Under the pieces are notes generated by a model, which ran no database searches, was not told the origin of the DNA, and saw only the letters and a program-made list of their open reading frames with translations. Below, in pieces: positions 1 through 43,548 of a stretch of DNA of 43,548 nucleotides. Positions within the stretch are counted from its first letter, which is position 1. Each line of letters starts with the position of its first letter. A program made the translations under genes and the position numbers. Source of the DNA: Nitrospirota bacterium (GTDB taxonomy: Bacteria > Nitrospinota_A > UBA7883 > JACRGQ01); the NCBI GenBank assembly GCA_024275955.1, contig JAJRYD010000052.1, positions 1 to 43,548 on the forward strand, read 5' to 3'.

Positions 1-243
1 AATCCGCATCAAGCCAAAACCGCTTTAAAACTTTTAAAACATCGTTCCCGTAAACCGGCTTGGGACCGGACCGCCTGCGGGGAGGCTGCTCCTTCCGGTT
101 GAGAACGGTTATTGCGTACTTACGGTTGTAGCCGCAAACAAGACAAAACTCGTTGAGTATTGCTGATTTGCCATCAATACCGGCTTGTGCCTGTACCTCT
201 CTCGTATCTTGTTTAGATACTCCTTCTTCGATTTCGTGCCCAT
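1..243 (-). pseudogene. 5' part of a transposase/integrase, frameshifted, cut by the window edge
   Basis: Read on the minus strand, a GGAGG site precedes an ATG at 243 with 6-nt spacing. The product begins MGTKSKKEYLNKIRERYR, then the frame breaks near 183. After the shift it resumes as KSAILNEFCLVCGYNRKYAI and runs on to a basic proline-rich stretch and the window edge. This N-terminal pattern (basic start, then an EFC-CGYNRKYAI-type helix-turn-helix) is typical of integrase-core transposases. The break leaves no single open frame, so the copy is probably dead, unless the shift is a sequencing error or a programmed one. The catalytic DDE part lies outside the window. Family assignment is from motif memory only. 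Confidence 0.55.
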
Positions 244-271
244 ATTCATCCTCCATTAACGGGTTAGATGA

Positions 272-326
272 AATATGAGGCAACGAACGCTTTTTACAAC
301 CCATATGGGTTTTTAATATGAGGCAA
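272..326. repeat. Insertion-sequence end: 12-bp direct repeats flanking a 14-bp palindrome
   Basis: AATATGAGGCAA occurs exactly at 272-283 and again at 315-326, 43 bp apart. The perfect palindrome AACCCATATGGGTT lies between them at 298-311. The position just upstream of the transposase start suggests repeated transposase-binding sites at the element end. The true terminus and any target-site duplication cannot be fixed from this side alone. Confidence 0.45.
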
Positions 327-464
327 TTTGTAACGCGTCTTGTTTGTTTACAAGTGCCGTATTAAATGGTCTAATGGGCAGGTAGGCTAATAAAGCGCAG
401 TTCACTATGTTAGTTTTATTTTTCTGTTATTAACCGTTCATAAATTTGTTTTTAAGTTGGTGGA

Positions 465-872
465 ATGGAAAAGGATTTCAACAGTCTAAAAGCTCTCGCA
501 GTCGACGACCATGAAAACACGAGGTCTCGTCTTGTCTCATCTCTCAAAGGTTTTGGAATTACCGTAGTAGAGGCCGAAAACGGAATAGAAGCGTTGGACC
601 GTTTGAGAGAGGGAGGAATAGATATTATTCTCACCGATATAGTAATGCCGGAAATGGACGGGTTTGAGCTATGCGGGGAGGTTCGCCGTTCGTCCGATTT
701 TCACAGCCTGCCGATTGTAGTGCTTTCTACCCATTGCGACACGAACTACATAATAAAGGCGTTAAGATATGGAGCCGACGACTATATAGCAAAACCGTTT
801 GACGTAGAGCTTGTTAAAAAAGTGATAACAAGGGTTTTAACGCCGGTATTGAAGGAAATTTCCGATGGCTGA
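465..872 (+). CDS. Single-domain CheY-like response regulator
   Basis: This 135-residue protein is one receiver domain. The acidic pair is D14-D15 in the LAVDDH motif, the phosphoacceptor is D58 in TDIVMPEMDG, the switch residue is S88 and the conserved lysine is K110 in AKPFD. There is no output domain, so it probably acts through protein contact or as a phosphate sink. It overlaps the downstream CheA-like kinase by 8 nt, so the two are translationally coupled and the kinase is its likely phosphodonor. No methyl-accepting receptor, CheR or CheB lies nearby, so the pair may serve a non-motility chemosensory-type pathway. Confidence 0.9.
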   Translation: MEKDFNSLKALAVDDHENTRSRLVSSLKGFGITVVEAENGIEALDRLREGGIDIILTDIVMPEMDGFELCGEVRRSSDFHSLPIVVLSTHCDTNYIIKALRYGADDYIAKPFDVELVKKVITRVLTPVLKEISDG

Positions 873-2988
873 AGCTCACTCCAGTTCCGAGAATATGCTT
901 GTTAAGATAGAAAACCTCGACAAGCTTCTTAACCTTGCCGGCGACGTGATAATAAGTTCAAGCAACCTTGGTCTGGCGCAAAAGAACCTTCAGGCCCTTT
1001 TTGAGAGCCACAAACAGGTCAACCAAGAGATGGTCGATTCCGTAAGCGACCTCGCGACCACAAGTGCCGATATATCGTCGGAACTGCACCACCTCGTACA
1101 GGCGATAAGGACTGTCGATCTTAAAGACCTAAGCTTTCGCACAAGGAGAATTATCAGAGATATCTCCAGAAAAACGGGCAAGCAGATAATATTCGATTTC
1201 GAGGGAGAAGATACCTCCATAGATAAGACTGTAGTCGAGCAGATATACGACCCTATATCCCACCAGCTAAGAAACGCGATAGACCACGGCATCGAAGATG
1301 CTATTACAAGGCAAAAAGATGGTAAGTCTCCTGAGGGGCATATAGTTCTTAGGGTGTACAACACCGAAAGCGAAACTTTTGTAGAGATAGAGGACGACGG
1401 TGCCGGAGTAAACATGGAGATGATAAGAGAGAAGGCTATAGCTCTTGGGAAGATGGACGAAGGGGATGAGTTGACGGAAGATGTAGCTCTCGACGTTATC
1501 TGCTCTGCCGGGGTTTCTACCGCCAAAGAGGTTTCCGAGGTATCCGGCAGAGGTGTAGGGATGGATGTGGTACGCAATCATATCTCCGAACTTGGAGGAA
1601 CTGTTTCTTTCCGTACGGAAGCTGGAAAAGGTTCCACTTTTATTTTTCGGGTGCCGCTTGTCTCTGCCGTAAATATCGTAGACGCTCTGGTTGTGCGGTC
1701 CGGCAGGTTTCTTTTCGGGTTTCCAATTTCAAGCGTTATATCTTCCATGTCGATACCCAAAGAAGAGGTTACCACCACACTGAGCAAAGGGGAGATGGTC
1801 AAGCATCTAAATTCTCTTCTTCCTCTTCATTGCCTTAACAAGCTTTTAGATAATGAGGAGCTAAAGGAGAGTGAATGCGGCGACGTTGTGGACGATGACG
1901 GCAAAATCCCGATTCTGGTTATCGACTACAAAGGGACTAGGATAGCTCTTAAAATATCCGAGTTTCTCTCCCCGCAAAAGCTGGTAATCATCCCCTTCAA
2001 CGGCGCTCTTAACGTTGACGGCCTTTCGGGAACTACCGTGCTTGGAGGCAGGAAGCTTGGTTTCATCATTGATGTTACCAGCCTAGTCGCGAGAGCGACC
2101 GGCAAAGGTTATTCGGCAGGCAGTCAGGCAAAAGCCGATAAAAACGGTAAGGGAGGAAAGGCTGGTGCCGGTCTGCCTGAAGTCAAAGCAGAAGCTGTGG
2201 AGGTTCCAAAAGCAGGGCCTACTGTTGGTGATGAAAAAGAAGATGTTCCTGCCGACAATGTTCAGGAGTTCATTGCGGAAATAGAAAAAATGATGCCCCA
2301 GCTGAATGAAGCGCTCTTTGGCCTTGAAAACGACCCAACAAATTCTGAGCAGATAAACCTCGCGTTTAGGCTTTTTCACACGATTAAGGGAAACCTTATA
2401 ATGACAGGGTACGCCAAAGGGGGAGAGACTGTTCATAGTGTTGAATCGGTACTCGACTTCGCAAGATCCGGCCAAGTAGATGTCTCGCCGGAGGTGATGG
2501 ATGTGTTGATGGACGGTGTTTCCTATGTTGAGGATCTTATTAAGCACAGCAAGGCTGGAACATGGGTGGACGCTGTCAACGATGAGATACTTGTGGCAGG
2601 GGCGAGCATTCTTCCAAAAAAGGAGGAAACCGCCAAAACTATTGTCGATGTATCTTCTGGTGATATAAGGTTTTCCCACGAAGCGTCGTACAGAGCGGTG
2701 GACTACAGAAAACAGCAGATAGCTCTTTATCAGTGTTATGTAGAGTTTGACCCGGGTAAACAACCGTCATTTCTTGTGGCATGCCTGATTTATAAAGTTG
2801 TTTCCGAGCTTGGCGACGTGCTTGGCACTTTGCCGCCGCTTGTCGATATCGAGAACGGGCTTGTAGAGGGGAAAATGAGGCTTCAGTTTGCATCGGGCAT
2901 AGACCCTGACAAACTAAAGAAGACTCTCGTAGGCCACCTAACCAAACATTACGGCGTTACCGTTGCGAACCTGACACACTTTGGCTAA
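865..2988 (+). CDS. Domain-permuted CheA-type histidine kinase (dimerisation-ATPase-CheW core, then Hpt)
   Basis: The 707-residue protein starts directly with the CheA dimerisation helices (about 1-80). The HATPase domain follows, with N-box H133-Q-L-R-N137, G1 DDGAGV and G2 GRGVGMD. A CheW-like domain runs to about residue 410. After a Lys/Ala/Glu-rich linker (about 415-465) comes an Hpt domain with phosphoacceptor H505 in FHTIKG. A C-terminal module (about 600-707) resembles the YRI/LPPL domain that normally follows Hpt in large CheA proteins. In ordinary CheA the Hpt is N-terminal, so the blocks are swapped here while every catalytic motif remains. It overlaps the upstream receiver gene by 8 nt and is followed 9 nt later by another receiver-bearing gene. 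Confidence 0.85.
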   Translation: MAEAHSSSENMLVKIENLDKLLNLAGDVIISSSNLGLAQKNLQALFESHKQVNQEMVDSVSDLATTSADISSELHHLVQAIRTVDLKDLSFRTRRIIRDISRKTGKQIIFDFEGEDTSIDKTVVEQIYDPISHQLRNAIDHGIEDAITRQKDGKSPEGHIVLRVYNTESETFVEIEDDGAGVNMEMIREKAIALGKMDEGDELTEDVALDVICSAGVSTAKEVSEVSGRGVGMDVVRNHISELGGTVSFRTEAGKGSTFIFRVPLVSAVNIVDALVVRSGRFLFGFPISSVISSMSIPKEEVTTTLSKGEMVKHLNSLLPLHCLNKLLDNEELKESECGDVVDDDGKIPILVIDYKGTRIALKISEFLSPQKLVIIPFNGALNVDGLSGTTVLGGRKLGFIIDVTSLVARATGKGYSAGSQAKADKNGKGGKAGAGLPEVKAEAVEVPKAGPTVGDEKEDVPADNVQEFIAEIEKMMPQLNEALFGLENDPTNSEQINLAFRLFHTIKGNLIMTGYAKGGETVHSVESVLDFARSGQVDVSPEVMDVLMDGVSYVEDLIKHSKAGTWVDAVNDEILVAGASILPKKEETAKTIVDVSSGDIRFSHEASYRAVDYRKQQIALYQCYVEFDPGKQPSFLVACLIYKVVSELGDVLGTLPPLVDIENGLVEGKMRLQFASGIDPDKLKKTLVGHLTKHYGVTVANLTHFG

Positions 2989-2997
2989 AGGGTATTT

Positions 2998-3906
2998 ATG
3001 AAAGCATATATTCTCCAAAGCAAAACGGTTCCGCTTGATGTCAGCCTTAAGGCAGTTCTCGAAAAGCTGGAACTCGATATAGAAGAAGTGGAACTGCCGG
3101 ATATCCATGAGGAGGTGCAGAATCTTTTCGAAGAAAGAGACGGCGGCGTGGTTTTCATCCCGGCTGTGTGGGAGGATATGCTTTGCGTCAAAGTGGTTCA
3201 AGAGGTACTGAGTGTTAAAAAAGCTTTTGAAGCGGTAATTGTAGGTGAAAAGCCGGATACCTCTCAGCTTATACTTGCCTTTAACAGTGGGTTATCGGCC
3301 TTTCTTGAGTTGCCTCTAGGTGAGGTGAAGGTGAAGCAGACGCTTTTGCGCGTTGAGGCAAGAATGAAAAAGAGAATACGGCAGATGCAGGTCTCTACGA
3401 GACTGGCGGAGTACGAAGTTGGCGGTATGCCTTATACCTATTCGCCGGAAATGCAGGAGCGTGATATATGGCTTGCCCGCGCCTTTCTCGATGTAATTAA
3501 AAACAAGGGACCGCTTTACAATTCTGGGATTAGAGTTCTTCTTGTTACTACTTCCGAGGCGCAGGGGAAAAGGCTGGAACAATTCTTAAAAACTGTCGGA
3601 ATAATAGTCGATTCTGTCGACAACACGGAAGAAGCTTTAAAGAAATCGAAAGACGGAGACTACCAGCTTATCATCACCGACAATATTTTGCCGGACGGCG
3701 ATGCGGTAGAGCTTGTACGCAAACTAAGAAAAGAACTCACGACACTGCCTCGGGTAATAGTCTGGTCCGCGTCGCCGGATAAAGTCTCATCGCTTTTAAA
3801 CCCGGAAACATATATCGACAATGTAATTCTAAAGCCGGGCCATGAAGGCGCAATGGAGTCTATCCTTCCGTCCATTATCGCCGCCGCCTATTCCGTTGAC
3901 AGTTAA
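2998..3906 (+). CDS. Response-regulator-like protein with C-terminal receiver
   Basis: Residues 1 to about 150 look like a degenerate receiver or another alpha/beta domain without clear phosphorylation residues. A basic helical linker (KKRIRQMQV) follows. Residues about 175-302 form a receiver: IRVLLVTTS core, D228 in IITDNILPDGD, W/S switch region and K279 in LKPG. No DNA-binding or enzymatic output domain is visible. It starts 9 nt after the permuted CheA, so it is probably a partner in the same phosphorelay. It could be a scaffold or phosphate sink. The function of the N-terminal half is not recognised. Confidence 0.7.
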   Translation: MKAYILQSKTVPLDVSLKAVLEKLELDIEEVELPDIHEEVQNLFEERDGGVVFIPAVWEDMLCVKVVQEVLSVKKAFEAVIVGEKPDTSQLILAFNSGLSAFLELPLGEVKVKQTLLRVEARMKKRIRQMQVSTRLAEYEVGGMPYTYSPEMQERDIWLARAFLDVIKNKGPLYNSGIRVLLVTTSEAQGKRLEQFLKTVGIIVDSVDNTEEALKKSKDGDYQLIITDNILPDGDAVELVRKLRKELTTLPRVIVWSASPDKVSSLLNPETYIDNVILKPGHEGAMESILPSIIAAAYSVDS

Positions 3907-3949
3907 AATCGTTTAGATTGTCTCTATCCTTGAGTAAGATGGGAGAAAT

Positions 3950-4936
3950 ATGGACGTAGCAACAGCGATAGGGCAGATGGCGATCGTCTCTTTTCCGGGA
4001 GACGAATGGAACAGGGAAATTGAAAGTCTTTTTACGAAGTATTGCACTGGAGGTCTAATACACTTTCAGGAAAACATTTCAAAAGATCGGCTAAAACTCG
4101 AAGAACTTAACAAAACGGCTCTGGAAGCTGGCTATGCTTCGTCCGGCCTTTTGCCTTTTATCAGCGTTGATGAAGAGGGTGGAAAGGTGTCGAGGCTCAA
4201 AGGAATTATCGGCAGTTTTCCTACAGCTATGGAAACGGCAGGCAAGGGGGATGTTTACGCGGCATATCTTTCGCTTTCGGCCAAAGTAAAAGAGCTTGGC
4301 TTTAATACCGCGTGGGCACCTGTGCTTGATATAAACAGCAACCCCCAAAATCCGGTAATAGGCGATAGGTCGTTTGGAGCCGCCGCGAATACCGTAAAAG
4401 CAGGAGGGCAGGAGGCTATTCGAGCTTTCAGAAGCTCCGGCCTTCTTTCCTGCGGCAAGCATTTTCCCGGTCATGGCGATACGTTTGTAGATTCTCATCT
4501 GTCGCTTCCGGTTCAGGAAACGACGCTAGAGGTTTTAAGAGCGCGCGAGCTAATTCCGTTTGCCGGAGCAGTAAAGGAAGGGGTCGACTTTATTATGACG
4601 GCCCACATTCTCTTTAGCGCGGTTGACAAAGAGATGCCTGTTACATTTTCCAAAATATTTTTGCAAAATATTTTAAGAGAAGAACTCGGTTACGAAGGCC
4701 TTATAGTAACCGACGATCTGAATATGGGAGCGGTAAAACAGAACTACTCGCTGGAAGAAAGGATAGAGCTTTCGGTTAATGCCGGTGCCGACATTCTCCT
4801 TTTGCGAGACAGCAGTGACGGCATACGGGAGTTTTTTAAAACTTTCAGGAAACTTGTAGAGAATGGAAAAGTTTTAGAGAAAAGAGTTTTTGAATCGGCC
4901 GAGCGTATAAAAAAATTAAAAGAGAAAAAGCTCTAA
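3950..4936 (+). CDS. nagZ: Beta-N-acetylhexosaminidase, glycoside hydrolase family 3 (NagZ)
   Basis: NagZ removes N-acetylglucosamine from anhydro-muropeptides in the cytoplasm during peptidoglycan recycling. The 328-residue length fits single-domain bacterial NagZ. Diagnostic motifs are KHFPGHGDTFVDSH, which carries the flexible-loop His/Asp pair, and VTDDLNMGAV, where D255 is the probable nucleophile. The N-terminal VDEEGGKVSR stretch is also typical. There is no signal peptide. A GGGAGA-type Shine-Dalgarno precedes the ATG at a proper distance. Its stop is only 5 bp from the end of the convergent receiver-TPR gene, with no obvious terminator between. It is probably unrelated in function to the signalling genes upstream. 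Confidence 0.93.
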   Translation: MDVATAIGQMAIVSFPGDEWNREIESLFTKYCTGGLIHFQENISKDRLKLEELNKTALEAGYASSGLLPFISVDEEGGKVSRLKGIIGSFPTAMETAGKGDVYAAYLSLSAKVKELGFNTAWAPVLDINSNPQNPVIGDRSFGAAANTVKAGGQEAIRAFRSSGLLSCGKHFPGHGDTFVDSHLSLPVQETTLEVLRARELIPFAGAVKEGVDFIMTAHILFSAVDKEMPVTFSKIFLQNILREELGYEGLIVTDDLNMGAVKQNYSLEERIELSVNAGADILLLRDSSDGIREFFKTFRKLVENGKVLEKRVFESAERIKKLKEKKL

Positions 4937-4941
4937 GGCAC

Positions 4942-6075
4942 TTAAGCGGAGCCGATTTTTTTCAGCATCTCCCCAGCTTCCGCAAACGAGGGGTCTAGGC
5001 TGAGAGCTTTTTTGAAACACTCCTCCGCCTTATTGTTATCCTTTTTTCTTGTCCAGAGCATTCCAAGGTTAAAGTGTATGCCGGGGTCTTTCTCGTCAAG
5101 GCTAAGAGCTTTGTTGTATTCAGCTTCCGCTTCGTCAAACCTGCCGGTACGGCTATAGGCTATCCCTATTCTGTTGTAGATGTAATGAAACTCCGGGTGC
5201 TGAAGCTTTATCATGTTGAAATATCTTAAGGCATCGTCAATCCAGTTTTCCGAAAGACAGTGATTGCCGATATCCATTATCAGCTGAACATTGTTTGGTT
5301 CCAGCCCAATAGCCTTGTCGAAAGATTCTATAGCGCCGTCCTTGTTTTCTTTTTTTGCTTTTATCGTTCCCAAAAGATAAAAGGTTCTTCCTATATTGGG
5401 GTTCATACGGCTTGCTTTTTTTAGCGCCATCATAGCTTTCTCAAGGTTGTTCTGCTCCGTTAATATTTCGGAAATTTTTAGATAAGCGTCTAGGAATGCA
5501 GGGTCGGCTTTAATACAGCTCATCATCTCTTCTTTTGCGAGGTCGAGGTTTCCTTCTTCCAGTGCTTTGGCTCCCCTGTTGAAATGCCCAAGCGCGCTGG
5601 AACCTTCGCCTATCTGATTTTTTTCGTATACTCCGTTCTTTATTACCGCGAGGAGCTCATGCTCAAGCTCGGCCATATTAAAAGGTATTTTTATAAACCG
5701 GCCTATCAATGCTCGGTTGCGGTAGCTCTCTTTGTAGACGTTGGGTGTTTTGGAAAATACGAACAAAGCTGTTTTTTCAAACCTGTGGGATTCAACTATT
5801 TCTAGAAGAATCTCATCAGCTGGAGGGGTGTCGACATTAATTAAAATAAAGTTATAAGAGGCAAGCTCTAGTTTCTCCCATGCATCGGAGCTGTCTTTCA
5901 CCTCGTCTACGCCGGTAATTTTTCTGGTACGCAGATGTTTTTTTATCAGTCCGCCTTCAGGGCCGTGGAACCCGGCGATAAGGAACCGGCATTTTTCCGC
6001 GGAGGCAAATAGTTTTTCTTCTTCGGTCAAATCAGACACGTTGTTCCCTTTCCCATCTTCGATGTATATTAGCAT
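4942..6075 (-). CDS. Receiver-like domain fused to TPR repeats
   Basis: Residues about 25-150 fold like a receiver: CRFLIAGF first strand, ILINVDTPPADE around the phosphoacceptor position, and FIKIPFN ending with the KP-like motif. Residues about 160-377 are at least six tetratricopeptide repeats with the alternating small and aromatic pattern (for example YNRIGIAYSRTGRFDEAEAEYNKALSL). Such proteins act as protein-interaction scaffolds. The ATG at 6075 has no Shine-Dalgarno. A GTG at 6039 has a purine-rich GGGAAAGGG upstream and may be the real start, leaving a 37-bp divergent gap to rsmI. A role with the receiver/CheA group upstream is plausible but not shown. Confidence 0.75.
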   Translation of the reverse strand: MLIYIEDGKGNNVSDLTEEEKLFASAEKCRFLIAGFHGPEGGLIKKHLRTRKITGVDEVKDSSDAWEKLELASYNFILINVDTPPADEILLEIVESHRFEKTALFVFSKTPNVYKESYRNRALIGRFIKIPFNMAELEHELLAVIKNGVYEKNQIGEGSSALGHFNRGAKALEEGNLDLAKEEMMSCIKADPAFLDAYLKISEILTEQNNLEKAMMALKKASRMNPNIGRTFYLLGTIKAKKENKDGAIESFDKAIGLEPNNVQLIMDIGNHCLSENWIDDALRYFNMIKLQHPEFHYIYNRIGIAYSRTGRFDEAEAEYNKALSLDEKDPGIHFNLGMLWTRKKDNNKAEECFKKALSLDPSFAEAGEMLKKIGSA

Positions 6076-6076
6076 A

Positions 6077-6772
6077 ATGGTACCCGAAGAAATTGGCGCG
6101 GGAGCGCTTTATATCGTCTCTACCCCTATAGGAAATTTAGGTGATATAAGCTACCGCGCCGTGGAAACGTTATTATCCGTTACATATATAGCGGCGGAAG
6201 ATACCCGTAAAAGCAGAATATTATTGAACCATTATGAAATTAAAGGAAAAAAACTTATCAGCTATTACGGTCCCAAAGAAACCTCTAAGTCGCTACTGCT
6301 TTTAAAAATTTTACTCTCAGGTAGTTCGGTAGCTCTTATTACCGATGCTGGAACTCCGGGTATTTCCGATCCGGCGGGAAAGATAGTAAGGCTTGCTATA
6401 GAAAACGGAATAGAAATAATTCCTATTCCGGGAGCGTCTGCCATGCTGGCCGCGCTTCCTTTGTCCGGCTTCGATACATCTTCCTTTCTCTTTGAAGGTT
6501 TTTTGCCGGTAAAAAGCGGAAGGCGGAAAAAGAAGCTGGAAGATATAAGCTTGGAAAAGAGAACAGTTGTTCTTTACGAATCGACACACCGCATACTCAA
6601 ACTTATTGATGAGCTGGAAGAGAGTATTCCAGCAAGGGAGATAGTGGTAGCAAAGGAGCTTACAAAAACCTTTGAGCAGTTTATGCGTGGAACTCCCTCA
6701 AAGGTGAAGCCGATGCTTGAAGGCAAAAAAAGTAAAGGCGAGTTTGTTGTAGTTATAAAAGGGGATAGATAG
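6077..6772 (+). CDS. rsmI: 16S rRNA (cytidine1402-2'-O)-methyltransferase RsmI
   Basis: RsmI uses S-adenosylmethionine to 2'-O-methylate C1402 in the decoding centre of 16S rRNA. The tetrapyrrole-methylase fold is clear: LYIVSTPIGNLGDIS at the N-terminus, AEDTRKSRILLNH, ITDAGTPGISDPG-like loop, PIPGASAMLAALPLSG and the FLFEGFLP motif. I chose the ATG at 6077 because it places the conserved GALYIVSTPIGNLGD near residue 8. An in-frame ATG at 6041 would add 12 non-conserved residues and run into the divergent receiver-TPR gene. It ends 3 bp before the convergent grpE stop. Confidence 0.93.
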   Translation: MVPEEIGAGALYIVSTPIGNLGDISYRAVETLLSVTYIAAEDTRKSRILLNHYEIKGKKLISYYGPKETSKSLLLLKILLSGSSVALITDAGTPGISDPAGKIVRLAIENGIEIIPIPGASAMLAALPLSGFDTSSFLFEGFLPVKSGRRKKKLEDISLEKRTVVLYESTHRILKLIDELEESIPAREIVVAKELTKTFEQFMRGTPSKVKPMLEGKKSKGEFVVVIKGDR

Positions 6773-6775
6773 TTT

Positions 6776-7387
6776 TTAAGCTTTTATCTCTATCTTTGTT
6801 CCTTTTTCTTCGCCGTTTTTTGAATCGTCTTTTTCAGGCAGGCGGTTTACTATCACGCCGGAGGCCCGTACCATTCTGTCGTGGAGCATATAGCCGGTTC
6901 GATGCTCTTCGAGCACTACATCGTTTTCCGCCGACAGGTCGGTGCTCGTGGCAAGAGCTTCGTGAAGAGAAGGGTTAAAAATTTTGCCCCTCGCTTTTAT
7001 AGGTTTAAGATTATGCTGTTCTAAAACTTTTTTCATTCCATCAAGAGCCATCCCCACGCCCTCTCGCAGAGGGTCGTCCTCTCCGGCATATTTTAACGCC
7101 AGCTCAAGGTTATCCATGACGGTAAGAAGCTCTCTTATTAAATGAATCGACGCGTATTTCAGCTCGTCAGTCTTTTGCTTTTGGAGCCTCTTCCTTGTGT
7201 TTTCAAGTTCTGCTTTGTCTCTCAGCGATTCGTCGTTGGCCTTCGCGACTTCGGCTTTTAGATTCTCTACCTCGGCGAGCAGTTTGTCGATTTCGGTAGG
7301 CTCTTCTTTTATATCTTCTTTCGCATCTGCGGGCGCTTCGTTAGTCTCCGGCTGTTTGGCCGTCTTTTCCTTTTTCTTTTTGGTCAT
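6776..7387 (-). CDS. grpE: Nucleotide exchange factor GrpE
   Basis: GrpE releases ADP from DnaK. The 203-residue protein has the usual acidic/lysine-rich disordered N-terminus (about 1-40), a long coiled coil (about 40-100, with the ENTRKRLQKQK signature) and the C-terminal beta domain with FNPSLHEALA and the VVLEEHRTGYMLHDRMVRASGVIV motif. It follows hrcA with a TAATG stop/start overlap, so the two are translationally coupled. The usual partner dnaK is not next to it, since rsmI lies on the other side in convergent orientation. The DnaK and DnaJ genes must therefore be elsewhere. Confidence 0.95.
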   Translation of the reverse strand: MTKKKKEKTAKQPETNEAPADAKEDIKEEPTEIDKLLAEVENLKAEVAKANDESLRDKAELENTRKRLQKQKTDELKYASIHLIRELLTVMDNLELALKYAGEDDPLREGVGMALDGMKKVLEQHNLKPIKARGKIFNPSLHEALATSTDLSAENDVVLEEHRTGYMLHDRMVRASGVIVNRLPEKDDSKNGEEKGTKIEIKA

Positions 7388-8424
7388 TATGCGGGAAACC
7401 TCCTGTTAATTTTAGTGCATATATATTCAAGCAGACCGACAATATAAGGGTAATCCATACAGGTAGGGCCGATTACACCGATAGCGCCGGATAGGCCGCT
7501 ACTGTTATGAAAGGAAGAACCAACTAGCGAGCAGTCTTCCAGTCCGGCAGGGAGTAGCTCCGACCCTATATTCACATTTACCTCGTTATTGTCCAGACAG
7601 CTGTCGAGTATCGCAAGCATCTTTTTCTTGTCAGCAATGTTTTTAAGCAGTGATTTCATCTTTTCCTTAGTGTCGTTATCGAAGTTCATTGTATCCAAGA
7701 GGCTGGAACTCCCTTCCACGATTATGTCGATTTCAGATCTTCTCTTCATTATTTTTTCATGTATCTTCAAGAGGTTTAGCCGGAATTTTTTGTACTTCGC
7801 GTGTTCCCTGCTTATTTTACTTTTTAATTTTGTTCTCATCGCTTTGAGGGTGCATCCCGCATAGTTGCGGTTTATAAAGTTCTCCAGTTCCGTCAGTTCG
7901 CTTTCGGGCCAGTCTTCGTCCACATCTATAAGAATGTTGTGTACCTGCGAAAAACTGCCTATCAGGACAACCTGTAGCCTGCGCGCGGAGATTTTTATAA
8001 AACAGATTTTCATTATCGGCGCTTCGTATACCGTTGGCAGTAGCACAAGCCCTGTCTGTTTTGAAAGAGTATGTATAAGCCTAGATATATTTTCCAGCAG
8101 TTGATGGTCGTTACTGTCTTCCATATCAACGGTCAGCGAAACCTTCCTTTTTTCGCTTGGCGAGAGAGGCTTTGCCGTCATAAGTTCGTCGACATAAAAT
8201 CTGTACCCCTTCTCGGTAGGGATTCGGCCAGATGAGGCATGAGGCTTTGACAGGTATCCTTGGTCGTCAAGGTCGGCCAAGGTGTTTCGTATGGTGGCAG
8301 GGCTGAGCTTGAGGCCGGAAAGCCTGTTTTTTGAAAGCGTACGGGAGCCTACAGGCGCGGAGCTTTGGATACAGCTTTGCACTACCGCCTGAAGTATCGT
8401 TCTTTCTCTTTTTTCCGTTTCCAT
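7387..8424 (-). CDS. hrcA: Heat-inducible transcription repressor HrcA
   Basis: HrcA represses heat-shock operons by binding CIRCE operators and is kept active by GroEL. The 345-residue length is normal. The N-terminal winged helix carries LSPATIRNTLADLDDQGYLSKPHASSGRIPTEKGYRFYVD, shown here as the family signature across residues about 37-76 (two adjoining segments). The C-terminal GAF-like domain contains GVIGPTCMDYPYIVGLLEYI. No CIRCE inverted repeat is visible upstream, so this operon may not be under HrcA autocontrol. The ATG has no Shine-Dalgarno, and a candidate promoter lies so close that the mRNA would be leaderless or nearly so. Confidence 0.95.
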   Translation of the reverse strand: METEKRERTILQAVVQSCIQSSAPVGSRTLSKNRLSGLKLSPATIRNTLADLDDQGYLSKPHASSGRIPTEKGYRFYVDELMTAKPLSPSEKRKVSLTVDMEDSNDHQLLENISRLIHTLSKQTGLVLLPTVYEAPIMKICFIKISARRLQVVLIGSFSQVHNILIDVDEDWPESELTELENFINRNYAGCTLKAMRTKLKSKISREHAKYKKFRLNLLKIHEKIMKRRSEIDIIVEGSSSLLDTMNFDNDTKEKMKSLLKNIADKKKMLAILDSCLDNNEVNVNIGSELLPAGLEDCSLVGSSFHNSSGLSGAIGVIGPTCMDYPYIVGLLEYICTKINRRFPA

Positions 8425-8433
8425 TTACACTAC

Positions 8434-8460
8434 ATTATATACGGCATTTAAAACCGTCAA
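8434..8460 (-). promoter_or_regulatory. Candidate sigma70-type promoter of hrcA-grpE
   Basis: On the minus strand TTGACG (8460-8455) and a perfect TATAAT (8439-8434) are separated by 15 bp, which is short of the optimum. Predicted transcription starts near 8427, only about 3 nt before the hrcA ATG at 8424. No CIRCE element overlaps it. Confidence 0.45.
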
Positions 8461-8746
8461 CCCCCACCTTGCCGGTGGGGACAGTTCTCGCTGGCGGAGA
8501 ATATGGTTTTCCGCTTGCGGTGGCACAGCCACCTTTTGCCTGTGGGTGATGCGAAGCATGACAGTTACATGGATAATGACACCGCATAGGCGCAGAGAGC
8601 GCAGAGGGGGGTACCCCCCCCCCGCCCCAGCGCCTCGCCCACGCACTGCGTGCAGGCGACAGCTGGAAACCGTGAAAATAATTTAAAAAGTTTTAAAAAA
8701 GTTAAGTTTTCCGCCTGCGAGAGCCTGCTCCACGCTCTGCGTGGCC
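8461..8746. repeat. GC-rich palindromic intergenic repeat, copy A
   Basis: There is no credible gene here. The stretch holds a GGGGGGTACCCCCC palindrome inside a long poly-C run (about 8606-8620), a CAGCGCCTCGCC segment, a CACGCA-C-TGCGTG hairpin and AGGCGACAGC. An A/T-rich tract with TTTAAAAAGTTTTAAA and a CCACGC-TC-TGCGTGG hairpin (about 8731-8745) follow. The same string of elements recurs at 10270-10490, so this is a dispersed repeat family, perhaps REP-like or a small non-autonomous element. Confidence 0.6.
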
Positions 8747-9937
8747 TCAGCGGGAGGCGATTACGAAATCGGCTTTTTGGGCGTGGAAAACCGAATCAAG
8801 AGGGTCGTTCGATGATTTATTCAGCCTGAAAGCTATAAGGTTAGCTTTCTTTCCTTTTTCTATGCTTCCAGAGTTCATCCCAAGCGCTCTCGCTCCGTTG
8901 ATGGTAGCCATCTCTAAAAAAGTTTCCCTCGGTATTTTGGGAAAATATTTTAGAGCCTCTCTCAATTCATCCAGCATAGAAAGCGAGCTGTTGGAAGCTA
9001 GCGAGTCTGTGCCTAGTGCCGGTTTTAACCCTGCTTTTATAAATTTATCAAGCGGCATAACAGCATCTCTTTCAAACCAGCGCGACGAGCATGGACAAAA
9101 GAGAGGGATAACATTTCGTTTTACGAGAATTTCGATATCGGAGCTGTCTACAATGTTTAGATGCGCGGCGAGACAGTTTTCCAAGAGGCTGTAGCTATCG
9201 AGAAGCGCTGTGGGGGACAGCCCTGACGCTTTGAAACCGGCAGGCGGTATTTCCATTGACGCAAAAAAATCTGCCAAAGCTCCTTTGCCGTTCTTTATGT
9301 AGTCGTTTTCCTCCGGCGTTTCGGCTATATGGGTCGTAAGCGGTATAGAGCTATCGTCGGCGATTTTTCTTATCCGCCTAAAAAGCTTTTCGGAAACGGT
9401 ATGCGGAGCATGCGGGGATAGGCCGACAGCCAAACCAGCTTTTATAAGCCTGTCTAATCCTATTTCCAGCTTTCCGGCAGTCTCGCAAGCTCCCTCATTA
9501 CTGTTCGAAAGCGATTCGAGGAAGATAACGGCATCAAGCCCGGATTGGAGCAGAGGTTCGGCAAGGCCGGCATCTGGCATTATATCGCCTACCGCTGTTA
9601 TGCCGGAGTTCATCATCTCTTTTATCCCTCTCGCCACGCCCTCTTTTCGTTTTTCTATCGGGGTGTTGCTAAGGAAACCGACTACGCTTTTTATCCATTC
9701 AATAAGAGAGCCTTTGTAGCTACCGTCCATGCCTGTGAACTGAAGATGGCTGTGCGCGTTTATGAAACCGGGGAGGAGTATGTAATCGGTAAGGTCTATC
9801 GCCTTATGGAACTCCTCTTTAGGGTTCGGCTCTCTGCCAACATCTAGTATCTTTCCGTTCTCTATCGAGACGTATCCGTTTTTTATCGGTTTGGAAGTAA
9901 CAGGGTATAGGAGGCCTGCCTTTATCAATATTTTCAT
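8747..9937 (-). CDS. Metal-dependent amidohydrolase, probable (deoxy)purine-nucleoside-type deaminase
   Basis: The 396-residue protein is a cyclic-amidohydrolase superfamily member. Metal-site motifs appear in order: PGFINAHSHLQFTG, SPHAPHTV, THIAETPEE and LGTDSLASNSSLSMLDEL. A two-part composite beta-sandwich is formed by both ends (TSKPIKNGYVSIENGKI; GSIEKGKKANLIAF). The FIEW-like SLIEWIKSVV segment and the CPCSSRWF loop before GTDSLASN resemble aminodeoxyfutalosine deaminases of the alternative menaquinone route more than chlorohydrolases. The HLQF after HSH replaces the usual HLEL, so the substrate is uncertain. It stands alone between repeat regions, with no other menaquinone gene in view. 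Confidence 0.75.
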   Translation of the reverse strand: MKILIKAGLLYPVTSKPIKNGYVSIENGKILDVGREPNPKEEFHKAIDLTDYILLPGFINAHSHLQFTGMDGSYKGSLIEWIKSVVGFLSNTPIEKRKEGVARGIKEMMNSGITAVGDIMPDAGLAEPLLQSGLDAVIFLESLSNSNEGACETAGKLEIGLDRLIKAGLAVGLSPHAPHTVSEKLFRRIRKIADDSSIPLTTHIAETPEENDYIKNGKGALADFFASMEIPPAGFKASGLSPTALLDSYSLLENCLAAHLNIVDSSDIEILVKRNVIPLFCPCSSRWFERDAVMPLDKFIKAGLKPALGTDSLASNSSLSMLDELREALKYFPKIPRETFLEMATINGARALGMNSGSIEKGKKANLIAFRLNKSSNDPLDSVFHAQKADFVIASR

Positions 9938-10052
9938 CTAGGGAGATTGTATCACCGCTATGCGTGCGTTGCCGTCGGGCTGTGAAAAGCTGTTCAGATT
10001 GGCGTGAGAGGTTCCGATAAGAATGATAAACGGGTGCTAGAAAGGTGAAGTT

Positions 10053-10229
10053 ATGGAGAATCGAAAGGTAGACGAGAGAATAGGCCGTCCGTGGTACCTC
10101 TGCGTAACTGCTAAACGGCCGGCTTGTCCTAAAAAGATAAAAAAGCCGGTTCTTCCAGCACCGAAATCGCTCTTTAAGGAGGAATTTTTGGCCGTTGCAC
10201 GGGAGGCAATTCTCACAGGCGGTAGGTAA
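10053..10229 (+). CDS. Small basic protein of unknown function (58 aa)
   Basis: An AAAGGTG Shine-Dalgarno sits 7 nt before the ATG. The 58-codon frame begins MENRKVDERIGRPWYL and is rich in Lys, Arg and Pro, with two Cys (CVTAKRPACP). It ends LAVAREAILTGGR. There is no recognisable domain. It lies between the amidohydrolase (divergent) and a GC-rich repeat. The good ribosome site favours a real gene, but its short length leaves doubt. Confidence 0.45.
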   Translation: MENRKVDERIGRPWYLCVTAKRPACPKKIKKPVLPAPKSLFKEEFLAVAREAILTGGR

Positions 10230-10622
10230 CGCTTTTCCAAAAAGTTTTGTGTGGCGAGTGCGGCTACTGGTATCAGCGTCTCGCCTATGCTACTTGCGTG
10301 CAGGCGACGGCGGGGAGCTTGAAAACAATTTAAAAAGTTTTAAAGAGCTAATTCTCCACCTGTGAGAACAGGCTCCACGCCGTTGCGTTGCGTGTACGAC
10401 AACTGGTACCCGCCCTTGCGGGTGGCTCCACGTTCTTTGCGTGATTGGAAGGAGTACTTTGCCCCAGCACCTCGCCGTTAGGCGACAGCGACGCAACAGG
10501 AAATTGTCGTTAGCCTGTCGGTTTATCTGCCGCTTGCGACTATCGGCTCCACGCCGTTGCGCCCGCACTGCGGGTTTGTTTTTCGCACTGTGACCACTGG
10601 GGGGAGGGGTACCTTGCCCCTA
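10230..10622. repeat. GC-rich palindromic intergenic repeats, copies B and C
   Basis: There is no credible gene here. At about 10276-10345 CTCGCC, TGCGTGCAGGCGACGGC and AATTTAAAAAGTTTTAAA reproduce the order seen at 8630-8700. GGCTCCACGCCGTTGCG occurs at about 10369 and again at about 10548. GTACTTTGCCCCAGCACCTCGCCG with AGGCGACAGC at about 10455-10490 parallels the GCCCCAGCGCCTCGCC element of copy A, and GGGGTACCTTGCCCC recurs at 10610-10620. The copies have diverged and are partly rearranged. Confidence 0.6.
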
Positions 10623-11342
10623 CTAGCGGCGGTCGCCCATCAGGCGGAGTATCATGATGAAGAGGTTTATAAAATCGAGGTAGAGTTTTAAGGCTCCCGA
10701 TATCGCCTCTTTGGTATCTTCTTCCGTGCCTTCGTTTCCTAGTATGTTCATCCGCAGTATCTGCTGGGTATCGTACGCGGTAAGCCCGGTGAAGATAAGT
10801 ACGCCGGCGCATGATATTACCCAATGCATCATGTCGCTTTGCATGAAGATGTTTACGACTGACGCAATGATAATGCCGATAAGACCCATGAAGAGGAACG
10901 AACCCCATGATGTGAGATCTTTCTTCGTGGTTGCGCCGTAAAATGACATCGCCCCAAAAGTGCCTGCCGTTACGAGAAACGCGCTCGTTACAGATGCCGA
11001 TGTGTAGGCGAGAAAGATTACTGATAATGTAAGGCCGTTTAGAACGGCATATCCGATAAAAATTGCTTTGGCTCTTTGCGCACTCATCTGCATTACGCGC
11101 GAGGCGAGATAAAAGACTGCGCCAAGCTCGGCGATAATCAGCCCAAAGAAGATTATAGGGTTACCGACTATTGCGTATACCATAGCCGGTGTTTGCGAGA
11201 CGTACCATGCTATAAAGCCGGTAACAGCCAGCCCGAACGCCATCCAGTTATAGACTTTTACAAGAAATCTTCCCTGCTCGGCCGCTATATCGCTTGGTCT
11301 CATCGTTGCGGCGTAGTTTCTGTTTATCTGCTGTCCGTGCAT
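10623..11342 (-). CDS. Bax inhibitor-1 (BI-1)/YccA-YbhL family membrane protein
   Basis: The 239-residue protein has seven hydrophobic segments between about residues 30 and 235. The family pattern includes RFLVKVYNWMAFGLAVTG at the start, a Phe/Tyr-rich middle (GAMSFYGATTKKDLTSWG) and the C-terminal TAYDTQQILR and LYLDFINLFIMILRLMG signatures. Bacterial BI-1 proteins act as pH-sensitive ion leak channels or bind membrane proteases; which applies here is unknown. I chose the ATG at 11342 because GGAGG lies 8-9 nt upstream. A longer frame to 11516 would add residues with no family match. It is divergent from rplM. Confidence 0.9.
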   Translation of the reverse strand: MHGQQINRNYAATMRPSDIAAEQGRFLVKVYNWMAFGLAVTGFIAWYVSQTPAMVYAIVGNPIIFFGLIIAELGAVFYLASRVMQMSAQRAKAIFIGYAVLNGLTLSVIFLAYTSASVTSAFLVTAGTFGAMSFYGATTKKDLTSWGSFLFMGLIGIIIASVVNIFMQSDMMHWVISCAGVLIFTGLTAYDTQQILRMNILGNEGTEEDTKEAISGALKLYLDFINLFIMILRLMGDRR

Positions 11343-11476
11343 AATACAAATCCTCCATATAATGATGTATGCCGTACCCCCCCCACAGGCTTGGGTGAGA
11401 CTCGGCTTATTTTCACGTCGTTTAGTCTGGGGTAGTATAGCTTTTTTGCTCTTTTTTGAGAAGCGCAAATCAATGT

Positions 11477-11504
11477 TTGACAAATCTGGTTTATTACATA
11501 TAAT
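11477..11504 (+). promoter_or_regulatory. Near-consensus sigma70 promoter of rplM-rpsI
   Basis: A perfect TTGACA (11477-11482) and a perfect TATAAT (11499-11504) are separated by 16 bp. Transcription is predicted to start near 11511, giving a leader of about 36 nt before the rplM ATG at 11547. Such a strong match is expected for a ribosomal protein operon. Confidence 0.85.
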
Positions 11505-11546
11505 TGTCGTTTCCACATTTTACTTAAGACTTATTGGGATTTGTTG

Positions 11547-11981
11547 ATGAAAACCACATATTTTGCTAAAAAAGACTAAATTAAGGGCAGATGGCGCGTT
11601 GTTGACGCTGACGGTCAGATACTGGGCAAGCTCGCCGTGCAGGTGGCAAACGCTCTGAGAGGCAAGGATAAACCGACATATACAGCCCATGTAGATACCG
11701 GCGATTTTGTTATCGTTACGAACGCGGCCAAAATAAAGCTTACCGGTAAGAAGGTGGAAGATAAGATCTACTACCATCATACCGGCTATATAGGACACCT
11801 TAAAAGCATTACAGCGGCCGAGATGCTGGAAAAACATCCCGAAAGGATTATAGAAATGGCTGTTTCCGGTATGCTCCCAAAAAACAAGCTAAGAAAGCTA
11901 TTTATCGGCAAACTGAAAGTTTACCAGGGTGCCGACCATCCGCACGCGGCACAGAAACCTGAAAAAATGGAGATTAACTGA
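11547..11981 (+). pseudogene. rplM: Ribosomal protein L13 gene with an in-frame stop at codon 11
   Basis: L13 is a primary-binding protein of the large subunit. From the ATG at 11547 the frame gives MKTTYFAKKD, then TAA at 11577-11579, then continues in the same frame with IKGRWRVVDADGQILGKL. The diagnostic L13 blocks follow (RGKDKPTYTAHVDTGDFV, YYHHTGYIGHLKS, VSGMLPKNKLRK, VYQGADHPHAAQKP). The start matches the family MKT-AKK beginning, and GAA to TAA is a single change. The full length would be 144 residues, which is normal. An ATG at 11637 would remove about 30 conserved residues. L13 is usually essential, so this is a sequencing error, a suppressed nonsense codon or a dead copy. TAA is a normal stop elsewhere in this window. 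Confidence 0.8.
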
Positions 11982-11983
11982 CG

Positions 11984-12382
11984 ATGGCTACCGCTGAAAA
12001 CAGAACTTACGCTACTGGCCGCCGGAAGTGTGCCTCTTCCCGTGTCTGGATAAAACCAGGAACCGGAAAGATGCTGATAAACAGACAAGAGGCAGATGCC
12101 TACTTCAAAAGGTCTACATCGGTAATGGTAGCAAAGCAGTCGCTCGCCGCTATTAACGCGCTAGACAAGTTCGACATTGTTGCTACGGTTAGCGGTAGCG
12201 GTCTTAACTCTCAGGCAGGAGCGGTAAGGCATGGCATAGCAAGAGCTTTGCAGAAATACGAGCCTAACTACAGGCCTACTCTTAAAAAAGCAGGGCTTCT
12301 TACAAGAGACGCGAGAGAAAAAGAAAGAAAAAAATGCGGACAACCGGGAGCAAGGAAGAAATTCCAGTTCTCCAAGCGTTAA
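11984..12382 (+). CDS. rpsI: Ribosomal protein S9
   Basis: S9 is a small-subunit protein whose C-terminal tail reaches the P-site tRNA. The 132-residue product has all the family blocks: TYATGRRKCASSRVWI, VSGSGLNSQAGAVRHGIARAL, RPTLKKAGLLTRDAREKERKK and the tail KFQFSKR. It starts 2 nt after the rplM stop with GGAG 10 nt upstream. The rplM-rpsI pair is a universal bacterial operon. A strong terminator lies about 125 bp downstream. Confidence 0.97.
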   Translation: MATAENRTYATGRRKCASSRVWIKPGTGKMLINRQEADAYFKRSTSVMVAKQSLAAINALDKFDIVATVSGSGLNSQAGAVRHGIARALQKYEPNYRPTLKKAGLLTRDAREKERKKCGQPGARKKFQFSKR

Positions 12383-12396
12383 TTTTAGGTATAAAT

Positions 12397-12486
12397 ATGA
12401 ACCGTTTAGCATCGACTATCAGGGTAGCGGCACCAAAGGTGCGCTTCGACACCATTAAGTGGCTTGGAGGAAACCTGCGGTTCTAG
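12397..12486 (+). CDS. Possible 29-residue peptide between rpsI and its terminator
   Basis: The frame begins MNRLASTIRVAAPKVR and ends with a TAG at 12484-12486, before the terminator hairpin. It is basic with no recognisable domain, and its ribosome site is poor (TTTAGGT 7 nt upstream). It could equally be untranslated operon tail. Confidence 0.2.
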   Translation: MNRLASTIRVAAPKVRFDTIKWLGGNLRF

Positions 12487-12508
12487 ATTGTTTTTAATTC
12501 AGCTTTTT

Positions 12509-12548
12509 AAGGGCCGCACGGTTTAAAAACCTGCGGCCCTTTTTTTTT
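12509..12548 (+). terminator. Rho-independent terminator of the rplM-rpsI operon
   Basis: A hairpin with arms AAGGGCCGCA and TGCGGCCCTT encloses a short A/T-rich loop that can itself extend the pairing through GGTT/AACC. Eight to nine T residues follow. This is the clearest intrinsic terminator in the window. Confidence 0.93.
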
Positions 12549-12577
12549 GGTCTGATTTTCAAATTTAAGGAAAGAAA

Positions 12578-13495
12578 ATGAGCAAGTATACGACCGGCCT
12601 GAAAGGCGGCATCTTTATGATGCTGGTTTCGACGCTGTTTTTCTCTTTCAAGCCGATATTCGGCAGAATAGCGATAGAGAACGGCCTGCTTCCAGAACCG
12701 CTGGTTACTATCCGGCTTATGATAGCTTTGCCGCTTTTTATCGGCACCGTAATTTTGTTTGGTAAAACATCGGAGCTAAAACTGCCGGTCAAAGATTTTT
12801 TGCTGATACTTGCAATGAGCGTTACAGGCTTTGCCGGAGCGATGCTCTTTTCGTTTAAAAGTATCCAGTATCTTGGAGCGTCTATCTCTACCTTGGTTAT
12901 CTTTGTCTTTCCCGCAATTACTATGGTGTTGGCCTATTTCTACTTCGGCGAGAAGATAACAAAGCTAAAAGCGTTAAGCTTGGCAGTTTCCTTTGCAGGG
13001 ATTTTGCTTGTCGCTTTGCCGGCTTCCGGCAACAGGTTTTCCGGCGTGCTGTTTTTCGACCTGCATAGAGGCCTTATCTATGCTTTGGGCTGTGCCGTTT
13101 GCTGGGCCTTTACTCAGATAAGTATGCAGAAAATCTCGCGGCGGACACCGCCGATTATAGTAGCTACCTACTCCACAGGAACGATGATAATATTTTTCAT
13201 ATTGATAAACGGTATGCCATCAATGGAGCTGTCAAAACCTGCGCTTATAGCTGTTGTCCTGCTTGGGACAGTCTGCTGGTATATACCTTTCCTTTTGGCG
13301 GTTTATGCCATCAAGATAATCGGCGCGTCCCATTCTGCTATAGTTCAGAGCATCGGGCCGGGGCTGACGGTTTTCGCGGCATGGGCAATGCTAGAAGAAA
13401 GGCTAGTAGCTTTGCAGATAGCAGGTATGCTTATGGTGATAATCGCGGTATATCTGCTTAGGCACGATACAGCCAAAGTAGAGGAGAGCGCCTAG
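12578..13495 (+). CDS. EamA/DMT-superfamily transporter
   Basis: This 305-residue inner-membrane protein has about ten hydrophobic segments arranged as two EamA halves (about 12-145 and 165-295). Typical features are GGIFMMLVSTLFFSFKPIFGR at the start, the second-helix RLMIALPLF, SIQYLGASISTLVIFVFPAITM and the repeat-two SAIVQSIGPGLTVFAAW followed by an acidic LEERL. Family members export or import amino acids, nucleotide sugars or other metabolites; the substrate cannot be read from sequence. An AAGGAAAG site precedes the ATG. It follows the ribosomal terminator and appears to be transcribed alone. Confidence 0.88.
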   Translation: MSKYTTGLKGGIFMMLVSTLFFSFKPIFGRIAIENGLLPEPLVTIRLMIALPLFIGTVILFGKTSELKLPVKDFLLILAMSVTGFAGAMLFSFKSIQYLGASISTLVIFVFPAITMVLAYFYFGEKITKLKALSLAVSFAGILLVALPASGNRFSGVLFFDLHRGLIYALGCAVCWAFTQISMQKISRRTPPIIVATYSTGTMIIFFILINGMPSMELSKPALIAVVLLGTVCWYIPFLLAVYAIKIIGASHSAIVQSIGPGLTVFAAWAMLEERLVALQIAGMLMVIIAVYLLRHDTAKVEESA

Positions 13496-13504
13496 CGGTG
13501 CGGC

Positions 13505-13731
13505 ATGGCGATAAAAGTGTTTAACGTTTACTAGACAAAGCTTTTTGGCGCACGTTTATTGCAATTACCAAAGATGTGGAAACCTATGATGCCAACGCTA
13601 TCGAGTTGCGGAACAGCGTTATTCGCAAGGCGATAAAGAATCATAAAATATTTGCCATACGACCAATCGGCGATGAAAATTATTTACCTTGTCATAAATG
13701 CGGCGGCAAAAAAATGGACACTGCCGAATAA
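13505..13731 (+). pseudogene. Frameshifted small gene with a Cys-pair C-terminus
   Basis: From the ATG at 13505 the frame gives MAIKVFNVY and a stop at 13532. One frame over, an uninterrupted stretch (13525-13731) continues as LDKAFWRTFIAITKDVETYD and ends with PCHKCGGKKMDTAE. A single missing or extra base near 13530 would join them into a protein of about 75 residues. The HKCGG segment might be half of a zinc-binding site. The composition looks coding, but I do not recognise the family. The rest of the gap to the TauE gene (13732-13948) shows no clear feature. Confidence 0.4.
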
Positions 13732-13948
13732 GAAGCTGGAAACCTGCGCTCAACAGGTTTATGACTGAGTGTGCTGAAAGAATGCCGGAAAAAATGTAAA
13801 CAGGTCGCTACACAGAATTATTTACAGGCTCTCTTGGTATCAACAAATTTAACAAGGCTTACAACTAGTCTCCTGCGTCCTCCCCGCTTTTTATTTCCAA
13901 ATGACGGCTTAGCATTATTAAAATGTGGGGGAGATGGTACATTAGACT

Positions 13949-14707
13949 ATGGAAAGCTTAACCTACTCTATAAGTTTGTTGGCTCTGCTGTTTTTTGTCG
14001 TTTCTTTTGCGTACTCGTCGGTAGGGCTTGGCGGAGGCTCCTCTTATACAGCACTGATGGCAATAGTAGGGCTAAACTATGTTGCAATCCCAACCGTATC
14101 ACTTACGCTTAATCTATTCGTTTCATCAATAGGCACATATAACTTCACGAGGAAAAAACATGCCAAGGTTAAGCTTATCCTCCCTTTTATTGCTACATCA
14201 ATTCCGTTCTCTTATTTTGGAGGCTCGCTTAGTGTCTCAAAGGATATTTTTCAGATAACCCTTCTTGCAAGCCTTCTGTTCGTTGTAGTTAGAATATATT
14301 TTTTTAAGAAGATGGAATTCAATTTAAGTATTGGAAGAAGAGGTAAGCTTTTTTTATCAATGCTTATAGGCGCACTGCTTGGTTTAGTAGCAGGTATTGT
14401 AGGGATTGGGGGTGGAGTATATCTAGTTCCTCTTATAATCATTTTTAGGCTGGGTTCTGAAAAAGAGGCGGCGGCATCGGCTTCGTACTTCGTGTTCGTA
14501 AATTCCCTTTCCGGCCTTTTTGCAAGAATTAACCACAACCCGATAAACATAATGGAGTTCGTTCCCCTGATTATCGCGGTCATAATCGGCGGTTCTCTCG
14601 GCTCCTTTTTAGGCTCAACAAAGCTTACACCTGCGGCAATGCAGAAGATACTAGGCATTATAATCGTTGCCGCCACCCTCATGTTGACGGGAAAAATGGT
14701 CGCCTAA
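13949..14707 (+). CDS. TauE/SafE (sulfite exporter-type) membrane permease
   Basis: This 252-residue protein has about eight transmembrane segments. The family fingerprints are the first repeat SVGLGGGSSYTALMAIVGL and the second repeat GLVAGIVGIGGGVYLVPLII, each a glycine-rich helix start, plus GGSLGSFLGS near the end. Members move sulfite, sulfoacetate or other organosulfur anions. No sulfur gene is adjacent, so the substrate is open. The ribosome site is weak. Confidence 0.85.
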   Translation: MESLTYSISLLALLFFVVSFAYSSVGLGGGSSYTALMAIVGLNYVAIPTVSLTLNLFVSSIGTYNFTRKKHAKVKLILPFIATSIPFSYFGGSLSVSKDIFQITLLASLLFVVVRIYFFKKMEFNLSIGRRGKLFLSMLIGALLGLVAGIVGIGGGVYLVPLIIIFRLGSEKEAAASASYFVFVNSLSGLFARINHNPINIMEFVPLIIAVIIGGSLGSFLGSTKLTPAAMQKILGIIIVAATLMLTGKMVA

Positions 14708-15089
14708 AGCTTAGCGGCTTTAAGTTAGGGTGGTTGGCTCTTGCTTTCAGGCGGAAGGGCGTGTGTGGTAATCTGGTTGCGTGAGGAGGAGCTATGTTAG
14801 AACGAACGCGAAATGTTAACTGAATTTTATAGTGTTGGGTTCGAGAGCCTTTAAGAAGGTACCAGCAGGCGAGGTGGCTGTTCGTGTATCTGGCCTGCAG
14901 AGGCAGATGCTGATTTTTTCCACGAAAAAGTGAATGCAGAATTGGGCAATTTTTTTCTTCGCGATAGAAACTTTTTGTAAAGGATGGCAATGGTGGTTCT
15001 TTTTTTGATTGGAACGCTAAACTATTTAATGAACGAATCCGGTATTTTTTTATATCGGGATTTGTAGTTAGTATTTTCAAGAAATTGTT
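14708..15089. other. Intergenic stretch, no gene recognised
   Basis: There is no supported gene. A strong GAGGAGGAG site precedes an ATG at 14794, but the frame stops after nine codons (MLERTRNVN), so it looks like a truncated gene start or a leader peptide. The rest is A/T-rich toward the kinase gene, with no clear promoter. Confidence 0.4.
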
Positions 15090-16796
15090 ATGAATATCGG
15101 GGCAAGTTCCAACCGAGAGTGGCCCAAAAGGCCGATATTCAATATACAATTCATCGGAATAGGTTTTCTTCTTGTTCTGACCCTTGTCGTGACAGAGGTA
15201 TGGGAATATTTCGAAGGCATTAAAAACGCGGAAGTAAGCGCAAGAACAGAGGCGATGAAAGATGCCGAGTACTTTAAAAATGCCATTTTGAAACTTATAT
15301 TGTCTTCTGATATCGGGGGCGCGGCTATAGATGAATATGTGAAGGCTCTCAACCAGAAAGACCAAAACAAGGTGCGGTTCATTCATAGCGCCTCGATTGA
15401 AGCTGAATACGGGAAGAAAAATGAAGAATTGCCGATCAACAAAGAAGAGGAAATGGTTCTCAGAGACGGTCAATCACGAACTTGGGAAACGGAAGATGAT
15501 TTTGTTTCGGTTCATCCTTTCATAGCCACCGCTGGGTGTCAGAAATGCCACCAATCGCCGAACAACATGAAGGAGCCGGTTCCTTTAGGGTATGTAATCG
15601 GTTTGATGGAAGTCTTTCATTCCAAGCAAATGCTAAAGGAAACAGAGGCAAACCTTATGGGGCAGACTATTTGGAAAATCAGTCTCATATTAATTCTTAC
15701 CCTTGTGTCTGGGTACGGCCTTTATCGCCTTACGGTTGCCCTAAGACAATCCGAACAGAGGACAACCGCCATAATAAAGACAGTGGGAGAAGGCATTATT
15801 GTAACTGGTTCGGATTCTCGCATCTGGTTTTTAAACCAAGAAGCATGCAGTATTTTTGGTTATTCGGAGAAGGAGCTTTTGGGCCAAAGCGTGGAACCGC
15901 TTATGCCCAAACAGTACGAAGCCCGCCATATGAAAGGGATGGGGAGCTACTCGAAGTCCGGCCAATCCCAAATTATTGGCCGGCGTATTGAAGTTGAAGG
16001 TGTTCGGAAAGACGGGACAATCTTCCCTCTTGAGCTTAGACTTGAAGAGACTCTGGTTGGTAGCGGTAGCCGGTTTGTTACAGGTGCAATTAGGGACATT
16101 ACCGAACGAAAGCAGGCACAATTGGTGCTTGAACAATTTTCGAGAAAACTTGTCGAATCGCAGGAGAATGAACGTAGAAGAATAGCATTGGAGCTTCACG
16201 ACGGGTTTGGGCAAAATTTACTGGTAATCAAAAATGGAATCAGCAAGTGTTTAAAACCAATTTCAACTAAGAAAATCATAATAGACACCCTAAAGCAGAT
16301 GGCATCGGTTACGCAACAATCTATAGATGAGGCGAGGGAAATTGCTTATGACTTGCATCCTCACAAGCTTGATAAGTTTGGGCTACAGGGAGCCTTGAAT
16401 TCAACCATAAATAAAAGCACACAGTTGTCAGGGTTGAAAATTAATTCTACAATTCAGAAAATAGACGGGATGCTACCAAAGGAAAAAGAGATTCACCTGT
16501 ATCGCATAATTCAGGAAGGTTTGAATAATGTTATTAAACATTCTCATGCCAGCGAAGCGGAGGTCAAAATAGAAAAAAACGGCAAGTATATAAATATCAT
16601 CATTTTCGATAACGGAAATGGGTTTGATGTAGCTTCCACCTTTGCCGGTACCGCAGGTTTTGCAGGCATGGGCTTAACCGATATCTCCGAGAGAGTGAAG
16701 ATGCTTAACGGAAATTTATCAATCGAGTCCTCACCCGGAAATGGAACGACTCTGAAAATGAAAATATCTGTTAGTATAGATTCAAATGATTGCTAG
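15090..16796 (+). CDS. Membrane sensor histidine kinase with a c-type-haem motif sensor domain (DUF3365/Tll0287-like), PAS and HisKA_3
   Basis: The 568-residue protein has a first transmembrane helix (about 16-38) and an extracytoplasmic domain with C150-Q-K-C153-H154, a covalent haem-attachment motif in a DUF3365-like context. A second transmembrane helix (about 198-217) is followed by a PAS domain (about 225-345). The transmitter of the NarX/HisKA_3 class has H370 in ERRRIALELHDGFGQ, and the C-terminal ATPase has DNGNGF and GMGLTDISERV. It overlaps its response regulator by 11 nt. It sits directly before the nap operon, so it plausibly senses redox state, NO or another haem ligand and controls nitrate respiration. 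That link is inferred from position. Confidence 0.88.
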   Translation: MNIGASSNREWPKRPIFNIQFIGIGFLLVLTLVVTEVWEYFEGIKNAEVSARTEAMKDAEYFKNAILKLILSSDIGGAAIDEYVKALNQKDQNKVRFIHSASIEAEYGKKNEELPINKEEEMVLRDGQSRTWETEDDFVSVHPFIATAGCQKCHQSPNNMKEPVPLGYVIGLMEVFHSKQMLKETEANLMGQTIWKISLILILTLVSGYGLYRLTVALRQSEQRTTAIIKTVGEGIIVTGSDSRIWFLNQEACSIFGYSEKELLGQSVEPLMPKQYEARHMKGMGSYSKSGQSQIIGRRIEVEGVRKDGTIFPLELRLEETLVGSGSRFVTGAIRDITERKQAQLVLEQFSRKLVESQENERRRIALELHDGFGQNLLVIKNGISKCLKPISTKKIIIDTLKQMASVTQQSIDEAREIAYDLHPHKLDKFGLQGALNSTINKSTQLSGLKINSTIQKIDGMLPKEKEIHLYRIIQEGLNNVIKHSHASEAEVKIEKNGKYINIIIFDNGNGFDVASTFAGTAGFAGMGLTDISERVKMLNGNLSIESSPGNGTTLKMKISVSIDSNDC

Positions 16797-17442
16797 AGAT
16801 ATTACCGTACTCATAGCGGACGATCATCCTATCTTCCTTCGGGGCCTTGTAGCTTTGATAGAAAGCACACCCGATTACAAGCTTGTTAGTAAAAACGATA
16901 ACGGCAGAGAAGCTTTCGAAAGTATTAAAGTAAGCAAACCCGATATGGCGGTGTTGGACATATCAATGCCGGAAATGAGCGGGCTTGATATTGTCGAGGA
17001 AATCGGGAAGGAAAATTTAAAAATCGAGTTCATAATATTGACGATGTATAAAGACGAAGATTATTTCAATAAAGCTATTGACCTCGGCGTAAAAGGATAC
17101 ATTCTCAAAGAAAATGCCGAAGACGAACTCCTTGACAGCTTAAAAGCTGTTGCCAACGGAAAACATTATGTCAGTCATGCTCTTTCAGGTTACTTGATTA
17201 AAAAGAATAAGGAGATAAAGTCTTTTTTTGAAGAATTTCCTCAAATAAAAAACCTTACTCCCGCGGAAAAGCATGTTTTAAAATTGATTTCCGAAAATAA
17301 AACAAGTAAAGATATCGCAAAAAAATTGTTCATAAGCTACAAAACAGTTGATAATCATCGGAGCAATATATCCGCCAAGCTTGGTTTAAGAGGCAGAAAC
17401 CAACTTTTACTATTCGCTCTGGAAAATAAATCTGTATTGTGA
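16786..17442 (+). CDS. NarL/FixJ-family response regulator
   Basis: The 218-residue protein has an N-terminal receiver with D12-D13, phosphoacceptor D58 in VLDISMPEMSG, the T/S switch in ILTMY and the conserved lysine in YILKENA. A C-terminal LuxR-type helix-turn-helix follows (LTPAEKHVLKLISENKTSKD, then KTVDNHRSNISAKL). The start overlaps the 3' end of the haem-motif kinase, so they form one two-component system. The nearest downstream targets are the nap genes, about 500 bp away. No binding site could be assigned. Confidence 0.93.
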   Translation: MIARDITVLIADDHPIFLRGLVALIESTPDYKLVSKNDNGREAFESIKVSKPDMAVLDISMPEMSGLDIVEEIGKENLKIEFIILTMYKDEDYFNKAIDLGVKGYILKENAEDELLDSLKAVANGKHYVSHALSGYLIKKNKEIKSFFEEFPQIKNLTPAEKHVLKLISENKTSKDIAKKLFISYKTVDNHRSNISAKLGLRGRNQLLLFALENKSVL

Positions 17443-17956
17443 CCAATCTATAAGCATAATCTTAGCAACTGCTTATCTCTATTATGGGTCGTTTCACCTA
17501 TATGAAGCATTAGGTTCCACCTATACCAAAATAAGTCAGCCACCCTATTCAATTCCATCACAATTACTCAATATATTGGCGGGGTAGGTATTCAATAGTA
17601 GGGGGGGCATCATCAAACTGAAAAGACTTGGTTCTTATTTTTCACCGCTTCTGTGCCGTTTGTGTTTGTCGAATGCTTTAGCGGCAAAACTTTTTACTCA
17701 AAGGTTATTTAAAAAATCACGGTGAAGACTGTTGATGGAAACTTTATTGGCTTGGTTCATAAATCTATAAAATTTCTTCAACCAAAAGAGAAAGTAACAT
17801 CGCATCGGAAATGTTGGATTGAAATAGTAGGGGCGTGCGGCTGTCGACGATGAGGATGGCTCTACTTGTCATCTTCCCCTTGTCGGCAAATTGAGACTTA
17901 GTGAGCGATAGAAAGGCCTGTTGGGGGCTTGGTTCTTGGTGTAGCAGTTGCAGAAT
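17443..17956. other. Intergenic region before the nap operon
   Basis: No gene is supported. A GGGGGGG run lies near 17600, and several short frames start well but stop within 15 codons. It should contain the nap promoter and any site for the adjacent regulator. I saw no FNR-type TTGAT-N4-ATCAA palindrome and no convincing promoter. Confidence 0.4.
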
Positions 17957-18925
17957 ATGGGTGAGGTGATAGTGCGCGTTTTTTGGGTAGGTGTTGTTTT
18001 TTTTACAGCGATATTTTTGTCTGCCGATTCGTACGCGATATCTCAAAAACCTTTTTACGAAGCAAAATCGTACATCAATTCCATCAATGTTTGCGGAATG
18101 GTTCTGTATCTGGCTACGAACGACGGCACAGTGGAGGCGATATCCCTAAAAGACGGAAAGCCGGTAGAATATAGATTCGAAAAATCCAAGACCCCGTTTG
18201 GCTCTTTTAATTCTTCCGCCTATTTTGCTTTTTGCGAACTCGAAAGGGGCTGGGTGGCGGCTTCTTCCTCAAGCGGTAAGTTAATCTTGCTCGACACCAA
18301 GCTTAAGGTTATTTCGACATACAATATTCCCGAAACGCACTCATACTCGGCCGCCTTTATGCAGGGCGATTTTATCATCATCGGAACGGTTTACGGAACG
18401 GTACGCGCCCTCAGGCTTCCGGGGCTAAACCCTGTTTGGTCGATAAAGGCGAACTGGGATGCCATAAAGACGGTATCGGTTAACCCTGCCGGAACACTGT
18501 TAGCTACCGGCAGTAACGATAGCAGGATACAGATAAGGAGTACCGCCGACGGGAAAAAGGTTAAAACGCTCAAAGGACACAAGGATGGGATATATACCCT
18601 GTCGTGGAGTGCCAACGGAAAGCATATACTGAGTGGCTCCAAGGACAGGCGTCTTTTGTACTGGAATGTCGAAACCGGCGACTTTATCGAACTGCACAAG
18701 GACTTCACCTATATCTACTCCGCAATGATTGTGGGAGACAACCTTGCCGTCGCCTCAACCAACGAAAACGAGGTATCGCTCTTCTCCATTGCGTCCAAGG
18801 TGAAGCTTGCGACCTTCAAGGGACATTCAACGGTCATAGTGTCGTTTTCGTACGGCAACGGTTATGTTTATTCGGGTTCGGCGAGCGGGGAAATTTATAG
18901 ATGGAACATCAGGGAATACCTGTAG
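17957..18925 (+). CDS. napL: NapL-like exported WD40 beta-propeller protein
   Basis: A signal peptide (RVFWVGVVFFTAIFLSADSYA) is followed by about 290 residues of WD40-like repeats, clearest at SVNPAGTLLATGSNDSRIQI, LKGHKDGIYTLSWSANGKHI and FKGHSTVIVSFSYGNGYVYS. WD40-type NapL proteins occur in campylobacterial nap operons, where their role is minor or unknown. The location with napD 40 bp downstream supports that identity. Start choice is unsure: a TTG at 17948, the ATG at 17957, or a GTG at 17972, which has the best ribosome site (GGGTGAGG). A periplasmic assembly or scaffold role is inference. Confidence 0.7.
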   Translation: MGEVIVRVFWVGVVFFTAIFLSADSYAISQKPFYEAKSYINSINVCGMVLYLATNDGTVEAISLKDGKPVEYRFEKSKTPFGSFNSSAYFAFCELERGWVAASSSSGKLILLDTKLKVISTYNIPETHSYSAAFMQGDFIIIGTVYGTVRALRLPGLNPVWSIKANWDAIKTVSVNPAGTLLATGSNDSRIQIRSTADGKKVKTLKGHKDGIYTLSWSANGKHILSGSKDRRLLYWNVETGDFIELHKDFTYIYSAMIVGDNLAVASTNENEVSLFSIASKVKLATFKGHSTVIVSFSYGNGYVYSGSASGEIYRWNIREYL

Positions 18926-18965
18926 AAATATCAAAAACTAATCTAAAAGAAAGGAGGTTTTGCTT

Positions 18966-19232
18966 ATGAATGTTTCGGGGATAGTGATTATGACCATGCC
19001 CGATAAGACAGGGCAAGTTGTCGAGTCGCTAAAGGACTTTAGTGGGCTGGAGGTACACAAGGTTCTGAAAGACGGAAAGATAGTGGCCGTTTTGGAGCGG
19101 GAATCGACTGGCGAGGAGGTCAGCACGATTAGAAGAATGTACACCATCGACGGAGTGATAACAGCGACGATGGCTTATCACCATTTCGAGGAAGAGGTCA
19201 ACGCACTAGCGGATGAAATGGAAAGGGCCTAA
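18966..19232 (+). CDS. napD: NapD, Tat proofreading chaperone for NapA
   Basis: NapD binds the twin-arginine signal of NapA until the molybdenum cofactor is inserted. The 88-residue product has the ferredoxin-like fold signature: MNVSGIVIMTMPDKTGQVVE at the start, GLEVHKVLKDGKIVAVLE in the middle and TIDGVITATMAYHHFE near the end. An excellent AAGGAGG lies 8 nt before the ATG at 18966, preferred over the upstream in-frame codon. It stands immediately before napA. Confidence 0.92.
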   Translation: MNVSGIVIMTMPDKTGQVVESLKDFSGLEVHKVLKDGKIVAVLERESTGEEVSTIRRMYTIDGVITATMAYHHFEEEVNALADEMERA

Positions 19233-19307
19233 AAGCATTAACCTTGTGCCAGATTTGGGACTGTTTTTAGCTATTGGGTTTTAACTTTTTTTATGGAGTT
19301 TTAAAAA

Positions 19308-21785
19308 ATGGGCTTATCAAGGAGAAGTTTTGTAAAATCTTCTGCCGCCGTAGTGGCTTTGGCCGCGGCGACGGGGGTACCCGTTCCGGCAAGTGCTACC
19401 GCCGATGACGGTATAAGTTGGGATAAGGGTGCGTGTCGGTTTTGCGGAACCGGATGCGGAATTCTTATCGGAACAAAAAATAACAGGGTGGTCGCTACCA
19501 CGGGCGACCCTGAAGCTCCGGTTAACCGTGGACTTCAGTGCGTGAAAGGATACTTTCTTTCAAAAATTCAGTATGGCAAAGACAGGCTTAAAAAGCCCCT
19601 TGTGCGTATGAAGAACGGAAAGTTCAACAAAAAAGGGGATTTTGTCGAGGTTTCATGGGACAAGGCGTTCGACATCATGGAAGAAAAAATTAAGCTAACG
19701 CTTAAAAAGAAAGGGCCGGAAGGCATTGCGATGTTTGGCTCTGGGCAGTGGACGATTTGGGAAGGCTATGCCGCGGTAAAACTTTGGAAAGCCGGTTTCA
19801 GGTCGAATAATCTCGACCCCAACGCAAGGCACTGCATGGCTTCAGCCGTTGCCGGATTTATGCAGACTTTCGGAATAGACGAGCCGATGGGATGCTACGA
19901 TGACTTTGAGCACGCGGATGTTTTCGTAACTTGGGGGTCGAACATGGCGGAAATGCACCCGATTCTTTTCAGCCGCCTTACCAACAGAAAGCTCTCGCAT
20001 CCCGATGTTAAGTACTATCACCTTAGCACCATCGCGAACAGGTCTGGCGGCGTTGCGGACGAGGTTATGATATTCACCCCTCAAACCGACCTTGCGATAG
20101 CGAATTACATCGCGCACTACATAATAAAGAACAACGCCTACAACAAAGACTTTATTGAAAAACATTGCAACTTCAAGGTAGGCCCGACGGACATCGGCTA
20201 CGGTCTTAGAAAAAATCATCCGAAGGAAAGAGGCCAGAAGAACAGGGGTAAAGCCGGTTCGGGTAAAATGACCACCTTTGATGCCCTTAAAAAGCATGTC
20301 GAGCCTTACACTCTCGAATATGTAAGCAAGCTGTCGGGTGTCGACGCGGATCAGCTTTTGGCTATGGCCAAAGATTACGCCGACCCAAACAAAAAGATTG
20401 TGTCTCTTTGGACGATGGGTATGAACCAGCATACCCGCGGTACATGGCAAAACGAGCTGGTTTATGTAATCCATCTGCTTATGGGCAAAATCTCTACGCC
20501 GGGTAATAGCCCCTTTTCCCTTACTGGCCAGCCTTCGGCTTGCGGCACCGCGCGGGAGGTTGGAACCTTCGCGCACAGACTTCCTGCCGACATGGTGGTT
20601 AAGAAGAAAGCACACCGCGATTTTGCGGAGAAAGTTTGGGACTTGCCGGAAGGCGCTGTTAACCCGAAAGTCGGCACGCACGCCGTTAAGATGATGAGGC
20701 ACCTTGAGGATAAAAAAATTAATGTTCTCTGGGTTTCTTGCGCGAACGCCTTTCAGGATTACGCAAACCTTAACAGCTGGATGAAAGCGGCGCGCGATCC
20801 GAAAAATTTTATAATCGTAAGTGAAATCTACCCTAGCGCTTCGACTGCTATGGCCGATGTGGTTTTGCCGACGGCTATGATATTCGAAAAAGAAGGGGCG
20901 TACGGAAACGCGGAAAGAAGGACGCAGTTTTGGCGTCAGCAAGTAAAGGTAAACGACGACCGCAGGTCGGACTTGTGGCAGTTGGCCGAGTTTGGAAAAC
21001 GCTTTAAGCTTGGGGAAGTCTGGCCGAAAGAGCTTATTGCAAAACGGCCGGAGCTCAAAAACAAAACGATTTACGATCATATGTTCGGTAGGTTAGCGTC
21101 CGAATATCCCGGAAAGGGAGGTGTTCTAAACGATGAAGCGCGCCATTTTGGGTTTCATATCCAAAAGGCACTTTGGGAAGAATATCGCCTGTTCGGTACC
21201 GGCAAAGGCCACGACCTTGCCCCGTACGATACATACCATCAGGTGCGCGGCCTGCGATGGCCGGTCGTCAACGGTAAGGAAACTCAATGGCGCTTTAAGG
21301 AAGGTTACGATTCTTATGTTCCCGTTGGAGCGGGGTATTCTTTCTATGGAAACAAGAAGACCGGCAACAGGGCCAACATATGGCTCCGTCCGTACGCGGA
21401 TCCGCCCGAACTGCCGGATAAGAAATACCCTATCTGGCTTTGCACCGGCCGCTACCTTGAGCATTGGCATTCAGGAACAATGACAAGGCGCGTACCCGAA
21501 CTGCACCGCGCGGCACCGGAGGCTGTAGTGGCGATACACCCTGACGATGCTAGTAGCTATGGCATCAGGCAAAACGATCTTGTCAAGGTAGAATCCCGCA
21601 GGGGAAGCGTCACCGTACGCGCCGAGATTGACGGGCGAAACAAGGTTCCCAAAGGGCTTATTTTCGTGCCGTGGTTTGACGAGAGCATACTGATTAACAA
21701 GGTAACGCTTGATGCTACATGTCCAATCTCAAAACAGACCGACTACAAGAAGTGCGCCGTTAGGATAAGGAAAGTCAAAGCTTAA
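19308..21785 (+). CDS. napA: Periplasmic nitrate reductase catalytic subunit NapA
   Basis: NapA reduces nitrate to nitrite in the periplasm with a Mo-bis-MGD cofactor and one [4Fe-4S] cluster. The Tat signal is SRRSFVK followed by an Ala-rich stretch. Cluster ligands are C43, C46, C50 and C78. The molybdenum ligand is C176 in [12 protein letters not shown], the NapA-type context rather than the formate dehydrogenase selenocysteine form. Later family blocks include [16 protein letters not shown] and the C-terminal [20 protein letters not shown]. At 825 residues it matches the short proteobacterial NapA class rather than the long campylobacterial one. The downstream genes provide electron transfer. 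Confidence 0.96.
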
Positions 21786-21802
21786 AGGGAGCTTGGAATT
21801 TT

Positions 21803-22537
21803 ATGTCTGAAGCGACAGCCGGAATCTCTAATGAATCGGAAAGTAGCGTTGACCTTAAGGTGCGAAGAAAGCCGGAAGAGATAACCCGTAGGGGCTTTTT
21901 CACGGCGGGGAACCTTCTTGGCACAATTACAGGTATAGCGGCTGTAAGTCTGGCTTCGCTCGGGCAGTCCAAGCGCGCGTACGCGCAAAGGCCGCCAGGA
22001 GCACTTTTGGAAAAGAAATTTATCTCCCGGTGTATAAAGTGCGGGCAGTGCATACGCGCCTGTCCGTACGACTCGATAATCATGGCGGAACCGGGAAGCG
22101 GTGTTGCCCCCGGCACTCCTTATATCGTATCTAGAAAGGTTCCATGCTACATGTGTCCGGATATACCGTGCGTAGTGGCATGTCCAAGCGGGGCGCTGGA
22201 TAGGCAACTTACCGATATAAACGAGTCCAGCATGGGGCTGGCCGTCCTTACCGACAGGGAAACCTGCATCGCCTTGAAAGGCTTTAGGTGCGAGGTTTGC
22301 TACAACGTATGTCCGCTTATGGGGAAGGCACTAAAGCTTGAGTACTGGGTCAACACCCGCACAGCCAAGCATGCCATATTTGAACCTGTAGTTCATTCCG
22401 ATGCCTGCACCGGCTGTGGGAAGTGCGAACATGCATGTATCCTCGACAAGCCGGCGATTAAGGTTCTGAATATCGCAACCGCCAAGGGAGAGCTTGGCAA
22501 GCATTACCGCATCGGCTGGGAGAGGGAACGCCTATGA
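21803..22537 (+). CDS. napG: NapG, Tat-exported ferredoxin-type protein
   Basis: NapG passes electrons from the quinol-oxidising NapH toward NapB and NapA. The 244-residue protein has a Tat signal (ITRRGFFTAG plus a hydrophobic stretch) and four [4Fe-4S]-type motifs in order: CIKCGQCIRACP, CYMCPDIPCVVACP, CEVCYNVCP and CTGCGKCEHACI. It overlaps napH by 4 nt (ATGA), so the two are translationally coupled. All cluster cysteines expected for the family are visible, in contrast to NapH. Confidence 0.93.
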   Translation: MSEATAGISNESESSVDLKVRRKPEEITRRGFFTAGNLLGTITGIAAVSLASLGQSKRAYAQRPPGALLEKKFISRCIKCGQCIRACPYDSIIMAEPGSGVAPGTPYIVSRKVPCYMCPDIPCVVACPSGALDRQLTDINESSMGLAVLTDRETCIALKGFRCEVCYNVCPLMGKALKLEYWVNTRTAKHAIFEPVVHSDACTGCGKCEHACILDKPAIKVLNIATAKGELGKHYRIGWERERL

Positions 22538-23328
22538 TATATGGTAAATGGTGGTTTTTCCGAAGGGTGACGGCATTAACTATTTTAGGGCTCTTCGTGG
22601 TTTCGGCGAGGGGAGAGTACAACATCCTCGTTGGGAACTATTCCGGTTCGTTGTTTTTGGGCGTAATTCCGATTACGGATCCTCTAATCGCTCTTCAATC
22701 GTTTTTCGCTACGGGCCGGTTGTACAAAACGGCTGTTTTAGGGGCAGTCTTTATAACCATCATTTACTTGATTGTAGGCGGCCGCGCGTTTTGCGGCTGG
22801 GCTTGCCCTTTGGGCCTTGTTTTGGATTTTGCCAACTGGCTTTCCAAAAAGGTCAGAATCCGAAAGCCGTTCAAAGGCTTCCTGCCGTCAACGAAGTATT
22901 ACATGATGACCACGATACTAATCGTGCCGATCATTACGGGAGTTGCGATATACGAGTTTTACAACCCGATATCAATACTCCACAGGGCTGTTATCTTCGG
23001 CGGGATAGGCATAGGAACAGTGAGTTGGCTTATTGTGGGGGCAATATTCATGTACGAATTCGCCATCGCAAGAATCGGCTGGTGCCGCGGGCTTTGTCCG
23101 CTCGCCGCCTTTCTGAATCTTTTGGGGAAATTCTCCCTAGTCAGCGTAAAGGCGGACGAATCGAGGTGCAAAATCCCCATGAATATCGCCGAAGTCTGCC
23201 CCGAGCCTAATGCGATTGCGGCTGTTATCAACAACCGCATCGCCTCGAGTGACTGCACAATGTGTGGAGCCTGCATAGATCAAGTTGGTGGAAGTTCGAT
23301 ATTTTTCGGAATCTGGAAGAATAGATAA
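22534..23328 (+). CDS. napH: NapH, membrane quinol dehydrogenase subunit, with degenerate C-terminal ferredoxin clusters
   Basis: NapH is a polytopic membrane protein proposed to oxidise menaquinol and pass electrons to NapG. The 264-residue product has four transmembrane segments and both NosR/NapH-type cysteine motifs, CGWACPLG and CRGLCPL. The C-terminal double-ferredoxin part is unusual. In the first C-x2-C-x2-C-x3-C site only C212 and C222 remain, with P215 and I218 replacing cysteine. In the second, C241, C244 and C247 remain but the fourth position is V251. Standard NapH keeps all eight. Either this lineage lost the clusters or they bind altered centres. The frame is intact. Confidence 0.9.
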   Translation: MIYGKWWFFRRVTALTILGLFVVSARGEYNILVGNYSGSLFLGVIPITDPLIALQSFFATGRLYKTAVLGAVFITIIYLIVGGRAFCGWACPLGLVLDFANWLSKKVRIRKPFKGFLPSTKYYMMTTILIVPIITGVAIYEFYNPISILHRAVIFGGIGIGTVSWLIVGAIFMYEFAIARIGWCRGLCPLAAFLNLLGKFSLVSVKADESRCKIPMNIAEVCPEPNAIAAVINNRIASSDCTMCGACIDQVGGSSIFFGIWKNR

Positions 23329-23351
23329 AATTTTAAGGAGGTTTTGAGAAG

Positions 23352-23786
23352 ATGAAACATATTGCTTTGATAGTTGCCTTTACGGCGCTCGTTTTCAGTG
23401 GCATCGCCATCGCCGCCGATGACGGCGACACTTTGAGAAAGAACAGCATGTTCAAACCAAATGTTACCCCGGACGTGCTTGTGTATAAAGGCGCCGACCC
23501 GGGAGAGAACAAGCTGATGAAGCGTGGTTCTATAACCGCTCCGCCTCAGGTGCCACACACCGTTGAAGGGCTGACAATCTCGAGGGAGCAAAACGACTGC
23601 ATGGATTGCCACGATCCCAACAACGAGATGGAAGGGATGGTTTATGTTTCGGCGAAGCATCTCAAAGGGGGGGGCGTGGCTATGGCAAGGTTTCAGTGCG
23701 ACATGTGCCATGTGCCGCAGGCCAATGTTAAACCGCTGGTTAAAAACGAAAACGACCGCTTCAACTTCTATAAGGTGCGCAAGTAG
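23352..23786 (+). CDS. napB: NapB, dihaem c-type cytochrome subunit of nitrate reductase
   Basis: NapB donates electrons to NapA in the periplasm. The 144-residue precursor has a Sec signal peptide (MKHIALIVAFTALVFSGIAIA) whose mature start is near residue 22. It has two haem-binding motifs, CMDCH (about residue 80) and CDMCH (about 118), with PPQVPHTVEG and SAKHL carrying the family's distal histidines. An AAGGAGG site lies ahead of the ATG. It sits between napH and napF, as in campylobacterial-type operons. Confidence 0.95.
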   Translation: MKHIALIVAFTALVFSGIAIAADDGDTLRKNSMFKPNVTPDVLVYKGADPGENKLMKRGSITAPPQVPHTVEGLTISREQNDCMDCHDPNNEMEGMVYVSAKHLKGGGVAMARFQCDMCHVPQANVKPLVKNENDRFNFYKVRK

Positions 23787-23794
23787 CTTTAATG

Positions 23795-23821
23795 CCCCGT
23801 CGGCTCTATAAGCTGGCGGGG
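23795..23821 (+). terminator. Stable hairpin between napB and napF
   Basis: CCCCGTCGGCT (23795-23805) and AGCTGGCGGGG (23811-23821) form an 11-bp stem, counting two G-U wobbles, with a 5-nt loop. The tail TGTGTGTTT is not a clean T-run, so it is more likely a partial terminator or an RNA-stabilising hairpin that lowers napF output relative to napB. Confidence 0.45.
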
Positions 23822-23865
23822 TGTGTGTTTCGATGCCGGCTAGTTTTTTGGGTGAGGTTAACTTT

Positions 23866-24423
23866 ATGAGCGACGGACAGATAGACAGAAAACATTTCCT
23901 TAAGGAAGGGTATCTTATTTTTCTGCGCTCGCTTTCTTCCGCCACGGAAGAGGCGAAGCCGGCAAAAAGACAGATAAGGCCACCGGGGGCGGTGGAGGAA
24001 TCAAAATTCCTCTCTCTTTGCAACCTGTGCGGTAAGTGTTGGGAGGGGTGTAGCTACGGCGCGATCAAGCAGGACGGGAAGGAATCTTCGGCACCGGGGT
24101 TTCCTGTAATAACCCCAAACGAACGCCCGTGCTATTTGTGCGACGTTCCGGTCTGTTCGCGGGTCTGCGACGAGGGTGCCATTTTGCCGGTTGAAAAGGA
24201 AAATGTAAGGCTTGGGATCGCTGTCGTAAAAAGGTCGGCATGTCTTGCGTATTCCCAAACGATTCTCGGTTGCAACTACTGCCACGATAAATGCCCGCTA
24301 AAGGATAAGGCTATAGTCTACGAAAACGGACCTGTAATAAAAGAAGAGCATTGCACAGGGTGCGGTATATGCGAGTTCTTCTGTGTTTCCAACCCAAAAG
24401 CGATTGAAGTTTTTCCGGTATGA
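23866..24423 (+). CDS. napF: NapF-like cytoplasmic ferredoxin
   Basis: The 185-residue protein carries four [4Fe-4S]-type motifs: CNLCGKCWEGC, CYLCDVPVCSRVC, CNYCHDKC and CTGCGICEFFC. It resembles NapG in layout but lacks an intact Tat signal, with DRKHFLKEG in place of the RR motif, so it is probably cytoplasmic like NapF. NapF is thought to help load or reduce NapA before export. I chose the ATG at 23866 with GGTGAGG 8 nt upstream; in-frame starts at 23821 and 23833 are less likely. It ends the nap cluster, 113 bp before moaA. Confidence 0.82.
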   Translation: MSDGQIDRKHFLKEGYLIFLRSLSSATEEAKPAKRQIRPPGAVEESKFLSLCNLCGKCWEGCSYGAIKQDGKESSAPGFPVITPNERPCYLCDVPVCSRVCDEGAILPVEKENVRLGIAVVKRSACLAYSQTILGCNYCHDKCPLKDKAIVYENGPVIKEEHCTGCGICEFFCVSNPKAIEVFPV

Positions 24424-24536
24424 CGCGCCATTATTTTTGCACATCATGGAGGTAGCGGGTGTTGATTATAAGCAGATTGAGATTGCCGGAACAAAGAGCA
24501 GGATAAAATGGCGGTTTTATTAATAAGAGATAACAT

Positions 24537-25523
24537 ATGCCAATAACTGACAGGCAGGGAAGAGAGATAACCTACCTAAGGGTTTCTGTTACCCCGTCAT
24601 GCAACCTTAAATGTTCTTACTGTATGCCTGAAAGCAGGCAGATTCATCCCGGAAACAGGAAGCTCCTCTCACTCAAAGAGATTGAAAGGATTGTCACCAT
24701 ATTTGTAAAAGAGGGTCTTAGGAAAGTGAGAATAACCGGAGGGGAACCGCTCATAAGGAAAGGGGTTGCCACGCTTGTAAAAGATTTGAAAAGTGTAAAA
24801 GGTATGGAAGAGGTGGCGTTGACTACTAACGGGGTGCTTTTAAGCGACAATATCGAGAGGCTTATTGATAATGGTATTGATTCTATAACGATATCTCTTG
24901 ATACATTAAGGCCGGAAAGGATGCTGGAAATCTGCGGCAAAGATGTGCTTGAGCCTGTAGTTGAAAATGTGAAGGCAGTTCTTGGCTTTGATACGATTTC
25001 TGTAAAAATAAACATGGTTCCGATTAAGGGGATAAATGATGATGAGATAGAGGATTTCTGTCAGCTTGCCAACGAGAATAGGCTTGATGTCCGCTTTATT
25101 GAGATGATGCCTATCGCGGAAAACGGATTGTGGAACGATGATGCTCCGATTACTTCCAAAGAGATATTTGAAACAGTATCGAAGCTTTTTACTCTTAAAC
25201 CTTCAGACAGGCGTAGATACAGCGGCCCTGCAAAGATGTACAACATTGCCGGCGGCAAGGGAAGGATAGGCTTTATATCCCCAATGTCAGCATCTTTTTG
25301 CGGCGGTTGCAACAGGTTAAGGCTGACATCTGACGGGAAGCTTAAAAGCTGTCTTCTATCGGAAAACGAAATTGATTTAATGCACGGTTTTGAAATGGGG
25401 CTTGGTGATGACTGGTTTATTAAAAGACTGAAAGACTCCCTGCTCTTTAAAGCCGATAGACACTCAAAGAACTACTTTTCACCGCTTATAGGTGGAAGAC
25501 CTATGGTAGGAATAGGTGGCTGA
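24537..25523 (+). CDS. moaA: GTP 3',8-cyclase MoaA
   Basis: MoaA is the radical-SAM enzyme for the first step of molybdopterin synthesis. The 328-residue product has the N-terminal SAM cluster CNLKCSYC, the GGEPLIRK motif, the C-terminal second cluster CGGCNRLRLTSDGKLKSCL and the terminal GG dipeptide needed with MoaC. It opens the cofactor operon directly after nap, so cofactor supply and NapA production are linked by position. No molybdenum-cofactor riboswitch was recognised in the 113-bp gap. Confidence 0.97.
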   Translation: MPITDRQGREITYLRVSVTPSCNLKCSYCMPESRQIHPGNRKLLSLKEIERIVTIFVKEGLRKVRITGGEPLIRKGVATLVKDLKSVKGMEEVALTTNGVLLSDNIERLIDNGIDSITISLDTLRPERMLEICGKDVLEPVVENVKAVLGFDTISVKINMVPIKGINDDEIEDFCQLANENRLDVRFIEMMPIAENGLWNDDAPITSKEIFETVSKLFTLKPSDRRRYSGPAKMYNIAGGKGRIGFISPMSASFCGGCNRLRLTSDGKLKSCLLSENEIDLMHGFEMGLGDDWFIKRLKDSLLFKADRHSKNYFSPLIGGRPMVGIGG

Positions 25524-25563
25524 AAGTTGTTAAATATCCGTTGCAGATTTTGAGGTAATATAA

Positions 25564-25800
25564 ATGAAGATTTTCTATTTTGCGGCAGTCAAGGAGAGAT
25601 TGTCGCTTTCCGAGGAAGATGTTCAGATTAACGAGGTATTGACCATTGGAGATTTTTCCAGCAGGCACCTTGCCAACAAATTTAGTGAGAGTGAAATAAA
25701 AAACCTTCGTTTTGCAGTGAACGAGGTTGTTGTGGATGAAAACAGTAAAATATCCAATGAAGACACTATTGCTGTCTTTTCGCCATTTTCAGGGGGGTGA
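25564..25800 (+). CDS. moaD: Molybdopterin synthase small subunit MoaD
   Basis: This is a 78-residue ubiquitin-fold sulfur carrier. It ends in the family's SPFSGG tail, whose final glycine becomes the thiocarboxylate that donates sulfur. The stop directly abuts the moaE ATG, so the two subunits are made together. The activating enzyme MoeB is not in the window. Confidence 0.93.
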   Translation: MKIFYFAAVKERLSLSEEDVQINEVLTIGDFSSRHLANKFSESEIKNLRFAVNEVVVDENSKISNEDTIAVFSPFSGG

Positions 25801-26217
25801 ATGTACACAAAGCTTCAAACAGAAACTTTTAACGAGCTTGATGAGATATCTCTATGCGCTGGTGGCGACAGGTCGGCGGGCGGAATTGTAACTTTTATTG
25901 GGAAGGTAAGGGAAGAGTCCAACGGACGGAAGATTTTAAAGATGGAGTTATCGGCATACGAGCCGATGGCAAAGACTGCCTTGAAGGATTTGCGAAAACT
26001 GATAATGGGAAAATACGAAATCAGCAACCTTACGGTTGTCCATAGGATAGGAACCTTTTCGCCTTCTGATAAAATCGTATGTATTGTCGCTTCGAGCAGA
26101 CATAGGGGAGAGGCTTTTGATGCCTGCCGTTCCGCGATTGATGAACTTAAAAAATCGGTTCCAATCTGGAAAAAAGAGATTGCGGCAGATGGTGAGTTTT
26201 GGGTGGAAAAGTTATGA
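25801..26217 (+). CDS. moaE: Molybdopterin synthase catalytic subunit MoaE
   Basis: MoaE converts cyclic pyranopterin monophosphate to molybdopterin using MoaD thiocarboxylate. The 138-residue product shows GGIVTFIGKVREESNGR, the LSAYEPMAKTALKDL region, VVHRIGTFSPSDKIVCIV and the active-site lysines in SVPIWKKE. It abuts moaD and overlaps moeA by ATGA. Confidence 0.94.
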   Translation: MYTKLQTETFNELDEISLCAGGDRSAGGIVTFIGKVREESNGRKILKMELSAYEPMAKTALKDLRKLIMGKYEISNLTVVHRIGTFSPSDKIVCIVASSRHRGEAFDACRSAIDELKKSVPIWKKEIAADGEFWVEKL

Positions 26218-27440
26218 AGAGGGAAAAACTGTCGCTTACCCAGTATTCAAAAGCTATCCAACTTGTATTGGGTAACGTGCCGGTTATAGGTAAAGATGAA
26301 GCTTCGCTTGCCGAATCTGTTGGAATGGTTTTAAGGAGAGATGTTAAAGCAGACAGGCCTCTGCCGCCTTTCAACCGCTCCGCTATGGATGGCTATGCCG
26401 TGAAGTCATCAAATATAGCCGCCGGCAAGGCAAATCTTAAGGTTGTCGGTGTTGTCGAGGCTGGTGCAGGTTACAGCGGTAGGTTAAAGAACGGAGAAGC
26501 GATAAAGATTATGACAGGCGCCCCTCTTCCTGCAGGGGCAGACGCTGTAGTTAAAGTTGAAAATTCCAGAAAGCTTTCTGATAACTTTGTCGAGTTAAAA
26601 GAGAACTCTGCTAAGAAATGGCTTAATGTTCATAAAAAGGGGAGTGACATAAAAAAAGGGGTGGTACTTGTAAAGGCAGGCGAGCTGTTGACAGCTCCTA
26701 AGAGTGCGACAATCGCGTCAGCGGGGATAACTATGCCCGAAGTTTCACGAAAGATAAAAGCGGTTTTCTTTACCAGCGGTAACGAAGTAATTGCTCCTGA
26801 AAAAAAGCCTCTGCCGTACCAGATACGCGATGCCAACGCATCTTCACTGCTTTCTTTTATTTCAAATGTTCCACAGGTAAGTGCTTCTTTTGGCGGGCTT
26901 TTGAGGGATAATAAAAAACTTTTCGTATCCAGACTTGGAAAGGCGATTAAGGAAAACGATCTTCTAATTGTTACCGGCGGCGTTTCGATGGGAGATTCCG
27001 ACTATACCTATAAAGCTTTCGAGGAGCTGGGCGTTAGGGAAATTTTCCATAAGGCGGCTATAAGGCCGGGCAAGCCTGTATGGTTTGGCATTAAGGGCCG
27101 TTGCGTTGTTTTCGGCCTTCCTGGTAATCCTGTTTCAGTTATGGTCACTTTTCATCAGTTTGTCCTTCCAGCAGTTATGAAAATGTCCGGCGCTAAATCT
27201 GCTTATCCTAAAAAGCTGTTTCTTCCGCTCTTAGTAGATGTTCAAAAAAAGCACTCTTTAAGGGAATTTAGAATTTCAATGCTTGCCGACAATGGCAAAA
27301 CTGTTACGCCTATCCCTGGATACAACGGTTCCGGCGACTTTGTTTCCGCGTCTAGGAGCGACGGAGTTTTGGTGCTTCCAGAAAAAGACAAAATACTTAA
27401 AGCTGGAACGGTTGTTGAGTTTCACCCTTGGGTTTTATGA
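26214..27440 (+). CDS. moeA: Molybdopterin molybdenumtransferase MoeA
   Basis: MoeA inserts molybdate into adenylylated molybdopterin. The 408-residue product has the N-terminal ADRPLPPFNRSAMDGYAV block, IMTGAPLPAGADAVVKVE, the MoCF-binding TGGVSMGDSDYT motif and GLPGNPVSVMVTF. The ATG at 26214 overlaps the moaE stop (ATGA). A longer TTG start at 26199 is not needed. It overlaps the next gene in the same way. Confidence 0.95.
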   Translation: MKREKLSLTQYSKAIQLVLGNVPVIGKDEASLAESVGMVLRRDVKADRPLPPFNRSAMDGYAVKSSNIAAGKANLKVVGVVEAGAGYSGRLKNGEAIKIMTGAPLPAGADAVVKVENSRKLSDNFVELKENSAKKWLNVHKKGSDIKKGVVLVKAGELLTAPKSATIASAGITMPEVSRKIKAVFFTSGNEVIAPEKKPLPYQIRDANASSLLSFISNVPQVSASFGGLLRDNKKLFVSRLGKAIKENDLLIVTGGVSMGDSDYTYKAFEELGVREIFHKAAIRPGKPVWFGIKGRCVVFGLPGNPVSVMVTFHQFVLPAVMKMSGAKSAYPKKLFLPLLVDVQKKHSLREFRISMLADNGKTVTPIPGYNGSGDFVSASRSDGVLVLPEKDKILKAGTVVEFHPWVL

Positions 27441-28465
27441 CTAACCGTCCTTTCCCCATTATTGGCTTTGTTGGCGTGAAGAACTCCGGCAAAACAACTC
27501 TAATAGAAAAACTTTTGCCGAGGCTCTCTAAAAACCTGAAGGTTGGCTACCTGAAGCATGATGCGCATAATCTGTCCGTTGACAGAGATGGAAAAGATAC
27601 AAAAAGAATTTTTGACGCGGGAGCTGTCGCGGTTATCGCCTCATCATCTTTGGAAATATTCTCACGCGTTAGAGGCGATGGATATGATTATCTGCTTATG
27701 GACGCCTTTTACGACTGCGATATTATATTGGCAGAAGGTTACAAACAGTCTTGGTGGGACAAATTCTACCTTAATCCTTATGCCGGAGGGATATCAGAAA
27801 TAAAAGTTGCTGGAAATATTGTTGGCAAAGTCGGAAATGGCGGCATTCCCCATGATGACATTGATGCGTTGGAAAAGGAGGTAAGGGGATGGCTTGCAAA
27901 CAGCTGTTTACAAAAGAAGCTTATTGGAGGTTTGTTAATCGGAGGTAACAGCAAACGGATGGGCAGTCCAAAATCGACTACGGAGTATAGAGGGAGCGCG
28001 ATGGCTAAAACGGTTTTTGACCTTTTGTCTTTCGTTACAGCTAGGAGTTATCTGATTGGAAACGGCGAACTGCCTGAAGCTCTCTTAAACAAAGAGCGGA
28101 TTTCCGATATCCCTGAAAGGAATGGGCCTCTTGCGGGGATACTCTCCGCTCATCGCTTTATTCCAGATGCCGACTGGCTGATACTAGCTGTCGATATGCC
28201 GGAACTTTCAGAAAGTTATTTAAGGAGGCTTATTTCAAAGAGAGAAGCGGGCTTTAGATTTATCGGAGCATCCAACCCTGACAACGGAAAAATCGAAACC
28301 TTATGCGCGGTCTACTCCTCGCAGCTTTTAGGTTCCATTGAAAGGGTGTTTGACGGCGGTAACTCGGTGCAGAGGCTCTTGGCAAAGGTCGGCGTTGATG
28401 GCGATGCCTCTCTCTTTGAAAGAAAAGAGCTTAAAAATGTGAACATTCCTTCAAACCTTTTATAG
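27437..28465 (+). CDS. mobA: MobB-MobA fusion: molybdopterin-guanine dinucleotide biosynthesis
   Basis: Residues 1 to about 160 are the P-loop GTPase MobB, with Walker A GVKNSGKTT and the MobB-type GYLKHDAH. Residues about 165-342 are the MobA guanylyltransferase, with the nucleotide motif GGLLIGGNSKRMGSPK, ERNGPLAGILSA and the metal-site VDMPEL. The protein makes the MGD form required by NapA. Fusion of the two is known in some bacteria. The ATG at 27437 overlaps the moeA stop. Confidence 0.93.
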   Translation: MTNRPFPIIGFVGVKNSGKTTLIEKLLPRLSKNLKVGYLKHDAHNLSVDRDGKDTKRIFDAGAVAVIASSSLEIFSRVRGDGYDYLLMDAFYDCDIILAEGYKQSWWDKFYLNPYAGGISEIKVAGNIVGKVGNGGIPHDDIDALEKEVRGWLANSCLQKKLIGGLLIGGNSKRMGSPKSTTEYRGSAMAKTVFDLLSFVTARSYLIGNGELPEALLNKERISDIPERNGPLAGILSAHRFIPDADWLILAVDMPELSESYLRRLISKREAGFRFIGASNPDNGKIETLCAVYSSQLLGSIERVFDGGNSVQRLLAKVGVDGDASLFERKELKNVNIPSNLL

Positions 28466-28480
28466 AGATATAATTGCCGT

Positions 28481-28957
28481 ATGAATAAAAAACTTACGCA
28501 CCTAAATGAAAAAGGTGAGTCTAGCATGGTAGATGTGTCGTCAAAAAGCGAGACGGCAAGGAGAGCTGTCGCCTCCGGTTTTATTGAGATGAATGCCGAT
28601 ACCATAGCGAAGATAATTGACGAAGCAGTTCCTAAAGGCGATGTCCTTGCCACGGCAAGAATTGCAGGTATTACGGCGGCGAAAAAAACTGGAGAACTTA
28701 TTCCGCTGTGCCATCCACTTAGCATTGAGCATTGCAGTGTTAACTTCAATGTAGGGCCTGACCGTATTGAAATAATATCTGAAGTGAAATCGACAGGCAA
28801 GACAGGGATTGAAATGGAAGCGATAATAGCAGTTTCGATAGCCGCCGTCACAATTTACGACATGTGCAAGGCTGTAGATAAAAATATGAAGATATCCGGC
28901 ATCCGCCTTATTGAAAAAGAGGGTGGCCGTTCAGGGCATTACAGGGCCGATGGTTAA
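28481..28957 (+). CDS. moaC: Cyclic pyranopterin monophosphate synthase MoaC
   Basis: MoaC completes the MoaA reaction to give cyclic pyranopterin monophosphate. The 158-residue product has MVDVSSKSETARRAVASG, IPLCHPLSIEHCSV and the KTGIEMEAIIAVSIAA block with the C-terminal MCKAVDK and LIEKEGGRSGHY. It overlaps the mog start by 8 nt. Confidence 0.95.
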   Translation: MNKKLTHLNEKGESSMVDVSSKSETARRAVASGFIEMNADTIAKIIDEAVPKGDVLATARIAGITAAKKTGELIPLCHPLSIEHCSVNFNVGPDRIEIISEVKSTGKTGIEMEAIIAVSIAAVTIYDMCKAVDKNMKISGIRLIEKEGGRSGHYRADG

Positions 28958-29438
28958 GACAGCTATTCTCATAACATCGGACAGCAGGGGAAGCGTTAAG
29001 AAACCTGACATGGTGGTTCCGGCAATTAAAGAGTTTTTCTCGGATAAATGTTTTGAGATTGTGGAGAGCAAGATTGTAAGGGACGACGTGGTAGAGATAA
29101 AAAATGCCGTTACTGCTTTTGCGGATGATGATGGCATCGACCTTATACTTACTGCCGGTGGAACGGGCGTTACCCCAAGAGATGTTACGCCCGAAGCGGT
29201 CAAGCCGCTTTTGACAATGGAAATTCCCGGAATCCCAGAGGCGATGAGAGCATACTCTTTTCAGAAAACTGCTAGAGCTATTATCTCAAGAGCCGTTGCC
29301 GGTCTTATCGGACATACACTTGTTATTAACCTTCCAGGTTCCCCAAAAGCCGCGGTGGAAAACCTTGAGCCGGTTTATGATGCCTTTTCGCACATAATAA
29401 AAAAAGCAAAAGGGAGTAAAGAGGAGTGCGCAGGGTAA
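28950..29438 (+). CDS. mog: Molybdopterin adenylyltransferase (MogA/MoaB family)
   Basis: This enzyme adenylylates molybdopterin ahead of MoeA. The 162-residue product has the AILITSDSRG start, the TAGGTGVTPRDVTPEA signature and the MogA-type AGLIGHTLVINLPGSPKAA. The ATG at 28950 overlaps the moaC end. An in-frame start at 28911 would lie deep inside moaC. It is the last gene of the cofactor operon. Confidence 0.93.
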   Translation: MVKTAILITSDSRGSVKKPDMVVPAIKEFFSDKCFEIVESKIVRDDVVEIKNAVTAFADDDGIDLILTAGGTGVTPRDVTPEAVKPLLTMEIPGIPEAMRAYSFQKTARAIISRAVAGLIGHTLVINLPGSPKAAVENLEPVYDAFSHIIKKAKGSKEECAG

Positions 29439-29851
29439 TACTATAGAAGCAACCTATAACTGGTTTGCTAATAGAGGGAGGCTCGTTTTTTCTGCTTTTG
29501 CTTACAGTCGGGTTCTTTGCGTTTTTCTATCTGATAGTTGCCGTTGTCCGATTGTCTTTACAGGCTCCTTGAACTGCGGCACAAGACCAAGACTAACGGT
29601 TTTGTACAGGGGGGGGCTATTGCCGAATGGCATAAATTTGATTTTGCTGTAAATTGCCAATCCCTAAAGGCTCTATTTTTACGAAGCTAGAAAATTAACC
29701 CCTCCTTAAAATGCTCAAAAACTCCTTTGGAAACAGTCCCACAGGGAGGAGTTGAAGGGGGTTCTCTCGCATCTTTGCAGGATATTTTTTATCGCTTAAG
29801 CTTTGGATAGTAGATACCGTATTGTTTGCTATAAAATGGCAGGTAAATTTA
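29439..29851. other. Gap between the cofactor operon and cas3, with nested inverted repeats
   Basis: No gene is supported. One hydrophobic frame near 29470-29570 (L-rich, ending LSLQAP) lacks a proper start. At 29697-29763 two nested inverted repeats stand out: an outer pair AACCCCTCCTT/AAGGGGGTT and an inner pair AACTCCT/AGGAGTT around a 20-nt loop. This could fold as a long RNA hairpin upstream of cas3 or be a remnant of a mobile element. A poly-G run lies near 29610. Confidence 0.4.
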
Positions 29852-32524
29852 ATGAAAAATTATTATCGCTACTGGGGGAAGTACAAAAAGTCGGAAGACA
29901 ATACTACTCACCATCTGCTACCGTACCACTCTCTCGATGTCGCAGCGGTAGCCAGCCTCATCCTGAAAGCCGATGGGAAGCTACGGGAGCGGTTTTCAGA
30001 TGCCTTTTCCATTAAAGAGGAATCTATTACCAGCTTTCTGCCTTTCCTGATTTGCCTGCACGATATCGGAAAGTTTTCATGGACTTTTCAGGCTCAAAGA
30101 GTAGACAGCCTCGCCTTCGTACATCATACCGCTCTTGGGCTTGAGTTATTTAAGAAAAGGGCGATAGATATTATTGTTAATGAAAATATTTTTCCTTTCG
30201 GTACGTCTTTAGGCCCCCGTGAGTTTTCATGCGGTCTGCAAACTTATGGCGCGGCGGTAACCGGCCACCACGGTCTCCCTCCAGAAACTGATAATCTGCG
30301 GAACAGGTTTGAGAAGTATTTTAAAGATGACGATATAAATTCCGTCTCCAGCTTTCTTCGCGGGTCGTCAAAAATTTTCTTTCCCCAAAACAGTAAGCTC
30401 GAATTTTATGGAGACTCTTTGGAAGATTCTGCCATAAAAGGTTCTTGGTTGCTTGCCGGTTTTACGGTTCTTTGCGACTGGCTTGGCTCTAACCAGAAGT
30501 TCTTCAGTTTTGTGGAAGAAAAAATGGAACTTATCTCTTATTGGGAGGAATATGCCCGCCCGCGGGCGAAAGAAGCGATAGAGTTTTCCGGCATACTTCC
30601 TTCCCGTCTTGGCAAAACTTCCAGTACTGCTGAGCTTTTCCCTGAAATAAAAAAAGCGAACAGAATGCAGAACGAGCTTGAAAAATTTGAGATTAAAAAC
30701 GAGCCTCAGCTTTTCATACTTGAAAACATCACAGGTTCCGGCAAGACCGAGGCGGCATTCGCGCTCGCGCAGAGGGTTATGTCGAAAGGCCTTGCCGAAG
30801 GAATATATATGGCGCTTCCCACTATGGCTACCACAAACGAAATTTACAAGCGTATCAAAAATAGTTATCGTGGCTTTTTCGGCGATGATGAACAGCCTTC
30901 GCTGGTTCTTGCCCATAGCGCGGCGGAACTGGCCAAACATTTCATGCACGTCGACCGAAAGAAGGAAGCTATCGGCTCAACAGATAGCGGGTATGACAGC
31001 ATGGAAGAAAGAATCGAGTGGCTTTCCGATAACAGAAAAAAATCGCTTCTGGCCGATATTGGCATTGGAACTATCGACCAGGCTCTAATGGCGGTAATCA
31101 AAAACAGGTACCAGTCGTTACGGCTTTTTGGGCTTGTCGGCAAGGTTTTGATTGTGGACGAGGTTCATGCTTACGACCGTTACATGAACCGCCTTTTAGA
31201 AAATCTTCTCCGTTTCCATCTGGAATATGGCGGTACGGCGATTCTCCTTTCGGCGACTCTCTCTCAAAAAACACGCGAAAAATTTCTTTCCATATATTCG
31301 CCTGAACAAGAGCGAGGGGGCAATCGGCTTGATGAAGTTTACCCGCTTTTAGCTGTGGCTTCCGCCGCGACTGTTGTAAAAACGCCGTTATTCTACGAAG
31401 AAAATAATTCCAGAAAAATAGATGTGGAGTACATTAATTTACCCGAAGAGGCGGAGAAAAAAATTATTGATAACGCTTCGCGTGGAGCCTGCTGTTGCTG
31501 GATAAGGAACACCGTTTCTGATGCGGTAGAATCTTTTAAAAGTCTGCGGAAGAAAGTCGACAAAAATAATATCATCCTCTTTCATGCCAGATTTAACCTT
31601 AAAGATAGGCTGGAGATTGAAAACAGGGTTCTTGAACTGTTCGGAAAAAAGAGCGATTTTAAAAAGCGTAAAGGGATGATTCTTATCGCAACGCAGGTGG
31701 TAGAGCAGTCGCTCGACCTCGATTTCGACTGCATGGTAACAGACCTTGCTCCCATTGATCTGGTGATACAGCGGGCCGGAAGGCTTTGCAGGCATACAAG
31801 GGACAAGGACGGCAATCTGAAAAACGGCACTCCCGACGAAAGGGGCAGGCTGACGCTTTTTGTTTACGGCCCGCCGTTTACCGAAAACCCGGATAAAGAA
31901 TGGTTCAAAAAAGTTTTCCCAAAAGGAGCTTATGTATATCCGGCTCATGGCGAGAATTGGCTTACCGCGAAACTTCTAATCGAGAATGGCGGCTGGGAGA
32001 TGCCGGACGATGCGCGCCGCTTGATAGAAGGTGTCTTTGGCGAAGATGTGGAAAAGCCCGAAGCGTTAAGAAATATTGATGGTAAAGTTCTCGGTGAGCA
32101 AATGGGTGAAGCCTCTCTTGCCGGTTTTAATTCGCTTGAATTTAACGAGGGGTATAAGGCAGGCTTTTCGTGGCAGACAGACGATAAATTTGCCCCTACA
32201 AGATCGAATGAGAAAAGTGTTCGCGTAAGGCTTGCCAAATGGGATGGAGAAAAGCTTTTACCGCTTGCCTGTTCGGACGATTACGCGTGGGAGCTTAGCG
32301 TTCTTTCAATTCCGGCTAGGGATATCCCAGAAGAACCGAAACCGGCAGACCCTGACATTTCAAAAGCTCTGGAGGAATTAAAAAAAGGATTCCCGAATAA
32401 ATCCAAATATGTTCCGATACTTCCATTTGTCAAAGATGGCGACAGCTTTAAATCCGAACTGCTGAATGATGGAAAAGTTGCAACTTTAAAGTATTCGAGT
32501 ATAATTGGTTTTACCGTATCTTAA
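29852..32524 (+). CDS. cas3: Cas3, type I-E nuclease-helicase
   Basis: Cas3 is recruited by Cascade, then nicks and degrades the target DNA. The 890-residue protein has the N-terminal HD nuclease (H26 in LPYHSLD, H70-D71 in CLHDIGKFSW), and a superfamily-2 helicase with Walker A GSGKT (K298), DEVH (436-439), SAT in LLSATLSQ, and motif VI QRAGRLCRH after TQVVEQSLDLDFD. A C-terminal domain follows. I chose the ATG at 29852 with an AGGTAA site; a TTG at 29822 is also in frame. The frame is intact. Confidence 0.95.
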   Translation: MKNYYRYWGKYKKSEDNTTHHLLPYHSLDVAAVASLILKADGKLRERFSDAFSIKEESITSFLPFLICLHDIGKFSWTFQAQRVDSLAFVHHTALGLELFKKRAIDIIVNENIFPFGTSLGPREFSCGLQTYGAAVTGHHGLPPETDNLRNRFEKYFKDDDINSVSSFLRGSSKIFFPQNSKLEFYGDSLEDSAIKGSWLLAGFTVLCDWLGSNQKFFSFVEEKMELISYWEEYARPRAKEAIEFSGILPSRLGKTSSTAELFPEIKKANRMQNELEKFEIKNEPQLFILENITGSGKTEAAFALAQRVMSKGLAEGIYMALPTMATTNEIYKRIKNSYRGFFGDDEQPSLVLAHSAAELAKHFMHVDRKKEAIGSTDSGYDSMEERIEWLSDNRKKSLLADIGIGTIDQALMAVIKNRYQSLRLFGLVGKVLIVDEVHAYDRYMNRLLENLLRFHLEYGGTAILLSATLSQKTREKFLSIYSPEQERGGNRLDEVYPLLAVASAATVVKTPLFYEENNSRKIDVEYINLPEEAEKKIIDNASRGACCCWIRNTVSDAVESFKSLRKKVDKNNIILFHARFNLKDRLEIENRVLELFGKKSDFKKRKGMILIATQVVEQSLDLDFDCMVTDLAPIDLVIQRAGRLCRHTRDKDGNLKNGTPDERGRLTLFVYGPPFTENPDKEWFKKVFPKGAYVYPAHGENWLTAKLLIENGGWEMPDDARRLIEGVFGEDVEKPEALRNIDGKVLGEQMGEASLAGFNSLEFNEGYKAGFSWQTDDKFAPTRSNEKSVRVRLAKWDGEKLLPLACSDDYAWELSVLSIPARDIPEEPKPADPDISKALEELKKGFPNKSKYVPILPFVKDGDSFKSELLNDGKVATLKYSSIIGFTVS

Positions 32525-32564
32525 CCATGGGGAGGGGGTTTGTTGATATGAGCGTTTGCTTGGA

Positions 32565-32586
32565 GGCAGGAGGTTTATTTCCTGCC
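32565..32586. other. Short hairpin between cas3 and the mini-array
   Basis: GGCAGGA and TCCTGCC form a 7-bp perfect stem with an 8-nt loop. It lies just 3' of the antisense guide unit and 40 bp after the cas3 stop. No T-run follows on either strand. It may end or trim either transcript. Confidence 0.35.
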
Positions 32587-32587
32587 C

Positions 32588-32677
32588 CCGTAAATCCCCA
32601 CGTATGTGGGGAACTTTCCGTTGCATTAATTAAATTGCCCCGAAACATCGGTTCATCCCAAAAACTTCAGGAACTAT
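32588..32677 (-). ncRNA. Degenerate minimal CRISPR unit antisense to the cas operon (CreA/CreR-like guide RNA)
   Basis: Read on the minus strand: pseudo-repeat 1 (32677-32649), a 32-nt pseudo-spacer (32648-32617), pseudo-repeat 2 (32616-32588). Lengths 29+32+29 equal the main array unit. Pseudo-repeat 1 has lost its strong stem but ends GGGATGAACCG, so the 8-nt crRNA handle ATGAACCG is exact. Pseudo-repeat 2 matches the array repeat at 23 of 29 positions. It keeps the full CCCCAC/GTGGGG stem, and the only change within the stem-loop (G to A) is in the loop, while its own handle is degraded. Thus exactly the parts needed for one mature crRNA survive. This fits CRISPR-like antitoxin or Cas-regulating RNAs known from other type I systems. 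Confidence 0.75.
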
Positions 32678-32684
32678 GTTCGCT

Positions 32685-32713
32685 ATCCTACTTAAAATAT
32701 CTCTATGTTGCAA
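32685..32713 (-). promoter_or_regulatory. Candidate promoter of the antisense guide RNA
   Basis: On the minus strand TTGCAA (32713-32708) and TAGGAT (32690-32685) are separated by 17 bp, each matching 4 of 6 consensus bases. The predicted start at about 32678 falls within a base or two of the first nucleotide of pseudo-repeat 1. The -35 lies inside the guide's own predicted target. Confidence 0.5.
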
Positions 32714-32736
32714 GATTTATTTCCCCGAAACATCTT
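32702..32736 (-). promoter_or_regulatory. Predicted Cascade target of the guide (AAG PAM plus 11-nt seed match)
   Basis: On the minus strand AAG (32736-32734) is followed by ATGTTTCGGGG (32733-32723), identical to the first 11 nt of the pseudo-spacer. Beyond that the match is patchy, although TGCAAC recurs in both with a 2-nt offset. AAG is the canonical interference PAM of type I-E in E. coli. Partial seed pairing would allow Cascade binding without Cas3 cleavage. The site ends 1 bp before the -35 of the candidate cas promoter. Confidence 0.65.
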
Positions 32737-32737
32737 C

Positions 32738-32765
32738 TTGTAATTCCCTTTTTTTATGTTATGCT
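32738..32765 (+). promoter_or_regulatory. Candidate promoter for the small ORF and cse1-cas2 operon
   Basis: TTGTAA (32738-32743) and TATGCT (32760-32765) are 16 bp apart, each with 4 of 6 consensus matches. The predicted start near 32772 coincides with an ATG at 32773. In E. coli the main Cascade promoter also lies between cas3 and casA. The guide target abuts the -35 on its upstream side. Confidence 0.45.
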
Positions 32766-32772
32766 CACCTAC

Positions 32773-32898
32773 ATGGATTTTATGGGTGTCTTCTTAAAAC
32801 TTCTGGCTGCAATATTGGCGGGTTATCTTTTCGGGGGTAAATATCGTAAAAAGAGTCTTTTTCGTATGGCAATAAAGATTGAGGTGGAAAGAAAATGA
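32773..32898 (+). CDS. Small hydrophobic/basic peptide upstream of cse1, possible CreT-like toxin
   Basis: The 41-codon frame begins MDFMGVFLKLLAAILAGYLF, a single predicted transmembrane segment, followed by a strongly basic tail (GGKYRKKSLFRM, then IKIEVERK). Its TGA overlaps the cse1 ATG (ATGA), so translation is likely coupled. There is no Shine-Dalgarno, but the candidate promoter would start RNA about 1 nt before the ATG at 32773, giving a leaderless message. An ATG at 32761 would give 45 residues. The same frame is open back to 32527, but that part runs through the antisense guide unit and is unlikely to be coding. A helix plus basic tail resembles small membrane toxins. A toxin role is inference. 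Confidence 0.45.
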   Translation: MDFMGVFLKLLAAILAGYLFGGKYRKKSLFRMAIKIEVERK

Positions 32899-34460
32899 AC
32901 CTTATAACAGATGCGTGGGTTCCTGTCATTCGCAAGGACGGGACTAAAGAGAAAATAGCTCCGCATCAGATTACGGAAAACCTTGATAGTAACCCTATAG
33001 TCTCTATTGATTCGCCGAGGCCGGATTTCAACGGCGCTCTTTTACAGTTTTTCATCGGCCTAATGCAGACAGCATTCGCCCCAAAGAGGGAGAGTGGCTG
33101 GCTGAACCGGATTGACAGCCCCCCAAGCCCTGAAGAGTTGAGGAAGAGCTTTTCCAAATTTGAACACGCTTTCGATCTCGATGGCGATGGCAAAAGATTC
33201 ATGCAGGAAGAGGGGCTTTCATCATCGGAAAGAGTTAACGAATGGCCGGTCTCTTTTTTGTTAATCGGTATGCCAACGGAGCAAACGGTAAAAGATAATA
33301 AAGACCATTTCGTCAAGCAGGGGAATTCTGACCGCCTCTGCACCCAATGTTCCGCCACCGCTCTTTTTTGTATGCAGACCAACGCCCCTTCGGGTGGAAG
33401 GGGGCATCTTACGTCGGTGAGGGGAGGCGGACCGCTTACAACTGTCATACTCGGCAAAAATTTATGGGAGACCGTCTGGTTTAATACAACCTGTGATGTT
33501 GAACGCAAACAGCCGCCGGAAGAAAAGATATTCCCGTGGCTCGCCGCTTTGCGAACAAGCGAAAATGGGATGATTACCACCAGCGATGATATCGACCCGT
33601 TACAGCTTTTCTGGGCTATGCCCAGAAGAATCCTGCTCGATTTTAATGAAAACGGCGACGGTAAATGCTCGGTATGCGGAGACGGTTCAAAGGGAACTGT
33701 TAAATCTTTTTGGACAAAAGGTTACGGCATCAAATACGATGGAGTCCACATCCATCCCCTCTCCCCATATTATTACAAGGATAACCTCCCCCTTCCATTA
33801 CACCTGAAAGAGAAAGCAGGGTACCGGCATTGGCTCGGTTTCATCCTTTCAAAAAAGGATAATGCTAACGGCAGGCCGTTACTCGACCCGGCGAAAACGG
33901 TTACAGATTTTCTCAACAGCGGAAGGGGAGAACGGAATTTTACCCTCTCCGCGTTCGGGTACGAAATGGACAACATGAAAGCTGTCTGCTGGCACGAAAG
34001 CAGGATGCCGGTTCTTCATCTATCCGAAAATATAAAAAACGATTTCGAGAACGCCGTTGAAAAATTCATATTAGCGGCGGAACAGGTAGCCGGCAATATC
34101 GTTGGGGCGATAAAAGAGGCGTGGTTCAAAAGAAAGAAAGATGCGAAAGGCGACTTCTCTTTTCTAAAGAGAAGATTTTGGGAAGAGACCGAAGTCGATT
34201 TTAATCAAACCGCGCTTGAAACAAGAAAACTGCTGGAGGCAGGAAAATCTCTTGAAGAAATTAAGAAAAACTGGCTGAAAACAATCTCCGATAAAGCGTT
34301 GGAAATATTCGATAGCGCTGCCCTTGCCGGGCCGATTGAAGATGGAGACCCAGCGAGAGTGGCTAGAGCTAGAAGGAATCTCGACAGGTATAACCGAGAC
34401 AGAAAAATAAAAAAAATACTCGAAATCGGGCTGGATGAACTGCCGGAGGATTCCGGCTGA
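32895..34460 (+). CDS. cse1: Cse1 (CasA, Cas8e), large subunit of Cascade
   Basis: Cse1 reads the PAM and recruits Cas3. The 521-residue protein has the family start MNLITDAWVPV, the early FNGALLQFFIGLMQTAF region, a zinc-type CSVCGDG pair zone (about 257-260) with CTQCSA earlier (about 150), and a C-terminal four-helix bundle. It is preceded by GAGGTGG with good spacing, and its ATG overlaps the stop of the small hydrophobic ORF. The length is close to that of E. coli CasA. Confidence 0.93.
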   Translation: MNLITDAWVPVIRKDGTKEKIAPHQITENLDSNPIVSIDSPRPDFNGALLQFFIGLMQTAFAPKRESGWLNRIDSPPSPEELRKSFSKFEHAFDLDGDGKRFMQEEGLSSSERVNEWPVSFLLIGMPTEQTVKDNKDHFVKQGNSDRLCTQCSATALFCMQTNAPSGGRGHLTSVRGGGPLTTVILGKNLWETVWFNTTCDVERKQPPEEKIFPWLAALRTSENGMITTSDDIDPLQLFWAMPRRILLDFNENGDGKCSVCGDGSKGTVKSFWTKGYGIKYDGVHIHPLSPYYYKDNLPLPLHLKEKAGYRHWLGFILSKKDNANGRPLLDPAKTVTDFLNSGRGERNFTLSAFGYEMDNMKAVCWHESRMPVLHLSENIKNDFENAVEKFILAAEQVAGNIVGAIKEAWFKRKKDAKGDFSFLKRRFWEETEVDFNQTALETRKLLEAGKSLEEIKKNWLKTISDKALEIFDSAALAGPIEDGDPARVARARRNLDRYNRDRKIKKILEIGLDELPEDSG

Positions 34461-34496
34461 TGAATAGAAGATGAAGCAAAGTGAGGGAGGAACTGT

Positions 34497-35042
34497 ATGG
34501 CCGAAAAGAAATGGTTAAGTTTCAGTAAGGGAAAACCCGAAACCGAGATTCTTGTCGAGTGGTGGAAGTCTCTCGAAAAAGGGGGAAGGAGGGCGACGCT
34601 AAAAAGATGCGCAGAGGCAAAGGATGTTATTTTCACCAATTACTTTAGCCGCCTCCTTAACGAGCTGGGGAAGACCCACAAGACGAGCGTGGAAAAACTT
34701 TCTGCAGTCGCTGGGGTACTCGCGCATGTAAGTCATTACGACGAACATTTTTCCTCCGCCGGAGGCGAAAGCAAGGAAGGCTTTGGGTTCAATCCTTTCG
34801 CAAGACAGCTCGGCCTTCCAAGAGATGGGGGAAGCGGGGCGAGAGTAAGTGGGCTTCGATTCAGGCGGCTCATAAGCAGAAAGAGGCTTGATGAGCTTTA
34901 CCCTGCGGTCATAAGGGCTGTGCGTCTTATCGGCAACAAAGCCGACATCCCGAGCTTGGCAAACTCCATCTATTGGTGGAACGATAAGGTGAGAAAAGAA
35001 TGGGCGCTTGAGTATTACGCCGTAGCCGAAAAAGAAAAATAA
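34497..35042 (+). CDS. cse2: Cse2 (CasB), small subunit of Cascade
   Basis: Cse2 forms the inner belly dimer that stabilises the R-loop. The 181-residue protein is all-helical and basic, with WWKSLEKGGRRATLKRCA near the start and LRFRRLISRKRLDELYPAVIRAVRLI in the second half, shown here as adjoining family segments. A GAGGGAGG site precedes the ATG. It lies 36 bp after cse1 and 17 bp before cas7. Confidence 0.9.
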   Translation: MAEKKWLSFSKGKPETEILVEWWKSLEKGGRRATLKRCAEAKDVIFTNYFSRLLNELGKTHKTSVEKLSAVAGVLAHVSHYDEHFSSAGGESKEGFGFNPFARQLGLPRDGGSGARVSGLRFRRLISRKRLDELYPAVIRAVRLIGNKADIPSLANSIYWWNDKVRKEWALEYYAVAEKEK

Positions 35043-35059
35043 AAATAAAGGAGAAAATC

Positions 35060-36121
35060 ATGGATCGTTTTGTTCAGCTTCACCTTTTGACATCATACCC
35101 GCCGTCGAACCTTAACAGGGACGACCTCGGAAGGCCCAAAACCGCCATGATGGGCGGAAGCACGAGGCTTAGGATATCGTCGCAGTCGCTTAAGCGGGCA
35201 TGGCGAACTTCGGATATTTTCGAGGAGTCGCTAAAAGGGAGCATCGGCACAAGAACAAAGGAGATGGGAGTCAACGCCTATAAAATAATGATTGAAAAAG
35301 GCGCGGACGAGAAAAAGGCCAAAGAGTGGGCGGGAGAGATTGCCGCTTTATTCGGAAACCGGAAAAAGAAGAATAAAAAAAAGCCGCTCGAAGAGCTTGA
35401 AGTTGAGCAGTTGGTTCATTTCTCTCCAGAAGAAGTAAAAGGAATAGAAAAACTTGCGGAAGAACTGGCATCCGGCGAGAAAAAAGATATCGATGCGAAA
35501 GAAATCAATATTTTCAGAAAAGAACTTTCGGCATCCGACATAGCGCTTTTCGGAAGAATGCTTACCGCATCTCCCGGCGATAATGTAGAAGCCTCCACGC
35601 AGGTGGCTCACGCCATAACGATACACAAAGTAACAGTGGAGGACGATTTCTTTACGGCGGTGGACGACCTTAACGACGGGAGCGAGGACGCCGGTTCCGC
35701 CCATATGGGCGAGACGGAATTTTCCGCCGGTCTTTTTTACCTTTACATCTGCGTAGACCGCGCGCTTCTTATTGAAAACCTTAACGGCGATAACGGGCTA
35801 TGGAAAAAGACACTGGAGGCTTTGGTTAAAACTTCGGCGCAGGTGGCCCCAACCGGCAAGCAAAACAGTTTTGCCTCGCGCGCACGCGCTTCTTTCATCC
35901 TTGCCGAAAGGGGGAGCAACCAGCCGCGTTCCCTTTCGGTAGCTTTTCTGAACCCTGTGGAAAAAGGAGATTTTTTTGTCGAATCGAGGGAAAAGCTTGT
36001 TAACACGAAAGATAACATCGACAAGGTTTACGGCTTTTCCGGCACCCTCAGCAAAACGATGGATGCCGTTTTGGGCGAAGGCTCTTTGCAGGAAATTATA
36101 GATTTCGTAACGGAAGAATAA
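35060..36121 (+). CDS. cas7: Cas7e (Cse4/CasC), Cascade backbone
   Basis: Six copies of Cas7e coat the crRNA spacer. The 353-residue protein begins MDRFVQLHLLTSYPPSNLNR, then DDLGRPKTAMMGGSTRLRIS and SSQSLKRAWR, the hallmark of the family. Later blocks include VEASTQVAHAITIHKV, DDLNDGSEDAGSAHMGETEF and a C-terminal PRSLSVAFLNPV. A clean AAGGAGA site precedes the start. Confidence 0.96.
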   Translation: MDRFVQLHLLTSYPPSNLNRDDLGRPKTAMMGGSTRLRISSQSLKRAWRTSDIFEESLKGSIGTRTKEMGVNAYKIMIEKGADEKKAKEWAGEIAALFGNRKKKNKKKPLEELEVEQLVHFSPEEVKGIEKLAEELASGEKKDIDAKEINIFRKELSASDIALFGRMLTASPGDNVEASTQVAHAITIHKVTVEDDFFTAVDDLNDGSEDAGSAHMGETEFSAGLFYLYICVDRALLIENLNGDNGLWKKTLEALVKTSAQVAPTGKQNSFASRARASFILAERGSNQPRSLSVAFLNPVEKGDFFVESREKLVNTKDNIDKVYGFSGTLSKTMDAVLGEGSLQEIIDFVTEE

Positions 36122-36125
36122 ACAG

Positions 36126-36854
36126 ATGAAAGATTATCTCCTCTTTCGTCTTTACGGCGCGATGGCGTCGTGGGGCGATATAGCTGTCGGCGAGTACCGC
36201 CCCTCTTTTTCGCATCCGGGTAAGTCGTCGATAATCGGCCTCCTATCGCTTGCTCTTGGAATAAAAAGAAGCGAGGAAGAAAAAATCGCGTCGCTTGCAG
36301 GCTCATGCAGGTACGCGGTGATGGTAGATGCCCCCGGTTCTCCCTTGACCGATTACCACACCATACAGATACCGCCCAAGCGAAAGGGTGCCGTTCATTA
36401 CAGCCGAAAAGACGAACTATCTTCCGAAAGCCTCGGCACCATTCTTTCTTCAAGAGAGTACAGGTGCGACGCTCTCTATACGGTTGTTATCTGGATATCC
36501 GGCAAGGAACCTTTTTCGCTTGAAATGATAAAAGAAGGGCTTTTAAAGCCCCGCTTTACGCCGTATCTTGGAAGAAAATCGTGTCCCCTTGCTATATCGA
36601 TGGAGCCAAAAGTTCTGCGGGGCGATACAGTTATCTCCGCCATTAAAAAAGCCGGTTACGGCGATTACAACGGTCTTTTAAAATCGTTGATGAAAGGGGA
36701 TAGAAAAACGCTCCATTCGGAAGAGCCAGATACTGCCGGAATTAAACTTCCGTTCGAGATCGTAAGGCGCGATTCTGTTTTAAGCAGGGCAAGATGGCAG
36801 TTTGCCGACCGTGCCGAATATTGGGGGGATGTCCCGAAAGAGGAGGGTTTGTAA
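36126..36854 (+). CDS. cas5: Cas5e (CasD), crRNA 5'-handle binding subunit
   Basis: Cas5e caps the 8-nt crRNA handle. The 242-residue protein has the family start LLFRLYGAMASWGDIAVGEY, the PGKSSIIGLLSLALGIKR block, and the RAMP-type C-terminus. It starts 4 nt after cas7 and abuts cas6e. It would bind the handle ATGAACCG that is shared by the array repeats and pseudo-repeat 1. Confidence 0.94.
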   Translation: MKDYLLFRLYGAMASWGDIAVGEYRPSFSHPGKSSIIGLLSLALGIKRSEEEKIASLAGSCRYAVMVDAPGSPLTDYHTIQIPPKRKGAVHYSRKDELSSESLGTILSSREYRCDALYTVVIWISGKEPFSLEMIKEGLLKPRFTPYLGRKSCPLAISMEPKVLRGDTVISAIKKAGYGDYNGLLKSLMKGDRKTLHSEEPDTAGIKLPFEIVRRDSVLSRARWQFADRAEYWGDVPKEEGL

Positions 36855-37521
36855 ATGTATTTTTCAAAAGTCTCTCTCGATACCGGAGTTTCAGTTGGGA
36901 AGCTGGCGCGTATCGCCGTAAGCGATTATAAGGTTCACCAGCATATCTGGAACCTTTTTTCCGACGACCCAGATAGGAAGCGGGATTTTCTTTACCGCAT
37001 GGAAAAATCGAGAGACGGATACTTTTTCTACACTCTTTCCAACCGGCCTCCAGAAGATAAAGACGGCATCTGGAAAATCGAAACAAAAAAGTATGATCCA
37101 AAAGTAACGGAAGGTGAGCGGTTCGTATTTTCGCTAAGAGCAAATCCGGTAGTTACAAAAAAGGATGGTGCCGGAAAAAGAAAAAGGCATGACGTGGTGA
37201 TGGAGGCAAAGCACCGATGCAACAACAAAGATTTTGTATTGCGTGAAAAGGTGCAGGAACTTGGCGTAGAGTGGCTGGAAAAAAGGGGAGAGAAAAACGG
37301 TTTCGCGGTAAAGCCGGTGGTGGCAGAATCGTATTGCCAGCACCGTCTTTTCAAAAAGGCTAAAAAGGAAGAAAAGAACGACCCTATCCGTTTCAGCGCT
37401 ATAGATTTTTCTGGTCTCCTAAAAGTAACAGATAAGGAATTTTTTTTGTCTGCGCTTTATAAAGGAATAGGGCCGGCGAAAGGCTTTGGTTGCGGACTTC
37501 TTATGATTAAAAGAGCCAGCG

Positions 37522-37538
<17 letters not shown>
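36855..37538 (+). CDS. cas6e: Cas6e (CasE, Cse3), pre-crRNA endoribonuclease
   Basis: Cas6e cuts each repeat at the base of its hairpin and stays bound. The 227-residue protein has the family start MYFSKVSLDT, the catalytic-region SDYKVHQHIWNLF (Y25, H28), and the C-terminal glycine-rich RNA-binding loop GIGPAKGFGCGLL. An AGGAGGG site precedes it. It overlaps cas1 by 17 nt. Confidence 0.94.
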
Positions 37539-38740
<1,202 letters not shown>

Positions 38741-38836
38741 AATGAACCTCGACATTGTGGATATGAAATCCGTGGGATTTTTGGTAGGTTTCGGCTGACT
38801 GAATAACTAACGGTAAATCATAAAGTTGGAATAAGT
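38741..38836 (+). promoter_or_regulatory. CRISPR leader with IHF-like site
   Basis: This is the 96-bp gap between cas2 and the first repeat. AATCATAAAGTTG (38816-38828) matches the IHF consensus WATCAA-N4-TTR at 12 of 13 positions and ends 8 bp before the repeat, the place where IHF bends the leader for integration in E. coli type I-E. AAATCC-GTG-GGATTT with following T residues (38766-38782) is a small hairpin that may end the cas message or act as an upstream integration motif. Confidence 0.55.
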
Positions 38837-41800
38837 CTGTTCCCCACATGCGTGGGGATGAACCGCGGTGAAGCAACACGGCTCTGCGCTCCAGTATCTG
38901 TTCCCCACATGCGTGGGGATGAACCGCTTCTGCCGGTACAAAAGTTCGCATCGAGGAGCTGTTCCCCACATGCGTGGGGATGAACCGGCAATTCATACAA
39001 TTTTTTTGCTGACACTTCACTGTTCCCCACATGCGTGGGGATGAACCGGGATTTCTCTTCAGCTTCAAGCTCCTCGATGCCTGTTCCCCACATGCGTGGG
39101 GATGAACCATATTACCGATGAGACTCGGGCGATGATCAAACCTGTTCCCCACATGCGTGGGGATGAACCGTTTCTATGCCGTACTCTATCGATTCCATAC
39201 GGCTGTTCCCCACATGCGTGGGGATGAACCGAGTTGTACTACCAGAACGAGGATTCAGTTAGACTGTTCCCCACATGCGTGGGGATGAACCGATTTTTAG
39301 AGGGTAATCCTTTCACTGTAGAGTCTGTTCCCCACATGCGTGGGGATGAACCGCCTGCTCTGCATTACCTTATCCTTAAATACTTCTGTTCCCCACATGC
39401 GTGGGGATGAACCGCTCCTCGGCAGTACCGAAGCTCATGTAGCAATCTGTTCCCCACATGCGTGGGGATGAACCGGACTTTTGTAAGAAGGTTTTGGATA
39501 CGAATGCCTGTTCCCCACATGCGTGGGGATGAACCGACCCCTGTCTCGCCCAGCTTGGTTTTGAGTTCCTGTTCCCCACATGCGTGGGGATGAACCGGAT
39601 CCTCACGATGCAAAACGATAGCATGATCACTGTTCCCCACATGCGTGGGGATGAACCGGTACCTGTAGACCCTAAATATCATCCGGTGCCCTGTTCCCCA
39701 CATGCGTGGGGATGAACCGAGCTTACGGCATACAGCTACAAAGTTGACCCCCTGTTCCCCACATGCGTGGGGATGAACCGAGCGAGAGGAATATCGGCGT
39801 GACTTCATCGAGCTGTTCCCCACATGCGTGGGGATGAACCGCAGATAGATTCGTTCTGCTCTTTCACATACTGCTGTTCCCCACATGCGTGGGGATGAAC
39901 CGCGGTAAAGCAATACGGCTATGCGCTTAGGCATCTGTTCCCCACATGCGTGGGGATGAACCGGGGGGGTGAACCGTGACAACTCTGAGCATTAACTGTT
40001 CCCCACATGCGTGGGGATGAACCGACATCGAATCAACACTGTCGGGTCGTTGGCAACTGTTCCCCACATGCGTGGGGATGAACCGGACAAATACGCTCAT
40101 GTTTGGCTCGGTAAATACTGTTCCCCACATGCGTGGGGATGAACCGGGACATGGAAAACATTGGAAAAATGTCATGAGCTGTTCCCCACATGCGTGGGGA
40201 TGAACCGTAATGAGTAATTTATGACAAAATTAGAAAAATCTGTTCCCCACATGCGTGGGGATGAACCGGAGAGATAGATAAGCAAAAACGGATGTTTGTG
40301 CTGTTCCCCACATGCGTGGGGATGAACCGCCGATTGAGCTCGAGCCTCCCCCGACTGTTGTCTGTTCCCCACATGCGTGGGGATGAACCGAACTCAAGGA
40401 GGCTAAGATCGATGAGCGAGGTCTGTTCCCCACATGCGTGGGGATGAACCGCCATTGGTTCTGTATATCGACTTTACGAACTCCTGTTCCCCACATGCGT
40501 GGGGATGAACCGGAGTATCTGGTTTATATCGCTCATGAGAAAGCCTGTTCCCCACATGCGTGGGGATGAACCGCTTCCTTAACCGTTCTTTTGGACTGGA
40601 TAGAGCTGTTCCCCACATGCGTGGGGATGAACCGCAAAACGTCCACAGGATCAGTTTTGTGGCGAGCTGTTCCCCACATGCGTGGGGATGAACCGGCTCT
40701 GGTTTCTGCCATGCTGGGTATCGGAGGCTGTTCCCCACATGCGTGGGGATGAACCGCAAAACATCAAAACCAGAAAGACAATAAACTTCTGTTCCCCACA
40801 TGCGTGGGGATGAACCGAAAGTCTGCCTAATTATCGTCCTGATTTGCCACTGTTCCCCACATGCGTGGGGATGAACCGTAATGACCTGAACATTGTCTAA
40901 GCCATACTGTCTGTTCCCCACATGCGTGGGGATGAACCGAATTAGGAATCGAACTAGAAAAGATTATTGAACTGTTCCCCACATGCGTGGGGATGAACCG
41001 TCCTCCCAATCTTTGCAGATAAGCATAATAACCTGTTCCCCACATGCGTGGGGATGAACCGGTTATTATACAGATTTTGTTCCTCATGATGCGGCTGTTC
41101 CCCACATGCGTGGGGATGAACCGAACGATATAGTCAGCATGCAATAGCTATTGAACTGTTCCCCACATGCGTGGGGATGAACCGTTGTTCTTTTTGACAC
41201 TGAAACATATGTATATCTGTTCCCCACATGCGTGGGGATGAACCGCCACATTATAGGTCGAAAACTTTACGTTGATTCTGTTCCCCACATGCGTGGGGAT
41301 GAACCGGCGGCACTACCCAAACATTTAACTGTAGACCGCTGTTCCCCACATGCGTGGGGATGAACCGCTCAGCGTGATGAGCGTAAACAGTCCCTAGAAC
41401 TGTTCCCCACATGCGTGGGGATGAACCGATATTTCTGCCCAGTTGTGGTTGGCTCCATTTCTGTTCCCCACATGCGTGGGGATGAACCGACACGAAAGAA
41501 CCGCTGGGATTTCTGATACAGCTGTTCCCCACATGCGTGGGGATGAACCGCGGTAATAATCATCGACATAGCTAGCGGAAGGCTGTTCCCCACATGCGTG
41601 GGGATGAACCGCAATTCTAATTGACCAATGGCACCGAGAACGACTGTTCCCCACATGCGTGGGGATGAACCGGCAAAAGGCAGAGGAAAAGAGTTACCAC
41701 AAAACTGTTCCCCACATGCGTGGGGATGAACCGTGGATAGCGGCACTAAAGCCGTGCATATTTATCTGTTCCCCACATGCGTGGGGATGAACCGAACAGA

Positions 41801-42831
41801 AACCCGACCTTGACAATTTATTAAAACTGTTCCCCACATGCGTGGGGATGAACCGCCTGGGGCGATTGCCGCTGGTGTGTCGCTTATCTGTTCCCCACAT
41901 GCGTGGGGATGAACCGCTTTCAAACAGCGTGATATTAACGATGAGGGCCTGTTCCCCACATGCGTGGGGATGAACCGACGCTGACCAGCTGGCCGATACT
42001 TGCGATGGTCTGTTCCCCACATGCGTGGGGATGAACCGTACCCTCGCAGGAGCCGCGACATCATTAACAACTGTTCCCCACATGCGTGGGGATGAACCGC
42101 CAACCAAACAAGAGGCCGATGATCTCCAAGACTGTTCCCCACATGCGTGGGGATGAACCGGTGACGTTGCCACTGACGAATACGTGAGGCGCCTGTTCCC
42201 CACATGCGTGGGGATGAACCGCGTATAGTACAATTCGGTTTTTTCGGTCGGGACTGTTCCCCACATGCGTGGGGATGAACCGGTTCCTGGTAAATTTGTA
42301 AGAGACCCAGACGCCTGTTCCCCACATGCGTGGGGATGAACCGTTTGGACTCAAACATCTCCTCGGGGATTTTTACTGTTCCCCACATGCGTGGGGATGA
42401 ACCGCACTGACCCAGACTTGGTATAGGGTTGCATAACTGTTCCCCACATGCGTGGGGATGAACCGATATAGACTTGAATGTGTTGATTCCTGAAGGGCTG
42501 TTCCCCACATGCGTGGGGATGAACCGCTCATTCTTGGGCTCAAGGCAGCAAAAAAAGCCTGTTCCCCACATGCGTGGGGATGAACCGTACGCGATACAGA
42601 TACGTTTTTACCGACGGCACTGTTCCCCACATGCGTGGGGATGAACCGGACACGGGAGACCGTGGAAAAATGTTATGAGACTGTTCCCCACATGCGTGGG
42701 GATGAACCGTGAAATTGGAGATATTTGTCGGATTGTGGATTCTGTTCCCCACATGCGTGGGGATGAACCGCTGTAGCCAAAAAGGAGCGCGAAGCCGAAG
42801 CCCTGTTCCCCACATGCGTGGGGATGAAAGT
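38837..42831 (+). CRISPR. Type I-E CRISPR array, 66 repeats and 65 spacers
   Basis: The repeat is 29 nt, beginning CTGTTCCCCACATG, with a CCCCAC/GTGGGG stem and ending ATGAACCG, the crRNA handle. Spacers are 32 nt (61-bp period), except the 37th (41062-41094), which is 33 nt. Repeat 5 (39081) ends in A instead of G. The last repeat (from 42803) loses the final CCG, marking the distal end. The leader is next to cas2, so the array is read on the plus strand. Sixty-four of 66 repeats look identical. The reverse-strand frames through the array are artefacts of the repeat. Confidence 0.98.
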
Positions 42832-43136
42832 ATTCAAAATTGGCCCGCCCCAAATCTTTGTTCCACTTAATGACGTTTATGTTTATAGCGAGTTTTTCCG
42901 TAATCCCGCCATATGTGGTGTAAAGACGATAAAATCATCCCCACCCTTCCAGCTTCTTACTTTGATTTAACATTATCACAGGAGAGGTGTTGCTACTGCT
43001 TGTCGATACCGTGGGGGTGGTTTCCATTTGCCGGGTACTGGCTAGCCTGTACTAACAGTCGCCTATGGGCTCCCTGCTGGGAAACATCTCTTAGGTGATT
43101 TTGTAACTCATTGAAAAATAATGGACTCGAATAGTA
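42832..43136. other. Distal flank of the array, no gene recognised
   Basis: A 61-codon frame at 42913-43098 has no ribosome site and an odd Trp/Cys-rich composition, so I do not call it. AATCATCCCCACCC at about 42933 slightly resembles an inverted repeat fragment but is too short to claim. Confidence 0.4.
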
Positions 43137-43165
43137 TTGACAGCTGTTCCGATACACTGTACAGT
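43137..43165 (+). promoter_or_regulatory. Promoter with palindromic operator ahead of the HigB-like gene
   Basis: A perfect TTGACA (43137-43142), 17 bp and TACAGT (43160-43165) form a good sigma70 promoter. The palindrome ACTGTACAGT (43156-43165) overlaps the -10, where the antitoxin of a HigBA-type pair would bind. Transcription should start near 43172, at the GTG itself. Confidence 0.6.
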
Positions 43166-43170
43166 AAGGC

Positions 43171-43431
43171 GTGATTAAAACCTTTAAGCATCGTGGATTG
43201 AAAAGGCTTTATGAACGTGGTGACCAGAGCTACTTGAACAGCGATCAGCTTAACCGCATAGAAGATATCCTTGCAAGGCTGGATGTTGCGGTTCTCATAT
43301 CTGATCTCGATTTGCCCGGCTACGATTTGCACAGGCTTAAAGGAAAGTTGAAAAGCTATTGGGCAGTCAAAGTTTCTGGTAACTGGCGCATTATTTTCCG
43401 ATTCCAAGATGCGAATCAAGCCCTTTCTTAG
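43171..43431 (+). CDS. higB: HigB/RelE-family toxin with altered C-terminus
   Basis: HigB-type toxins are ribosome-dependent mRNA interferases. The 86-residue product has the family start MIKTFKHRGLKRLYERG, LARLDVA, DLPGYDLHRLKGKLKSYWAVKVSGNWRIIFRF (three adjoining family segments) and then diverges to DANQALS and a stop. Normal members continue with an acidic/aromatic Y-x-VDY-x-DYH-like tail, so the end looks replaced or truncated. No HigA antitoxin gene follows on the same strand, as is usual. Activity is doubtful. The GTG start has no Shine-Dalgarno and may be leaderless. Confidence 0.7.
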   Translation: MIKTFKHRGLKRLYERGDQSYLNSDQLNRIEDILARLDVAVLISDLDLPGYDLHRLKGKLKSYWAVKVSGNWRIIFRFQDANQALS

Positions 43432-43452
43432 TTGAAATTTCCGGCATGACCG

Positions 43453-43497
43453 TCACGCTACCTTTGCAACTTTACCGGTATTCAGGATACGTTTCAT
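43453..43497 (-). other. Short frame with strong ribosome site, probable truncated gene start
   Basis: AAGGAG lies ahead of an ATG at 43497 on the minus strand. The product is MKRILNTGKVAKVA and then a TGA. One base over, the frame continues for about 20 codons. It may be a broken gene start or a leader. It faces the HigB-like gene. Confidence 0.3.
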
Positions 43498-43548
43498 AAT
43501 GCTCCTTAATTCTATGAGATGTCTATAGCCGTTTACCTTTCTTAAGGA

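Follow-up and report, generated by a model that had tools for sequence, protein, structure and literature searches.

CreA RNAs, the guides of CreTA modules, have been described from the type I-B systems of Haloarcula and Halobacterium and from a type I-F system of Acinetobacter (PMC8501985, PMC9458426, PMC10097628). In CrePA the gene repressed by CreA encodes CreP, a KilA-N protein toxin (PMC12737573). CreR guides act on the effector itself: according to review descriptions, they autorepress type I-B, I-E and V-A systems through partial complementarity to a promoter (PMC13131331; PMC12737573; PMC12948488). What, then, is the short antisense element lying between cas3 and cas8e in a Nitrospirota bacterium? 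The window (the whole stretch of 43,548 nucleotides analysed here) carries a complete type I-E operon, in which cas3, cas8e, cse2, cas7e, cas5e, cas6e, cas1e and cas2e, assigned with Pfam and PADLOC, are followed by the array (Table 1). A preliminary description had called the element CreA/CreR-like. Of the two names CreR fits better, as the target abuts the predicted promoter of the cas8e operon and no toxin gene is evident. For these two reasons CreR is preferred over CreA, and the element is very likely a creR gene, encoding a guide that would let Cascade repress cas8e and the genes that follow it without cleavage. The kind is already reported; the window's copy adds a member to it.

A degenerate mini-array inside the cas operon

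A gap of 370 bp separates cas3 from cas8e, and there, within the operon that it would serve, sits the mini-array, which consists of two degenerate repeats (psiR1 and psiR2) and one spacer, antisense to cas. Repeat alignment and folds bear out what had first been noticed, namely two diverged repeats opposite to the main array and 61 bp apart, the leading one with an exact handle and the trailing one with the whole stem. This distance of exactly 61 bp leaves a pseudo-spacer of 32 nt, the canonical length. The 3′ end of psiR1 is an intact GGGATGAACCG and, although little of the original stem sequence is left, the precursor fold still gives a 7-bp hairpin that closes at the handle. In psiR2 the hairpin and its energy are the same as those of the array repeat (CTGTTCCCCACATGCGTGGGGATGAACCG), and both degenerate repeats retain hairpins that end at the Cas6e cut point. 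In other loci the psiR1 hairpins are rebuilt out of different sequences, as fold comparison showed. Is the resemblance of psiR2 to the array repeat meaningful? Nothing else in the window outside the array matches as well (the next best reaches 18/29), and the top repeat scores across 30 Markov windows were 17–20. The 10-bp hairpin just beyond psiR2 is a possible 3′ border of the guide RNA. An Rfam search of 32400–32950 found nothing near the threshold of any family. Within the main array, the units at 38837–38926 and 39874–39963 are 92% identical over repeat, spacer and repeat, their spacers being near-copies, as if from related targets.

Table 1. Features of the type I-E locus and its mini-array (positions in the window)
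Feature	Position	Strand	Remarks
cas3	29822..32524	+	Pfam/PADLOC Cas3e
10-bp hairpin, GGGGGCAGGA...TCCTGCCTCC	32562..32589	-	just 3′ of psiR2; without T-run; precursor fold, read from sequence
psiR2, second degenerate repeat, AAGTTCCCCACATACGTGGGGATTTACGG	32588..32616	-	23/29 against array repeat; stem whole, handle lost
pseudo-spacer, ATGTTTCGGGGCAATTTAATTAATGCAACGGA	32617..32648	-	32 nt; PAM-proximal matched part 32648-32634
psiR1, 5′ degenerate repeat, ATAGTTCCTGAAGTTTTTGGGATGAACCG	32649..32677	-	17/29 against array repeat; 7-bp hairpin
psiR1 5′ handle, exact, ATGAACCG	32656-32649	-	last 8 nt of psiR1
possible guide-RNA promoter	32685..32713	-	-35 TTGCAA 32713-32708, 17 bp, -10 TAGGAT 32690-32685; prediction, read from sequence
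protospacer	32702..32733	-	matches spacer nt 1-11 and 13-15, mostly mismatched beyond
PAM AAG (CTT on + strand)	32734..32736	-	
predicted promoter, cas8e onward	32738..32765	+	-35 TTGTAA 32738-32743, 16-bp spacing, -10 TATGCT 32760-32765, TG extension; weight-matrix scan
41-codon open frame, MDFMGVFLKLLAAILAGYLFGGKYRKKSLFRMAIKIEVERK	32773..32898	+	between predicted promoter and cas8e; TGA/ATG (ATGA) overlap with cas8e
cas8e (cse1/casA)	32895..34460	+	Pfam Cse1 4.7e-101; first gene 3′ of predicted repressed promoter
cse2 (cas11e), cas7e, cas5e, cas6e, cas1e, cas2e	34497..38740	+	Pfam/PADLOC
main CRISPR array	38837..42831	+ (strand of cas)	66 repeats, 61-bp period

A PAM-flanked partial match to the same gap

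The spacer's first 11 nt are repeated on the same strand at 32733–32723, 85 bp away and directly after AAG. This much had been seen before; the earlier reading had missed that the match also covers nt 13–15, nt 12 being the sole mismatch among the first 15. In type I effectors nt 12 is a flipped-out, unpaired position (PMC8501985). The pairing here follows the seed rule of CreA, by which nt 1–5 and 7–11 pair to a PAM-flanked site (PMC8501985). PAM plus seed (AWGATGTTNCGGGG) has a single occurrence in the 2.45-Mb genome. When 370-bp gaps of the same dinucleotide make-up were drawn at random, the seed turned up in 27 of 20,000 draws and the seed behind the PAM in 1 of 20,000. This uniqueness, the random-gap draws and the recurrence described below rule out a chance match as the explanation. 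Another exact copy of the 11-mer, on the + strand at 18970, was considered as a target and set aside: it has TGA in place of the PAM, falls where an unrelated small gene begins and is probably there by chance. Could the element be an ordinary stray array unit? A canonical array has near-identical repeats, several spacers and no self-match, whereas this one has repeats at 17/29 and 23/29, one spacer and a self-match; the divergent repeats and the match within its own locus led to the rejection of this reading.

Recurrence among type I-E loci

Cas8e relatives were gathered from several phyla and oriented, which gave 58 type I-E loci, sampled on the similarity of their Cas8e. In the 700 bp preceding each cas8e the scan looked for a handle and, after it, a spacer with a seed that is repeated next to AAG, AGG, ATG or GAG as the preceding PAM. 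The strict rule selected on nt 1–5 and 7–11 and called for a recognisable repeat; the comparison loci are mostly metagenome bins or genomes, and a relaxed class was judged by eye. Lack of a conserved pseudo-repeat and seed-target pair in relatives had been set beforehand as grounds to refute the first reading. The outcome was the opposite: the pair recurs under the strict rule in 10 Cas8e loci besides the window (L018, L019, L022, L030, L029, L040, L043, L048, L049 and L069), although L022 and L030 are near-copies and L040 and L043 are two operons of one genome. The relaxed class adds L007 (8/10, AGG), L016 (8/10, with nt 13–17 and 19–23 matching) and L024 (10/10, AAA). A control scan within cas8e gave matches in 4 of the 58 loci, all with weak handles (7–8 of 11) and 9/10 seeds. 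The same arrangement is found in many unrelated bacteria, and the comparison argues strongly for the core of the earlier proposal, a guide from a degenerate mini-array that would bring Cascade, by a match limited to the seed, to a place in the interval from cas3 to cse1.

The length of the gap proved a good guide. Once the ends of cas3 had been mapped, 13 loci proved to have a gene-free interval of 200–425 bp (202–422 bp as measured) between cas3 and cas8e, and all 13 have a mini-array whose guide partly matches a PAM-flanked site, 10 by the strict rule and 3 in the relaxed class, which for the sampled loci amounts to a search rule; where it is 70 bp or less, none of 34 loci in the 58-locus set has a mini-array. 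Two longer gaps lacking one, in L031 and L033, contain other genes. Those of L033 are two small genes that look by eye like a BrnT/BrnA-type toxin-antitoxin pair. L048 has the mini-array, with no cas3 detected upstream. Outside the sample, among plasmids with named hosts, those from Roseomonas marmotae (gap 147) and from Pseudoalteromonas NC201 fit and one from Acidiphilium cryptum fits weakly (8/10); in Methylobacterium currus, with a 201-bp gap, a matched target was not found. On the Pseudoalteromonas sp. NC201 plasmid (pNC201, L079) two tandem AAG-flanked targets, at about 1082 and 1120, lie upstream of cas8e with a single guide, and a 41-aa frame stands ahead of cas8e.

How do guide and target pair across these loci? 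Over the 11 strict loci there are no mismatches at nt 1–5, ten at nt 6, none at 7–8, two at 9 and none at 10–11, then seven at nt 12, one each at 13 and 14, three at 15 and, from 16 onward, a rise to near random. The scan itself selected nt 1–5 and 7–11, so the independent facts are the matching of nt 13–15 and the drift at 6 and 12. Positions 13–15, outside the selection, give 33 comparisons, of which 28 are matches (p about 1e-12, some of the loci being relatives). L019 and L069 share 91% Cas8e identity; their spacers and targets are quite different and pairing is kept in each, so that seed and target have changed together. Spacers are shortened to about 20 nt in L018, L019, L069, L022/L030, L040 and L043; a spacer of this length would by itself limit the R-loop.

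Placed on a quickly built Cas8e tree, the trait requires 13 changes, and branches with good support make at least 8 of these unavoidable. The loci around the window on the tree lack a mini-array, its nearest type I-E relatives have no gap, and within its own class no relative with the element was found. Gain or loss of the mini-array has thus been frequent on this tree, and the window's copy is either an independent gain or a survivor. Is it a decaying relic, a self-targeting spacer unit acquired ectopically near its own operon and now degenerating without function? The worn repeats and the lack of the element in the nearest relatives are what one would expect of such a unit. Random decay, however, would not be expected to leave the handle, the hairpins, the PAM and the seed intact and let only positions 6, 12 and 16 onward drift, and the same pattern is found in many lineages, with pairing retained while both sides change. 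We therefore consider a relic very unlikely.

Predicted promoters and a model of autorepression

Promoters were predicted with an E. coli-like weight matrix drawn from general knowledge, which may not suit this organism. The predicted cas8e-operon promoter is the top-scoring + strand promoter of the gap, and its -35 begins 1 bp beyond the PAM. It agrees with the sigma-70 consensus, which may not be that of the host, at 8 of 12 positions plus the TG extension; a simple consensus scan gave no site at the target, the window's promoter falling under its cut-off. Across 17 loci, some of them related, there are 12, window included, in which the Cascade footprint is overlapped or abutted by the best + strand promoter, against 3.9 expected. 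The -35 begins at the PAM edge in L019, L069, L029 and the window, and the protospacer overlaps the promoter core in L040, L043 and L024.

It seems reasonable to propose the following sequence of events. The mini-array would be transcribed on the minus strand into a crRNA-like guide, which Cas6e would cut at both hairpins to leave a handle-spacer-hairpin RNA of about 61 nt with the 5′ end AUGAACCG. Cascade loaded with this guide would bind the AAG-flanked protospacer adjoining the predicted cas8e-operon promoter. As pairing is confined to nt 1–11 and 13–15, the R-loop would be short, enough to block RNA polymerase and too little to license cleavage by Cas3. Cascade would then sterically occlude the promoter and repress cas8e-cse2-cas7-cas5-cas6-cas1-cas2. 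Should Cascade be drawn off by array crRNAs or anti-CRISPRs, the promoter would be relieved and more Cascade would be made. That Cascade so monitors its own integrity, as the preliminary description suggested, would follow by analogy from the general logic of CreR and CreTA.

Is the guide perhaps mainly repressing itself? The -35 of its own predicted promoter falls within the protospacer, so it may repress itself too. As the main function, with repression of cas minor, autoregulation is highly improbable, given that none of L018, L048, L049 and L076 has its target in the same-strand region upstream of the guide, while in L018, L049 and L076 the best + strand promoter still overlaps the target.

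The short frame ahead of cas8e

What would the repressed transcript encode ahead of cas8e? A CreTA- or CrePA-like module would place there a small toxic peptide or RNA, set free on loss of Cascade, for which the 41-codon frame is the candidate. One + frame stays open through the entire gap, as in 0.25% of shuffles, and its C-terminal 41 aa resemble a membrane peptide whose tail is basic. In L069, L040, L043, L024 and L016, too, frames of about 40 aa overlap cas8e, several of them with a common motif. Yet the window's frame, which is the gap's only long one on the + strand, lacks that motif, has no homologue and gave no Pfam or PADLOC match; its codon score lies midway between coding and non-coding, and it overlaps the ribosome-binding region of cas8e. 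Moreover, L019, L029 and L022/L030 have target and guide with little room and no such peptide. A toxin module is thus unlikely, and repression of the cas genes by a CreR guide is the reading kept here.

The motif common to several of these short frames reads hIRhhLrLxrWLxhEhD, and the frame of L043 has an apparent frameshift near its start. They are possibly a small peptide family of CreR-bearing type I-E operons. The peptides of L069, L040, L024 and L016 are cationic or of membrane type. It is improbable, though conceivable, that the guide-controlled promoter also drives a peptide gene of about 40 codons, which would unite Cas autorepression and a Cascade-repressed peptide toxin or sensor in one module. 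On the Acidiphilium cryptum plasmid pACRY02 (L080, gap 1205–1494) a 12-codon mini-frame, ATG AGA CGG AGA TAC CGG ATA ..., lies between target and cas8e; with AGA codons near its start it recalls, by analogy, the tRNA-sequestering CreT toxins.

Comparison with known systems

If the model is true, a feedback loop that reads free Cascade would set the output of many type I-E operons, which would bear on the balance between immunity and autoimmunity and on the response to anti-CRISPRs. The pair L019 and L069, together with the free positions 6 and 12, offers natural material on the rules of pairing.

The window's own type I-E array shares repeat ancestry, the 61-bp period, the handle and the AAG PAM logic with the mini-array, which differs from it by its single spacer, degenerate repeats and seed-only match to its own locus. 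CrePA resembles the element in Cascade-guided repression beside cas genes, here predicted, but Pfam and PADLOC annotate neither a KilA-N gene nor any other protein gene within the gap. The likeness to CreA is closer: the anatomy is the same, with two diverged repeats, psiR1 the more worn, and an 8-nt 5′ handle (PMC8501985, PMC9458426), and the seed is that of I-B CreA, nt 1–5 and 7–11 with positions 6 and 12 free (PMC8501985). Unlike CreTA, the locus has no demonstrable toxin RNA gene, and its target is next to the predicted promoter of cas8e. CreR is the nearest of all in its features: a degenerate mini-CRISPR beside cas genes, with two repeats that retain the Cas6 hairpin and a psiR1 that retains the 5′ handle, and a PAM-flanked, seed-limited complementarity, mismatched beyond the seed, adjoining a predicted cas promoter, from which autorepression by Cascade would be expected. 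Compared with CreRs as review descriptions present them, the window's lineage is new; its mini-array runs antisense to cas and keeps a full-length 32-nt spacer where several relatives have about 20 nt. Sequence alone thus points to a self-targeting guide that appears to be under selection, in a lineage of which few members have been sampled.
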